From assembly GCF_019565455.1 (NCBI RefSeq), contig NZ_CP067377.1, positions 124,001 to 188,000 of the forward strand: a DNA stretch of 64,000 nucleotides, given 5' to 3'. The position numbers were made by a program, and so were the translations under genes. The DNA is from Flavobacterium oreochromis. Lineage in GTDB: Bacteria; Bacteroidota; Bacteroidia; Flavobacteriales; Flavobacteriaceae. Below the pieces are notes generated by a model. That model worked only from the letters and a program-made list of their open reading frames with translations, was not told the origin of the DNA and made no database searches. Positions 1 to 64,000 of the stretch are shown piece by piece; within the stretch, counting starts at the first letter, position 1; each line of letters opens with the position of its first letter.

Positions 1-169
1 TATGAATATCTCCTAAAACAGGAAATCCTATTTGAATTTCTATTCCAAAAACACGTTCATTTTTCAAACCTATGGCAACGACTTCATGATCATATTGCAA
101 TAATCTGCTCATTGCTATAAATGAATATCTCTCTGGGTTACTAGATGCTCCTAAAACTAATGTTTTCAT
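1..169 (-). CDS. CoA-binding domain protein (5' part, runs off window)
   Basis: The reverse strand has an ATG at 169 and stays open to the window edge (56 codons). The protein starts MKTLVLGASSNPERYSF. A GASxNPxRYS start is the nucleotide-binding loop of small Rossmann-fold CoA-binding proteins (YccU-like), which are usually about 120 residues. Only the N-terminal half is visible, so the rest of the domain and the C-terminus cannot be checked. It is divergent from the MarC-family gene at 280, with about 110 AT-rich bases between them that must hold both promoters. The physiological role of this family is not established. Confidence 0.72.
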   Translation of the reverse strand, partial: MKTLVLGASSNPERYSFIAMSRLLQYDHEVVAIGLKNERVFGIEIQIGFPVLGDIH

Positions 170-279
170 TTTTACTATTTTTAAAAGAATAAATTTACTA
201 CTTTTAAAGTTAGTAAACTATAACTTAACATTTTCTTTACTTCTAAAGGAATTTAGAAATTTAATTTTACAAAAAAACT

Positions 280-915
280 ATGGATTTATTTTTCTACATC
301 TTTGCTGCCTTATTTTCCGTCCTTAACCCTATTGGTGCTGTTCCTGTTTTCGTAGGACTTACTAATGGATACACTCGTCAAGAATTAACGAAAACATCTA
401 AATGGACTGCAATAAATGTTTTTATCATTATGACAGTAGCTTATTTTTTAGGAGAATATGTCTTACGATTCTTTGGTATTAGTTTAGAAGCATTACGTAT
501 TGCTGGCGGAATGATTATAGCGAATTCAGGGTTTGGCTTATTATCTGGGAAGGTAAAAAAACGTAAAGGTATAAATAAAAAAGTTGAAGATGAAGCTCAG
601 CAAAAACATGCAATTGCGCTTACACCTTTGGCTATGCCTTTATTAGCTGGTCCTGGCTCAATCTCTCTATTAATTGCTTTTTATCAAGAACATAATAATT
701 GGATGGCAATTAGCTTAGCCATTAGTGCTATTTTAGCTGTAGCCATTTCTATTTTTTTAGTATTAAATAGCGCTCATTACTTAGTACGTTTTCTTGGAGA
801 AGCTGGAATCGTAGCAATTTCTAGAATCGTTGGTTTTTTTGTAATCGCTATCGGGGTACAATATATAGTTAATGCTATTCTAAAAATCATAGAAAACAGC
901 AACCTAATTAAGTAA
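280..915 (+). CDS. MarC family integral membrane protein
   Basis: A 211-residue hydrophobic protein with about six membrane segments, the usual size of the MarC (UPF0056) family. The N-terminal motif LFSVLNPIGAVPVF and the central LTPLAMPLLAGPGSI segment are family hallmarks, with two related halves each carrying an N/G-P motif in a membrane helix. It sits in the inner membrane. Members are sometimes labelled NAAT transporters, but no substrate is firmly established, and the original link of MarC to multiple antibiotic resistance was not upheld. It is convergent with ctlX, and an inverted repeat lies between them. Confidence 0.93.
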   Translation: MDLFFYIFAALFSVLNPIGAVPVFVGLTNGYTRQELTKTSKWTAINVFIIMTVAYFLGEYVLRFFGISLEALRIAGGMIIANSGFGLLSGKVKKRKGINKKVEDEAQQKHAIALTPLAMPLLAGPGSISLLIAFYQEHNNWMAISLAISAILAVAISIFLVLNSAHYLVRFLGEAGIVAISRIVGFFVIAIGVQYIVNAILKIIENSNLIK

Positions 916-932
916 ATAATTTAAATCTAAAA

Positions 933-1053
933 GAATAATAAAAAGAGGATGTCCTAAAGTCTGCAATCCTATCATCAAATTAGTTCTCCTCTATTAGGAG
1001 TTACAAACGGTGGGTTGATTTTTTATTTTTGGACATCCTCTCTTTTATTATTC
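933..1053. repeat. inverted repeat between convergent genes
   Basis: Arms at 933-954 and 1031-1053 are near-perfect reverse complements (GAATAATAAAAAGAGGATGTCC against GAATAATAAAAGAGAGGATGTCC), separated by 76 bases. The gene stops of marC (915) and, after repair, ctlX (1048) flank or touch it. It could be a long-loop bidirectional terminator. The GAGGATGTCC ends also resemble insertion-sequence termini and the ends of the element at 52984-53145. Confidence 0.55.
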
Positions 1054-1983
1054 TCTAGGCAAAAAATCTCTGCCATCATACAACGAGCGCTCCCTCCTCC
1101 ATAAGTCTCTATAGTTTCTAAATTAGAATACAAAATAGTTGTATACTTCTCAATTTGCGCAATTTGTCCCTTATTTAACGACTTATAAGCAGACTCACTC
1201 ATAACTAAATACGTTTTATCATCAGCTCCTTTTACTTGCAACATATTACCAGCAAAATTATTTACTTGACTTTCAGAAATATAAATAATTTCTTTACCAT
1301 CATTCTTTAAATTTTCAACTAAATTTTTCTTTTCAGTTTTATCATCTATACATTCTGAACAAATAATTGCAAAATTATCGCCTATAGACATCATTACATT
1401 GGTATGATAAATCAATTCTCTTTTTTCGTCAACTGTTTGAAAAGCTTTAAACAAAACAGGTGTATATTCAAAATCTTCACAAAACTCAATAAATAATTCT
1501 TCATCAGCTCGCGGAGACAAAGCACAATATGCTTTTTGATTTACACGATCTAAAATCATACTTCCTGTACCTTCTAAAAAAAAATCCGCCTTCTTCTGCA
1601 AGTGTATAATCCATTATATCTTGAATAAAAAAGCCTTGTTCTTCTAATATATCTAAAATATCTTCACGACGTTCTAAACGACGATTTTCAGCAAACATAG
1701 GATATAATACCACATCACCATTCTCATGAAAGGAAATCCAATTATTAGGAAAAACAGCATCAGGTGTATCTGTATCAGAGGTATCTTGAACTACCTGCAC
1801 ATGAACTCCTACTTCACGAAGTTTTTCAACTAAAACATCAAACTCTTGTTGCGCTTTAGTAGTAACGGTAGCTGGTAAAATAGTACTTACTTCTTTTTGA
1901 TAATAATTATTTACTGCTGTTTGTTCATTCATTCTAAATGAAACAGGTCGTACCATTAAAATGGAATTTGTTATTTGTTGCAT
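1048..1983 (-). CDS. ctlX: citrulline utilisation hydrolase (CtlX-type, guanidino-modifying fold), two frameshifts
   Basis: The N-terminus ITNSILMVRPVSFRMNEQT and the motifs DAVFPNNWIS, EEGG(F)FLEGTGS and CMMAEIF mark the arginine deiminase/amidinotransferase superfamily, CtlX branch. The family is linked to citrulline breakdown. The reading frame breaks at the nine-A run 1576-1584 (one extra base) and again at 1061-1066 (one base missing). With both corrected it is a single 311-residue protein ending EIFLPRE at 1048, the normal end for the family. Uncorrected, the frame runs on to 1023 through an inverted-repeat arm. It lies just downstream of arginase on the same strand, so a shared arginine/citrulline catabolic role is likely. 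Confidence 0.85.
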
Positions 1984-1998
1984 ATTTATTTAGTAAAA

Positions 1999-2051
1999 AA
2001 GCCTTCTCAAACACTATTTAAATTACTAATTTTTAGTGATTGAGAAGACTT
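1999..2051 (-). terminator. hairpin downstream of arginase
   Basis: AAGCCTTCTCAAACACT (1999-2015) pairs imperfectly with AGTGATTGAGAAGACTT (2035-2051), giving a stem with a few mismatches. It lies directly after the arginase stop (2072) and before ctlX (start 1983). It may reduce read-through between the two genes. Confidence 0.55.
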
Positions 2052-2071
2052 CATATTATTTTTAAAAACAA

Positions 2072-3028
2072 TTATCTATTCTTCACTACATTTACTATAG
2101 AATCTACTATATCTAAAGTTATTTCTGCCATCGCATTTGTTTTTTCATCTAGGCAAGGATTTACCTCTACTACCTCTACACAAGTCGTTTTAGGATTAGA
2201 AATTAAATGTACTAACAAATCTTTTGCTTCTTGAGGTGTAATTCCATTAGGCACTGGAGTTCCTGTCCCATGCGAAGTTAGAATAGGATCCATAGAATCT
2301 ACATCAAACGAGATATAAATTACATCACATTGATGCAATTGTGCATTGATATTATTAACTAAAGTCCATATTCCTAAATTACGAACATCTTGTACGGTAT
2401 ACCATTTTAAACCTAATTTTTCAATAACAGCTTCTTCTTCAGGTTCTGTATCACGTACAGCTATATAGACTAAATCTTGAGGGTTTAGCTTTTTTCTAAT
2501 TCCTCCTACATTTTTTAGTTTATCCCAATAATCAACTGTTTTTTCGTCAAGTTTGTTTATCTGACACTCAAGGTTATCTATATCCATTACAGAAGCTAAT
2601 GGCATTCCATGCATATTCCCTGATGGTGTTGTATAAGGGGTATGGATATCTGCATGTGCATCAATCCAAATAACACCAATTCTTTTATCTGGATAAGCTG
2701 TTTTAATACCCGCTATAGTACCTCCAGCTGACCCATGATCCGCTGCTAAAATAACTGGAAATTGTTCATTTTTCAATAATGAAGAAACTTTTGAATTAAG
2801 CTTTTCATAAATAGTTACCAAGCCGTCTATTCGTTTTGCAAAAGGAAATTTTGTTGGCTTATCTAAATAAGCATTTACATCCTGAATAATTTCAATAGGA
2901 TTTTCTCCAAAGATATAACTCTCCTTTTTTCTAGCTGCGGTAATAACAGCATCTGGACCTAGAGAAGCACCACGTGTGCCTGCTGCGATTTCTGATTTGT
3001 TTATTAAAAAAGTAATTGACTTACTCAT
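2072..3028 (-). CDS. arginase family hydrolase
   Basis: Hydrolyses arginine, or a related guanidino compound, to ornithine and urea in the cytoplasm. The manganese-binding motifs of the ureohydrolase family are all visible: AADHGSAGG near residue 100, WIDAHADIHTP near 128, SFDVDSMDP near 243, and the late EVVEVNP segment. The length of 318 residues is normal for bacteroidetal arginases. Neighbours are ctlX downstream and citrate synthase upstream. Arginase cannot be told from a close agmatinase or formiminoglutamase by eye, but HxDxHxD plus SxDxDxxDP with the EVxEVNP end best fits arginase. Confidence 0.87.
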   Translation of the reverse strand: MSKSITFLINKSEIAAGTRGASLGPDAVITAARKKESYIFGENPIEIIQDVNAYLDKPTKFPFAKRIDGLVTIYEKLNSKVSSLLKNEQFPVILAADHGSAGGTIAGIKTAYPDKRIGVIWIDAHADIHTPYTTPSGNMHGMPLASVMDIDNLECQINKLDEKTVDYWDKLKNVGGIRKKLNPQDLVYIAVRDTEPEEEAVIEKLGLKWYTVQDVRNLGIWTLVNNINAQLHQCDVIYISFDVDSMDPILTSHGTGTPVPNGITPQEAKDLLVHLISNPKTTCVEVVEVNPCLDEKTNAMAEITLDIVDSIVNVVKNR

Positions 3029-3100
3029 AAGATTTAGATTGGATGATAGTTACTTGCTTATTATACAGTAATCTGTTTCATCTGTTTCGATAGCAAATAT

Positions 3101-3132
3101 AAAAAAAGCCTCTTGAGAGAAGAAGCTTTTTT
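3101..3132 (-). terminator. terminator after gltA
   Basis: AAAAAAAGCCTCTT and AAGAAGCTTTTTT form a short stem around GAGAG with an A-run/T-run on both sides. It lies 20-50 bases past the citrate synthase stop and reads as an intrinsic terminator in the minus direction. Confidence 0.7.
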
Positions 3133-3152
3133 ATATTTAATTCATATATAAA

Positions 3153-4436
3153 TTATCTTTTATCCATAGAAACAAATGGTCTTAACGGATAACCTGTATA
3201 TACTTGACGTGGACGACCGATAGGTTCTTTATTTAAACGCATTTCTTTCCATTGTGCAATCCAACCAGGAAGACGACCAATAGCAAATAATACTGTAAAC
3301 ATATCAGTAGGTATTCCTAATGCTCTATAAATAATACCTGAATAAAAGTCTACATTCGGGTATAATTTTCTATCCACAAAATATGGATCAACTAAAGCAG
3401 CTTCTTCTAATTGTTTAGCTATACTTAAGATAGGATCATTTACACCTAATTCAGCCAATACTTCGTCTGCTGCCTTTTTAATAATTTTAGCACGAGGATC
3501 AAAGTTTTTATATACTCTATGACCGAATCCCATTAAACGGAAAGGATCTTCTTTATCTTTAGCTCTCTCTAGTGCTTTTTGAGCATCTCCTCCATCTTTT
3601 TGAATTTGTTCTAACATTTCAAGAACTGCTTGATTTGCTCCTCCATGTAAGGGTCCCCATAATGCAGAAACTCCAGCTGAAATAGAAGCAAATAACCCTG
3701 CATGTGAAGAACCTACTATTCTTACTGTTGATGTAGAGCAGTTTTGTTCGTGATCAGCATGAAGAATAAACAATTTATCTAGTGCATTAATAACTGTTGC
3801 ATTAGTTTTATAAGGACCTGTAGGTAATTCAAACATTAAACGCATGAAGTTTTCTACATATCCTTTTGTATTATCATAGTAATTCAATGGGAATCCCATC
3901 ATTTTTCGGTAAGTCCACGTTGCAATCACCAAGAATTTACCCATTGTCTTACAAATAGCTTCATACATCTCCGTTTCATTTTCCACATTTACTACTTTAG
4001 GATTAAAAGCAGTTAATGCTGAAGTTAATGATGACAACACCCCCATTGGATGGGCTGTTTTAGGGAAACCATCGATGATATTCTTCATTTCTTCGTTCAC
4101 CAAAGTATATTTACGAATATCTGTTTCAAATTTTTCTAATTGTGCTTGAGTAGGCAATTCACCAAAAATAATCAAGTAAGACACTTCTAGAAAAGTAGCA
4201 TTTTCTGCTAAATCTTCAATAGCATATCCTCTATAACGTAAGATCCCTTCCTCTCCATCTAAGAAAGTAATTTCACTTACACAAGAACCTGAGTTTTTAT
4301 ACCCTGGATCAATCGTAATGGCACCTGTTAAAGCACGTAATTTTTCAATGTCGATAGCTGTTTCATTTTCTGAACCCACCATCACTGGGAACTCATACTT
4401 ATTGCCATCGATCTCTAATATCGCAGTTTTTGACAT
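3153..4436 (-). CDS. gltA: citrate synthase
   Basis: Condenses acetyl-CoA and oxaloacetate into citrate, the first step of the TCA cycle. At 427 residues it has the length of type II citrate synthases. The catalytic triad is in place: GPLHGGANQA (equivalent to His264 of E. coli), GFGHRVYKNFDPRA (His305) and PNVDFYSGI (Asp362). The N-terminal beta-rich extension of the hexameric NADH-sensitive type is also present. The gene stands alone, with a candidate promoter at 4477-4484 and its own terminator, so it is probably monocistronic. Confidence 0.97.
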   Translation of the reverse strand: MSKTAILEIDGNKYEFPVMVGSENETAIDIEKLRALTGAITIDPGYKNSGSCVSEITFLDGEEGILRYRGYAIEDLAENATFLEVSYLIIFGELPTQAQLEKFETDIRKYTLVNEEMKNIIDGFPKTAHPMGVLSSLTSALTAFNPKVVNVENETEMYEAICKTMGKFLVIATWTYRKMMGFPLNYYDNTKGYVENFMRLMFELPTGPYKTNATVINALDKLFILHADHEQNCSTSTVRIVGSSHAGLFASISAGVSALWGPLHGGANQAVLEMLEQIQKDGGDAQKALERAKDKEDPFRLMGFGHRVYKNFDPRAKIIKKAADEVLAELGVNDPILSIAKQLEEAALVDPYFVDRKLYPNVDFYSGIIYRALGIPTDMFTVLFAIGRLPGWIAQWKEMRLNKEPIGRPRQVYTGYPLRPFVSMDKR

Positions 4437-4476
4437 AATTATTCTATGGAATTTATCTTATTAAAATTTGGATTAA

Positions 4477-4484
4477 CAAAAATA
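4477..4484 (-). promoter_or_regulatory. gltA: candidate -7 box for gltA
   Basis: On the minus strand TATTTTTG matches the Bacteroidota -7 consensus TAnnTTTG exactly, about 40 bases before the gltA start. No clear TTG -33 box is seen at the right spacing, so this is only moderately supported. Confidence 0.45.
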
Positions 4485-5084
4485 AGAATTTGAGATTAAA
4501 CTAAAAATTTTACCTAATGCTTTTCTTCAAATTTAATAAATGTTTTACAATTTCTTTATAATTTTAGAAAAGAAAAAAAACACTAGTTAACTAAGATCTA
4601 TTTTAAAAAAATCACATTAGAACAATCAATTTTAAAATTCACTAGTAGTCTTACATTTTTTTCAACTATAATCATTTCTATTTTCCTTGAAAAAACAACG
4701 AATTATTTAGTTTCAAATAATTATCGAAAGTAAAATTAAGAGATTATTAAAAACTCACTTAACATCTATAGGATCAAATAGAAATTTTAAACTAAAGATA
4801 AAAAATGAAAGAGAGACAAATCATCAATAACTAAAAAATCAAAGAGATAGGTCACTAAATCTTTTTATTAGTTCTAACACGAAGCTTGTTAACGGAGATT
4901 CAAACAAAACTTATCCTTACACAAATGTTCACATAAAATTGTTTTATCAGTTCAACTAAAGACTTAAACACATTCCATCCCCACGAAAGTAAGAGTCAAA
5001 AACAAATATAAATGAATTAGTTCTAATAAAAATTCCAACACTACCATTATACCACAAAACACACTAGACTGAGACCTGAAGCAT
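4485..5084. other. 600-bp AT-rich intergenic gap, no gene recognised
   Basis: Between the gltA promoter region and the enolase terminator I find no frame of useful length on either strand, no tRNA-like fold and no repeat array. Stop codons are dense in all frames. It is unusually long for this otherwise compact stretch. It could hold a small RNA or long untranslated leader of gltA, but the sequence gives no direct sign. Confidence 0.5.
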
Positions 5085-5122
5085 AAAAAAATCCTGACTA
5101 TTTCAAAATAATCAGGATTTTT
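5085..5122 (-). terminator. terminator after eno
   Basis: AAAAAATCCTGA and TCAGGATTTTT pair in a stem with an AT loop, flanked by A and T runs, 20 bases beyond the enolase stop. This is a convincing intrinsic terminator in the minus direction. Confidence 0.8.
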
Positions 5123-5139
5123 AAAATATTAAGAATAAA

Positions 5140-6438
<1,299 letters not shown>

Positions 6439-6491
6439 TTAAGTTTTTAGATTTTAGAATTAATTATACAATTTCTAAAATAGTTAATTAT

Positions 6492-7600
6492 TTAATTTTT
6501 ATTTTCTTTAATATTTAGAACAAATTGATCAAATAAATAAGAAGAATCATGTGGACCTGGACTTGCTTCAGGATGATATTGAACTGAAAAACATTTTTTA
6601 TTTTTCATACGCATCCCTGCAACAGTATTATCATTTAAATGAACATGTGTAATTTCTAATTCATTATGATTTTCTAATTCTTCTTTATTAACAGCAAAAC
6701 CATGATTTTGAGATGTTATTTCACCACGACCTGAAATTAAGTTTTTAACAGGATGATTAATTCCTCTATGACCATTGAACATTTTATAAGTCGAAACGCC
6801 ATTAGCCAAAGCAATTACTTGATGACCTAAACAAATACCAAAAAGAGGTTTGTCTTCAGATAAAATTTGACGAGCAACTTCTTGGGCATTATGCAATGGA
6901 TCTGGATCTCCTGGTCCATTAGATAAGAAATACCCATCTGGATTAAACTCTTTTAGCTCTTCAAAAGAAGCGTTATATGGAAAAACTTTTATATAACAAT
7001 CACGTTGAGCCAAATTACGTAATATATTTTTTTTAATTCCTAAATCAAGGGCAGAAATTTTATACGTTGCATTTTCATTACCAAAAAAATAAGGCATAGT
7101 TGTTGATACTTTAGATGCTAACTCTAATCCTTTCATATCTGGAGTAGCTGCTAATTCTTTTTCAGCTCTTCAATTGAGGTTCCATCAGTACAAATAACAG
7201 CATTTTGAGCCCCATTATCACGAATATAACTCACTAATGCACGCGTATCAACATCAGAAATACAAATTAAATTCTGTTTTTGAAAATAATCAAACAAATT
7301 ACTTTCAGAATCTGGACGTGAATGAAAATGAGAAAAGTTTTTACAAACAAGTCCAGAAATCATAATTTTATCAGATTCTATTTCTTTTGAGTTAACTCCA
7401 TAATTCCCAATATGAGCATTAGTAGTTACCATAATCTGACCAAAATATGAAGGATCAGTAAAAATTTCTTGATAACCAGTAGTTCCAGTATTAAAGCATA
7501 CTTCACCAAAAGTTTTACCCGAAATACCTATTGATTTTCCGTGAAAGATTGTTCCGTCTGCAAGGAGCAAAATGGCAGACTGTTTCGTTGTGTGTTGCAT
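6492..7600 (-). CDS. carA: carbamoyl-phosphate synthase small subunit, one frameshift
   Basis: Supplies ammonia from glutamine to the large subunit for arginine and pyrimidine synthesis. The N-terminal half (LLADGTIFHGKSIG, FNTGTTGYQEIFTDPSY) is the small-chain domain. The C-terminal half is a class I glutamine amidotransferase with the nucleophile in GICLGHQ and the His/Glu pair in VQYHPEASPGPHD. The frame breaks in an A run near 7163-7167, where ELKK-N-stop should continue ELKKELAATPDMKG. One missing base restores 369 residues, the expected size. It follows rplQ by about 90 bases across a terminator. carB is not in the window. Confidence 0.93.
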
Positions 7601-7632
7601 TGTTTAAAAAAGTTTGGCAAATTTATTCAAAA

Positions 7633-7666
7633 AAAAAAGGATAAACCAAAAAGTTTATCCTTTTTT
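7633..7666 (-). terminator. terminator at end of ribosomal supercluster
   Basis: AAAAAAGGATAAAC and GTTTATCCTTTTTT are perfect complements around a CAAAAA loop, ending in a T run in the minus direction. It follows the rplQ stop (7690) and precedes carA, so it closes the alpha operon. Confidence 0.88.
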
Positions 7667-7689
7667 ATATTTATGAATTGAGCATCATA

Positions 7690-8175
7690 TTATTCTGCAG
7701 ATTCAGAAGATCCTTCAGTTGCAGGAGTTTCAGCAGCAGATTCAGCTTTTTTAGCTTTACCACCACCACGACGGCTTTTAGCTTTTTTAACTTCTTTCTT
7801 ACCACCGTTGTAGATTTCGTTAAAATCTACTAACTCAATCATTGCCATATCAGCGTTATCTCCTAAACGGTTACCTAACTTAATGATACGAGTGTATCCT
7901 CCTGGACGGTCACCAACTTTCGCAGCTACATCTCTGAATAATTCAGTAACAGCATACTTGTTTCTTAAATAAGAGAAAACAATACGACGATTATGAGTTG
8001 TATCTTCTTTAGATTTTGTTACTAATGGCTCAACAAATTGTTTAAGCGCTTTAGCTTTAGCAACAGTTGTATTAATACGTTTATGTTCAATTAATGAACA
8101 AGCCATATTAGCTAACATAGCTTTTCTATGCCCAGCCTGTCTGCTTAAATGGTTTACTTTTTTTCCGTGTCTCAT
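7690..8175 (-). CDS. rplQ: 50S ribosomal protein L17
   Basis: The bL17 fold spans roughly residues 1-118 ([20 protein letters not shown], then [22 protein letters not shown]). A lysine- and alanine-rich tail of about 40 residues follows, as is common in Bacteroidota. Total length is 161 residues. It is the last gene of the alpha operon, 61 bases after rpoA, and is followed by a strong terminator. Confidence 0.97.
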
Positions 8176-8236
8176 GACGTTGCTTTTTAAACTTCATCTT
8201 GCATCAATCCACCTTGGAGAGCAAAATATGAAGAAA

Positions 8237-9229
8237 TTATTCTTTATCTAACTTATATTTTGATAAATCCATCCCGAATGTTAAATTCTTATTGGCAACT
8301 AACTCATCAAGCTCAGTTAATGACTTTTTACCAAAATTACGGAATTTCATTAAATCATGTTTGTTGAACGATACTAAGTCACCTAATGTATCAACTTCAG
8401 CAGCCTTTAAGCAGTTTAATGCTCTTACAGATAAGTCCATATCAACTAACTTAGTTTTCAACAACTGTCTCATATGCAATGATTCTTCATCATATGATTC
8501 TGTTTGAGCAATTTCATCAGCCTCAAGAGTAATTCTCTCATCAGAGAATAACATAAAATGGTGAATTAATACCTTAGCAGCTTCAGTTAGAGCATCTTTA
8601 GGATGGATAGAACCATCTGTTTTGATTTCAAAAACTAATTTTTCATAATCCGTTTTTTGCTCAACACGGAAGTTTTCGATAGCGTACTTCACATTCTTTA
8701 CAGGCGTAAAGATAGAATCAGTAAATATAGTACCGATTGCAGCATTTTGTTTTTTGTTTTCCTCTGCTGGAACATAACCACGACCTTTTTCAATGGTCAT
8801 CTCCATGTTCAAATTTACATTGCTGTCTAAATTACAAATTACTAATTCAGGATTTAACACTTGGAAACCTGAAATAAATTTTTGAAAATCACCAGCAGTA
8901 ATTTGATCTTTACCTGATAAAGAAATAGAAACTGATTCGTTATCGATATCTTCAATTTGACGTTTAAAACGTGCTTGTTTTAAGTTAAGGATAATTTCAG
9001 TTACGTCTTCTACAACACCAGGTATAGTAGAGAACTCATGATCCACTCCTTCGATACGAATAGAAGTGATAGCATAACCCTCAAGAGCAGAAAGTAAAAC
9101 TCTTCTTAAAGCGTTACCAACAGTCAATCCGTAACCTGGTTCAAGAGGTCTGAATTCGAATTTTCCTTCGAAATCAGTAGAATCGATCATGATAACTTTA
9201 TCGGGCTTCTGAAAATTAAATATTGCCAT
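8237..9229 (-). CDS. rpoA: RNA polymerase alpha subunit
   Basis: This 330-residue protein has both alpha domains. The N-terminal assembly domain carries [22 protein letters not shown] and [16 protein letters not shown]. The C-terminal domain carries [18 protein letters not shown] and [14 protein letters not shown], which bind UP elements and activators. It is immediately downstream of rpsD, the usual alpha-operon order. Confidence 0.98.
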
Positions 9230-9254
9230 AAATTTCGACTGATGTCAATTATTA

Positions 9255-9859
9255 TTATTTGTTGTACAATTCGACAATTAGTTGTTCTTTGATGTTCTCA
9301 GGGATTTGCAATCTTTGAGGAACTGATACAAAAGTACCTTCTTTAGTATCATTATTCCACACGATCCACTCATATACTTGAGAAGCAGCAGCTAAAGAAC
9401 GTTCGATTGATTCTAATGATTTAGATTTTTCACGAACAGCAACTTTGTCACCTGGTTTTAAATGGTAAGAAGGAACGTTAACCACTTCACCATTTACTGT
9501 AATATGTCTGTGAGTTACAATTTGTCTAGCAGCTCTTCTTGAAGGTGCCACACCCATTCTGTAAACTACGTTATCTAAACGAGCTTCACATAATTGTAAA
9601 AGGATTTCACCTGTTACACCAGAAGCAGCAGAAGCCTTTTCGAATAAATTTCTGAATTGCTTCTCTAAAATACCATAAGTATATTTAGCTTTTTGCTTTT
9701 CCATTAATTGGATAGCATATTCAGATTTTTTACCTCTTTTTTAGCTAAACCGTGTTGCCCTGGAGGGTAGTTTCTTTTTTCGAAGGCTCTGTCATCTCCG
9801 AAGATTGCTTCGCCAAATTTACGAGCAATTTTAGTTTTTGGACCAGTATATCTTGCCAT
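9255..9859 (-). CDS. rpsD: 30S ribosomal protein S4, one frameshift
   Basis: The uS4 N-terminus ([20 protein letters not shown]) starts at 9859. The remaining 149 residues, from [16 protein letters not shown] with the S4 RNA-binding domain [20 protein letters not shown], lie in another frame. The join is the T run 9737-9742, where one missing base turns [15 protein letters not shown] out of frame. Corrected, it is 201 residues. S4 is a primary 16S rRNA-binding protein and essential, so a genuine knockout is not credible. Confidence 0.95.
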
Positions 9860-9980
9860 TTTAAAAATTTTTAAGGTTGAGATTATGAATTCAGGTCTAA
9901 TTTATCCTCCGATAATCTATTACCAACCTAGTTATACTTAATTAAATCAAATTATAAAGATTCTGAAAATTCAGAAATCC

Positions 9981-10364
9981 TTAAACTCTACGTCTTTTTG
10001 GAGGACGACATCCGTTGTGTGGTAATGGAGTAACGTCAATAATTTCAGTTACTTCTATACCTGAGTTATGGATTGAGCGGATAGCTGACTCTCTTCCGTT
10101 TCCAGGTCCTTTAACGAACACTTTTACTTTTTTAAGACCAGCTTCTAAAGCAACTTTTGCACAATCTTCTGCCGCCATTTGAGCTGCATACGGAGTATTC
10201 TTTTTAGAACCTCTGAAACCCATTTTACCAGCAGATGACCAAGCTACAACTTCACCTTTCTTGTTAGTTAAAGAAATGATGATGTTGTTAAAAGTTGAAC
10301 TTACGTGCGCCTCACCAGTAGACTCAACAACAACTTTACGTTTTTTTGTATTTGCTTTCGCCAT
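9981..10364 (-). CDS. rpsK: 30S ribosomal protein S11
   Basis: At 127 residues, uS11 carries [20 protein letters not shown], the platform-binding core [19 protein letters not shown] and the basic end [12 protein letters not shown]. It starts 11 bases after the corrected rpsM end. A 121-base gap separates it from rpsD, longer than most in this cluster. I see no gene or clear hairpin in that gap. Confidence 0.98.
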
Positions 10365-10375
10365 ATTACTACTTA

Positions 10376-10749
10376 TTATTTAGTTGCTTTCTTCTTGTTA
10401 GCAACAGTTTTTCTTTACCTTTTCTTGTTCTAGAATTATTCTTAGTTCTTTGACCTCTTAAAGGAAGACCTGATCTGTGACGAATACCTCTGTAGCATCC
10501 GATATCCATTAAACGTTTAATGTTTAATGAAGTTTCAGAACGTAATTCTCCTTCAATTTTGTAATAAGAAACTGCTTCACGGATAGCTCCGATCTCGTCA
10601 TCATTCCATTCTTGAACTTTTTTATCTTGGCTTACTTGAGCTTTTTCTAAAATTTCGATAGCTCTGCTTTTTCCTATTCCGAAGATATATGTCAAAGCGA
10701 TGACACCTCTTTTGTTTTTAGGTATATCTACCCCTGCTATTCTTGCCAT
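10376..10749 (-). CDS. rpsM: 30S ribosomal protein S13, frameshift near the C-terminus
   Basis: uS13 starts [20 protein letters not shown] and contains [19 protein letters not shown]. In the raw frame the tail reads [16 protein letters not shown], ending at 10369. Adding one A in the run near 10410-10416 gives [14 protein letters not shown] with a stop at 10376, which is the expected basic tail and a length of 124 residues. The tail reaches the head of the 30S near the tRNA sites. Confidence 0.93.
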
Positions 10750-10751
10750 AA

Positions 10752-10868
10752 TTATCCTTGTCTTTGTTTAAATCTAGGATTCTTTTTGTTAATAACGTAT
10801 AATCTTCCTTTTCTACGAACGATAATGCATTCCGCACTTCTCTTCTTAATTGATGCTCTTACTTTCAT
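10752..10868 (-). CDS. rpmJ: 50S ribosomal protein L36
   Basis: A 38-residue frame on the minus strand reads [20 protein letters not shown] and then [18 protein letters not shown]. This is bL36, with its single retained cysteine and no full zinc ribbon, as in the zinc-independent form. It ends 2 bases before rpsM and starts 1 base after infA, the standard infA-rpmJ-rpsM order. Confidence 0.93.
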
Positions 10869-10869
10869 T

Positions 10870-11085
10870 TTAGTATCTATAAGTAATTCTTGCTTTAGAC
10901 AAATCGTAAGGGCTCATTTCTAGCTTCACCTTGTCACCAGGTAACAATTTGATGTAGTGCATACGCATTTTTCCAGAAATGTGAGCAATTACAACATGCC
11001 CGTTTTCTAACTCTACTCGGAACATAGCATTTGATAATGCTTCAATAATAGTTCCGTCTTGTTCAATTGCTGATTGTTTTGCCAT
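10870..11085 (-). CDS. infA: translation initiation factor IF-1
   Basis: This 71-residue S1/OB-fold protein ([40 protein letters not shown]) binds the ribosomal A site during initiation. It lies 1 base from secY and 1 base from rpmJ, an arrangement typical of Gram-negative alpha operons. Confidence 0.97.
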
Positions 11086-11086
11086 A

Positions 11087-12433
11087 TTAAGCTACTGCTT
11101 TTCTGTTTTTACCCGTTTTCATCAAACCATCATAATGTTGATTCAACAAGTATGAATTGATTTGTTGAATAGTATCGATTGCAACTCCAACCAAAATCAA
11201 GAGTGATGTACCTCCAAAGAACAAAGCCCATTGTTGCTGTACTCCTAATACATTCATAACAATAGCTGGGAACACAGCTAACAATGCTAGGAAAATAGCC
11301 CCTGGAAATGTAATCAAAGACATCACATGATCTAAAAAGTCAGCTGTTTCCAAACCGGGTTTAACACCTGGTATAAAACCACCACTTCTTTTCAAATCAT
11401 CAGCCATTCTTGTAGTTGGCATAGTAATCGCAGTGTAAAAGTACGTAAAAATTATAATTAACGTAGCAAACACTAAGTTATACTCCCAACCGAATATGTT
11501 TTGGAATCTTGTACTGATTGATTGAGCTGTTTCCGAAGATGATAAACCAGCTACAGCAGCAGGTATAAACATAATAGCTTGCGCAAAAATGATTGGCATA
11601 ACACCTGAAGCATTTAGTTTTAAAGGGATAAACTGACGATTTCCTCCCATTAAGTCCTGCTCTAAGTCTCCAGAAACAGTACGGCGTGCATACTGCACTG
11701 CTACTTTTCTAACTGCCATAGTCATTAAAACACAGGCAATAATTACTAGTAACCACACGATGATTTCTACAACAATCTTCATTAAACCTCCGTTGTTTTG
11801 AGAAACAGCAGATGAAAACTCCTGAGCAAATGCTTGTGGTAAACGAGCAACAATACCTACTAAGATTAACAACGAAATACCGTTTCCAATACCTTTATCT
11901 GTAATTTTTTCACCTAACCACATAGCAAATAAAGTACCAGTAGCTAATATCAACACAGAAGAAAATAAGAAAGCAAACGAATTAAATCCTAACAAGAAAG
12001 CATCAGCAGGTAAAGTACGGTATAAATTATAAATATAACCAGGACCTTGAATTAAGGTAATACCAATAGTTAACCATCTTGTAATTTGGTTCATTTTTTT
12101 TCTACCACTTTCACCTTCTTTTTGTAATTTTTGTAGATAAGGAATAGCAATCCCCATTAATTGTACTACAATAGAAGCAGAAATATAAGGCATGATACCC
12201 AACGCAAAAACAGATGCTTGTGAAAAAGCACCTCCCGTAAATACGTTAATTAACCAACCAATACCTTTGTCAGTTTGATTAGTTAATCCCTGCAACTTAG
12301 TTGCATCAATTCCCGGTAATGTTACGTGGGCTCCGAAACGATAAACTAACAGAAGTCCTAAAGTAAATAGGACTCTGTTTCTTAGTTCCTCAATTTTCCA
12401 AACGTTTTGTAACGATTCAATAAATTTTTTCAT
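11087..12433 (-). CDS. secY: protein translocase subunit SecY
   Basis: A 448-residue inner-membrane protein with ten hydrophobic segments that forms the Sec channel. Recognisable parts are the first helix [22 protein letters not shown], the plug region with [20 protein letters not shown], and the C-terminal loop [14 protein letters not shown] that contacts SecA or the ribosome. It is next to rplO as in nearly all spc operons. Confidence 0.98.
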
Positions 12434-12447
12434 CGTGTCTAGAAAAT

Positions 12448-12899
12448 TTATAATTCTATAGCTTCTCCACCAGCAGCTTCGATAGCAGCTTTAGCAGATG
12501 CTGTGAATTTGTGTGCACTAACTTTTAATTTAGCTTTAAGCTCACCTCTACCTAAAATTTTAACAACTTCAGTTTTAGTAGCTAAACGGCTTGCAACTAA
12601 AGTAGCGAAATCTACTGTATCTGTTACAACACCATTATCAACTAGAGTTTGTAAAGTATCTAAGTTTACACCTTGATATTCAACTCTGTTAATATTTTTG
12701 AATCCAAACTTAGGAACACGTCTTTGAAGAGGCATTTGACCACCTTCAAAACCAATTTTTTAGAGTATCCTGAACGAGATTTAGCTCCTTTGTGACCACG
12801 TGCGGCAGTACCACCTTTACCAGAACCTTCTCCTCTACCTACTCTTTTATTTTGGTTATGTGTTGAACCTTCAGCTGGCTGTAAATTACTTAAATTCAT
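12448..12899 (-). CDS. rplO: 50S ribosomal protein L15, one frameshift
   Basis: The N-terminal Gly/Arg-rich segment ([20 protein letters not shown], then [18 protein letters not shown]) and the C-terminal part ([14 protein letters not shown] and onward) are in different frames. They join in the T run at 12757-12762, where one missing base breaks [16 protein letters not shown]. Corrected length is 150 residues, normal for uL15. It is a late assembly protein of the large subunit. Confidence 0.95.
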
Positions 12900-12911
12900 A
12901 ACAGTTATTTG

Positions 12912-13094
12912 TTATTTAGCTTCTTCTGAAGAAACTAAGTGTTTAACTTTATTTACCATTCCAAGGATAGCAGGAGTTGCTTCATGCTCAACTACTTGAC
13001 CCATTTTACGAAGTCCTAAAGCTTGCATTGTTCTCTTTTGATCCTGAGGACAATTAATAACGCTTCTTACTTGTTTTACTAATATCTTAGCCAT
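12912..13094 (-). CDS. rpmD: 50S ribosomal protein L30
   Basis: The short bacterial form of uL30 (60 residues), with KILVKQVRSVINCPQDQKRT and LGLRKMGQVVEHEATPAILG. It is spaced 12 bases from both rplO and rpsE. Confidence 0.97.
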   Translation of the reverse strand: MAKILVKQVRSVINCPQDQKRTMQALGLRKMGQVVEHEATPAILGMVNKVKHLVSSEEAK

Positions 13095-13106
13095 AATTTC
13101 CTTGAA

Positions 13107-13631
13107 TTAACCTTTGAATACTTTCTCTAAAGATACTCCTCTTTGCTTAGCAACAGTCGCTGCACTTCTCATTTGCAATAAAGCATCAAAAGTAGCTTTT
13201 ACTACGTTGTGAGGGTTAGAAGAACCTTGAGATTTAGATAATACATCGTGAACCCCTACTGATTCTAGAACCGCACGTACAGCACCACCTGCAATAACTC
13301 CAGTACCGTGAGAAGCAGGCATTAATAATACTCTCGCTCCACCGAATTTACCTTTTTGCTCATGAGGTACAGATTGACCACTTAAAGGAATACGTACTAA
13401 GTTTTTCTTAGCATCTTCTACTGCTTTAGCAATAGCTTCAGAAACGTCTTTAGATTTTCCTAATCCGTGTCCAACCACACCGTTCTCGTCACCTACTACT
13501 ACGATAGCTGAGAAACCAAATGCTCTACCACCTTTAGTAACTTTAGTAACACGATTAACACTAACCAAACGATCTTTTAATTCAAGACCTCCTGGTTTTA
13601 CTAGTTCTACGTTTTTATAATTATGATACAT
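13107..13631 (-). CDS. rpsE: 30S ribosomal protein S5
   Basis: uS5, 174 residues, with the double-stranded-RNA-binding part ([39 protein letters not shown]) and the C-terminal [17 protein letters not shown] domain. The 20-40 region, where spectinomycin-resistance changes occur in other species, looks ordinary ([13 protein letters not shown]). Confidence 0.98.
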
Positions 13632-13637
13632 AATTTC

Positions 13638-13991
13638 TTAGAATTTTAATCCAGCCGCTCTAGCGCCTTCTGCTAATGATTGAACACGACCGTGGTATAA
13701 ATAACCACCTCTATCAAATGTTACTGTATCGATACCTGCTTTTAAAGCTCTTTCAGCAACTAATTTACCAACTGCTGCTGCTACTTCAACTTTAGTACCT
13801 TTAGAATCTACTTCTTTTTCACGAGAAGAAGCAGCTAATAACGTAACACCATTTACATCATCTATAAGCTGAGCATAGATTTCTTTGTTACTTCTGAATA
13901 CAGATAAACGAGGTCTTGTAGCAGTACCGCTAACAATTTTTCTAATTCTGTACTGTATTCTTTGTCTTCTTTCAGATTTTGTTAATGACAT
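13638..13991 (-). CDS. rplR: 50S ribosomal protein L18
   Basis: uL18, 117 residues, binds 5S rRNA. The basic N-terminus [39 protein letters not shown] and the C-terminal [20 protein letters not shown] are family hallmarks. Confidence 0.98.
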
Positions 13992-14002
13992 AATCTTATT
14001 TT

Positions 14003-14548
14003 TTAAGCTGATTTACCTGCTTTTCTTCTTAATACTTCACCTACAAACTTAATACCTTTTCCTTTGTAAGGTTCAGGCTTACGGAAAGAACGGATTTTAG
14101 CCGCTACTTGTCCTACTAATTGTTTGTCATAAGAAGTTAGCTTTACAATAGGGTTTTTACCTTTTTCAGAAACAGTTTCCACAGTTACCTCTGGAGCTAC
14201 TTCTAAAACGATATTATGAGAATACCCTAAAGCTAAATCAAGTTTATTACCTTGATTAGAAGCACGGTATCCAACACCCACTAATTCTAATTCTTTTGTA
14301 AAACCAGTAGATACACCAGTAATCATGTTATTGATTAAAGCTCTAAATAAACCATGTTGAGCTCTTTCTTCTTTGCTATCTGCAGCTCTTGAAACAAGAA
14401 CTTGAGTTTCTTCAACAGTTACTGTTACATTATCAGTAACCTCTTGAGAAAGTTGCCCTAATTTCCCTTTTACGGTAATAACTGAATCTTTCAATTCCAC
14501 AGTTACTCCAGCAGGAATGGCGATTGGACTTTTACCTATTCTTGACAT
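14003..14548 (-). CDS. rplF: 50S ribosomal protein L6
   Basis: uL6, 181 residues, made of two repeated alpha/beta domains ([37 protein letters not shown]) and the conserved C-terminal [20 protein letters not shown] near the GTPase-associated centre. Confidence 0.98.
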
Positions 14549-14561
14549 CTCTTAACTCTTT

Positions 14562-14960
14562 TTAGTATACGTAACAAATTACCTCACCACCTACATTTAA
14601 TTGTCTAGCTTGCTTATCAGTCATTACTCCTTTAGAAGTAGAAACGATAGCAACACCTAAACCATTTAAAATTCTAGGTAATTTAGCGGCACCTGCATAC
14701 TTACGTAAACCTGGTTTACTAATTCTTTGAATGTTCTTGATTACCGCTTCTTTTGTATCTTTATCATACTTTAAAGCGATTTTGATTGTTCCTTGAACAG
14801 TCTCATTTTCGAATTTGTAGCTAAGGATATAACCTTGATCGAATAAGATTTTTGTGATTTCCTTTTTTAAATTAGAAGCAGGAATTTCCACCACTTTATG
14901 GCTTGCTTTCGATGCATTTCTAATTCTTGTTAAGAAATCCGCAATTGGATCTGTATACAT
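14562..14960 (-). CDS. rpsH: 30S ribosomal protein S8
   Basis: uS8, 132 residues. The frame stays open up to 14996, but family alignment favours the ATG at 14960, which gives [19 protein letters not shown]. The C-terminus [20 protein letters not shown] is standard. The 80-base gap to rpsN holds two overlapping copies of a short GGTT.A.AACC-like palindrome at 14985-15012 (TTTTCAACCCACACTCGTGG / GGTTGAACC), possibly an S8 feedback site. Confidence 0.95.
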
Positions 14961-15040
14961 ATAAACAAAATTGCGGTTATGGTTTTCAACCCACACTCGT
15001 GGGTTGAACCTATAACCTGTTAATAATCTCTTTTATAATC

Positions 15041-15310
15041 TTACCAGCTAGCTTTTTTAACACCTGGTATCAATCCTGAGTTTGCCATTTCACGGAAAGT
15101 AACACGTGAAATACCGAATTGACGCATGTACCCTCTTGGTCTACCTGTTAATTTACAACGATTATGTAAACGAACTGGCGAAGCATTCTTTGGTAATTTT
15201 TGCAAAGATACATAATCTCCAGCTTCTAACAAAGCTTTTCTTTTCTCTGCATATTTTTCTACCGTTTTTTGTCTTTTCACCTCGCGGGCTTTCATTGATT
15301 CTTTAGCCAT
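15041..15310 (-). CDS. rpsN: 30S ribosomal protein S14 (zinc-free form)
   Basis: uS14, 89 residues, the long form lacking the CxxC zinc ribbon. It reads [20 protein letters not shown] and later [20 protein letters not shown]. It is 3 bases from rplE. The apparent plus-strand frame across it is a shadow. Confidence 0.97.
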
Positions 15311-15313
15311 GTC

Positions 15314-15865
15314 TTAATTCTTTTTAAAAGGTAAACCTAATTCAGCTAATAATGATTTTGCTTCTTTATCTGTTTTAGCAGATGTTACAAAAGTAATATC
15401 CATACCTGAAATTTTATTTACTTTATCAATATCAATTTCAGGAAAGATAATTTGCTCAAGAACTCCAAGGTTGTAATTACCTCTACCGTCAAAACCAGTA
15501 GATTTGATACCACCAAAATCTCTTACACGTGGTAAAGAAGCTGTGATCAAACGATCTAAAAACTCATACATTCTTTCTCCACGTAAAGTCACTTTAGCAC
15601 CAATTGGCATTCCTTTTCTTAATTTAAAAGACGCAACGTCTTTTTTAGAAATAGTAGCCACTGCTTTTTGACCTGTGATTTTTGTTAACTCTTCAACAGC
15701 GTAATCGATTAATTTTTTATCTGACACTGCAGCACCAACTCCTTTACTTAAAACGATTTTTTCCAATTTAGGAACTTCCATTACGTTTTTGTAACCGAAT
15801 TCTGTTGTAAGAGCAGCAATTACTCTGCTCTTATATTCTTCTTTTAGTCTAGGTATATAAGCCAT
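15314..15865 (-). CDS. rplE: 50S ribosomal protein L5
   Basis: uL5, about 183 residues, part of the central protuberance with 5S rRNA. It has [37 protein letters not shown] and [20 protein letters not shown]. Two adjacent ATG codons exist (15868 and 15865). I take the second because MAYIPRL is the usual family start and it does not overlap the rplX stop. Confidence 0.96.
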
Positions 15866-15867
15866 CA

Positions 15868-16176
15868 CTATAATACTTGATTAGATTTTTTTGAAAATCT
15901 TACTTTCTTATCTCCTTCTACTTTAAAACCTACTTTAGTAGTATTGCCTTTAGCATCTACTAACATTAAGTTAGAAACATGGATAGGAGCTTCTTTTTTA
16001 ACGATTCCACCTTGAGGATTTTGAGCACTTGGCTTAGTGTGTTTAGACACCATGTTTACACCCTCAACTACCGCTTTGTTCTTCTCACGAATTACACGTA
16101 AAACTTTACCTTCAGCACCTTTATGGTCACCAGCGATAACTTTCACAGTGTCTCCTGATTTTATTTTTAGCTTCAT
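15868..16176 (-). CDS. rplX: 50S ribosomal protein L24
   Basis: uL24, about 102 residues, with the KOW motif [20 protein letters not shown] at the N-terminus. It is an assembly initiator of the large subunit. The tandem ATGATG leaves the exact start (16179 or 16176) ambiguous. Confidence 0.96.
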
Positions 16177-16190
16177 CATCGTAATAATAA

Positions 16191-16558
16191 TTAAAGCACT
16201 TCTGGTGCTAATGATACAATTTTCATGAATTGTTTTTCACGAAGTTCTCTAGCTACAGGACCGAATACACGCGTTCCTCTCATTTCACCTGCTGCATTTA
16301 ATAATACGCAAGCGTTATCATCGAAACGAATATAAGAACCATCTGCTCTTCTTACTTCTTTTTAGTTCTAACAACAACTGCAGTTGAAACCGCACCTTTC
16401 TTAACGTTTCCGTTAGGAGTTGCATCTTTGATAGCTACTACAATTTTGTCACCAACTGAGGCGTAACGTCTTTTTGTTCCACCTAAAACACGGATAGTTA
16501 AAACTTCTTTAGCTCCCGTATTATCTGCTACTTTTAGTCTTGATTCCTGTTGTACCAT
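16191..16558 (-). CDS. rplN: 50S ribosomal protein L14, one frameshift
   Basis: uL14 reads [20 protein letters not shown] from 16558. The raw frame stops after 68 residues at VVRTKKK. Adding one base to the T run 16359-16363 continues as [20 protein letters not shown] and ends SLAPEVL at 16191, giving the standard 122 residues. It contacts 16S rRNA at an intersubunit bridge. Confidence 0.95.
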
Positions 16559-16560
16559 AA

Positions 16561-16818
16561 TTATTTAGCTCTTTCAATGATTTCAACTAATCTCCAACAT
16601 TTCGTTTTACTTAATGGACGAGTTTCCATGATTTTTACCGTATCACCAATGTTACAGTCGTTCTTTTCGTCGTGTGCAACATATTTTTTAGTTTTTAACA
16701 CGAACTTACCATATAATGGGTGTTTTACTTTAGTTACTTGAGCAACAACAATAGACTTGTCCATTTTGTTAGATGTAACTACACCAACTCTCTCTTTTCT
16801 TAAATTTCTTTTTTCCAT
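16561..16818 (-). CDS. rpsQ: 30S ribosomal protein S17
   Basis: uS17, 85 residues, an OB-fold primary 16S-binding protein ([39 protein letters not shown]). It is 2 bases from rplN and 18 from rpmC. Confidence 0.97.
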
Positions 16819-16836
16819 CTTTTCAGCTGAATACTA

Positions 16837-17028
16837 TTATTGAAGCTCTCTTTTAGTTAATTCAGTTGCGATTCTCGCTACTGAACGTCTGATACTTCTA
16901 ATTTGAAGTGGATTCTCGATTGGAGAAATAGCATGAGCAATTGTTAAATCAGCATAGGTCTTTTTTAATTGAACTAGCTTCTCTTGTAACTCAGCTGCAG
17001 ATAGATTTTTAATTTCTGATTGTTTCAT
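16837..17028 (-). CDS. rpmC: 50S ribosomal protein L29
   Basis: uL29, 63 residues, a two-helix protein near the peptide exit (MKQSEIKNLSAAELQEKLVQ, NPLQIRSIRRSVARIATEL). It sits between rplP and rpsQ. Confidence 0.96.
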   Translation of the reverse strand: MKQSEIKNLSAAELQEKLVQLKKTYADLTIAHAISPIENPLQIRSIRRSVARIATELTKRELQ

Positions 17029-17040
17029 AATCTTCTTATA

Positions 17041-17466
17041 TTATGCTTCGAAATCTCTAGCAACGACGAATTTAGTTTTTACTGGTAATTTTTGAGCTGC
17101 AAGACGTAAAGCCTCTTTTGCAACAGCTAGTGGCACACCACCTACCTCAAACATAATTCTTCCTGGTTTAACAACAGCAGCCCAGTATTCAACTGCACCT
17201 TTACCTTTACCCATACGTACTTCAAGAGGCTTCTTAGTGATAGGTTTGTCTGGGAAAATTTTAATCCATAATTGCCCTTCACGTTTCATATAACGAGTCG
17301 CTGCAATACGAGCCGCTTCAATTTGGCGTGAAGTTAAGAAAGCACCTGTTTCGTGAACAGATTTAATTCCAAACATTCCATTTGAAAGTTCATGACCTCT
17401 ATTCGAGTTCCCTTTCATTCTACCTTTCTGTACCTTACGGTATTTTGTTCTTTTAGGCTGTAACAT
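17041..17466 (-). CDS. rplP: 50S ribosomal protein L16
   Basis: uL16, 141 residues, contacts the A- and P-site tRNA elbows. The start [20 protein letters not shown], the [20 protein letters not shown] loop and [16 protein letters not shown] are typical. Confidence 0.98.
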
Positions 17467-17484
17467 TTTTCTTTAATTTAAAAA

Positions 17485-18228
17485 TTACTTTCTTTTACGA
17501 GCTCCTTGTTTACCGTTTGACTTTCCACCACGTGGAGCATCACCACCTTTACCTCCTTGTGCAGATTTTTTATCCATACCTACAAGTGGAGAAAGATCTC
17601 TCTTACCGTAAACTTCACCTTTCATAATCCATACTTTAACTCCCATTCTACCATAAGTAGTATGAGCTTCTGCTAAAGCATAATCAATATCAGCTCTGAA
17701 AGTTGATAGAGGAATACGACCTTCTTTGAAACTTTCTGAACGCGCCATTTCAGCACCGTTTAAACGACCAGAAATCATCACTTTGATACCTTCTGCGTTC
17801 ATTCTCATAGAAGCAGCAATAGCCATTTTGATAGCTCTTCTATAAGAAATACGACCTTCAATTTGACGACAAATACTATTAGCTACTAAATAAGCATCTA
17901 ACTCAGGTCTTTTGATCTCAAAAATGTTGATTTGAACCTCTTTGTCTGTAATTTTCTTAAGTTCTTCTTTTAACTTGTCTACCTCTTGCCCTCCTTTACC
18001 AATAATAATACCTGGACGAGCCGTAGTGATAGTAACGGTTACAAGTTTTAAAGTTCTTTCGATAATTACTTTCGACACACTAGCTTTTGATAAACGAGCG
18101 TGGATATACTTTCTGATTTTGTAATCTTCAGCGATTTTATCACCGTAGTCATTACCACCATACCAGTTAGAATCCCATCCTCTGATGATACCAAGGCGAT
18201 TTCCGATTGGATTAGTCTTTTGTCCCAT
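17485..18228 (-). CDS. rpsC: 30S ribosomal protein S3
   Basis: uS3, 247 residues, with the KH domain ([18 protein letters not shown], carrying the GxxG loop) and the C-terminal domain [21 protein letters not shown] Gly/Lys-rich tail of about 30 residues ([18 protein letters not shown]) is an extension often seen in Bacteroidota. It helps form the mRNA entry channel. Confidence 0.98.
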
Positions 18229-18233
18229 CTTTA

Positions 18234-18644
18234 TTAATTGCTTTGTGTGTTATTAATTGATCCTAATACGATTGTAACGTGATTAGAACGTTTTCTAATT
18301 CTGTGTGCACGACCTTGTGGAGCTGGACGTAATCTTTTTAACATCATACCACCATCCACTTTAATCTCTTTTACAAATAAGCCAGCTTCAGCTACATTAC
18401 CTTCGCTATTTTTCTGTTCCCAGTTATTAATAGCAGATAACAACAATTTTTCTAATTTTCTTGAAGCTTCTTTTTGACTAAATCTTAATATATTTAGTGC
18501 ATTTTCAACTTTCTGACCTCTTACCAAGTCTGCTACTAAGCGCATTTTTCTAGGTGAAGTAGGGCAGTTATTTAACTTAGCAAACGCCAAAGACTTGTTA
18601 GCCTCTTTTCTTGCTTCTGCTGTTTCTCTTTTACGAACTCCCAT
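18234..18644 (-). CDS. rplV: 50S ribosomal protein L22
   Basis: uL22, 136 residues, with the long beta-hairpin that lines the exit tunnel ([36 protein letters not shown]). The hairpin looks complete, without the deletions linked to macrolide resistance elsewhere. Confidence 0.97.
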
Positions 18645-18652
18645 GTCTTCTT

Positions 18653-18931
18653 TTATTTTTTACCTTTATTTTTAGCTCCAGCGTGACCTCTAAAAGATCT
18701 AGTTGGTGAAAATTCACCTAACTTATGTCCTACCATGTTTTCAGTAACATATACTGGAACAAATTGACGACCGTTGTGAACTGCGATTGTTTGTCCTACG
18801 AAATCTGGAGTAATCATTGAAGCTCTAGACCAAGTTTTAACAACATTCTTGTTTCCTGCCTCAGCATTCTCCAATACTTTCTTTTCTAATTTATAGTGTA
18901 CGAAAGGTCCTTTTTTTAATGAACGTGCCAT
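18653..18931 (-). CDS. rpsS: 30S ribosomal protein S19
   Basis: uS19, 92 residues, in the 30S head with S13. It reads [20 protein letters not shown] and later [20 protein letters not shown] with the [16 protein letters not shown] end. Confidence 0.98.
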
Positions 18932-18937
18932 ATCTTA

Positions 18938-19762
18938 TTATTTCTTTCTACGTTCTACAATATACTTGTTGCTCGGGTTTTGTTTAGCACGGGTTCTATA
19001 ACCTTTAGCTGGTAAACCTTTTCTTGAACGTGGGTGACCTCCAGATGAACGTCCTTCACCACCACCCATTGGGTGATCAACAGGGTTCATTGCTACTGGT
19101 CTAGTTCTTGGTCTTCTACCTAACCATCTAGATCTACCTGCTTTACCAGAAACGATTAATTGGTGATCAGAGTTAGAAACTGCACCGATAGTTGCAGAAC
19201 AAGTTAACAAAATTAATCTTGTTTCACCAGAAGGCATTTTAATAGTAGCATATTTACCATCACGAGCCATTAACTGAGCGAAAGTACCTGCAGAACGAGC
19301 GATGATTGCACCTTGACCTGGACGTAACTCAATACAAGAAATTACTGTACCTAGAGGAATTTTGCTTAACGGCATAGTATTCCCAATTTCAGGAGCTACA
19401 TCAGCACCTGAAACTACAGTTTGCCCAACTTTTAAACCATTTTGAGCAATAATATATCTTTTTTCACCATCAGCATACGCTAATAATGCGATAAAAGCAG
19501 TTCTGTTTGGATCATATTCAATTGATTTAACTGTAGCTGGAATACCATCTTTAGTTCTTTTGAAATCAATGATACGATATCTTTGTTTGTGACCACCGCC
19601 TGTATAGCGCATAGTCATCTTTCCTTGACTATTTCTACCTCCAGATGATTTTTTCGGTGCGATTAATGAACGCTCCGGCTTATCAGTTGTAATGGCGTCA
19701 AAACCATTCACAACTCTAAAACGCTGACCTGGGGTAATAGGTTTTAATTTTCTTACTGACAT
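18938..19762 (-). CDS. rplB: 50S ribosomal protein L2
   Basis: uL2, 274 residues, needed for subunit joining and peptidyl-transferase function. [15 protein letters not shown] and [20 protein letters not shown] are present, along with the essential histidine in the [19 protein letters not shown] loop near residue 228. Confidence 0.98.
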
Positions 19763-19772
19763 CTTACTTTAC

Positions 19773-20060
19773 TTAGTTGTTGTAAAAATCAATTGTTTCT
19801 CCTTCTTTAACTTGTACGATTGCTTTTTTATAAGCATTGGTTTTACCAGCTATCATACCACTTTTTGTATATTTAGTAGTACGATCTGGACGTACATTCA
19901 TTGTATTTACTTCTACAACAGTTACTCCATAAGCAGCTTCAACAGCTTTCTTAATTTGAACTTTGTTAGCTTTTTTATCTACAACGAAACCAAAACGGTT
20001 GAATACTTCTCCGTCTTTAGTTACTTTTTCTGTAACGATAGGTTTTATAATGATACTCAT
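19773..20060 (-). CDS. rplW: 50S ribosomal protein L23
   Basis: uL23, 95 residues, at the tunnel exit where trigger factor docks (MSIIIKPIVTEKVTKDGEVF, FVVDKKANKVQIKKAVEAAY). It starts 6 bases after rplD. Plus-strand frames opposite it are shadows. Confidence 0.97.
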   Translation of the reverse strand: MSIIIKPIVTEKVTKDGEVFNRFGFVVDKKANKVQIKKAVEAAYGVTVVEVNTMNVRPDRTTKYTKSGMIAGKTNAYKKAIVQVKEGETIDFYNN

Positions 20061-20066
20061 GGCCTA

Positions 20067-20695
20067 TTATTTGCTTAAATTTTCTTCAATTCCTTCTAAA
20101 GCACCCTCTAAAAGAACTAAATTGTTTGCGTTTAATATCGCATAAGTACTTAATTCTGAGTTAGTAATAACAGAAGATTTCTGTAAGTTACGAGATGATA
20201 AATACACATTTGTGTTAATACCACCTAATACAAACAATGATTTTTTATTTTCTAACCCTAACGCTTTTAATACGTTAATGAAATTTTTAGTACTTGGAGC
20301 TTCAAAATTGAAGTCTTCTAATACGATTAAATTTGATTCTTTCGCTTTTAACGTTAAAGCCGATTTACGAGCTAAACGTTTTAAAGTTTTATTTAACTTG
20401 AAAGAATAACTTCTTGGTCTTGGACCAAAAACAGTTCCACCACCTTTAAATAAAGGAGATTTTTTAGAACCTGCACGAGCAGTACCTGTACCTTTTGTTT
20501 CTTAATTTTACGAGTACTTCCAGCAACTTCTGCTCTTTCTTTAGATTTGTGAGTTCCTTGACGTTGGTTAGCCAAATATTGTTTCACATCTAAGTAAAGA
20601 GCGTGGTTATTAGGCTCAATTGCGAAAACTGAATCAGAAAGCTGTACTTTTCTTCCAGTATCTTTTCCGTTGATATCTAATACTTTTACTTCCAT
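20067..20695 (-). CDS. rplD: 50S ribosomal protein L4, one frameshift
   Basis: The uL4 N-terminus ([40 protein letters not shown]) runs to a short T run at 20493-20496, where KKQKVQVLL should read [20 protein letters not shown]. One added base restores 209 residues ending GIEENLSK at 20067. L4 lines the exit tunnel and in enterobacteria represses its own operon. The start overlaps the rplC stop by one base (TAATG). Confidence 0.95.
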
Positions 20696-21312
20696 TACTT
20701 CTGAACGATTACATAAGAGTCTTTGTGACCAGGAACACATCCTTTAACAACAAGTAAGTTCTTTTCAGCCACTACTTTTAAAACTCTAAGATTTTGAACT
20801 TTTACATTGTCTCCACCCATTCTTCCAGCCATACGCATTCCTTTGAATACTCTAGATGGATAAGATGAAGCACCTACTGAACCTGGCGCTCTTAAACGGT
20901 TATGCTGACCGTGAGTAACTTGTCCAACACCACCAAATCCGTGACGTTTAACAACCCCTTGAAAACCTTTCCCTTTAGAAACTCCTTGAACATCTACAAA
21001 TTCACCCTCAGCGAATAAATCCACAGTGATCACATCACCTAATTTGTGCTCATTTTCAAATCCTTGGAATTCAACAACTTTCTTCTTAGCAACCGTTCCA
21101 GCTTTCTTGAAGTGACCTTCAGCAGCTTTAGTTGTGTGCTTTTCAGTTTTGTCATCGAAACCAAGCTGAAGAGCTTCATACCCGTCAACCTCTTTGGTTC
21201 TGACTTGGGTAACTACGCAAGGACCTACCTCAATAACAGTACAAGGAATATTTTTCCCGTTCTCATCAAAGATGCTAGTCATTCCGATTTTCTTTCCGAT
21301 TAACCCAGACAT
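20695..21312 (-). CDS. rplC: 50S ribosomal protein L3
   Basis: uL3, 205 residues, an assembly initiator reaching the peptidyl-transferase centre. It starts [20 protein letters not shown] and has the central [18 protein letters not shown] and [20 protein letters not shown]. It is separated from rpsJ by 116 bases that hold a long palindrome, the only sizeable gap between rpsJ and rpsH. Confidence 0.98.
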
Positions 21313-21370
21313 ACTTAACTAATTAATTATTAATAATATATATAACTCTAATTTTGAGTGCGCAAAAGTA

Positions 21371-21403
21371 AGCATTATGTTTTGAATTTCAAAACATAAT
21401 GCT
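21371..21403. promoter_or_regulatory. 33-base palindrome between rpsJ and rplC
   Basis: AGCATTATGTTTTGAA (21371-21386) is the exact reverse complement of TTCAAAACATAATGCT (21388-21403), with one base between. A 16-bp perfect stem is exceptional in this operon. It could terminate or attenuate transcription leaving rpsJ, mark an RNase III-type processing site, or be a protein-binding site ahead of rplC. No long T run follows it on the minus strand, so a simple terminator is less likely. Confidence 0.7.
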
Positions 21404-21428
21404 TAAATATTTTAATTTGAGTGATTTA

Positions 21429-21734
21429 TCACACTTTAATCTCAACTTCTACCCCACTTGGAAGCTCTAATTTCATTAAAGCATCGATAGTTTTTGAAGA
21501 TGAAGAATAGATATCTAACAATCTTTTGTATGAACTAACTTCAAATTGCTCTCTTGATTTTTTGTTCACGTGCGGAGAACGTAACACAGTAAAAATCTTC
21601 TTGTTAGTAGGTAAAGGAATTGGACCTGTAACTACTGCACCTGTACTTTTTACAGTTTTTACGATTTTTTCTGCTGATTTATCAACCAACATATGATCGT
21701 AAGATTTTAATTTTATTCTGATTTTTTGACTCAT
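21429..21734 (-). CDS. rpsJ: 30S ribosomal protein S10
   Basis: uS10, 101 residues, also the NusG/NusB partner in antitermination ([60 protein letters not shown]). Here it follows fusA directly by 11 bases. tuf is absent between them, as is usual in Bacteroidota. Confidence 0.98.
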
Positions 21735-21745
21735 TTTCTTAAAAA

Positions 21746-23890
21746 TTAAGCGTTACCTTTTGCTTTCTTGATTACTGCCTCTGAAATATTAGATGGAGTT
21801 TCTTCATAGTGAGAAAATTCCATAGTTGAAGTAGCACGACCTGAAGATAAAGTTCTTAAAGTAGTTACATAACCAAACATTTCTGATAATGGAACATTAG
21901 CTTTAATAGTTTTAGCACCATTTCTATCCCCCATATCATTTACTTGACCACGACGACGGTTTAAGTCACCTACAATATCACCCATATTTTCTTCTGGAGT
22001 AATAACTTCAATTTTCATGATTGGCTCAAGAATAACAGCACCAGCTGCTTTAGCCACCTCTTTATAACCTAATTTAGCAGCTAATTCAAAAGATAATGCG
22101 TCTGAATCCACTGGGTGGTATGAACCATCTAATAAAGTAACCTTTAAGCTATCTACAGCATATCCCGCTAAAGGACCTTGCTTCATTGCTTCTCTGAAAC
22201 CTTTTTCTACAGCTGGAACATACTCTTTAGGAACATTACCACCTTTTACTTCATTAACAAATGTTAACCCCATAGCCCCTGGCTCTGCAGGCTCTAAACG
22301 GAAAACGATATCACCAAATTTACCACGCCCTCCTGATTGTTTTTTATAAACCTCACGGTGTTGAGCTGATTTAGTAAACGCTTCTTTATACTCTACTTGA
22401 GGTTCGCCTTGATCCACTTCAACCTTAAACTCACGTTTCATACGATCAACTAAGATATCTAAGTGAAGCTCACCCATACCAGAAATAATTGTTTGACCAG
22501 AAGCCTCATCAGTTCTAACTGTAAACGTTGGATCTTCTTCAGCCAATTTAGCTAAAGCCATACCCATTTTATCTACGTCAGCTTTTGTTTTAGGCTCAAT
22601 AGCAATACCAATTACCGGATCAGGGAATTTCATTGATTCAAGAATAATAGGATTCTTTTCATCACACATGGTATCACCTGTCTTGATATCTTTAAAACCT
22701 ACTGCCGCCCCAATATCACCAGCCTCAATATATTCGATTGGATTTTGTTTGTTAGCGTGCATTTGATAGATACGAGAAATACGCTCTTTATTACCCGAAC
22801 GAGTATTTAAAATATAAGAACCCGCATCTAAACGACCAGAATAAGCACGGAAGAAAGCTAAACGACCAACATAAGGATCAGTAGCAATTTTAAATGCTAA
22901 AGCTGCAAACGGCTCTTTTACATCTGGACGACGTACGATTTTTGTTTGATCCTCCTCTAATAAATCAGCATCATCAGGATGAATACCTTCAATACCTTCT
23001 TTATCTAAAGGAGATGGTAAATATTTACAAACAGCATCTAACATAAACTGAACTCCTTTGTTTTTGAATGAAGATCCACATAACATAGGAATAATAGCCA
23101 TATCAATAGTAGCTGCACGTAAAGCATTATTAATTTCCTCTTCAGTAATCGAGTTTTCATCTTCCATGTACTTATCTAATAAGTTTTCATCATAAGAAGC
23201 AATCTCTTCGATTAATTTAGAACGATATTCTTTTACTTCATCAACCATATCAGCAGGGATATCAATAATATCAAAAGTAGCTCCTTGTGTTTCATCATGC
23301 CATACAATAGCTTGATTTTTCACCAAGTCAACTACCCCTCTAAAATCCTGCTCTTCTCCAATAGGTAACGTAATTGCCACAGCATTAGAACGCAACATAT
23401 CTTTTACTTGCTGACAAACTGCTAAGAAATTAGACCCTTGACGGTCCATTTTATTAACGAATCCCATACGCGGAACTCTATACTGATCAGCTAATCTCCA
23501 GTTTGTTTCAGACTGCGGCTCAACACCATCTACCGCAGAGAATAAAAATACTAAACCGTCTAACACACGTAAAGAACGGTTCACCTCTACTGTAAAGTCA
23601 ACGTGACCTGGAGTATCAATAATATTAAAGTGATACGGTTTAGAATCTGCAATATTTCTACCTTGATCTGTTGGAAAATTCCAAGTACAAGTCGTAGCTG
23701 CAGAAGTAATTGTAATACCTCTTTCCTGTTCTTGCGCCATCCAGTCCATAGTAGCAGCACCATCGTGCACCTCACCAATTTTGTGAGACTTACCTGTATA
23801 GAACAAAATACGCTCTGTAGTGGTAGTTTTACCCGCATCAATGTGAGCAGCAATACCAATATTTCTAGTATATTTTAAATCTCTTGCCAT
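21746..23890 (-). CDS. fusA: elongation factor G
   Basis: A 714-residue translocation GTPase. G1 is [18 protein letters not shown] near residues 11-28, followed by the switch region [11 protein letters not shown], then [12 protein letters not shown] and NKMDR. Domains II-V follow, ending with the [15 protein letters not shown] segment. The start, [13 protein letters not shown], is 11 bases from rpsG. Frames on both strands inside it are shadows. Confidence 0.98.
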
Positions 23891-23901
23891 TTCTTTACGA
23901 A

Positions 23902-24378
23902 TTAAAATCTAAAGTGAGAGAATGCCTTATTAGCTTCCGCCATTTTATGAGTATCCATTCTTTTCTTAACAGCAGTACCTTCTTCCTTAGCAGCAGCTAA
24001 GATTTCAGACGCTAAACGAGCTGCCATAGATTTCTCATTTCTTCTTCTAGCATAAAGAATTAACCATTTCATTGACATAGAAATTTTTCTATCTGGACGA
24101 ATTGGCATAGGGATTTGGAATGTAGCACCACCTACACGACGAGAACGAACTTCTACGTGAGGCATCACATTCGTTAAAGCATCTTTCCAAATTTCTAAAG
24201 CTGATTTTTCAGCATCTTGCTTTTTAGTTTCAACGATATCTAAAGCATCGTAGAATACTGCAAAAGCAGTCGATTTTTTACCATCCCACATTAAGTTATT
24301 AACAAAACGTGTTACTAATTGATCGTTAAACTTTGGATCTGGTAAAAGAGGTCTTTTTTTGGCCTGTCTTTTTCTCAT
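23902..24378 (-). CDS. rpsG: 30S ribosomal protein S7
   Basis: uS7, 158 residues, organises the 16S 3' major domain ([60 protein letters not shown]). An 80-base gap to rpsL holds three close copies of a GTTTAGA(A/T) octamer, without clear function. Confidence 0.98.
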
Positions 24379-24392
24379 TTCTTTTTTTTAAA

Positions 24393-24435
24393 AGTTTAGA
24401 TGTTTAGAAGTTTAGAAGTTTAAAACTTAAACTAG
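24393..24435. repeat. short tandem GTTTAGA repeats between rpsG and rpsL
   Basis: The intergenic DNA reads as successive AAGTTTAGATG, TTTAGAAG, TTTAGAAG, TTTAAAAC units followed by the partly complementary TTAAACTAG and CTAAAC. It is a minor low-complexity repeat that could slip or fold. No function can be assigned. Confidence 0.5.
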
Positions 24436-24458
24436 AACCCTAAACGGTTAAACATTAA

Positions 24459-24839
24459 TTACTTTTTGTCTTTAGGGCGTTTAGCACCATATTTAGATCT
24501 TCTTTGTAAACGACCGTTAACTCCGGCTGTATCCAAAGCACCACGTACGATGTGGTATCTAACTCCTGGCAAATCTTTTACCCTTCCACCTCTAACTAAT
24601 ACTATCGAGTGCTCTTGAAGATTATGTCCTTCACCTGGGATGTAAGCATTTACTTCATTACCATTAGTCAAACGCACACGCGCAACTTTACGCATTGCTG
24701 AGTTTGGCTTTTTAGGCGTAGTAGTATACACACGCGTACAAACCCCTCTTCTTTGAGGACAAGAATCTAAAGCAGCCGATTTACTCTTCTTAGTTAATTT
24801 GGCTCTTCCAGTTCTTACTAATTGTTGAATTGTTGGCAT
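24459..24839 (-). CDS. rpsL: 30S ribosomal protein S12
   Basis: uS12, 126 residues, in the decoding centre. It starts [20 protein letters not shown]. The loops [12 protein letters not shown] and [13 protein letters not shown] carry the wild-type lysines at the positions where streptomycin-resistance changes arise in other bacteria, so no resistance allele is seen. It is the first gene of the cluster, with a well-formed promoter upstream. Confidence 0.98.
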
Positions 24840-24871
24840 AATTAATACTAAATTATTTACTTGTTTATAAA

Positions 24872-24923
24872 ATCCCGCAATTTACGGGGTTGCAAATGTA
24901 TAGATTAATTTCCAAAAAACAAA
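24872..24923 (-). promoter_or_regulatory. rpsL: promoter and 5' hairpin of the ribosomal supercluster
   Basis: On the minus strand TTTG (24923-24920), 19 bases, then TACATTTG (24900-24893) match the Bacteroidota sigma-A consensus TTTG-N17-19-TAnnTTTG exactly. Directly after it, CCCCGTAAATTGCGGG (about 24888-24873) folds into a short GC hairpin that would lie at the very 5' end of the transcript. This is the best promoter in the window. Confidence 0.72.
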
Positions 24924-25008
24924 CTCTAAATAATTAATTTTCAGCACAGTTATTTTCAACATAATTAAAGTTGTTTTTTTACGTTATTTTTACCCAAAAT
25001 AACAACTC

Positions 25009-26660
25009 TTGAAACATCTCCTCTACCTTTTCTTGTTTTTATTCTTACCTCAAAAAAATTGGGGACAAAATTTATTTTTAAAAATCGAAGGAAGCTCTAC
25101 CATTGAAAACCAAACTCTCGACTCAATCACCTCTCCCAACAAACACATTAAAAATAGCTATTTAAACAAAGAAATAACATCTATTTCAAAAAACCTTATT
25201 GAAAGAGGCTATATTGAACACAAAATACTTACAAATAAAAAAATTAACGACACTACACAATACATCAAATACGAACTAGGCTATCCCATAAAAAAAACCC
25301 ACATCCGCCTTGGTCCTTACAAAAAACTTCTTGAAACAAATGAAGACACTGTAAAAATAGATTTCAAAAAAACAAACGAAGCACTTCTAAATTTTACTAA
25401 AATCTTAGAAAAAAAGGATTCCCCTTAACTCAAATAAAACTTTCTAACATAAAAAAAAAAAAACAAAATTTATTATCAGAAATCACAATCATTGAAGACT
25501 CAAAAAGAACAATCAATCGAATTAATATAAATGGATATCAAAATTTTCCTAAAAATCACTTACAAAATATATTCAAAAACCACAATAAAAAAGTCTTCAA
25601 TGAAAATCAATTAAAAAAAATTAACAAAGATTTTAAAAAACTCCCTTTTTGCAAAACAACAAAAGATGCCGAAATCCTTTTTAAAAACGACTCAACATCC
25701 ATTTACATTTACCTAGAAAAACAAAAAAGAAGCACCTTTGATGGATATATTGGTTTTACAACTCAAAAAAACACCTTAAAATTAAATGGCTATTTAGACC
25801 TAAAACTATTAAACACACTAAATTGGGGAGAACATTTTAATGTATACTGGAAAAACAATGGACAAGAACAAACAACTTTCAACTTAAACATTGAAACACC
25901 TTATATCTTCAAAAGCCCACTAATACTAAAAGGAAATTTAAATATTTTCAAACAAGACACAACATTCCAAAAAACAAAATCCGAAATAGAACTAGGCTAT
26001 TTACTTAATTACAACACTCGTTTCTACATAGGTTACCAAGAAACAGAATCAAGTGACATACAAAATGCAAATTCAAAAATACTGACTGATTACAAAAATT
26101 TTTTCTACACACTAAGCTGCCAACACATAAATCACAATAACAACAAAACTCTTTTCCCTGAAAAAACCAATTTAACTTTCAAAATAGGAACAGGAAAAAG
26201 AAATAATTTCACTAATCATACAACACAATTTTTTACATCAATAGAGCTATCCCATGAATTTGAACTAAATAACCGAAACACTTTTTTTATTAAAAGCCAA
26301 AATTACTACCTAAATAGCAATCAATATTTAACGAATGAATTATTCCGATATGGGGGCATTAATTCTATAAGAGGATTTAACGACAATAGCCTTCAATGCA
26401 ATCTTTTAAGCTCTATTATTTCAGAATACAGATATAAAGTAAATAGCAATTTATACATACACAGTATTTTAGATTACGCATACACTGAAGACGAAACACA
26501 AAAAACAAAAAACAATTTAAAAAGTTTAGGAATAGGATTTTATTTAACAAATAAAAAAAACCTTATTCACATACAATATAGCAACGGAATAAGTAAAAAC
26601 CAAAACTTAAATATTAAAAATTCTATTTTCCACATAAGTTTATCACTTAATTTACAATAA
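25009..26660 (+). CDS. Omp85/BamA-like outer-membrane protein, one frameshift
   Basis: A TTG start at 25009 is preferred because an in-frame stop lies just upstream, and it yields a signal peptide, KHLLYLFLFLFLPQ..GQ. The raw frame stops after 139 residues. One missing A in the run 25409-25415 restores a single 550-residue frame. Residues 20-150 look like one or two POTRA domains. The rest is a beta-barrel rich in alternating polar and aromatic residues, with the Omp85 lid-lock motif in FRYGGINSIRGFND. The repaired second part contains no ATG, so simple gene callers miss it. It is probably a surface-protein or TamA-like translocation factor rather than the main BamA, being short. Confidence 0.8.
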
Positions 26661-26689
26661 CCTTAAAAAAAACAAAATAAAAAAATAAA

Positions 26690-26714
26690 CTTTAAAATTT
26701 ATTTTACATATTTG
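26690..26714 (+). promoter_or_regulatory. candidate promoter of the SusC/SusD pair
   Basis: CATATTTG at 26707-26714 matches the TAnnTTTG -7 consensus in seven of eight positions. A TTTA at 26691 stands at about the -33 spacing. It lies 25 bases before the SusC start. Confidence 0.42.
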
Positions 26715-26738
26715 CATAAACTAATCAATTATTATTTT

Positions 26739-29700
26739 ATGAGATCAAAATTCAAATGGATTTACACACTACTAGTAGTGTTGACGGTTCAGTTTTCTTT
26801 TGCACAAGAAAAAACCGTTACTGGAGTGGTAACAGATAATTCTGGACCATTACCTGGAGTAAATGTTTTAATCAAAGGTACACAACGAGGGACTTCAACT
26901 GGATTTGATGGAAAGTACACAATCAGAGCTAAGGAAGGAGATATTTTAACATTCTCTTTTATAGGAATGAAAGAAATCTCTAAAACAGTTGGCGCTTCTA
27001 GCATAATGAATACTGTTATGCAAAATGATTCTAAAGTATTAGGAGAAGTTGTTGTCACTGCCCAAGGAATATCTAGAGAGAAAAAATCCTTAGGTTATTC
27101 AACACAAAAACTTGATGCAGCAACAATTAATCAGGTTCCAACTAACAATTTTATCAATAATTTATCAGGAAAAGTTGCTGGTTTAGAAATTAGAAACAAC
27201 TCAAATTTTGGAGGTTCTAGTAATATTGTCTTAAGAGGAACAAAAAGTTTAACAGGTAACAATCAAGCTTTAATTATAATTGATGGCGTACCTATTAACA
27301 ATGCTAATTTAAATGATTCTGATACAGCAAGTGGAAGACAAGGCTTTGATTTTGGTAACTCTGCTTCTGATATAGACCCTAACAACATAGAATCTATAAA
27401 TGTACTAAAAGGAACTTCTGCAACTGCTTTATATGGGAGTGAAGCTGCTAACGGTGCTATTATTATTACAACAAAAAGGGAAAAAAAGAACTGCATTAGG
27501 AATTAGTATAAGCTCAACACTTTCCATTTCAAATGCGAACAAGCAAACACTTCCAACATATCAAAAAGAGTACGGAGGAGGTTATGCAGGAGAGCATAGC
27601 AACTACTCTGCCAACATTTTCGGCAATGCAAATGCTACCGTAGCTTCAACAGGAGATGATGCCTCTTACGGAAACGTTTTTAATCCAAACCAGTTAGTAT
27701 ACCAATGGAACTCATTTGTCGTAGGAAATCCTAATTATGGCAAAGCCACCCCTTGGGTTGCAGCTGTTAACGACCCTAATAGCTTCTTTAAAACTGCTTT
27801 TTCAACTGTAAACAACATTAATTTAAACGGTGGAGATGAAAAATCTACATACAATTTTTCATACACTAATAATAACGAAGCCGGAATCTTACCAAATAGT
27901 AGCCTAAATAAAAACTCTATCAATGGTAGTTTCTCAAGAGATTTTACCAACAAATTAAAATCAAACACTTTTATCACTTTCACGGATCAAAGTACAAAAG
28001 GAAGAAATGCTACGGGTTACGGTGATAACATCATGACTGGCTTTAGACAATGGTGGCCAATCAATGTGGACATAAAAGAATTAGAAAATGAATATTTCAG
28101 AACAAAACAAAATATCACTTGGAATCAAATAGACCCTACAAACGGAGATTTAAGACCAAATTTCTGGAATAACCCATACTGGGATCGATATGAAAACTAC
28201 GAAACAGATACCAGAACTCGTGTTTTAACAGGTAGTAGTTTAAGCTATGATATTAACAAAAACTTAAACATTTTAGGTAGAGCAACACTAGAATATTCAT
28301 ATGACAATCAAGAATTAAGAAAAGCTATAGGTAGTCACGCTGAGAATTTCGGTATTACAGGAGGAAATGCTTCTTCTGGCTACAGTATTTTTACACGAGA
28401 TTTCCTACAACAAACTTATGACCTAATTGCTACTTATAAATTCAACCTTACAAAAGATTTTGGAGCAAGAGCTCTAGCTGGCTATACTTTTAAAAAAGCA
28501 AATACAAGAAGTTTATTTGGCTCAACTACTGGAGGACTTGCTAAACCTTATCTATACTCATTACAAAACTCTAATGTATTTCTTGCACCAATACAATCAG
28601 AAATAAAATATGAAAAAAGTGGTGTTTACGCTCAGGGAACATTAGATTATAAAAAAATCCTTTATTTAGAAGGAACTATACGTCATGATGAAAGTACAGC
28701 ATTATTAGGTGCATCAGTAAATCAATACAATTACTTTTCTGTAGGTTCTAGTCTAATTTTATCAGAAATAATTAAAAAAGACTGGTTAAACTTAGCTAAA
28801 TTAAGAGTAAGTTATGCAGAAGTTGGTAATGACCCTGCTTATGGAAGATTAGGATCCAGAGCATTCAATGGCATTATAAACGGAAACCCTTTATTCGGAA
28901 ACGCTACAACCTATTATGATCAATCAAAACTAAGACCTGAAATTCAAAAATCATTAGAAGCAGGTATAGAATTAGGAATATATGACAGATTAAATTTAGA
29001 TTTATCTGTATATAAGACCAACATAACAGACCAAATCTTTAACGTCCCGCAAACAGCAGCGACAGGTTATACTGCAGCTCGTGTAAACGCAGGTGAGATG
29101 GAAAACAAAGGTATTGAGATTGCTTTATCAGGTTCTCCAATAAAAACAAAAAAATTATCATGGGAAATAGGTATTAACTGGTCTAAAAACGTAAACAAAG
29201 TCAAATCCCTTAATCAAGGAAGAGACAACCTTCTTTTAGCTAATTTCCAAGGAGGGGTATCTCTAAATGCAACTGTAGGAGAAGCATATGGCACATTAAG
29301 AGGTAGTGATTACGTATATGACACAAATGGAAATAAAATTGTTGGTGCAAATGGATTTTATTTAACAGAAAACAACAAGGTACTTGGAACGATTCAAGCT
29401 GATTGGATTGGAGGTTTAAGTAATAAAATCCGTTATAATGATTTTTCATTAAACTTCTTAATTGATGTAAAAAAGGGAGGTAGTGTTTATTCTTTAGACC
29501 AAGCTTATGGCCGAGAAACTGGAATATATCCAGAAACAACAGGATTAAATCACTTAGGTTTTCCTATTAGAGATGAAAACAATGGAGGTATCATTTTACC
29601 AGGTGTCTTAGCAAACGGACAACCAAACAATATTGTTGTTGACGCCTCTTCATCTGGAGGGACTGCCTTTAGTACAGACACAAATCCTAATAAAGCTTAT

Positions 29701-29952
29701 ATATATGACGCTTCCTATGTTAAACTTAGAGAAGTAGGCTTAACTTATAATTTACCTAGTAAATTTACTGAACGATTAGACTTATCAAACGTTAGCTTTA
29801 GCTTATTAGGAAACAACTTATGGATAATACACAAAAACACACCATATAGTGATCCTGAAGCAGGCTCATCAGCGGGAAATGTCCAAGGGTTTCAATCAGG
29901 TGTTATGCCTGCTATCAAGACATATTCATTTAACGTGAAAATCAACTTCTAA
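26739..29952 (+). CDS. SusC/RagA family TonB-linked outer-membrane receptor, frameshifted
   Basis: Imports large nutrients, usually oligosaccharides or peptides, with its SusD lipoprotein. A signal peptide (KFKWIYTLLVVLTVQFSFAQ) leads into a carboxypeptidase-like repeat domain (VTGVVTDNSGPLPGVNVLIK), then the TonB box region and plug (LGEVVVTAQGISREKKSLGY, GTSATALYGSEAANGAIIIT) and a barrel ending AIKTYSFNVKINF. ATG 26739 is chosen over the upstream TTG at 26712 because the signal peptide starts there. The break at 27473-27487 needs two bases, one in each A run flanking GGG, to read TTKKGKKRTALG. This gives 1071 residues, typical of the family. The substrate is unknown because no catabolic enzymes are adjacent. 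Confidence 0.93.
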
Positions 29953-29953
29953 A

Positions 29954-31429
29954 ATGAAAAGTACATTTATAAAATTAACAGCAATTTCATCGTTATTATT
30001 AACTAGTTGTATTACTGAGGATATAAACTTTAACGATGACTCCAAAAAAGCTTATGACGTTTCAGCTGAATCTTTATTAAGTAATTCCCAAAAAGGAATA
30101 TCAGATCAATTAAGTTCACCAAGTGTTAACGAAAATGTTTTTAGATATTTTTCTCAATACTGGGCGGCAACATTATATACAGCTGAATCAAGATATAACT
30201 TAATCAACCGAAACATACCTGGATTCCATTGGAACAACCTATATAGAGACGTTTTAGGAAACTTAAAATCTGCTGAAGAAATCATTCAAAAAGAGACCAA
30301 ACCAGATGATATATCAACAACAGAATGGAGTAAAATTCAAACTAACAAAAAAGCTATAATTGAAATTTTAAAGGTATATACTTATCAAAATTTAGTTGAT
30401 ACTTTTGGAAATATCCCTTATAGTGAGTCATTGAAAAACCAAGACAACATCCTGCCTAAATATGATGATGCAGCTACAATATATTCTGATTTAATTAGCA
30501 GATTAGACATTGCCATTAACAAACTAAATACTCAAAGTAGTAGTTTTAAAAATGGGGATTTGATATACCAAGGAAATGTAGAAAAATGGCTGAAATTTGG
30601 AAATTCATTAAAAGTAAAACTAGGAATAAACCTAAGTGATTCCAACCCTATTTTATCTAAACAAACAGTAGAATCTGCCATAAACAAAGGTGTAATTTCA
30701 TCTAATGCAGATAATGCCTTATTTTCATATTCTCCATCTGCTCCTACGTATAATCCTATATATGACAATTTGGTGGCTAGTAATAGAAATGATTTTGTCC
30801 CTTCCAAAACGATCGTAGATTATATGAATTCACTTAGTGACCCAAGAAGAAAAATATTCTTCACTCAATTAGGTAGTGAATACATAGGAGGAATTTATGG
30901 AGCTCAGAATGCTAATCCATACGCTACATCTTACTCACATATTGGAGATGCTATAAAAAAATCAGATGCTCCTGGGGTTCTCATTGACGCAGCAGAAATT
31001 AACTTCCTATTAGCAGAAGCTGCAGAAAGAGGTTATGCAGTTGGAAATAGTGCTGAATATTATTATAATGCAGGAATTACTGCTTCAATGACATATTGGA
31101 ATATCCCAAATAGTGAAATTAATAATTATCTAATTCAACCTACCATCAACTATTTAACGGCTAGTGGTAGTTGGAAAGAAAAGATAGGTATGCAAGCTTG
31201 GATAGCAATGTATAATAGAGGTTTTGAATCTTGGACTTTTTATAGAAGATTAGATTACCCAATATTAAAAGCTCCAACGAAAGCAGTTACAGCTGCAGAT
31301 AAAAAAGTTCCAGTCAGATATACTTATCCAACATCTGAATCAACAATAAATGGATCAAATTATACGCAAGCGGCTGAAGCCATTGGCGGTGATAAATTAT
31401 ACACCAAAATTTTCTGGGATAAAAATTAA
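29954..31429 (+). CDS. SusD/RagB family nutrient-binding lipoprotein
   Basis: A surface lipoprotein partner of the SusC channel, 491 residues. The N-terminal TAISSLLLTSCITED is a lipobox with Cys19. Tetratricopeptide-like helices follow, and the C-terminal EKIGMQAWIAMYNRGFESWT is the conserved SusD signature. The gene begins 2 bases after the SusC stop, so the two are translated as a unit, and a strong terminator follows. The SusD-like_2 type of sequence is often paired with transport of peptides or unknown substrates rather than classic glycan operons. Confidence 0.92.
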   Translation: MKSTFIKLTAISSLLLTSCITEDINFNDDSKKAYDVSAESLLSNSQKGISDQLSSPSVNENVFRYFSQYWAATLYTAESRYNLINRNIPGFHWNNLYRDVLGNLKSAEEIIQKETKPDDISTTEWSKIQTNKKAIIEILKVYTYQNLVDTFGNIPYSESLKNQDNILPKYDDAATIYSDLISRLDIAINKLNTQSSSFKNGDLIYQGNVEKWLKFGNSLKVKLGINLSDSNPILSKQTVESAINKGVISSNADNALFSYSPSAPTYNPIYDNLVASNRNDFVPSKTIVDYMNSLSDPRRKIFFTQLGSEYIGGIYGAQNANPYATSYSHIGDAIKKSDAPGVLIDAAEINFLLAEAAERGYAVGNSAEYYYNAGITASMTYWNIPNSEINNYLIQPTINYLTASGSWKEKIGMQAWIAMYNRGFESWTFYRRLDYPILKAPTKAVTAADKKVPVRYTYPTSESTINGSNYTQAAEAIGGDKLYTKIFWDKN

Positions 31430-31440
31430 TTTTTTGCAAC

Positions 31441-31477
31441 AAAAACCACCAAATTTTAAACTTGGTGGTTTTTTTTT
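31441..31477 (+). terminator. terminator after SusD
   Basis: AAAAACCACCA and TGGTGGTTTTT form a perfect GC-containing stem around AATTTTAAACT and are followed by nine T. This is a textbook intrinsic terminator. Confidence 0.92.
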
Positions 31478-31488
31478 ATCTTTACCTC

Positions 31489-32224
31489 ATGGAAAAAGAC
31501 AACCAAATTTTCGGAATTAGAGCCATTTTAGAGGCTATTCAAGCAAAAAAGAAATTGATAAAGTTTTTATACAAAAAGAAACACAAGGAGAATTAATGCA
31601 GGAATTACTCAAAGCTCTTAAAAAAAACAACATCAATTTTAGTTATGTACCAGTTGAAAAACTAAATCGTTTAACATCTAATAATCACCAAGGAGCAGTT
31701 GCTACTATTGCACCTATTTCTTTTGTCAGCTTAGAAAATTTAATTGAATCTATACTCATAAAGAAAAAAAATCCTCTCTTACTCATTCTTGACCAATTAA
31801 GTGATGCCCGTAATTTTGGAGCTATAATTCGTACTGCAGAATGTACTGGTGTAGATGGAATTATTATTCAAAAACAAGGATCTGCTCCTGTTAATGGAGA
31901 TACTGTTAAAACATCTGCAGGTGCTATATTTAATATACCTATCTGCAAAGTGGATCATATAAAAGATGCTGTTTTTTTTTCTTCAAGGATCAGGGATTAA
32001 AACAATAGCCGCAACCGAAAAAAACAGATCATAATATTTATGACATTGATCTAAATCAGCCATTAGCAATCATCATGGGAAGTGAAGATAGAGGAGTGAA
32101 TCCTTCTATCTTGAAAATTGTAGATGAAAAAGCCAAATTACCGATGTATGGAACAATCTCTTCTCTAAACGTTTCTGTTGCTTGTGGTGCCTTCTTATAC
32201 GAAACAGTTAGACAGAGACAATAA
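31489..32224 (+). CDS. rlmB: SpoU-family 23S rRNA 2'-O-methyltransferase (RlmB-type), three frameshifts
   Basis: Methylates a ribose of 23S rRNA (G2251 in E. coli for RlmB). The N-terminal substrate-binding domain (NQIFGIRAILEAIQAKK, then a VPVEKLNRLTSNNHQG segment) precedes the knotted SPOUT domain. Its three motifs are LDQLSDARNFGAIIRTAE, IIMGSEDRGVNP and SLNVSVACGAFLYETVRQRQ. The frame breaks at A run 31544-31549 (one base missing), T run 31972-31980 (one extra) and A run 32018-32024 (one extra). Corrected, it is 244 residues, the normal size. A conserved N-terminal FGIRAILEAI start supports ATG 31489. Confidence 0.88.
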
Positions 32225-32258
32225 TTAAGAGCTATTAATTTTATTAGTATTAATAAAA

Positions 32259-33013
32259 CTATTTAATCTTCCTTTTTTTATAATTATAAATCACTGGTAA
32301 ATTAGAAACAAAATAATTCCATTTTTCAAGTTCCAATTCTCTCATTTTGGAACTTGAAATAAAATTACCCTTTCCATCAAAATGTTTCATAAAAGGATCT
32401 TTTGAAGAATCATAATCTGGTTTTTGCCAATCATAAATCATTGGCTTCTGGTACAACGGTGAACTATACAACCAACTAAATAGTAATCCTACCAAAAAAC
32501 CAGACAAATGAGACTCCCATGAAATATGCGTCTCTGCATTTGGAAATATATACCAAATCATTCCTCCATACAACAATATTACAGTAAAAGATAAAGCTAC
32601 TAAACGGTAATAACGTGTTTGAATGCCTTTAAAAAAAATAAAAGAAGCTAATACATATACCAAACCACTAGCCCCTATATGATAACTCTCTCGACCTATT
32701 AACCACGTTCCGATACCGGACAATAAAATCCCATAAAATAACACCTGAAAAGAATTGTCTCTATAAAAAAAACGTAAACTAGCTAACAAAAACAATAATG
32801 CTAGTGAATTATTAAACAAATGCCCCAAATCTCCATGTAAAAAGGACTAAACAAAATACCTTTTAGCCCTGAAAAAGTTCTTGGATAAATACCATAATTG
32901 GAAAAACTAATCTTAAATTGTTGTTCAATCCAAAAAACAATCCAAAGAAACAACACTAAATATAAAGGCAACAATACTACAGATGGGGTAAACTTAAACT
33001 CATGTTCTTTCAT
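32259..33013 (-). CDS. rhomboid family intramembrane serine protease, one frameshift
   Basis: A polytopic membrane protease that cleaves within transmembrane helices. The catalytic serine is in the GASGLVY motif (helix 4) and the histidine in ESHLSGFLVGLL (helix 6), with the HGDLGHLFNN loop between helices. The break at the A/T run near 32838-32843 separates the first 60 residues. One added base restores SPFLHGDLGHLFNNS and a total of 251 residues. The C-terminal 60 residues are a polar tail with PDYDSSKDPFMKHF. It is convergent with rlmB. Confidence 0.88.
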
Positions 33014-33174
33014 ATCTCTAAATTATATTATTATAAATCACACCTAATTTTTCTATTTAAATATCAATTAAAAATAAACTAATATCAATATTAATTTAAG
33101 ACAAAATCCTGATCAAAAAAAGATCCAAAATTGTTTTAATGATTTTTTGTCAGAAATATTTAATTTTACTCCCT

Positions 33175-34452
33175 ATGGAAGCACCACTAGCAGAAAGAAT
33201 ACGACCTAAATCATTAGAAGAATACATCAGCCAAACCCATTTAGTTGGTAATCAAGGTTCTTTAACAAACCAAATCAAGAGTGGCATAATACCATCACTC
33301 ATTTTATGGGGACCTCCTGGCACAGGAAAAACGACTTTAGCTCAAATAATTGCTCAAAATAGTAATCGCCCTTTTTATGAATTAAGTGCAATCAATTCTG
33401 GAGTAAAAGAAGTACGAGAAGTTATAGACAAAGCCAAACAGAGTGGCGGTCTATTTACCTCTAAAAATCCTATTTTATTTATTGATGAGATTCATCGATT
33501 TAGTAAATCACAACAAGATTCTTTACTTGGAGCGGTAGAAAAAGGATGGGTAACACTAATTGGAGCAACTACAGAAAATCCAAGTTTTGAAGTCATCCCC
33601 GCACTTTTGTCACGTTGTCAGGTATATATTTTAAACGCTTTTAGCAAAGAAGATTTAGAAAATCTACTTAAACGAGCTTTAAAGACAGATACAATATTAG
33701 CAAATAAACATATCATCTTAAAAGAAACAGAGGCTCTCTTAAGACTTTCCGGTGGCGATGGTAGAAAACTCCTTAATACATTTGAATTAATCATCAACTC
33801 ATCTAATGAGTCTCCAATTGAAATCACTAATGAAAAAGTATTACATTTAGTACAAAAAAATACTGTTTTATATGATAAAACAGGTGAACAACATTATGAT
33901 ATAGTTTCTGCTTTTATAAAATCTATAAGAGGAAGTGACCCGAATGGTGCGGTATATTGGCTAGCAAGAATGATTGAAGGAGGTGAAGATGTAAAATTTA
34001 TCGCAAGACGTATGCTAATTTTAGCTAGCGAAGACATTGGAAATGCTAACCCAACAGCTCTAATTATGGCTAACAACACTTTTCAAGCGGTTACTACAAT
34101 TGGATATCCAGAAAGCCGAATTATACTAAGTCAATGTGCAATCTATCTAGCAACTTCAGCTAAAAGTAATGCTAGCTATATAGCTATAGGAAAAGCTCAA
34201 CAAATAGTTAAACAAACAGGAGATTTACCAGTCCCTTTACACTTACGAAATGCACCTACAAAACTTATGAAAGAATTAGGATATGGTGAAGAATATAAAT
34301 ATTCACATGATTACACAAATAATTTTTCAGAACAAGAATATCTTCCTAATGAAATTAGCGAAACAAAGTTTTTTGAACCAGGAGAAAATGCAAGAGAACG
34401 AGAACTGCGTCAATTTCTAAGAAACAGATGGAAGGATAAATATAAATATTAA
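33175..34452 (+). CDS. rarA: replication-associated recombination protein A (RarA/MgsA)
   Basis: A clamp-loader-like AAA+ ATPase acting at stalled replication forks. It has Walker [16 protein letters not shown], Walker [11 protein letters not shown], the sensor region [11 protein letters not shown] with SRCQVY, and the MgsA C-terminal tetramerisation part [20 protein letters not shown]. The frame extends upstream to 33139, but [18 protein letters not shown] at 33175 is the family start. That gives 425 residues, normal length. It stands alone. Confidence 0.96.
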
Positions 34453-34826
34453 AAAAAATTGTTTAAAAAGAAAATTACTTTTATAAGAAGCACCCCCTAC
34501 AAACTCTCTTCTTAGTATTAAATTAACATATTCTTCATATCCTAAAAATCTGTAATCTTGTCATTATGACCAAAGGGAGTCCCTAGAATTCTGTCCGAAT
34601 AAGCGAAGCAAATCACATAATATTCATTATGAGACTCCTCTTCGGTCGGAGTGACAAGGTCGTTCGTTTTTTAGTTTTTGGAGAGTTTCTTTTAGAAAAT
34701 CATTAATCAACTTTTAAAGATTTTATCCTTTACTACACTCTAACAAAAATTAATTAATAATTTTATAAAAAAATAATTTATTCAATAATAGAATAATAAT
34801 GATCAAAGAGGCACAACCTTATTCTA
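34453..34826. other. gene-free stretch with an inverted repeat
   Basis: This 374-base interval between rarA and the papain-like gene has no coding frame. It contains the imperfect inverted repeat listed separately (34560-34655) and a long AT tract at 34735-34800. Confidence 0.6.
34560..34655. repeat. REP-like imperfect inverted repeat (second family)
   Basis: GTCATTATGACCAAAGGGAG with TC at 34560-34581 mirrors GACTCCTCTTCGGTCGGAGT with GAC at about 34633-34655. A degenerate inner copy (CTGTCCGAATAAGCGAAGCA) lies between. The outline resembles extragenic palindromes common in Flavobacteriia, but the sequence differs from the GTCATTGCGAGG family at 56590-58431. Confidence 0.65.
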
Positions 34827-35792
34827 TTAGATTCCTTGAGGCGTATCTTGTTTAAGATTAGGGAACATAATAGCAGCCCAAACAAAAGCTCCTTGCTTAA
34901 TTGCATCATAAGTAACATAAAAATAACCCGATTTTCCCCATGTATTACCCCATGAGTTTTGTACTTTAAACTGTTTCGTTAAATCATCATACCCTACAAT
35001 ACAAACACAATGACCTCCTGTTCGTTTTCCATAAACTTTATCCCAAACAAAGTTGTTTTGTGAGATAGCTTGAAATGAAGCATTATAGTTAAAACAAGCT
35101 GGAATAGGATAATTTTTACTCAAATAATATTTCAAATCATCTACATTAGTAGCTGTTATATTTTTCCACCCACTAATTTTTCGTTCACTTGCATATTGAA
35201 ATTGCTTAAAATTAGGTTGAGTATAACAACTTCCTTCTACATAAGGCATCTGCTGCTGACTACATTCTCCTTTACTCTGCAACAAATTCATAGCATCATC
35301 TGGCATTGAACCACTAGCACAATCAGACAACTTAATTTGATTATAAACAAAAGCAGCACTCCTAATAGCCCCTTTCCAATCTTTATTATGTATAGGATTA
35401 TTAATATATCTGGTTATACTATGTGCTGCATAACCAATACCAAAACTTACACAAGAGCCTTCTGTTCCTTGATCACCAATAGGCATAGCAGGTAAAACAA
35501 AAGAAGATGGAAGTGTTTCAGTTAATGCTTCGCGCATCTGTTGCGAAGAAAGGTCTGGACGTAAATTCCTTACATGCTGCTTATACTCAGCAGGGGTTAA
35601 CGGATCAATAGATTTTAAATAAGACTCAGAAAATTCAGGTACTCCTAATTTCCTAAACTCTTCCTTTTTGCTAGTTCTTCATTTTTTTCATTTCTATCTA
35701 GCTTTTCTGTCTGACAAGATACAAACAAAAATGTTGAAGCTAATACAGAAATAGAGTTAGTAAAAATTTTTAAAAAAAAGGGGGGTTTCCAT
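34827..35792 (-). CDS. papain-family (C1A-like) cysteine peptidase, probable lipoprotein, two frameshifts
   Basis: The catalytic triad is visible: oxyanion Gln and Cys in IGDQGTEGSCVSFGIG, His in RTGGHCVCIVGYDD, and Asn in VQNSWGNTWGKSGYFYVTY. The uninterrupted part is 236 residues from MREALTETLP. Upstream coding continues after adding one base at T run 35665-35669 and reaches a lipoprotein signal (SVLASTFLFVSCQTEKLD). A start at 35792 also requires one C fewer in the run of six. The corrected 321 residues then comprise signal, about 75 residues of propeptide-like sequence and the peptidase. The start is less certain than the peptidase. It is probably an exported nutritional or virulence-type protease. 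Confidence 0.8.
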
Positions 35793-35956
35793 TTTACAAT
35801 ATTTTTAGGTTAAGAATAGCGCAAATTAAAAAACAACTTTTTGTTAATAAAAAACAAAAGATAAACTTATATTAACCATAAATTAAAATTAAAAGCAATC
35901 ATAAATATAAATACGTTAATTTTGTAGAACAATACACTTCAATACCATTCAAAAGC

Positions 35957-36793
35957 ATGAAAGAGATAGTAGAAATATTAATCTTTTCTATTTTAAAAGA
36001 CCCAAAAATTACCAATAGTTTCTTAAATAACACCCGAACTTGGAAAAGAGCACATTATATTTATCTGTCTGAAATTATTGAATTCGAATTAAAAAGAACT
36101 AAATTAATTGACGAGAAAAAAAGATTAGAAATTGGAACTACAATATCTGCTACTACTTTAAAAAGAATTTTTGAAATTAAAAAAGATAAGGTTTATACAG
36201 ACGATATACGTTTTATAAAAACATTAAATAAACTAGCTATATTTTTAGGATTTCAAAACCTAGATGAATTTATCGTAAATAAGACAAAACCTAAGAACAT
36301 AAAAGTAGAAAAGATTAATGAAAAAGAAAATTCAGAAAACCAAGTTTCAGTCATTGAAGAAGATTTATTTAAAATGATTAAACATTTCTGTTATTTAGAG
36401 CTATATAGCATCAAAAAAGTACCAAATTTTAAAATAGAAGATTTTTACTCAATTCTAGACATAGAAAGCCCTTTATTAAAAAGAATTACAAGAAACTTAA
36501 ATGAATTAGTACAACAAGGATATATTTACAACTATGAAAATAATCATTCAAACTATGAAATATTCAATTTTAAATTCATCTCTAAAGATGAGAAATTAAT
36601 AATCATTTCAACTAATGAATATTGGAATTTAACCCTTACCAATCCTAATGGAACAAATACACAAATTGTAAACTTTACTAATGAACAAGTTTATTTTATT
36701 AAGAAAATCAACAATCAATGGAAACTTTGGGATAATTTCAATCCTAATAGCGACAAGATTATTGAGAATATAAAAGAAAAAGCTAAATTATAA
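35957..36793 (+). CDS. unknown protein with an N-terminal regulator-like helical region
   Basis: 278 residues, not recognised as a named family. Residues 60-110 (ISATTLKRIFEI.., TLNKLAIFLGFQNLDEFIVN) follow a pattern seen at the start of many Bacteroidota proteins: S-x-x-T-L-x-R-I/L-x, then TLN-x-LA-x-FLG-x-x-x-x-x-F. That pattern resembles a helix-turn-helix module. Residues 110-190 are lysine-rich. The C-terminal 90 residues look like a small beta domain (IYNYENNHSNYEIFNFKF). There is no signal peptide or membrane segment. A bidirectional terminator follows. Confidence 0.7.
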   Translation: MKEIVEILIFSILKDPKITNSFLNNTRTWKRAHYIYLSEIIEFELKRTKLIDEKKRLEIGTTISATTLKRIFEIKKDKVYTDDIRFIKTLNKLAIFLGFQNLDEFIVNKTKPKNIKVEKINEKENSENQVSVIEEDLFKMIKHFCYLELYSIKKVPNFKIEDFYSILDIESPLLKRITRNLNELVQQGYIYNYENNHSNYEIFNFKFISKDEKLIIISTNEYWNLTLTNPNGTNTQIVNFTNEQVYFIKKINNQWKLWDNFNPNSDKIIENIKEKAKL

Positions 36794-36807
36794 TACTTTG
36801 ACAACGA

Positions 36808-36840
36808 AAAAGCCCCCTATACTAAATTTTAGGGGGCTTT
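36808..36840. terminator. bidirectional terminator
   Basis: AAAAAGCCCCCTA and TAGGGGGCTTT are perfect complements around TACTAAATTT, with A and T runs on both sides. It lies between the convergent genes ending at 36793 and 36843 and can serve both. Confidence 0.9.
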
Positions 36841-36842
36841 AT

Positions 36843-37553
36843 TTAAAACTTGATATCTATTTTCTCTGAGAGTACTTTTTCTCCGTCTATAAATTCAAAA
36901 AAGAAATTTTGTTCTTTTTGAATTACTATACCATTACGATTTTTAAAAACGGTTAAAAAAACCAGAGGATTAGCTGTTTTATATAAAACCAAATTTTCAT
37001 TAGTTATTTTATCTATTACTTTATAATAAAGCTCCGTTTTTTCTGTAATCACTTTAGTCTCTGTAATTACCTCTTTATTCATTTCTTTTAACTTAGCTTG
37101 AATAATTTCTTCATCAAAATCTTTACCCGAAAACTTATAATTAGATTTGCTAAAAGAATTTAAGGCCTGAATTGTAGCTAAATTATAAGCTGTAGCAATA
37201 TCTTTCTCTCTACTTTCACCTAAATCAGTAGTAAATAAAAGATTTCCTCTACAATCTTTAAACTCAAATTTAATTTTGGTAGAAAAAATTGTATTTTCCT
37301 CAATTCCATTTACTAAAAGCTTATTACAATTATAATCTAAAAAATCTTCAGGTAATTTTTCATTAGATAAATATGCTTCAAATCCCTTTTGTTTTAAATA
37401 TACTTTAACAGTAGAATTAATCCTATACTGATTATCTTCATTCTGAAAAGCAAATTTGGAAGGTATTAATACTATCTTATAATCATTTAATGATTGTCCA
37501 AAACTCATTAACGAAATGAAATTCATTAAAACCACGACTAAATTTTTACTCAT
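36843..37553 (-). CDS. hypothetical exported protein
   Basis: 236 residues with a signal peptide (SKNLVVVLMNFISLMSFGQS). The mature part begins LNDYKIVLIPSKFAFQNEDN, a pattern found in small secreted Flavobacteriia proteins of unknown role that pair a Y-lysine-VVP/IP strand with later KIKFEFKDCRGNLLF-type strands. It is mostly predicted beta structure. It lies 1 base after the YjjG-type gene, so the two are probably co-transcribed. No enzymatic motif is seen. Confidence 0.72.
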   Translation of the reverse strand: MSKNLVVVLMNFISLMSFGQSLNDYKIVLIPSKFAFQNEDNQYRINSTVKVYLKQKGFEAYLSNEKLPEDFLDYNCNKLLVNGIEENTIFSTKIKFEFKDCRGNLLFTTDLGESREKDIATAYNLATIQALNSFSKSNYKFSGKDFDEEIIQAKLKEMNKEVITETKVITEKTELYYKVIDKITNENLVLYKTANPLVFLTVFKNRNGIVIQKEQNFFFEFIDGEKVLSEKIDIKF

Positions 37554-37554
37554 T

Positions 37555-38244
37555 TTAAAATTTATTTTTCAATTCAACTAAAAAACTAATTTGTTCTATA
37601 TTTTCTTTAACAGGTTGGCAATTTGGATTATAATAAATAGCTTCAATTCCAAATTTCAAAGCACCTTCAACATCAGCTTGGATACAATCTCCAATCATAA
37701 TACTTTCTTCCTTTTTAGCACCTGCTCTTTCTAATGCGTATTCATAAATTAATTTATTTGGTTTTTTAGCACTTGCTAATTCAGAATTAGTTATAGTATA
37801 AAAAAAGTGATCAATACCTGAATTTTTGATTTTTTTAAATTGTACATCGGCAGCTCCGTTAGTTATTATATGTAAATTATATCTTGGATAAAGGTAGTCA
37901 AGTACCTCAATACATCCTGCTATCAAAGAATTATTAGTAGGCAAATTAACAATATAATCTTCTGATATTTTAGCAATTAAAAAATCTGAAACTTCCATCT
38001 CTAATCGTTCAAAAGTATCTTTTAATCTTCTATAACGTAATTCCTCATGAGTAATTTCATCCATTTGGTACAATTTCCAATATGCCTGATTAATAGGATT
38101 ATAAATCTTAATAAAATCATTAATATTTAATTTTGGAAATACTGGTTCTAAAATTAGTTCAAATGTCTTTTGTGAATTTAAATCAAAATCCCATAGTGTA
38201 TGATCTAAATCAAAGAATATATGTTGTATATGATCATATTTCAT
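37555..38244 (-). CDS. YjjG-family HAD phosphatase (noncanonical pyrimidine nucleotidase)
   Basis: A cytoplasmic HAD hydrolase of 229 residues. Motif I is FFDLDHTLWDFD, motif II LHIITNGAADVQ, motif III lysine in SAKKPNKLIYEYAL, and motif IV MIGDCIQADVEGA. In E. coli YjjG dephosphorylates odd nucleotides (for example 5-fluoro-dUMP), and that house-cleaning role is inferred here from the DHTLWDFD signature and cap size. Confidence 0.9.
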   Translation of the reverse strand: MKYDHIQHIFFDLDHTLWDFDLNSQKTFELILEPVFPKLNINDFIKIYNPINQAYWKLYQMDEITHEELRYRRLKDTFERLEMEVSDFLIAKISEDYIVNLPTNNSLIAGCIEVLDYLYPRYNLHIITNGAADVQFKKIKNSGIDHFFYTITNSELASAKKPNKLIYEYALERAGAKKEESIMIGDCIQADVEGALKFGIEAIYYNPNCQPVKENIEQISFLVELKNKF

Positions 38245-38365
38245 TTTTTATAAGTCTTAATTGCTATTTTTTTCGTTATTATATAACTCTTTTCAACAAA
38301 ACTTTTTCATAAATGAATAAACACGATTAATAAAAATTTCAAATCTATAGAGGCTCCGCTCCTTA

Positions 38366-38845
38366 CTACTCTCCTTTTAAGATTACTACATCAACTAAAT
38401 TGTACATCCAGTTATCCACATCTGTTTCATTAATCTTTAATATTCCTGATATTGTTACATATTGATCTGTACGAAGTTTTTTCTTCCCTTCTTTAAATTT
38501 TAAACCAGCTATTGTCTCTGGTCCTGCTTTTCCGCAAAAAAAACAAGAAGCAAAAACATTTTTACTAATTGCATAATTCACATTATCAATAGGAACTATA
38601 AATCCTGAAATAATTACTTTTTTATTATTTCGAATTTTAATTTCAGGGCTAATTACAGGATAATCAATCATTCCATAATCTTTATGCTGCTTTTTGACAA
38701 ATTTAATATACCCTAATTTTTTCCATGTCAAAGTATCATTTGTAACTGTTATTTTTTGAAACGTTTTCTGAATATTATTATTTGCTTTTTTAAAACTTAC
38801 TAAGGTAAAACTAACCATAGCAATCAATACAATCCATTTACGCAT
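38366..38845 (-). CDS. exported protein of the ABC unit (DUF3299-like)
   Basis: 159 residues with a signal peptide (RKWIVLIAMVSFTLVSF). The core IISGFIVPIDNVNYAISKNV followed by FASCFFCGKAGPETI fits the DUF3299-type layout, in which a CFFCG-like motif could bind metal or form a disulfide. The last part (YVTISGILKINETDVDNWMY) has an OB-like strand pattern. Its start overlaps the end of the FtsX-type permease by 8 bases, so it belongs to that operon. A periplasmic partner role is inferred, and the substrate is unknown. Confidence 0.68.
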   Translation of the reverse strand: MRKWIVLIAMVSFTLVSFKKANNNIQKTFQKITVTNDTLTWKKLGYIKFVKKQHKDYGMIDYPVISPEIKIRNNKKVIISGFIVPIDNVNYAISKNVFASCFFCGKAGPETIAGLKFKEGKKKLRTDQYVTISGILKINETDVDNWMYNLVDVVILKGE

Positions 38846-40037
38846 TTGCTAATGTTTTTGACAAATTCATTTTATATGCTTTCATAGCGGGAATTAAAGC
38901 TGAAATAACACCTAGTAAAAAAGTTATTACTAACAATAAAATTTCTTTTTCCCAAATAAATTCAAATGGGTTAAAACTTATTTTAAAATCCTCTTCTGAA
39001 AGTTTTGAAACTATTTTTAGGGCAAATCTACCAATTATCGTTCCAAAACAAAAACCAACTAAACATAAAAACATACTTTCTAATAAAACTAATAACATTA
39101 ATTGTCTTTTAGTTGCTCCTTGTAAACGTAATAAAGCAAATTCATATTTACGTTCTTTTAAGCGATTATAAAGGGTTATAAAAATACTAAGACCTGAAAT
39201 AATCATAATACCATAAGCTAAATAAGATAATGCTTGAATTCCAACCCCAAATAAGGTAAATAATCTATTAATTTCAATTGCAGGAGAAACTGCTTGCATC
39301 TTAGTATTAGACGCAATTATTCGTGGCCACATCATAATAGCCATTTTATTTCTTAATTTTAATAAAACCGAGGTAATTTCTTTCGATTCTTTTTCAGTAT
39401 GTTCTACTTCATTCACATGATTAGTTTCTTCATGTACTCTCCAAACACTTTCAATAGAACACAAAATTACATTGTCTATAATTTTACCTGTAGACTTTAA
39501 TAATCCAACAACTTTAAAGGGTCTTGTCTGGTGCTTTTCCCCTTCTTTTGCTTCTCCATGTATACTATAAAAAGTATCTCCCTTTTTTAAATTCATTCTT
39601 TTTGCAACAGTAGCTCCTACAATAACTTCAAAATCATTTAATTTTTTTTTACCGTCAATTATTTTAGCATCAAATTTATTCAAATAATCTACAGTAGTTC
39701 CTAAAATTTTATAACCATCATAGTTATCTCCAAAAGCTAATGGAATTGCTTTCTCTACAAAAGGATGACGCATCCATACTTTCGCAGAATCATAATTAAC
39801 ATTACCTGTAGGAGCATCTACCTGGTATACAGAAGATAAAACTAACTGCAAAGGACTTCCTTGAGCTCCTAGAACTAAATCAACATCATCAGCATTAGAT
39901 GAAAATTGATCCTCAAACTGCTTTTGTAATAATATTAAAAGTGTTATTATTCCCACGCTACTAGCAAGAAGTATAATACTCAAAAAGGTATTTAAAGGTT
40001 TAAACCAAATATTTCGCCAAGCTAATTTTGCTATCAT
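38838..40037 (-). CDS. FtsX/MacB-type ABC transporter permease
   Basis: 399 residues. The N-terminal helix after AWRNIWFKPLNTFLSIILLA is followed by a large periplasmic domain (residues 45-265). Three C-terminal membrane helices (ALSYLAYGIMIISGLSIFIT and two later) form the FtsX fold. The RLQGATKRQL cytoplasmic coupling loop is typical. It overlaps the ATPase gene by 4 bases (ATGA-type) and the DUF3299-like gene by 8. Members of this type usually transmit mechanical force rather than form a channel. Confidence 0.9.
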   Translation of the reverse strand: MIAKLAWRNIWFKPLNTFLSIILLASSVGIITLLILLQKQFEDQFSSNADDVDLVLGAQGSPLQLVLSSVYQVDAPTGNVNYDSAKVWMRHPFVEKAIPLAFGDNYDGYKILGTTVDYLNKFDAKIIDGKKKLNDFEVIVGATVAKRMNLKKGDTFYSIHGEAKEGEKHQTRPFKVVGLLKSTGKIIDNVILCSIESVWRVHEETNHVNEVEHTEKESKEITSVLLKLRNKMAIMMWPRIIASNTKMQAVSPAIEINRLFTLFGVGIQALSYLAYGIMIISGLSIFITLYNRLKERKYEFALLRLQGATKRQLMLLVLLESMFLCLVGFCFGTIIGRFALKIVSKLSEEDFKISFNPFEFIWEKEILLLVITFLLGVISALIPAMKAYKMNLSKTLANA

Positions 40038-40663
40038 ATTAATCGGATTTGATTTGGAAAACGATCTTTTAAACGAGCATCATGTGTAACTACTATCATT
40101 GCTGTTTGATATACCTTAGCTATACTTTCTAATAAATCAGCTAATATCATTACATTTTCATCATCTAAACTAGAAGTAGGTTCATCTGCTAAGATTACTT
40201 TGGGCTCATTTATCAAAGCTCTTGCTATAGATACACGCTGTTGTTGTCCTAAACTTAATTGATAAGTCTTTTTATAAAAATGATCCGATAATCCTAAGTG
40301 ATTTAAAATTTCTTTTGCTTTAATCGTTTCCTCCTTTTGTTTTCCAAAATAAGAAGCTATCAAAACATTTTCTAAAACATTTAAGGATTCTATAAAATAA
40401 TTTTTTTGTAAGATAACACCTATATTTTTTCCTCTAAAATGATCTCTTTCACTTTCATTTAAAGATTCTAGAGCACAATTATCAATTAAGATTTCACCTG
40501 ATTCAGGTAACAATAAACCTCCTAATAAATGTAATAAAGTAGTTTTACCAACACCTGAATTCCCTGTGATTAAAAGAACTTGAGATGGGAAACAGCTAAA
40601 ATCAGGAAATTGCAATTTTTTATGATTAGAATAACTATACTTTAATTGTTTGATTTGTATCAT
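40034..40663 (-). CDS. LolD-type ABC transporter ATP-binding protein
   Basis: 209 residues. It has Walker A LLITGNSGVGKTTLLHLLGG, the Q-loop in GVILQKNYFIESLNV, ABC signature YQLSLGQQQRVSIARALI, Walker B KVILADEPTSSLD and the H-loop VVTHD. It starts immediately after radC and overlaps its permease. The short length and LolD/MacB type match a mechanotransmission exporter or lipoprotein-handling unit. Confidence 0.93.
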   Translation of the reverse strand: MIQIKQLKYSYSNHKKLQFPDFSCFPSQVLLITGNSGVGKTTLLHLLGGLLLPESGEILIDNCALESLNESERDHFRGKNIGVILQKNYFIESLNVLENVLIASYFGKQKEETIKAKEILNHLGLSDHFYKKTYQLSLGQQQRVSIARALINEPKVILADEPTSSLDDENVMILADLLESIAKVYQTAMIVVTHDARLKDRFPNQIRLI

Positions 40664-41347
40664 TTATAACAGATTTTCATCAGCAAAGCTAAAATACGCC
40701 TTTTCTGTTATTATCAAATGATCTAAAACTAAAATATCTAAATGTTTCCCTGCTTCTATTATTTTTTTAGTCAACTTTATATCCGCTTCACTAGGATTAA
40801 GTCTTCCCGATGGATGGTTATGTAATAAAATTATCCCTGTAGCAAAATGATCAAATGCTAACTTATAAACTAATCGAGTATCTACAATAGTTCCTGTAAT
40901 TCCTCCTTTACTGATTTGTGTCTTATAAATTAATTTATTCGAATTATTTAAGAATAGCACCCAAAATTCTTCATGAGGTAATTCCCCTATTACGGGCTGC
41001 ATTAACGAATATACTTGCGAACTAGATGTTATTGTTGTAATTTCTTCTATCGCTTCTTCTTTGCGCCTACGTCCTAATTCTAATGCTGCGGCTATAGACA
41101 ATGCTTTTGCTTCTCCAACTCCCTTAAACTCTATGAGCTGTTGAATGGATAATTTACCTAACTGATTTAAATTATTATTTGCAGAAGCTAAAATACGCTG
41201 GCATAACTGTACAGCACTTTCGTTACGAGTCCCTGAACCTATAAGAATAGCTAATAACTCAGAATCTGACAGAGCTATTTTCCCTTTTGTTAAAAATTTT
41301 TCACGTGGTCGATCATCCTCGGCCCATTGATTAATTGGCGTATACAT
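40664..41347 (-). CDS. radC: RadC family protein (JAB/MPN domain)
   Basis: 227 residues. A helix-hairpin-helix region (QLIEFKGVGEAKALSIAAAL) precedes the RadC JAB domain with the metal site ILLHNHPSGRLNPSEAD. The N-terminus PINQWAEDDRPREKFLTKGK is family-typical. Despite its name, a direct DNA-repair function is not established. It abuts the ABC unit (0 bases between), so it may simply head that operon. Confidence 0.94.
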   Translation of the reverse strand: MYTPINQWAEDDRPREKFLTKGKIALSDSELLAILIGSGTRNESAVQLCQRILASANNNLNQLGKLSIQQLIEFKGVGEAKALSIAAALELGRRRKEEAIEEITTITSSSQVYSLMQPVIGELPHEEFWVLFLNNSNKLIYKTQISKGGITGTIVDTRLVYKLAFDHFATGIILLHNHPSGRLNPSEADIKLTKKIIEAGKHLDILVLDHLIITEKAYFSFADENLL

Positions 41348-41414
41348 ATTTATCTGGTTTATAACAGATTACAATTTAATATCTTTTTTTTAAAAAATCA
41401 TCAATTTTTTTATT

Positions 41415-41433
41415 TTTATTTATTCTAAATAAA
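41415..41433. promoter_or_regulatory. candidate iron-regulator operator, copy 1
   Basis: TTTATTTAttcTAAATAAA is a perfect 8-bp inverted repeat with a 3-base centre, 60 bases before the siderophore receptor start. It is nearly identical to the sites at 41474-41492 and 45958-45976. The size and symmetry fit a Fur-type box. Confidence 0.6.
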
Positions 41434-41473
41434 CTTGTTTTTTATTTTTTTTATAGATTACTTTGTTTTTATT

Positions 41474-41492
41474 TTTAATTAATCTAAATAAA
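41474..41492. promoter_or_regulatory. candidate iron-regulator operator, copy 2
   Basis: TTTAATTAatcTAAATAAA has one arm mismatch relative to the perfect palindrome. It ends one base before the receptor ATG, so a bound repressor would cover the translation start region. Confidence 0.6.
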
Positions 41493-41493
41493 T

Positions 41494-43598
41494 ATGTATA
41501 AGTCTATTTTAATTATTCTATTAGCCACTATGTCTATATACACATATGGACAAAAAAAAAGAATCTACAAGGATTCGATCAATAGCATAAAAGAAATTGC
41601 AATATCTGGAACCGCAAACAAATTTGCTTCTAATAAAGTTTCTAGCAGTTTAAGATTAAAGACTGAGATTTCAAAAATTCCTCAAAACATTCAAATTGTA
41701 ACGAATGAACTTTTAAAAAACCAGAATATTACTACAATGATGGAAAATGTCACCCGTAATATAAGTGGTGCTCAAATGAATGAACATTTTGGCAATTATG
41801 CTAATATAAATATGAGAGGTTTTAAACTTCCCTCTTTTAGAAATGGGATGAATATAGATATTGGATACGGACCATTAGCAACTGATTTATCTATGGTAGA
41901 GAATATCGAATTTGTAAAAGGTCCATCTGGCTTTATGACTTCAGCAGGAGCACCAAGTGGTATTTATAATGTAGTAACTAAAAAGCCTACTAAAAAACCA
42001 GTCAATGAAGTTAGTTTCTCAGGTGGAAGCTTTAATTTTTATAGAGCCTCCTTAGATTTAGGAGGAGCATTAACCGAAAATGGTAAGCTTCAATACCGTT
42101 TTAATAGTATGTATCAGTATTCCGAAACAAATAGACAATTTGAAAATAATTCTAGATATAGTATTGTTCCATCATTTAAGTATGAATTTAATGATAATAC
42201 ATCAATAACAACTGAATTTACTTATCAAAAGGCAAAACAAATGCTAAGTGCATCATATGTTTTTGCTCCTGCTGAAAAAGGACTTGGAAGTTTAGATAGA
42301 GACATTTCTCATATAGATCAAAATTATCCAAGTTCAGATATAGAAGAAGTAAATTTATTTATTGACTTCAATCATAATTTTAATACTAAATGGTCTATCA
42401 ATTCTCAATACATGATTATGCAGTACAAACAATTGGGTTATACGAATTGGGTTTATGCTATACATCCTCTTGGTTATACCCAAAGAATGCTGAACAACTT
42501 TGACACCAAAGCATTAAATGAATTAGCTCAAATTTATCTAAACGGGGAAGTAACCTTTTTAGGAATAACTCACAAACTTTTAAGTGGTATAGACTATAAA
42601 AAACTAAACAGTAAATATGATTGGTCACATATAGCTACTTATGATCCAATCCCTTTTAATCTTTTTCAACCGTCTTATGGTAATGCGGTATACCCTAAAT
42701 TTGATAGAAATTTAGAATTAACCAATATTGGTAGCGGAACAGAATATACATCAGTTTATGCACAAGATGAAATATGGTTGTTAAACAATAAACTTAGAGT
42801 AACTCTTGCTGGACGCTATTTTAATGGAAAAACAAATGATGATTATAAAAATGAAATTACTATTAAAAAAATAACACCCAGAGCAGGAATTAGTTTTGAT
42901 TTAACAAAAAATTTCACTCTATACTCACAATATGACAATTCTATTATACCAAACTATGGTACCAATAGAACAGGAAAAACATTTGATCCAGAATATGCTA
43001 ATAACATTGAAGCTGGATTTAAAAAATCCTTTTTAAAAGATAAATTAAAAACTACTATATCCGCCTATCAAATTACGAAAAAAATGTATTAGTAACAGAT
43101 CCTTATGACATCAACAACAAATTACAGATAGGTAAAGTACGATCTGAAGGTCTAGAATTTGATATACAAGGACAACTATCCCCTCAATTAAACATTGTCT
43201 TAAATTATGCCTTTACAGAAGTAAAAACAATAGAAGACACAAATCCTTTAAACATTGGCAAAAGAATTGAAGGTCATTCAAAACACACAACAAATGGATG
43301 GATCAATTATAATTTTAAAGAAGAATCAATCTTTAAAGGTTTTGGAACTATGTTAGGCTATCAGTATTTAGTAGATCGTTCTACATCTAATTGGGGAATG
43401 GATAATAAAACCATATTACCTGATTACTTACGAGTAGATACTGGAATCAACTGGAGATATAGAGGATTAAATATAGCATTAAATGTAAATAATCTTTTCA
43501 ACAAATATCTTTATTCTGGAGGAATAGCAGGGACAATTGCTTATTGGCAAAGTGAACCAGGCAGAAACTGGAGAGCTATGATAACTTATAAATTTTAA
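41494..43598 (+). CDS. TonB-dependent siderophore receptor, one frameshift
   Basis: An outer-membrane receptor for a ferric siderophore. A signal peptide (YKSILIILLATMSIYTYGQ) is followed by the plug (KIPQNIQIVTNELLKNQNIT, INMRGFKLPSFRNGMNID, VEFVKGPSG-type segment, GAPSGIYNVVTKKP) and a beta-barrel ending PGRNWRAMITYKF. It lacks a carboxypeptidase-like N-terminal extension, unlike the SusC protein. The break at A run 43078-43084 (ITKK-MY-stop should be ITKKNVLVTDPYD) needs one base. Corrected length is 701 residues. Its position beside siderophore synthesis genes, with the same operator motif, suggests it takes up the product of this cluster or a close analogue. Confidence 0.92.
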
Positions 43599-43610
43599 TA
43601 GTATAAAAAA

Positions 43611-43643
43611 CTTTTAGGCACTTTTAATTAAAAGTGTCTAAAG
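43611..43643 (+). terminator. hairpin between receptor and PepSY gene
   Basis: CTTTTAGGCACTTTTAA and TTAAAAGTGTCTAAAGG pair almost perfectly. There is no long T run afterwards, so partial attenuation or mRNA stabilisation between the two genes is as likely as full termination. Confidence 0.6.
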
Positions 43644-43655
43644 GTTAACAGAAAG

Positions 43656-44777
43656 ATGAAAAAAAATAGTTTTAAACAAAAAACACGAAAAATACATCTT
43701 TGGTTGGGGCTAATCTCAGGCATTATTGTTTTTATCGTGGCTACTACGGGAGCTTTATATACGTTTAAAGAAGAAATTCAAACTTGGAATCAACAACATC
43801 CTAAAGTCAAAACACAAAATAGTCTTCTTTTAACTCCTAGCATATTAAGGAATATAGCTACAAAAAAATTTCCAAATAAAGAAATACATGCTATAAAATA
43901 TAATGGTACTAATAAAGCTGCTGAAATCATATTTTATAAAGATTCTCCTAGTTATCATATTGTATTATATCTAAATCCTTATAATGGTAAAATCATTAAA
44001 ATAAGTGATCTAAATACAGGTTTTTTCCATTTTATATTTGAAGGTCATATGTACTTATGGCTACCACATTCTATTGGACAAATTATAGTAGCAACCGCTA
44101 CATTACTTTTTATGTTTTTAGTTATTACAGGAATCATACTCTGGTATCCTAAACGAAATAAAGAAATTAAAAAAAGAATATGGTTTCAATGGAAAGAAGG
44201 AATTAAATGGAAAAGAAAAAATTTTGACCTACACAATATAATCGGATTCTATACTTCCTTATTTGCATTAATTTTTATTATTACAGGATTAGTTTGGGGA
44301 TTTCCTTGGTTTGGATATTTATACTACAAAGCTATAGGCGGAGAAAAATCCATGATTTATCAAGAACCTACTGCTTTTTATAAGAATAAAAACTTAAAAA
44401 ACAGCTCATTATCTCTAGACAAAGCTTGGTCTATCATGAAATCAGAATATCCTAATGCTCAATCAATTGAAATACATCCACCTCTAAATGATAGTACTTC
44501 TATAGCTTGTAATTCTAATTCGGAATCTAATACTCTTTGGAGAACAGATTATCGCTATTTTGATCAATATTCTTTAGAGGAAAAAAAAGTCAATCATTTA
44601 TGGGGTCAACTCAAAGATGCTGACAATTCAGACAAGCTTTTACGTATGAATTATGATATACATACGGGAGCCATTGGTGGATTAGCAGGTAAAATTTTCG
44701 CATTTTTAATAAGTCTTTTAATAGCATCATTACCAATAACAGGTTTTTTAATTTGGTGGGGACGTAAAAATAAATAA
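43656..44777 (+). CDS. PepSY-associated transmembrane protein (iron-uptake type)
   Basis: 373 residues. It has TM1 near residues 14-36 (LWLGLISGIIVFIVATTGAL), PepSY-like periplasmic regions, paired central helices (IGQIIVATATLLFMFLVITG; FYTSLFALIFIITGLVWGFP) and a last helix before the C-terminal GRKNK. Family members next to siderophore receptors are thought to reduce ferric siderophores at the inner membrane (FhuF/FsrB-like role). That function is inferred from location and topology. It follows the receptor by 57 bases. Confidence 0.87.
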   Translation: MKKNSFKQKTRKIHLWLGLISGIIVFIVATTGALYTFKEEIQTWNQQHPKVKTQNSLLLTPSILRNIATKKFPNKEIHAIKYNGTNKAAEIIFYKDSPSYHIVLYLNPYNGKIIKISDLNTGFFHFIFEGHMYLWLPHSIGQIIVATATLLFMFLVITGIILWYPKRNKEIKKRIWFQWKEGIKWKRKNFDLHNIIGFYTSLFALIFIITGLVWGFPWFGYLYYKAIGGEKSMIYQEPTAFYKNKNLKNSSLSLDKAWSIMKSEYPNAQSIEIHPPLNDSTSIACNSNSESNTLWRTDYRYFDQYSLEEKKVNHLWGQLKDADNSDKLLRMNYDIHTGAIGGLAGKIFAFLISLLIASLPITGFLIWWGRKNK

Positions 44778-44779
44778 TT

Positions 44780-45127
44780 ATGTGTTGCAACTTTTCAATC
44801 ATTAATCAAACAAATAATGGTATGCTCATCTTTTTAAAAGGCTGCCAAAAATACCAACTAACTTTTAACAATCTAAACTTTAGTATGTCTGCTGAAGAAT
44901 TAGATGCGTTTTATAAGTATTTAAAAAGAATGAATCCTGTCTTTTGGGAAAGAGAGTATGAACATTCTGTATACGAAAAAAAGATTCCTATCCCTACTCT
45001 TCAAGATAATTTTATCATTATGATAAATAGAATAGAATTATTTGAACTTCAAGTTTTAACAAAACCTAATAAAACTGAATTTTTCAAATTAGTTGAAAAT
45101 GACATTTTATCCATAAACTGGAATTAA
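44780..45127 (+). CDS. small conserved-type protein of unknown function
   Basis: 115 residues starting MCCNFSIINQTNNGMLIFLK, with two N-terminal cysteines and no signal peptide or membrane helix. The middle carries MSAEELDAFYKYLKRMNPVF, a predicted helix. The C-terminus is hydrophobic strands and a NDILSINWN end. It begins 2 bases after the PepSY gene stop, so it is translated from the same mRNA, which suggests an accessory role in iron uptake. I do not recognise a named family with confidence. Confidence 0.7.
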   Translation: MCCNFSIINQTNNGMLIFLKGCQKYQLTFNNLNFSMSAEELDAFYKYLKRMNPVFWEREYEHSVYEKKIPIPTLQDNFIIMINRIELFELQVLTKPNKTEFFKLVENDILSINWN

Positions 45128-45163
45128 ATTTTTTATTCAATAAATCTATAATTTTATTAATGC

Positions 45164-45778
45164 TTGAAAACAGTAGCCATATTAGACACTCCAAGCTTAT
45201 TTCGAAAAGCTTTTAACTCCTTTATACATAAATTACTAATTAAATCTAAAAATTATGAATTAGATACTTTTTATCAATTAGAAAATTTAACACAGAAAAT
45301 AATCATAAACTATCTTTTCTTTGACCCTACTAGTCTTAATAATGATTCACTGAATCAAATTATTCATCTAAAACAAGAAAATAAAATGATTAAACTCATT
45401 ATTATGACTTCTAACGAAATCTATCTCAAGAATCATACAACAATAAAACCAAACATTATTAACTCAGTTGATGCTATTATCAGTAAAGATTGTTCTGAAT
45501 CTCAAATCATAGAACTATTTCAGTCTATAGATAAAAATGAAGAATACTTTCCTTCAAAAAGTTTTTACAAACCACGAGATTTCAATTTAACAAAACAAGA
45601 ACATTGCATCTTAAAAATGCTAACAGAAGGTAAAACTAATGAGCAAATTTCAAATAAACTATGTATCAGTATTCATACTTTTCGCACACATAGAAAAAAC
45701 ATTATGAAAAAAATAGGTGTTAATACAACTACCAATCTAATTCTTTATAGCTTAAAAAATAATATTATAAATAATTAA
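45164..45778 (+). CDS. LuxR/NarL-type response regulator
   Basis: 204 residues. The receiver-like N-terminus keeps an acidic residue at 8 (AILDTPSLF), the phospho-acceptor candidate Asp54 (NYLFFDPTSL), Thr82 (IIMTSNE) and Lys108 (AIISKDCS), but the usual paired acidic residues are reduced to one. The C-terminal helix-turn-helix is complete (LTKQEHCILKMLTEGKTNEQ, ISNKLCISIHTFRTHRKNIM). The start is TTG at 45164. The ATG at 45160 is out of frame. It lies between iron-uptake and siderophore genes and may regulate them. No histidine kinase is nearby. Confidence 0.85.
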   Translation: MKTVAILDTPSLFRKAFNSFIHKLLIKSKNYELDTFYQLENLTQKIIINYLFFDPTSLNNDSLNQIIHLKQENKMIKLIIMTSNEIYLKNHTTIKPNIINSVDAIISKDCSESQIIELFQSIDKNEEYFPSKSFYKPRDFNLTKQEHCILKMLTEGKTNEQISNKLCISIHTFRTHRKNIMKKIGVNTTTNLILYSLKNNIINN

Positions 45779-45799
45779 ACTTTTAAATTATCATTATAT

Positions 45800-45832
45800 A
45801 AAGCCTTCTGGATTAAATCAAGAAGGCTTTAT
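45800..45832 (+). terminator. terminator after the LuxR-type gene
   Basis: AAAGCCTTCT and AGAAGGCTTT pair around a short loop and are followed by ATTATTTTTATT. It separates the uptake group from the siderophore synthesis operon. Confidence 0.85.
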
Positions 45833-45854
45833 TATTTTTATTAAAACATTTAAA

Positions 45855-45872
45855 ATACCCTATATCGGGTAT
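45855..45872. promoter_or_regulatory. short inverted repeat upstream of the siderophore operon
   Basis: ATACCC-tatatc-GGGTAT is a 6-bp perfect palindrome 107 bases before the decarboxylase start. It could be an operator, for example for the adjacent LuxR-type protein, but it occurs only once. Confidence 0.35.
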
Positions 45873-45957
45873 TAGTATACTATCATGAAAGTAAAAAAAA
45901 ACCAATAATAAAGGTATTGATAAATCAATTTTCTAACTCTTACTTTGCTTAGTAATT

Positions 45958-45976
45958 TTTATTTAATCTAAATAAA
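45958..45976. promoter_or_regulatory. candidate iron-regulator operator, copy 3
   Basis: TTTATTTAatcTAAATAAA is a perfect 8-bp inverted repeat ending 2 bases before the decarboxylase ATG. Including flanks it shares at least 21 of 23 positions with the copies at 41412 and 41471. Confidence 0.62.
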
Positions 45977-45978
45977 TC

Positions 45979-47518
45979 ATGAGCGAATTGATTTCAACTA
46001 TTAAAACTAAACCTAAAAAAGGAAATAAAAAACTATTAAACAGCAACTTACACATTTTTTCTGAAAAAACCGAAAACTTGAGTATTTACAAAAAAAGTAT
46101 GAAAAAAGCTGTAAAGCAAATCATTAAAAATAATGAAAAAGAATAACTCCTTATACAGGCAAAAGTATTTCATCCTTACAAAAATTAATAAATAAAATAG
46201 ACTTATATGACAATGACAATGGTCTACCTTTAAGTAAAGTACTCAATGAAATTCAAAAAATATACCTTGATGATTGCATTCTTTTTCACCATCCAAAATA
46301 TGTAGCTCATCTAAATTGTCCTATCCTTACTCCTACTTTAGTTGCAGAAGCTTTTATTTCTTCTCTAAACTCCTCCATGGATACTTGGGATCAAAGTACA
46401 GGTGGAACATATATTGAATTAAAATTAATTGAATGGACACTTGAATTATTAAAATATCCTAAACAAGGTGAAGGTATTTTTACAAGTGGAGGCACACAAT
46501 CTAATTTAATGGGGCTCTTATTAGCTAGAGACCATTACATTAAAACAAGATATAACATAAATCCTGTTATGGAAGGGCTACCAGCAGAAGCATCAAAATT
46601 TAAAGTACTTTGTTCTGAGGTAAGCCATTTTAGCCTAAAAAGAATCTTAGCCTATTAGGTTTAGGACAAAATGCTGTTGTACAAGTTCCAGTAGACAAAA
46701 ACTTTAAAATGAACATTCAGGAACTTAAAACCAAAATAGAACAACTAAAAACGAATGGAGATATACCTATAGCTATAGTAGGAACAGCTGGTACTACAGA
46801 TTTTGGTTCAATCGATCCGTTAGAAGAAATAGCAATAATTGCGAAAGAAAACAATCTATGGTTTCACGTTGATGCTGCCTATGGTGGAGGTTTATTAATT
46901 AGTGAAGTACATAAAAATAAATTAAAAGGAATAGAGCTTTCTGATTCTGCCACAATAGACTATCACAAAACTTTTTACCAACCTGTTAGTTCCAGTGGTT
47001 TTTTTATGCGTGATAAATCATTTGTTGACTATATAAAATACCATGCTGATTATTTAAATTCTAAGGAACAAGAAGAGGAAGGAATTCCTAATATGGTTAA
47101 AAAATCTATTCAAACAACTAGACGATTTGATGCGCTTAAATTATGGTTTACACTTCGCTGTATAGGTGTAAAAGGTTTAAGTTCATATCTAGAAACAGCT
47201 ATAGAAAATGCACTCTACACAGCTAGTGTATTAAAAAACAGAAATGATTTTGAAATTATTCATCAACCAGAAATCAGCGCAATCGTTTTTAGATATACTC
47301 CTTTTGAAGATCAACACAATTCTTCCTACTGTAATTTAAATTCGTATATAAGAAAAGCCATTTTTAATGAAGGAAAGGCTATTATAACCAGTACGAAAGT
47401 GAACGAAAAAGTTTTTCTAAAATTCACTCTTCTAAATCCTTTAACAACTACAAATGATATAGATGAAATCATTGATTTAATCACTTATCATGGTCAACAA
47501 TATTCAATTAAAAATTAA
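45979..47518 (+). CDS. PLP-dependent decarboxylase of siderophore synthesis (DesA/BibA-like), two frameshifts
   Basis: A group II pyridoxal-phosphate decarboxylase expected to make the diamine (cadaverine from lysine, or putrescine from ornithine) that starts hydroxamate siderophore assembly. Visible motifs are FTSGGTQSNLMGLLLARDHY, the Asp clamp in WFHVDAAYGGG and the PLP lysine in IDYHKTFYQP. The raw sequence is cut at A runs 46136-46141 and 46638-46642. Adding one base to each restores 513 residues, including HPKYVAHLNCPILTPTLVAE. The operator sits right at its start, and the next gene is 6 bases away. Lysine versus ornithine specificity cannot be decided by eye. Order and partners match the des/bib systems. 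Confidence 0.88.
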
Positions 47519-47524
47519 AATCTC

Positions 47525-48846
47525 ATGAAAAATAAAACGTATGACTTTATTGCAATTGGCGTAGGCCCATTTAATCTTGGCTTAGCTTGTCTAACAAATC
47601 CTATAGAGAATTTAAATGGTTTATTTTTTGATAAAAATGAATCATTTGATTGGCATCCTGGAATGCTTTTGCAAGACACTACTTTACAAATTCCTTTTTT
47701 AGCTGACTTAGTTACACTAGCTGACCCTACAAGTCCCTTTAGTTTCTTAAATTATATAAAAGAAAAAGGGAAAATATACTCTTTTTATATTCGTGAAAAC
47801 TTCTTACTTCTACGTAACGAATACAATCAATATTGCCAATGGGCTATAAATAAATTACCTAATGTTTATTTTGGCAAAGAAGTAACCTTAATAGATTACA
47901 ATGAGCAAGAAAAAATCTATTTAGTTACTGTACAAGACACTAAAACCAAAAAGAAAATATTTATGCTTGTCGTAAGTTAGTTTTAGGTACAGGAACAACG
48001 CCATACATTCCTAACTCATGTCAATCACTCAAAAGCCAAGCTATACATTCTTCTGATTATTTAGCTAATAAGCAAAAACTTCAATTAAAAAAATCTATTA
48101 CGGTTTTAGGAAGTGGTCAAAGTGCGGCCGAAGTTTTCAATGATTTATTACAAGAAATAGATATCTATGGCTATCAACTAAACTGGATTACTCGATCTCC
48201 TCGTTTTTTTCCAATGGACTATAGCAAACTAACCCTTGAGATGACTTCTCCTGAATACGTAGATTATTTTTATAATTTACCTGAAGAAAAACGAGATCAT
48301 TTAATTCAAAACCAAAAAGAATTATATAAAGGAATTAACAAAGACTTAATTGGAAGTATTTTTGACACTATATATTATAAAAAAGTCTTACATCCCATTG
48401 ATGTCAATTTAAGAACTAACGCTGCCTGTATCAATTCTAAGTACAATCAAATATCACAAAAATTTGAATTAGAACTTCATCATACGGAACAGGATAAAAA
48501 TTTTGAACATACCACAGAGGCTCTAATACTAGCAACTGGTTATTCTAGCACTATTCCTTCATTTATTAATGAAATTCGTCATAAAATTAACTGGGATAAT
48601 AAAGGACGCTATGCAACTAACCGTAATTATACTATTGACACAGAAGGTGATACAATTTTTGTTCAAAATGCTGAATTACATACACATGGTTTTGTAACTC
48701 CTGATTTAGGAATGGCATGCTATAGAAACTCTTATATTATTAAAGAAATCACAGGTAAAGAAATTTATCCTATTGAAAAACAAATTGCCTTCCAACAATT
48801 TGGCATTACTGAAACAGAAAAACAAAAATCAAACCTAGAATTATAA
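47525..48846 (+). CDS. FAD/NADPH N-hydroxylase (lysine/ornithine-monooxygenase family), one frameshift
   Basis: Expected to hydroxylate the diamine amine. The FAD-binding motif is GVGPFNLGLACLTNP, the NADPH motif LGSGQSAAEVF, and the C-terminal LILATGYSSTIPSFI is the ATGY signature. Segments such as WHPGMLLQDTTLQIPFLADL are specific to IucD/PvdA/AlcA-type enzymes. The frame breaks at the AAAA run 47954-47957, where KKKIFMLVVS-stop should be KKKNIYACRKLVLGTGTTPY. Corrected length is 440 residues. The stop overlaps the next start (TAATG). Confidence 0.92.
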
Positions 48847-49939
48847 TGGGATTGACAAACAATAGAATTGCTGCAATAGATTTTACTAGAGGTATAAGTG
48901 TCTTTTTTTTAGTCATTGTACACACAATGCTTATATACGGTACACTCAAAACCCAAACAGATACAATAATAGGTCAAATAATAATTTGGCTAGGACGCGG
49001 AGCTGCTATGTATCTTATTGCTATGGGAATAGCATTTACTTTTTCTAGAAGACAATCTTTTTATGCCATTATAAAAAGAGCTTTATACATATTGTTTATA
49101 GGCTATTCATTAAATTTTGTAAAATTTATAATCCCAGAATTCATATTTGGAGGCTTACCTTATCGTTTTTTAAATGCTTATCATTTAAAAACACAAACAC
49201 TCCAAACAGAATTATTTTTCTTAGGACTTGGAGATATTTTACAATTAGCAGGATTAAGTTTAATCCTCATTGCTTTTATTAATCAAATAACAAATAGTAA
49301 ATGGATATATTTCTTTTTGGACTCTTTATAATTGTAATATCCAAAGAAGTCAGCGGAATTAATATAAACATCATAGGGCTTGAATATGTAACGGATTTAT
49401 TCTTTAGCAATCAATACAATGTATACTTTCCTGTATTTCCTTGGAGTGCTTTTATCTTTATCGGAGTATTCCTCGGTAAACAATTAAAAGAAATAAATAA
49501 TGACACCCAGATATTCTTTAAGAATCTAGCGTTACAAAGTTTGGGTTTAATTTTGTTAGGGTTCATACTTGTATTCACAAATTACAAATATCATTTTGGA
49601 GATTATTACCACCTAGGACCTGGAGGTACTATCATTTTACTAGGTATTATGATGCTTTCTTTTTGGATATCTAACCAACTAGTTAAGTTATTTAACCCTA
49701 ACTCTCGATTCTTCAATACAATAATTTATTTAAGTAAAAACACTACTAGCATTTACTTTATTCAATGGACTCTAATTAATTGGGGAATGTATGTTTTTGG
49801 ATTCTGGAATTTAGATCAATGGCATGTTTTAGGGCTCATTATCTTATTTACAATATTCACTTTAGCACTTAATATTCTATACCGAAAATTACAGTCACTC
49901 AGCATTATATCGTTTGAAAAACAACCAATAAGTAGTTAA
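48846..49939 (+). CDS. membrane acyltransferase-like protein (DUF1624/heparan-glucosaminide type), one frameshift
   Basis: About 364 residues after adding one T in the run 49313-49317. It is hydrophobic, with eight to ten predicted membrane helices. The N-terminal RIAAIDFTRGISVFFLVIVH and its histidine match the start of DUF1624/OpgC-like transmembrane acyltransferases. It lies inside the siderophore operon, translationally coupled to the hydroxylase. It could acylate the siderophore or an intermediate at the membrane, or move it. Neither role is shown by the sequence, and this gene is not part of the minimal des or bib set. Confidence 0.75.
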
Positions 49940-49941
49940 AA

Positions 49942-52357
49942 ATGAAAAAAACACAGTAAATACCACATCAGAAATTATATTTTCTACTCTAATAAAAGGG
50001 TTAGGAACAATTGATTTTGTGCCCCTTAATATCCCTATCCATATTCCTATTATTCACGATTGGGTTAATAGAGAATATGCTCAATATTGGGGAATGATTG
50101 GTAAAAACGTAGATGAAATTAAAAATGAATATGAGAAAATCATACAACATTCAGAAGTCTTTTTAGGAAAAGTAAATGGCGAAGTTTCATTTCTATTAGA
50201 GAAATATAATCCTAAAAAGGATCCTATATCTGATTATTACAAAGTAAAGGATCATGATTGTGGTATCCATGTAATAGTAGCACCTACTAATAAACCCATT
50301 CATAAATTTACTTGGCATATTTTTACTTCTATAATGAAATTTATTTTCTCTGATCTTACAATTGAAAGAGTTGTTGTAGAACCTGATATTCGAAATGAGA
50401 AAATGTTTAAAATATGCCATCGAATTGGTTTTAAAGATGGAAAAATAGTGGAATTACCTCATAAAACAGCCCGATTATCTTTTTGTACTAGAAGGCAATT
50501 CATTAAAACAATGGATTCAGAAAATACTACCTCATTAAATATATCAAAATTATTTAATCAAATTGAAAATCCTGAAATTGCCACTACTCATATAAAAGAA
50601 GAAACTTGGTCACTAGCTAATAAATTATTAGTTAAAAAAGCAATTAGTGAATTTTCTCACGAAAATATTTTTACCCCTACATTTATTTCTTCAGAAAATG
50701 GGATAGAAACCTACCAAATCATCAGTGACAATAGTGAAATTTCATACAGCTTTCAGGCAAAAAAACTAGCTCTTAACCATTGGCTAATTAATGAAAATTC
50801 AATTATTAAAAATTATAATTCAGAAGAAAAAATAGATGCCATCCTATTTTTCAATGAATATAGAAATACCATTGGTATTTCAGAAGAATTATTCCCTTCT
50901 TATATAGAAGAAATAATCAGCACACTACAAAGTAGCATATATAAATTAGACAAAGATAGTCTAGCTTCTTATCAATTAATTCATGCTGATTTTCAAACCA
51001 TTGAACAATCTATGAACGAAGGGCATCCTGGTTTTGTTGCTAATAATGGAAGAATAGGTTTTAATAGTACTGACTATCAAGCCTACACTCCTGAAACGGG
51101 CAATCATTTTCAATTAGTTTGGTTAGCCGGTAAGAAAGATAGAACCGTTTATGCAGGTACTCAAGAATTAGATTATGACACCCTAATACATCAAGAATTA
51201 GGAGATGAAACTATTGATATATTTAATATCATAATTAAAGAACACGGAAAGAATCCATCCGACTATTTCTTTATGCCAACTCATCCTTGGCAATGGTTTA
51301 ACAAATTAGCCACTATTTTTTCTCCTGAAATAGCACAAGGTAATTTAATTTGTTTAGGTTATGGACCTGATTATCATCAAGCCCAACAATCTATTCGAAC
51401 ATTGTTTAATGTGAGTCATCCTCAAAAATTATATACTAAAACATCTTTATCTATTTTAAATATGGGATTTATGCGTGGACTTCCTGTTTACTACTTAGGG
51501 AGTGCACCTGAAATGGCAAAATGGTTAGACGATTTACTCAAAAATGATAGTTACCTACAACAAGTCCGATTTAGTATGCTAGGAGAAGTAGCTTCTATTA
51601 GTTATATTAATCCTTATTTTGAAAGTTACGGAAAACATAATCCTTACAATAAAATGATTGCTTCATTATGGAGAGAAAGCCCTGTAAAATACCTTCAAAA
51701 AGGAGAACAATTAATGACAATGGCTGCATTGCTACATCTTGACAAAAAGGAAATGCCTTTTTAACCGAAGTAATCAAAGCATCTAAACTAAGTACTGACC
51801 AGTGGTTAAAAACTTATTTTTCAATTTATCTTACCCCTCTTCTTCATTGTTTTTATGAATATGATCTCGTTTTTATGCCTCATGGTGAAAACTTAATTTT
51901 AGGCTTGAAAGATCACGTTCCTGTTCGTTCATTTATGAAAGATATTACGGAAGAAGCGGTCATTCTAAACCCAACAATTCAACTTCCCAAAAACTTAGAA
52001 CGAATGTATGCCGAAGTACCTGAAGAAGTAAAATTACTCTCAATATTTATTGACGTTTTTGATGGTTTCTTCCGTTTTATGGCAGGTATATTAGTCTCTC
52101 AAATACAATATGATGAAAATCGCTTTTGGAATCTAGTAGCAGAAAGCATTCAGGAATACCAACAAGCACATCCACATTTAGAAACTAAATTTGAAAAATA
52201 CGATCTTTTTGCTGCTGATTTTGAATTGTCCTGCTTAAACAGATTACAACTCAATAATAATAAAACAATGATTAATCTTGACGATCCCGTAGCCTTATTA
52301 CAATTCCAAGGTAGAATTTCCAATCCTATTGCTCCGTACAAAAAAGTAATAGCTTAA
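49942..52357 (+). CDS. fused N-acyltransferase - NIS siderophore synthetase (BibC-like), two frameshifts
   Basis: Residues 1-185 are a GNAT domain of the IucB type (IPIIHDWVNREYAQYWGMIG, VVVEPDIRNEKMFKICHRIG, ARLSFCTRRQF). It is expected to succinylate or acetylate the hydroxylamine. The remaining ~610 residues are an IucA/IucC synthetase with HPGFVANNGRIGFNSTDYQA, MPTHPWQW, QSIRTLFNVSHPQKLYTKTS and MPHGENLILGLKDH, which adenylates and condenses the acyl groups. The start at 49942 needs one base in A run 49945-49951. The second break is at A run 51744-51748. Corrected length is 805 residues. The fusion architecture matches bisucaberin BibC proteins. Confidence 0.88.
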
Positions 52358-52368
52358 ACAAAGACCGT

Positions 52369-52965
52369 ATGAACAATACACAGCAATCAAATCAGAATAT
52401 AAAAAACATCATTTGCTTTAGTAAAAAAATAAATGGATTAGGGGCTTTTGAATTAAGAAAGTTTGACCTAATTCACGATCTACCTATAATTTATGAATGG
52501 GTTCAAAAAGAATATGCTATTTATTGGGGAATGATGGGTTTAAGTTATGATCAAGTTCTAACTATTTATCAAAAACTAGTAGAAAACACTTACGTATACA
52601 TAGGCCTTTTTGAAGGAAAAACTGCTTTTTTATTAGAATGTTATGATCCTCAAGAAGACATCATAAAAGAACATTATCAAGTGAATAAAGGAGATATAGG
52701 AATGCACATCTTAGTAGCCCCTCCTGATAAAAAAATAAGTGGTTTTACTTGGCATATTTTTAAATTCATCTTAGACTTTATTTTCAGTGATTCTAATGTA
52801 AAACGGGTAGTTGTAGAACCTGACGCAAAAAATAAAAAAATTCACATTTTGAATAAAAAAGCAGGATTTGTTTTTCAAAAAATTATTGAATTACCACATA
52901 AAAAAGCACGATTAGAGTTTTGTACAAGACAACAATACTATAATGCTATGACAGAGAAAAATTAA
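52369..52965 (+). CDS. stand-alone siderophore N-acyltransferase (GNAT, IucB-like)
   Basis: 198 residues, clearly homologous to the N-terminal domain of the preceding fused protein: LPIIYEWVQKEYAIYWGMMG, MHILVAPPDKKISGFTWHIF, VVVEPDAKNKKIHILNKKAG and ARLEFCTRQQYY align one to one. It probably arose by duplication inside the operon. It lies 11 bases after the fused gene. A different acyl donor (for example acetyl instead of succinyl-CoA) is possible but cannot be read from the sequence. Confidence 0.88.
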   Translation: MNNTQQSNQNIKNIICFSKKINGLGAFELRKFDLIHDLPIIYEWVQKEYAIYWGMMGLSYDQVLTIYQKLVENTYVYIGLFEGKTAFLLECYDPQEDIIKEHYQVNKGDIGMHILVAPPDKKISGFTWHIFKFILDFIFSDSNVKRVVVEPDAKNKKIHILNKKAGFVFQKIIELPHKKARLEFCTRQQYYNAMTEKN

Positions 52966-52983
52966 TCTTAAAGCTTTTTCAAT

Positions 52984-53145
52984 GAGACTGTCCGAAAAGG
53001 TAAAACTGCTTATCTAAATTAAAAGAAAATTCAACAGATTTTTTTCAAATTAATTGATACAGTTAGATAATAATTATTAAGATTTACCCCTTAGTACTTT
53101 TAAATAACAAACTAAATATTGATTCTTTACTTTTCGGACATTTCT
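52984..53145. mobile_element. short element with inverted ends inside the siderophore operon (MITE candidate)
   Basis: GAGACTGTCCGAAAAGGTAAA (52984-53004, split here as GAGACTGTCC plus GAAAAGGTAAA) mirrors TTTACTTTTCGGACATTTCT (53126-53145) over about 15 positions with one gap. It enlarges one intergenic space to 195 bases in an operon whose other gaps are -7 to 12 bases. No gene is inside. The GAGACTGTCCGAAAA ends resemble insertion-sequence termini. Target duplications are not clear. Confidence 0.6.
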
Positions 53146-53160
53146 TTATAAAATAAAATT

Positions 53161-54971
53161 ATGAATACAAAAACATACATGGCTAATATTCTGAAAGAAA
53201 ACATAAACCATCTAAAATCAGCTAACTGGGAAAAGGCAAATAAAATTCTTATCCGAAAAGCTATTTCAGAGTTTACACATGAAGCCCTCATTAATCCCAT
53301 TTATAATCAGAAATTAAACAAATACTATGTAAATACCATAAACAATGAATATACCTATAGTTTTACTGCTGATTTAAAAGCTCTTAATCATTGGTACATT
53401 CCTTACGAAAGTATTACAAAACAAGATTGTAATGGGAATCACATCCCCTTGTGTCTAGTTAGCTTCATAATAGAATTTAAAGAAGTACTAGAAATCCCAA
53501 CTGATTTATTACCTACTTATCTAGAGGAAATCAATGCCACTCTTTATAGTACTGGTTATAAAATTACGAATGAAAAAATTCTTGCTAATGAACTCCCTAA
53601 CACAGATTATCAAACCATTGAACACGCTGTTACAGAAGGACATCCTTGTTTTCTAGCTAATAGTGGTAAAAATGGTTTTAGCAGTATAGATTTTAAAACC
53701 TTTTCTCCTGAAGCTAATAATTCTATTCAATTATTATGGTTAGCAGGACATAAAAGTTCTGCTCAATTTTCCTGTATTGAAACACTTAATTATGAGCAAT
53801 TACTTAAAACAGAATTAGATATTGACACTCAAATTCATTTTGAAAAAGTATTAGAATCTGAAAAAGTAAATCCTAACGAATATTATTGGTTTCCTGTACA
53901 TCCTTGGCAATGGGATAATAAACTTACTTTAATTTTCACTAATGATATTGCTCAAAAAAAGTTAATTCCTTTAGGTTTTGCTCCTGATTTTCACTCTGCA
54001 CAACAATCAATACGTACTTTTTTTAACCTTACTAATCATAATAAATATTTTACAAAAACAGCTTTATCTGTTGTTAATATGGGTTTTATGCGTGGACTTT
54101 CTCCTTACTATATGGAGAGTACTCCTATTATAACCACTTGGTTGGAAAACCTCATAAAAAACGATTCTTTTTACAATCAAAAGGATTTACTATTTTAGGC
54201 GAAATTGCCACTTTAGGTTATCGTAATATTTTATGGGAAAGCCTTGGTAGAAATATTCCTCACAATAAAATGCTAGCCACTCTTTGGAGAGAAAGTCCTA
54301 TTACAAAACTTCAAAAAAATGAAACCTGTTTTACCATGGCAGCATTACTTCATATAGACTATGAAGGAAAACCTTTTATTAAATACCTTATTGAAAAATC
54401 AGGAATTAGTGCAAAACAATGGATTAATCAGTACATACAAGCATATTTAATTCCCTTAGTGCATTGTTTTTACACACATGAACTGGTATTTATGCCTCAT
54501 GGAGAAAATCTTATTCTTGTATTAAAAAATCATCTAGTTCAACGTGTTTTTATGAAAGACATTACAGAAGAAATTATGCTTTTTAATACTAGTACCCCTT
54601 TACCTGAAAAAGCAGAAAGAATACGAATCAATCTTCCAGAAAAGTTGAAAGTATTAAGCATTCAAAATGATATTTTTCAGCATTTTTTCCGGTTCTTATC
54701 TGCTATTTTAGATCAATACAAGATCTTAAAAGAAGAAATTTTTTGGGAAATTGTTGGTTCTTCTATAGCTGAATACCAACTAAAAAACCCTCAACTTAAA
54801 ACATCCTTTTTACAACATGATCTCTTTAGTAAAACATTTGAATCCTGCTGCCTAAATCGCTTACAACTTAAAAACAATAAACAAATGCTGAATTTAGCAG
54901 ATCCTGCTTCTAGTTTACAATTTGTAGGAGCATTAGAAAATCCTATTCATCAATATAAACCAATATGGTAA
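53161..54971 (+). CDS. second NIS siderophore synthetase (IucA/IucC family), one frameshift
   Basis: 603 residues after adding one T in the run 54168-54172 (NDSFLQSKGFTILGEIATLG). It has family motifs EGHPCFLANSGKNGFSSIDF, FPVHPWQWDNKLTLIF, QSIRTFFNLTNHNKYFTKTA, RESPITKLQKNETCFTMAAL and MPHGENLILVLKNH. It is closely related to the C-terminal part of the fused protein, so acyltransferase plus synthetase exist twice, once fused and once split. Two NIS synthetases could perform successive condensations or make two products. It overlaps the MATE gene by 7 bases. Confidence 0.9.
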
Positions 54972-56368
54972 AAGATATCAAAGCAAAATTTAAATTTCTT
55001 AAACATAATGATGTAGTTGATTTTAACACCATAGGAATTAAGGAAGGAATATGGTTATTAGCCATCCCTATGATTTTAGAATTAATACTAGAATCTGTAT
55101 TTTCATTAGTAGATTTATACTTTGTAGGACATTTACCTAATAGTCAATTAGCAATCCAAATTATAGGTTTCACTGAATCTATAAATACAATTATATATTC
55201 TATTGCAGTAGGATTTAGCGTAGCTATTAGTGCTCTAATTTCTATCTCTATTGGTCAAAAAAAGGTAGATAATACAGGAAAAATCATTATACAAGCTTTA
55301 ATCATAGCCTCTATTATTTCCTTAATAATTAGCACTTTGGGCTATTTTTATGCCCCAGCTATTTTTACTTCTTTAAATGTTTCACAAGAAGCTATTAATT
55401 ATGGAATAAGCTATCCTAAAATTATTTTTAGTAACAGTCTATTTATTCTCTTATTATTTTTAATTAACGGAATATTTAGAGGTATAGGAAATCCTTTACT
55501 TGCTATGAAAAGTCTTTGGATAGCTAATGGTTTTAATCTTCTACTATGTCCGTTACTAATAAATGGTTGGATCTTTATCCCTGCCTTAGGAATTGAAGGT
55601 GCCGCTTGGGCAACCGTTAGCGGAAGAGCTATAGGTGTTCTTTATCAATTATATTGCATTCGCAAAATCAGAAAATCTATAGGCTTTCAGAAAAAACGTT
55701 TTGAATTAGATTTTCCTATTATTAAATCTATTATTAGTATTGCAACACCTGGTATATTCCAATACATATTAGCTTCATTAAGTTGGATATACTTAGCACA
55801 ACTGATTGCTAAAAATGGTGGAGAATATGGTTCCGCTGGGTTTCAAATTGCTGTTAGAGTAATGTTATTTTTCATACTCCCTATTTGGGGATTAAGTAAT
55901 GCTGTTGCTACATTAACTGGACAATATTTAGGCGCACATCATTTAACAAGAATTAAAGTTTTAACTAAAATTGTACTTAAGTACACCCTATTTCTTTGTT
56001 TAGGAATTACTTTAATAAACCTATTTTTTGCAGAAAATATTAGTTTATTTTTCACTAATGACATACAAACTATTATACGAGCAAAAGAAGCTATGAAAAT
56101 TATAAGCTTAGGTTATATAGCCTATGGAGTTTCTATGATTTTCAACAATTTATTTAATGGTGCTGGTAATACACAAATTCCCACATTAGTAAACTTCTTA
56201 GGCTTTTGGATTTTTCAAATACCTTTTGCTTATTATCTAATAGAATTTCAAAAACAAGAATATATATACGCTATTTGGCTCGTACCCATTACCGAAACCA
56301 TTCTTTGTTTTCTTTATTTTACTTTATGGAAAAAAATTACCTCAACGCAGCAGTGTAATTTCGGCTAA
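54965..56368 (+). CDS. MATE family efflux transporter, probable siderophore exporter
   Basis: 467 residues with twelve predicted membrane helices in two homologous halves. The first half begins GIWLLAIPMILELILESVFS with VDLYFVGHLPN, and the second begins SIATPGIFQYILASLSW. Fixed neighbours and the 7-base overlap with the synthetase strongly suggest export of the finished siderophore. It is the last gene of the operon. Confidence 0.9.
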   Translation: MVKDIKAKFKFLKHNDVVDFNTIGIKEGIWLLAIPMILELILESVFSLVDLYFVGHLPNSQLAIQIIGFTESINTIIYSIAVGFSVAISALISISIGQKKVDNTGKIIIQALIIASIISLIISTLGYFYAPAIFTSLNVSQEAINYGISYPKIIFSNSLFILLLFLINGIFRGIGNPLLAMKSLWIANGFNLLLCPLLINGWIFIPALGIEGAAWATVSGRAIGVLYQLYCIRKIRKSIGFQKKRFELDFPIIKSIISIATPGIFQYILASLSWIYLAQLIAKNGGEYGSAGFQIAVRVMLFFILPIWGLSNAVATLTGQYLGAHHLTRIKVLTKIVLKYTLFLCLGITLINLFFAENISLFFTNDIQTIIRAKEAMKIISLGYIAYGVSMIFNNLFNGAGNTQIPTLVNFLGFWIFQIPFAYYLIEFQKQEYIYAIWLVPITETILCFLYFTLWKKITSTQQCNFG

Positions 56369-57163
56369 TGACAACTAAATAATTTATTTTTATTACACAT
56401 TTAGAATAAAGAATGACTTTTTAAGGATTACTTCTTACCTAATAACGCTAAGATTCGTTTTTCATTTAAATTAAAACATAGTGTTATAAAAATCTTCCTT
56501 GTTTTATTATCTATTAAAGAGGTAGGAAGTAATCTATATAAAAATTTCAAATGCGGAGTCTATCTCAAAAGTAGATCATTTAATTAAAGAGGTTTCGCAC
56601 TTCGCAATGACTACACGCTGAGAAATACTAAACTTCAAATAGAGAAGCTAGTTAACTACCGTAATCCTTCAACACAACGTCATTGCGAGGCACGAAGCAA
56701 TCTAAAAAATTATGATTGCAATTATTTCCTTCGATATTTGATTATACATCAAACTACTTTTAGATTATTTCACTTTTGTGTAACTAAAGTCTAATCCATT
56801 AGATTGCTTCGTCGTGCCTCCTCGCAATGACTGAACGCTGAGAAATACTAGGTGTTAAATTGAGAATACTATTACCTAAACGCCAATTCTAAACATAAAC
56901 CATCAACGCAACGTCATTGCGAGGCACGAAGCCATCTAAAATAGTTTCATCATAGATCCTTTCATTCAGCATTTATTAAATGTCAAACTATTTTCAGCTT
57001 GTTCTGTGATAATCCAGTTCAAGATTAGTACCTCGCTACTTTAGATTGCTTCGTCGTACCTCCTCGCAATGACTAGACGCTGAGAAATACTAAACTTCAA
57101 ATAGAGAAGCTAGTTAACTACCGTAATCCTTCAACTCAAAGTCATTGCGAGGCACGAAGCAAT
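56369..57163. other. gene-free stretch with repeats after the siderophore operon
   Basis: No coding frame is supported. The first 220 bases hold an inverted repeat (56426-56440 with 56520-56534). From about 56590 the stretch consists of inverted-repeat units described under the cluster entry. No tRNA or known RNA is recognised. Confidence 0.6.
56426..56534. repeat. inverted repeat after the MATE gene
   Basis: GATTACTTCTTACCT (56426-56440) is the reverse complement of AGGTAGGAAGTAATC (56520-56534) with one mismatch and about 80 bases between. It could act as a distal terminator for the operon or be another palindromic element. Confidence 0.5.
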
Positions 57164-57522
57164 CTAAAATAAATTCAGGATATCTGTAATCTCGTCATAC
57201 AAATCCTTCCACTCCGGATTTATACTGTGTATCAAATCAATTTTAGCTTGTCTTGAACCAGCTTTGATTTGCTTTTCTCTACCTATGGCATCCCCTATCA
57301 TTTGGAATGATTCGTAATACACCAATTTATTAAGGTTATATCGTCCTGAAAAAGAATTGGGGTAACGTTTTTCTTTATGATCTAATATACGTTGGGGCAA
57401 ATTAGATGTTACCCCAACGTATAATGTTGTATTCGTATAATTGGTGATTATGTAAATAAAACCGGGTTTCATAGGTTACTCGTCTTTTATTAGATTGCTT
57501 CGTCGTACCTCCTCGCAATGAC
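57141..57522 (-). mobile_element. inverted-repeat unit enclosing a GIY-YIG gene (candidate autonomous element)
   Basis: Unit 3 of the cluster has the same two arms as its neighbours, but about 320 bases between them filled by one gene. The gene's TAG stop lies within the left arm, and its ATG is 17 bases from the right arm, so gene and arms fit tightly. That is the geometry of an autonomous member among non-autonomous copies. Mobility itself is not shown. Confidence 0.55.
57164..57472 (-). CDS. GIY-YIG nuclease family protein
   Basis: 102 residues forming a single GIY-YIG domain. The namesake strands are GFIYIITN and TLYVGVTSNL. The catalytic arginine lies in NLPQRILDHKE, and the metal-binding glutamate in AIGREKQIKAGSRQAKIDLI. 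There is no extra DNA-binding domain, as in YhbQ-like and many Bacteroidota stand-alone members. It is enclosed by inverted-repeat arms (57141-57169 and 57490-57522), which suggests a role in nicking or spreading these repeats. Its usual role in other bacteria is not settled. Confidence 0.9.
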   Translation of the reverse strand: MKPGFIYIITNYTNTTLYVGVTSNLPQRILDHKEKRYPNSFSGRYNLNKLVYYESFQMIGDAIGREKQIKAGSRQAKIDLIHSINPEWKDLYDEITDILNLF

Positions 57523-58444
57523 GACACGCTGAGAAATACTAAACTTCAAATAGAGAAGTTAGTTAACTACCGTAATCCTTCAACTCAAAGTCATTGCGAG
57601 GCACGAAGCAATCTAAAAAATTATGATTGCAATTATTTCCTTCGATATTTGATTATACATCAAACTACTTTTAGATTATTTCACTTTTGTGTAACTAAAG
57701 TCTAATCCATTAGATTGCTTCGTCGTGCCTCCTCGCAATGACTGAACGCTGAGAAATACTAGGTGTTAAATTGAGAATACTATTACCTAAACGCCAATTC
57801 TAAACATAAACCATCAACGCAACGTCATTGCGAGGCACGAAGCAATCTAAAATAGTTTCATCATAGATCCTTTCATTCAGCATTTATTAAATGTCAAACT
57901 ATTTTCAGCTTGTTCTGTGATAATCCAGTTCAAGATTAGTACCTCGCTACTTTAGATTGCTTCGTCGTACCTCCTCGCAATGACTACACGCTGAGAAATA
58001 CTAAACTTCAAATAGAGAAGTTAGTTAACTACCGTCATCCCTCAACGCAACATCATTGCGAGGCACGAAGCCATCTAAAAAATTATGATTTAAATAATTT
58101 CATTCGGTATCTGATTAGATATCAAACCTATTTTAGATTGCTTCATTTTGAGTAACCAAGACTTAGTCCATTAGATTGCTTCGTCGTACCTCCTCGCAAT
58201 GACTACACGCTGAGAAATACTAAACTTCAAATAGAGAGGTTAGTTAACTACCGTCATCCCTCAACGCAACGTCATTGCGAGGCACGAAGCAATCTAAAAT
58301 AATTTTATCAGACATCCTCTCATTCAGCATTTATGATGTACCAAACTATTTTCAGCTTTTTCAGTGATAATCCAATTCAAAACTAGTATCACGCAACTTT
58401 AGATTGCTTCGTCGTGCCTCCTCGCAATGACCTAACAAGGTAAA
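57473..58444. other. gene-free repeat DNA between GIY-YIG and mpl
   Basis: This stretch is entirely repeat units 3 (right arm) to 7 and their linkers. Type A and B units alternate A-B-A-B, and the first A-B pair is a near-exact copy of the pair at 56679-57073, shifted by 911 bases. No coding potential is seen. Confidence 0.75.
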
Positions 58445-59800
58445 TCATCCAATCAACCCTTTTACCTCTTCAAAATCTAATCCTCCGTAATTCCCTGAAC
58501 TCATTAACAATAAAGCCGAATTATCTAAATCCTGGCTAAACAAATAGTTTTTAAAATCGGCTGGATTGGTATAAATAACTAGATCATCACGTTTGAAAGA
58601 TTGCGCGATTTGCTCATAAGTTACTTCTTCTAATTTTTTAATTTTTACGGCATCAGGTGAGTAAAAAACAACTGCCACATCAGCAGCATCCAAAGCGCCT
58701 TCGTATTGTTTTAAAAATTCAGCATTCAAACTACTATACGTATGCAATTCTAAACATGCCACTAATTTTCTATCGGGATATTGTGCTTTTACCGCTTTTG
58801 TAGTCGCCGACACTTTACTAGGCGAATGTGCAAAATCTTTATAAGCCACTCTGTTAGCTGATTCAGCTATTTTTTCTAAGCGTTTAGACGCTCCTTTAAA
58901 AGTGGCAATCGCCTCATAGAATTCGGCTTCATCAACTCCCATACATTGACAAACCCACTTAGCTCCTGCTAAATTATTTAAGTTATGCGCACCGAAAACT
59001 TCAATTGGCATTGCTCCTTCTGGTGTTTCTAATAAAGTTTTTCCATTTTCAACTGCATATTCAGGCGTGAAATAAGGAATCTTGCGAATAGGATTATCCG
59101 CATTTTCAGAAACGCGTTTTACTTCAGCATCGTTTTCGTTATAGATTAAAATTCCACCGTTAGTAATCTTCTGAATAAAAATTTCAAATTGCTCTACATA
59201 GTTATCATACGTTGGAAACACATTAATATGATCCCATGCAATCCCAGAAATCAAAGCGATGTTTGGGTTGTACAAATGAAATTTTGGTCGCAAATCAATA
59301 GGTGAAGTCAAATACTCATCGCCTTCTAACACGATGAATTCATTTTCTTCTGTTAGATGCACCATGGTATCAAAACCTTCTAACAAAGCACCTACCATAT
59401 AATCCACTTTGATGTTATGATAGTTCATCACATGCAAAATCATGGAAGTAATCGTTGTCTTACCATGCGAACCCCCGATTACTACACGGGTTTTATTTTT
59501 AGATTGTTCGTATAAAAACTCGGGATACGAATAAATTTTCAACCCTAATTCCTGAGCACGTACTAACTCGGGATTATCCGCTTTGGCATGCATTCCTAAA
59601 ATGATCGCTTCAATATCCGATGTGATTCTTTCTGGAAACCAACCTAATTCGGCTGGTAATAATCCTTTGGCTTCTAATCGTGATTTAGAAGGTTCAAAAA
59701 TAGCGTCATCGCTACCTGTTACTTTGTACCCTTTGTTGTGTAATGCTAGTGCTAAATTGTGCATGGCTGCACCGCCTATGGCTATGAAGTGTGTTCTCAT
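58445..59800 (-). CDS. mpl: Mur ligase family protein, probable UDP-MurNAc:tripeptide ligase (Mpl)
   Basis: 451 residues. The N-terminal Rossmann part reads MRTHFIAIGGAAMHNLALAL with GYKVTGSDDAIFEPSKSRLE. The ATP loop is VVIGGSHGKTTITSMIL, then EGDEYLTSPIDLRPKFHLYN and the central AWDHINVFPTYDNYVEQFEI. The C-terminal domain has YKDFAHSPSKVSATTKAVKA. Mpl attaches recycled murein tripeptide to UDP-MurNAc. The KFHLYNP and FAHSPSKV features fit Mpl better than MurC, and MurC normally sits in the division cluster. It lies directly beside the repeat cluster, with R7 13 bases after its stop. Confidence 0.88.
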   Translation of the reverse strand: MRTHFIAIGGAAMHNLALALHNKGYKVTGSDDAIFEPSKSRLEAKGLLPAELGWFPERITSDIEAIILGMHAKADNPELVRAQELGLKIYSYPEFLYEQSKNKTRVVIGGSHGKTTITSMILHVMNYHNIKVDYMVGALLEGFDTMVHLTEENEFIVLEGDEYLTSPIDLRPKFHLYNPNIALISGIAWDHINVFPTYDNYVEQFEIFIQKITNGGILIYNENDAEVKRVSENADNPIRKIPYFTPEYAVENGKTLLETPEGAMPIEVFGAHNLNNLAGAKWVCQCMGVDEAEFYEAIATFKGASKRLEKIAESANRVAYKDFAHSPSKVSATTKAVKAQYPDRKLVACLELHTYSSLNAEFLKQYEGALDAADVAVVFYSPDAVKIKKLEEVTYEQIAQSFKRDDLVIYTNPADFKNYLFSQDLDNSALLLMSSGNYGGLDFEEVKGLIG

Positions 59801-59974
59801 TTGTAAGTGTAGAAATTTAACGTATTCAGAATTATAAATTCTTCAACCTATTTTATATTGTTCAAATATAAGTCATCGGTTTTTTATTAGAAATAATTTA
59901 GTTGGAAAACATACACTAAAAATAATTGGCAAGAAATAAACAACTAAGCTTATTAACATTCACTACTCAACCAA
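59801..59974. other. AT-rich spacer between mpl and the CRISPR array
   Basis: No gene or clear hairpin. It contains the mpl promoter region on the minus strand, but no box matches the consensus well. Confidence 0.5.
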
Positions 59975-60850
59975 GTTGTATTTACCCTTCAAATAATCAT
60001 TCACGAACTCCCATAAAAAACAATAGAAACAGCGTGAGTAAAATAAGAGCTTTCACAACCAGACTTTGAATGTTATGGGAATGGCTACCGTTGTATTTAC
60101 CCTTCAAAATAAGGGCTTTCACAACTCAAATTACAAGAATTTTCCCTTTGGTGGCGTTGTATTTACCCTTCAAAATAAAGGCTTTCACAACGTACTAGAA
60201 ACGGTTTGCAAAACCAAATTGTTGTATATACCCTTCAAAATAAGGGCTTTCACAACATGGCTACAACCCAACAGATGAGCCTTTTTGTTGTATTTACCCT
60301 TCAAAATAAGGGCTTTCACAACTTACAATTATTACGGCACATCTAAAACGTAGTTGTATTTACCCTTCAAAATAAGGGCTTTCACAACAATTTCTATAGT
60401 AGAAATTGGCGGGAATGAGTTGTATTTACCCTTCAAAATAAGGGCTTTCTACAACCTTGACATCATTCGCCCAAAAAATGAAACTGTTGTATTTACCCTT
60501 CAAAATAAGGGCTTTCACAACAACATTCTCGATAAAGAAGAGGAATTGCAGTTGTATTTACCCTTCAAAATAAGGGCTTTCACAACTTAAGCTAATAAAT
60601 TAGTATAATATTTAATGTTGTATTTACCCTTCAAAATAAGGGCTTTCACAACTCACTAGTTAAATATATGCGTTCCTTATTAGTTGTATTTACCCTTCAA
60701 AATAAGGGCTTTCACAACTATCAGCTCCAATTTTTGTTGACAACGCAGGTTGTATTTACCCTTCAAAATAAGGGCTTTCACAACAATTAAACCATTAGTA
60801 AACAACACAATTAAGTTGTATTTACCCTTCAAAATAAGGGCTTTCACAAC
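59975..60850 (-). CRISPR. type VI-B CRISPR array, 12 good repeats plus degenerate distal end
   Basis: Repeats of 36 bases start at 60090, 60156, 60221, 60287, 60353, 60419, 60486, 60551, 60617, 60683, 60749 and 60815, with spacers of 29-30 bases. On the minus strand the repeat begins GTTGTGAAAGCCCTTATTTT and ends GAAGGGTAAATACAAC. GTTGT/ACAAC and CCCTT/AAGGG can pair, as in Cas13b repeats. Variants: one base changed at 60156 and 60221, and a 37-base copy with an extra T at 60419. At the low end, 59975-60008 and about 60024-60059 are badly degenerated copies, marking the leader-distal end. Transcription is therefore inferred to run on the minus strand, with cas13b upstream. Confidence 0.96.
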
Positions 60851-61081
60851 CCTCAATCGAGTAAAGCCAGTATTCATCAGGGATTTTGATATATTTTCAA
60901 GAAAAAAATAACCTTTTTTGGGTGTATTGAGTACAAAAATAGTCATTTTTTTAATCCTAGTTCAGTTTGTCAAAGAGCTTGGCTTTGTTTTATATTGACA
61001 CTTTTGATTTGATTATATCATTAATATAGATTTCTTCTTCTTTCCTGCGAACTAACCTATTGCTTTTTTGTTCCTCTTCAT
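60851..61081 (-). promoter_or_regulatory. leader region between cas13b and the array
   Basis: 231 AT-rich bases separate the cas13b stop from the first, best-conserved repeat (60815-60850). Because the degenerate repeats are at the far end, this side is the leader. A TTGACA-like or TAnnTTTG promoter was not clearly found, so the array may share the cas13b transcript or use an unrecognised promoter. Confidence 0.55.
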
Positions 61082-64000
61082 TTAAACTCTTTTTGCTTTT
61101 GCAAATAAGTCATCATGAAGCGTATCTTTTAACGCAGTCAATACCTCACGTATTCTTTTTATAGGTATGTCATAAAAAGTAACTAATGAAGAAACATCAA
61201 TATTGGCATTAACTATTTCTTCTTCAATAAATTTTTCTTCTATTTCTATTAATTTTTTCACATAAGAAACTTCTTTTGGGAAATTAAAATGATAAACATT
61301 ATTTCTATAATTTCTTCCTTCTAGATCTTCTAATTCATAGTTTACAGACAAATTGGAAAATTTGGCAAAACTGATATAAAATTGATCGAATGGAGAAGTA
61401 GGGGTAAAGTTTTGCTTCTCCTCTTTCAGTAGGGTAGTGCCGTTTTCTTCTTTTAGACAATAATACCCCTCCAATTCCATTAAAACTCTAGAAAATTTAT
61501 TTGAAGTAGTAAGTAGATAGCTTTCTACTTTTTTAAATTCATCAAAGTTTATTTTATTATTGTTCAATAATTTATTAGCTATGCCAATCATAGATTTTGA
61601 CGTTTTTAATTGAATAGGATCTTGATCGTATTCCTCTTTTATCATTTTTAGATAAACAGGAAGATTTTCAAAAAAGGATTCGTTGTAAACTTTTTCTTGT
61701 TCTTTTTGAATACTAAAATACGTTCGAAAGATACTAGATGTTTAAAAGGGACTTCAATATCGTATAAAATAGTTGAATCAGTTTTTTTACTTACTGGTAT
61801 AGTTATCGATTTTTGAAGTATAGCATTGATACTGTTTTTAGTTATGGTTATATGTTCTTGTTTTATATAAGTGCAGGCAATTTCATATAAAAAACAATCT
61901 TCAAGCTTTGCTTTAAGTAATTTTTTAGTTAAATAGCGATAGCTTTTTTGTTCTTCATTATTTAATTCTATAGGATTATACCACTTCTCATTTAAGTATT
62001 TTTCGTTTTTAACTAAAGTGGTAAATATTAGTTTGCCATTTTCTACTTTAAAGTGATAATTAGGTCTGCTCTTTAAAAAATCTAGAAATTGAGAAAGATT
62101 TATAACCAACATAAATTGTGGTATTTGTGCATTTTTTAGTGCTTTAAAATCTTTTATAAAGGCATAGTTTTCTAATTTGTAGCTATCTTCTTTAAATGGA
62201 GGTGGTGTTGTTAACCAATGGGTGTATTTTTCTTTTGTTTTGTCATACAATTGCTCAAAACTATTGGCATTGTTAAACAATTGTGCAAATTCTTGATTCC
62301 TAAAAAAATCTTTAGCATCTAACAGAATTTTTAAATTCTCTTTATAATGTGGTAAATCAAATGCAAATAAAAAACGACTAAAATCATTAAATTCTTCTCT
62401 TGTGATATGAAAATGTTTATGATGATTTGTTGAATCTTCTCCTTTGTTCTCCTTATAAATGGCTTTGAAATACATTAGGTTCCAAGCCTTTTTCATAAAA
62501 CGAAGTTTAAACTGCTTGCCTTTGTTCTTTTTTTCAAAATCTGCTAAAACACCATTTTCTTTTGCTAGTTCCAGTAGTCTTTTATAACGTTTTTCTTGTT
62601 GCTGGGTTTCTAACAAAAGTTTTTCGAGTGTATTATTATTGCCCTTTCGGTTTTCAGCATATACATTTTGCAATAATCGTTTAGGCAGGTATTTTGACAA
62701 CGTATTTTTATCTTCCTTTTGAAAGGTGTTAGTTTCTATTAATTGTATTTGTTTATCAAAATTGCTTTTGTAGATATTAAAATAATCTAGTAAAACATTT
62801 TTTCCTTTGCCTTCAATATTGGGTAGCCTTTTATCATTAAGTAGATAAAAAGCATTTTCTAAAAAGTAGATGATTAAGTTTTTAGAAATAGGAATCAATA
62901 ATGTTTCAGTTGATGTTTTAATTTTTATGCTTATTGCATTGTTTTCAAATACAAATGGATTGTCCCAAGTTTTTACGGTATCATAAGCTACAAAATCAAC
63001 CAACCTGCCGTGATGGTATTTTAGTTTGTCAAATTCCTTTTTAGTTAAGCTAATGTTTTTATGCTTTTTTAATTCTTCATTTTCTTCTGTGGTTTGTGTA
63101 GCATAACATTTAAACAGGGCATCCTTGCCAAAATAATTTTGGGAAGCTAAAAAATGAGTAGCAAATTCTAAAAATCGATCTTGGTTTCTGCCATTAGAAA
63201 TTAAAAAAGTATTTTCTTTTATTCTCTTTTCCAGTTTTTCTGTAGTAGGTGCTTTTTTATTAACACCTTCATCAAATTTTCTGATTATGGATTCATTTTC
63301 ATTCTTATCCTTCTCTAATTTTTCTTTCTTTTTAAAATTGATAGTTGGATTAGAAATCTCTTTTTCAATAATTCAACTTTTGTTTTTGCATCTTGTATTT
63401 TTTTTGGTATTAAAAGTAAATCATCAAAATTTTGTCTTTTATTTCCGTCCAAATTAAACTTTCTATTATACTTAACTAATAAATGTTTGCAATAATATAC
63501 AAATTCATTTTTACATTGAAGGCTATTTAATGTTTCTTCTTTAAAAGTATCAATTTTATTTTGCTCCTTGCTATCACTTTTAGTAAGATAGGTTTTAACT
63601 AACTCTTTTTCAAAAATAATCTCTACTAGGGCATTTGTCATTTTAGGAAACATAATACCTGTTTTGTTTTCTGGTAGATAAGGAACAGCTTTTTTAGCAT
63701 TTTCTTCTACTTTTAAACTAGCAAATTTCATTTCACTATTCCAAGCTGTAGGGTATTTGTCAAGATACTGTATTATATCACGAAATTTAGTTAACTGTTT
63801 TTCATCATTATCAATATCCTGACTGCTTGGTTTTTTAGAGAAAAAGGTGATAATCGTAGGCTTCTTTCTTTCTTCTTGTGTTTTCGTTTTTTTAAATCCT
63901 TGAATTTTTGAAACTAGTTTACTGGCTTCATCTTTGTACAAAAACAGAGAAACAATAAATAGGGTAGCATTATAGGATAGATACGTTCCTTTTGTAATAG
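61082..64000 (-). CDS. cas13b: CRISPR-associated RNA-guided RNase Cas13b (C-terminal ~970 codons), two frameshifts
   Basis: The effector of type VI-B systems, which cuts target RNA guided by crRNA. The visible part starts inside the protein (FLYKDEASKLVSKIQGFK near 63950) and ends at 61082. The second HEPN site is intact: RNNVYH at 61289-61305, the R-x4-H form. The first HEPN site lies beyond the window. The frame is broken at T run 63361-63365 and T run 61691-61695. One base added at each gives a continuous frame through EFATHFLASQNYFGKDALFK and ESFFENLPVYLKMIKEEYD. Full Cas13b proteins are 1100-1230 residues, so about 130-250 are missing. csx27 or csx28, if present, would lie outside the window. 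Confidence 0.9.

Follow-up and report, generated by a model that had tools for sequence, protein, structure and literature searches.

In REP-RAYT systems (REPtrons, REPINs) one small nuclease gene, coding for a Y1 HUH enzyme (TnpA-REP, RAYT), is flanked by inverted palindromic repeats that carry a GTAG tag (PMC3733652). A further group of palindromes, the CGTC-tagged REPs, was described by Di Nocera in 2013. According to the part of that article used here, S. meliloti and A. lipoferum are among the named hosts, the group includes RPE-4 and RPE-6 of Rickettsia as well as dRS3 of Neisseria, and such repeats are present in at least five phyla (PMC3733652). They were reported without an associated or dedicated transposase gene; the guesses offered in the same part of the article were an extinct system or a broad range of transposases as mobilisers. 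GIY-YIG enzymes are unmentioned in this text ('giy', 0 occurrences). GIY-YIG domains are typical of homing endonucleases, as stated in the part of PMC1564403 used here. A search of the open-licence PMC literature returned no paper among the matches listed that links GIY-YIG genes to REPs.

We analyzed a window of 64,000 nucleotides from Flavobacterium oreochromis (contig NZ_CP067377.1, positions 124,001 to 188,000), to which all coordinates without a locus prefix refer. With slightly better than even confidence we read positions 57141-57522 as a copy of a minimal mobile element, in which a stand-alone GIY-YIG nuclease gene lies between inverted GTC-tagged REPs and its enzyme would act on the repeat hairpins.

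The repeat array and its GIY-YIG gene

Seven inverted-repeat units with common arms span positions 56679-58431. The array lies between a gene that we take, from its sequence, to code for a MATE-type transporter (54965-56368) and a gene named on the same footing as presumably mpl (58445-59800). The features are:

57141..57522, 382 bp: GIY unit, consisting of arm, gene and arm (arm comparison)
57141..57165, plus strand: left arm of the GIY unit, a GTC-tagged repeat that overlaps the stop codon of the gene (arm comparison, folding)
57491..57522, minus strand: right arm of the GIY unit, an inverted copy of the repeat (arm comparison, folding)
57164..57472, minus strand: GIY-YIG nuclease gene, 102 aa, sole gene of its unit (ORF, Pfam PF01541 with 52.6 bits, conserved active-site residues)
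56679..56831, 153 bp: gene-free unit A1 (arms, shuffles, unit alignment)
56913..57073, 161 bp: gene-free unit B1, with a putative weak remnant of the 3' end of the gene (arms, shuffles, DNA profile)
57590..57742: gene-free unit A2, 100% like A1 (arms, unit alignment)
57824..57984: gene-free unit B2, 99% like B1 (arms, unit alignment)
58052..58203: gene-free unit C, 87% like A, its start exactly 911 bp past that of the GIY unit (unit alignment)
58271..58431: gene-free unit D, 89% like B (unit alignment)

The left arms start and the right arms (32 nt) end at the unit boundaries given above. Over 20 nt, six of the seven left arms are identical and the arm at 58052 has one difference; four of the right arms are identical and three have one difference. 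A (C)GTC tag precedes a stem beginning A-T or A-C in six of the seven left arms (GTCATTGC), and most relatives show the same arrangement. The six gene-free units have a length of 152-161 bp. Two spacers of 81 nt are identical and four of 67 nt are 90-99% alike. Since the spacers are repeated along with the units, the array is tandem and was enlarged by tandem duplication, which rules out seven separate insertions.

Units A1, B1 and C, arm-trimmed before folding in order to fit the tool, each beat 200 of 200 shuffles (z = -5.6, -4.4 and -4.8). Single window arms folded no better than shuffles (z = -0.6 and 0.0). A tagged hairpin within one arm was also considered and rejected, because its 5-bp stem was matched by 52 and 76 of 200 shuffles, whereas the paired units beat them. 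The seven units with shared arms reported in a first-pass annotation of the window are thus borne out. The same annotation called the repeat a spreading one, which holds only weakly in this genome: the 18-nt arm core, at up to two mismatches, has 13 sites in the 3.54-Mb single-contig genome, seven of them in the array and six elsewhere, and a search of the genome with the whole unit found no copy outside the array. Two arm-like sites, at about 740.8 kb and 757.8 kb of this genome (L010, L011; G000:C1), are embedded in long stretches that are nearly identical and oppositely oriented.

Types A and B had further been proposed as non-autonomous copies. When the units were compared with the GIY gene, shuffled sequences did as well in 0 of 500 cases for B1, 2 for B2, 1 for C and 16 for D, and a DNA profile placed B1 and B2 at ranks 1 and 2 among 606 sequences (6 real, 600 shuffled), at -0.5 bits. 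This suggests that units B and C may derive from the gene and argues more weakly for D. The A units gave no such signal, about half of the shuffles being as good (251 of 500 for A1, 239 of 500 for A2).

The GIY unit contains a single ORF of at least 60 aa. Its stop codon (the complement of CTA, 57164-57166) lies inside the left arm and its start codon is 17-18 nt away from the right arm, in agreement with the earlier description of a unit that encloses only this gene and leaves 17 bases at the start. The protein consists of the GIY-YIG domain alone (52.6 bits against a Pfam cut-off of 22.6), without a DNA-binding extension, and its closest named relatives are mostly from Flavobacterium. In an alignment of 139 proteins, the residues Y7, Y18, R28, E66 and N85 are kept in 137-139 sequences, Asn85 being invariant (139/139). 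In-frame stops occur in 9 of 147 gene copies, which were excluded from the alignment rather than mended. Values of dN/dS between 0.02 and 0.19 indicate purifying selection.

The nearest solved relatives by sequence belong to UPF0213, and a PDB search with the single sequence gave no match at E 1. Structure prediction was poor from the single sequence (pLDDT 46) and good from 50 aligned sequences (pLDDT 94). The predicted fold is closest to the branched-DNA nuclease Slx1, with a match covering 96-98 of 101 residues. A second GIY-YIG relative in the genome (L002, G000:C1:2715818-2716108) is 39% identical and has one in-frame stop. A GTC-tagged hairpin of another type (GTCATTTCGAC) lies within 200 bp of it, and no strong arm pair was found there (score 13).

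Three further features of the window may be mentioned. Positions 59962-60850 hold a CRISPR-like array whose repeats, about 36 nt long, recur every 65-67 bp. Minus-strand ORFs in separate frames at 61082-63998 look like pieces of a large, possibly broken effector, presumably Cas13b-like. The ORFs 53161-54198 and 54138-54971 overlap in different frames and look like one gene with a frameshift, which we assume to code for a siderophore synthetase of the IucA/IucC kind.

Paired repeats around GIY-YIG genes in other genomes

Relatives of the GIY gene were gathered by protein similarity and thus blind to their flanks. The loci comprised 80 in named genomes, 30 from the same family or genome (including L002) and 14 plasmid-collection records, the latter picked for organism variety from 32 with a GIY match. 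Three of the 80 named loci were dropped for a flank shorter than 100 nt, leaving 77 testable. The upstream flank matched the reverse complement of the downstream flank beyond 200 shuffles in 53 of these 77. Arms with a score of at least 16 surrounded the gene in 49/77 named, 4/30 family and 12/14 plasmid loci. The respective counts were 0/100, 1/11 and 0/2 for neighboring-ORF controls, 0/924, 1/360 and 0/168 for shuffles, and 273/924, 24/360 and 20/168 for flanks mispaired between loci. The two arms of one gene therefore match each other more often than arms of different loci do. The threshold of 16 was our choice, and a slightly different downstream window gave 48 named loci rather than 49. 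In 16 of the 48 named loci with strong arms, as in the window, neither arm is more than 30 nt away from the gene.

A second test left the stem sequence free and asked for GTC followed by a 5-bp stem beginning A-Y and a loop of 3-22 nt. Such a tagged hairpin was present within 200 bp in 89 of 121 GIY loci (60/77 named, 18/30 family, 11/14 plasmid), as compared to 8 of 129 neighboring-ORF controls and 96 of 2420 shuffles. Hairpins with outward tags on both sides were found at 42/121 GIY loci and at 0/129 controls. The density of tagged hairpins was 3.94 per kb within 250 bp of the gene versus 0.03-0.29 farther out. In the more distant family set, strong arms were confined to the 4 of 30 loci given above and 12 of 30 had no tagged hairpin. 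GIY genes and paired repeats are associated in several phyla.

CGTC-type REPs stand on both sides of the gene in 9 of 12 proteobacterial loci of the plasmid collection. The flanking repeats are CGTCATCCTCGGGCTTGACCCGAGGATCCA or nearly so in Rhizobium CIAT894, Neorhizobium, Shinella and S. meliloti, CGTCATCCCCGCGAAGGCGGGGATCCA in Azospirillum, CGTCATTCCCGCGCAGGCGGGAATC in Neisseria and Aeromonas, and of the GTCACCCCGGG and CGTCGCCCCG types in Sphingobium and Novosphingobium. The flanks of the R. tumorigenes (L136) and Photobacterium (L138) genes contain no matched arms, the hairpin in Sinorhizobium K101 (L133) is of another kind, and in Planktothrix (L126) and Spirosoma (L130) the inverted repeats are located farther from it. 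The S. meliloti flank, with a 9-bp stem, a 5-nt loop and CCA, falls within the dimensions of CGTC REPs (8-9 bp, 4-5 nt, CCA); the window arm has a 5-bp stem, a 10-nt loop and the tail TCT. Judged by its sequence, the window arm is best classed as a relative and not a strict member of the CGTC-tagged REPs, because tag and inverted pairing are common to both while stem and loop lengths differ.

Some loci are of interest in their own right. In a rumen bacterium (L088:582-866) the repeat around the GIY gene is a different one; it begins TGTCATTCAGAGGG, and its arms are 20 and 0 nt distant from the gene. The gene on the Planktothrix plasmid (L126:1456-1740) lies between the gene of a type IIL MmeI-like restriction enzyme and DISARM drmA. 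Plasmid records annotate such proteins as 'GIY-YIG nuclease family protein' or 'excinuclease ABC subunit C'.

Subfamily specificity, filled and empty sites

Among 101 genomes of the genus, the arm core GTCWTTGCGAGG has a median count of 15 in the 22 genomes with the close GIY subfamily, where one element itself supplies about two copies. The median is 1 in 41 genomes with other GIY types only and likewise 1 in 38 without GIY (p = 1.7e-8). All 22 close-subfamily genomes contain at least two arm cores; the gene is broken or partial in G138 and G150 and has one stop in G136. The first-pass annotation had named equal abundance of the repeat in genomes that lack the nuclease as evidence against a link. 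The medians show no such equality, but 34 arm cores occur in G218 and 17 in G157, both without a GIY match at E 1e-10, and 36, 25 and 24 in G133, G175 and G143, which have other GIY types only.

Within the genus, TTGCG arms were found at 18 of 18 close-subfamily loci and at 0 of 8 loci of other types (p = 6e-7; the broken L158 is excluded, and two of the eight have no hairpin at all). When repeat classes are placed on a tree of the 139 proteins, 7 changes of class are needed, versus 25 with shuffled labels, a comparison confounded by taxonomy, though less so within the genus. L109, L110, L112 and genus loci shorter than 3200 bases were excluded from the subfamily and repeat-type count, the protein alignment and the fragment screen.

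A comparison of empty and filled sites, also suggested by the first-pass annotation, revealed both kinds between species. In Azospirillum lipoferum 4B the element lies between sufB and sufC. The same site is empty, with no repeat seen, in A. ramasamyi, A. oryzae, A. sp. B510 and A. thermophilum. S. meliloti Ak57 (L129) carries the complete element and also a derivative in which both repeats and the final 81 nt of the gene are preserved; at the site of this derivative, Sinorhizobium K101 has one palindrome equal to the outer halves of both repeats. The flanks of the empty sites in both genera are too diverged for a target duplication to be read. In L121, two derivatives correspond to the element after a single internal deletion that spared the repeats at both ends. 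L029 contains two tandem copies of the 3' end of the gene with one repeat, and S. medicae (L260) has retained the left half. In total, fragments or near-full extra copies were detected within the fetched stretch at 5 of 147 loci. The derivatives of L121 and of the window were found in tandem only: the L121 derivative, searched in its own genome, is not dispersed and has only repeat-sized matches elsewhere, and no genome was seen to contain near-identical GIY copies at scattered positions.

The main rival to the element reading is homing. According to this explanation the gene codes for a free-standing homing nuclease that cuts gene-free REP palindromes and enters them through gene conversion, while the repeats spread by other means. 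The correlation of gene and repeat would equally follow if the nuclease merely homes into repeats, the subfamily specificity then being target specificity, and homing is the typical role of this domain. Its best evidence is the single palindrome of K101, which is expected if an insert had split a repeat. The best counter-evidence is the absence of any repeat at the empty Azospirillum sites. The missing DNA-binding extension also speaks against homing. The low arm-core counts in most genomes without the close subfamily do so as well, but are not decisive, since a homing gene, too, would persist only in genomes that offer targets. Altogether we regard homing as unlikely, though it deserves serious attention.

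Alternatively, the protein could serve ordinary DNA repair as a nuclease of the UPF0213/Slx1 kind, with transcription terminators or mRNA stabilizers standing beside its gene by chance. The structural relatives, the strong purifying selection and a fixed gene position in one Flavobacterium group are in line with this. The first-pass annotation had counted homologues in fixed loci without arms against its proposal; the group is indeed fixed, yet 10 of its 11 loci examined have arms beyond shuffles. A housekeeping role is improbable in view of the patchy presence of the gene (54 of 120 family genomes, 63 of 101 genus genomes), the copies with in-frame stops, the empty orthologous sites, and inverted repeats on both sides far above the level at neighboring ORFs. 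Moreover, a neighboring gene is common to only 119 of 3240 locus pairs, many of them from the fixed group.

The position next to mpl was considered separately. Downstream (3') of mpl, neither a GIY gene nor the window repeat was present in 28 of 29 relatives examined (30 of 95 mpl loci sampled); in the remaining one, G187, a GIY gene belonging to another subfamily is found there. By coordinates, such genes lie within about 230 bp 3' of mpl, on the 58432-58445 side, in G132, G175, G181 and G187. Since GIY genes occur there in further genomes, the site appears to be used repeatedly or to be an old position. L016 and L017 are the only ones of the 80 named loci that share a neighboring gene with the window, and they have one GIY unit and fewer repeats. 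L017:1-5306 is filed under a Limnohabitans MAG; its GIY gene is 88% and two neighbors are 76-79% identical to the Flavobacterium window, and it is probably a misbinned contig.

As a control we analyzed Y1 transposase genes, which are present in 68 of the 101 genus genomes; their correlation with the arm core is weak (p = 0.007; p = 0.016 without the close GIY subfamily). Of 26 Y1 loci, 4 had any tagged hairpin, 0 had hairpins on both sides, 0 had the arm core and 11 had inverted flanks of their own, so the method can see RAYT-type ends. In the same tests, the corresponding numbers among 28 GIY loci from the genus were 24, 14, 18 and 21 (4 of 30 Y1 loci and 1 of 29 GIY loci were too short and were dropped). 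Seven of the 22 close-subfamily genomes have no Y1 match, and five of these still contain 5 to 18 arm cores. The weak correlation stands, but a GIY gene merely carried by or inserted into repeats that a Y1 (RAYT-type) or other transposase mobilizes is the least probable explanation, and a very doubtful one, given the 0/26 paired hairpins and the fact that it would not put one gene family beside different repeats in distant phyla.

Proposed mechanism and comparison with known systems

We return to the reading of positions 57141-57522 as a mobile element. It is supported by the association in several phyla, the subfamily specificity within the genus, orthologous sites that are filled in some species and empty in others, deletion derivatives with both ends and the conserved nuclease. 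These findings also lend partial support to the dedicated mobilizing or maintaining enzyme of the first-pass annotation, for which repeat-flanked GIY genes had been the proposed check. Tandem growth without dispersal of a whole unit (window) or of the L121 derivative, the scarcity of strong arms in the distant family set, core-rich genomes without GIY such as G218 and G157, and the weak Y1 correlation stand against it. Our confidence in the element is just above the halfway mark, lowered slightly because the derivatives and units are in tandem only.

Based on these results we infer mobilization by the following mechanism. The repeat pair may be extruded to form a hairpin or a cruciform, perhaps where DNA is single-stranded at a replication fork, and would be recognized by the enzyme, whose predicted fold is Slx1-like. 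The enzyme would then nick near the base of the extruded hairpin. Starting from the nick, repair or template switching could produce a further copy of the element or just of a repeat pair, either in tandem or at another locus. Pairs that lack the gene would be non-autonomous derivatives on which the same enzyme acts in trans, much as transposases act on MITEs, and the window array would be one such locus grown by tandem duplication.

A broader claim, which we hold with marginally less than even confidence, is that such elements form their own class of bacterial mobile DNA, each with a single gene whose product, a structure-specific GIY-YIG nuclease, recognizes and propagates palindromes with a GTC/CGTC tag. 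The nuclease would supply the missing partner of the CGTC REPs (e.g. Neisseria dRS3) and would be an independent enzymatic counterpart of RAYTs, occurring in Bacteroidota and Pseudomonadota, with single loci in Chloroflexota and Melainabacteria. A conserved nuclease between CGTC-type repeats in distant groups is a named candidate for their mobilizer and can be tested directly by biochemistry. If the claim is true, repeat systems built on palindromes have at least two origins, with nucleases that are unrelated to each other (HUH Y1 and GIY-YIG), and proteins with the two annotations quoted above for the plasmid records would be enzymes of a selfish element. Demonstrated GIY-YIG mobilization would deserve a class of its own.

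The locus resembles known systems to different degrees. Insertion sequences and MITEs share the inverted ends and the internal deletion derivatives (L121, L129); in contrast, our element has no known transposase domain, no target duplication was read and its derivatives are in tandem only. Slx1 and UPF0213 appear similar in predicted fold over the 96-98 residues, and UPF0213 also as a stand-alone domain. The genes described here differ in being patchy and repeat-flanked, and their invariant Asn85 is absent from the Slx1 group according to the part of PMC1564403 used here. GIY-YIG homing endonucleases (I-TevI and free-standing kin) have the same catalytic domain, with the active-site residues kept, and their genes are likewise gained and lost at sites, but they differ from our case, in which there is no DNA-binding extension and there are inverted-repeat flanks and gene-free derivatives with both repeat ends. 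The CGTC REPs share tag, stem, loop and often the CCA tail with the repeats at the nine proteobacterial loci, where inverted pairs predominate; the stem and loop of the window arm place it outside the four families given in the part of PMC3733652 used here. As in REP-RAYT systems, one small nuclease gene is flanked by inverted palindromic repeats, gene-free repeat pairs exist elsewhere in the genome and the enzyme type tracks the repeat type. The gene of the window is, like that of a REPtron, flanked by inverted palindromic repeats that are also found without it, but the enzyme between the repeats is of the GIY-YIG type (PF01541) instead of a Y1 HUH (RAYT) transposase, and the repeats are tagged with GTC/CGTC instead of GTAG.
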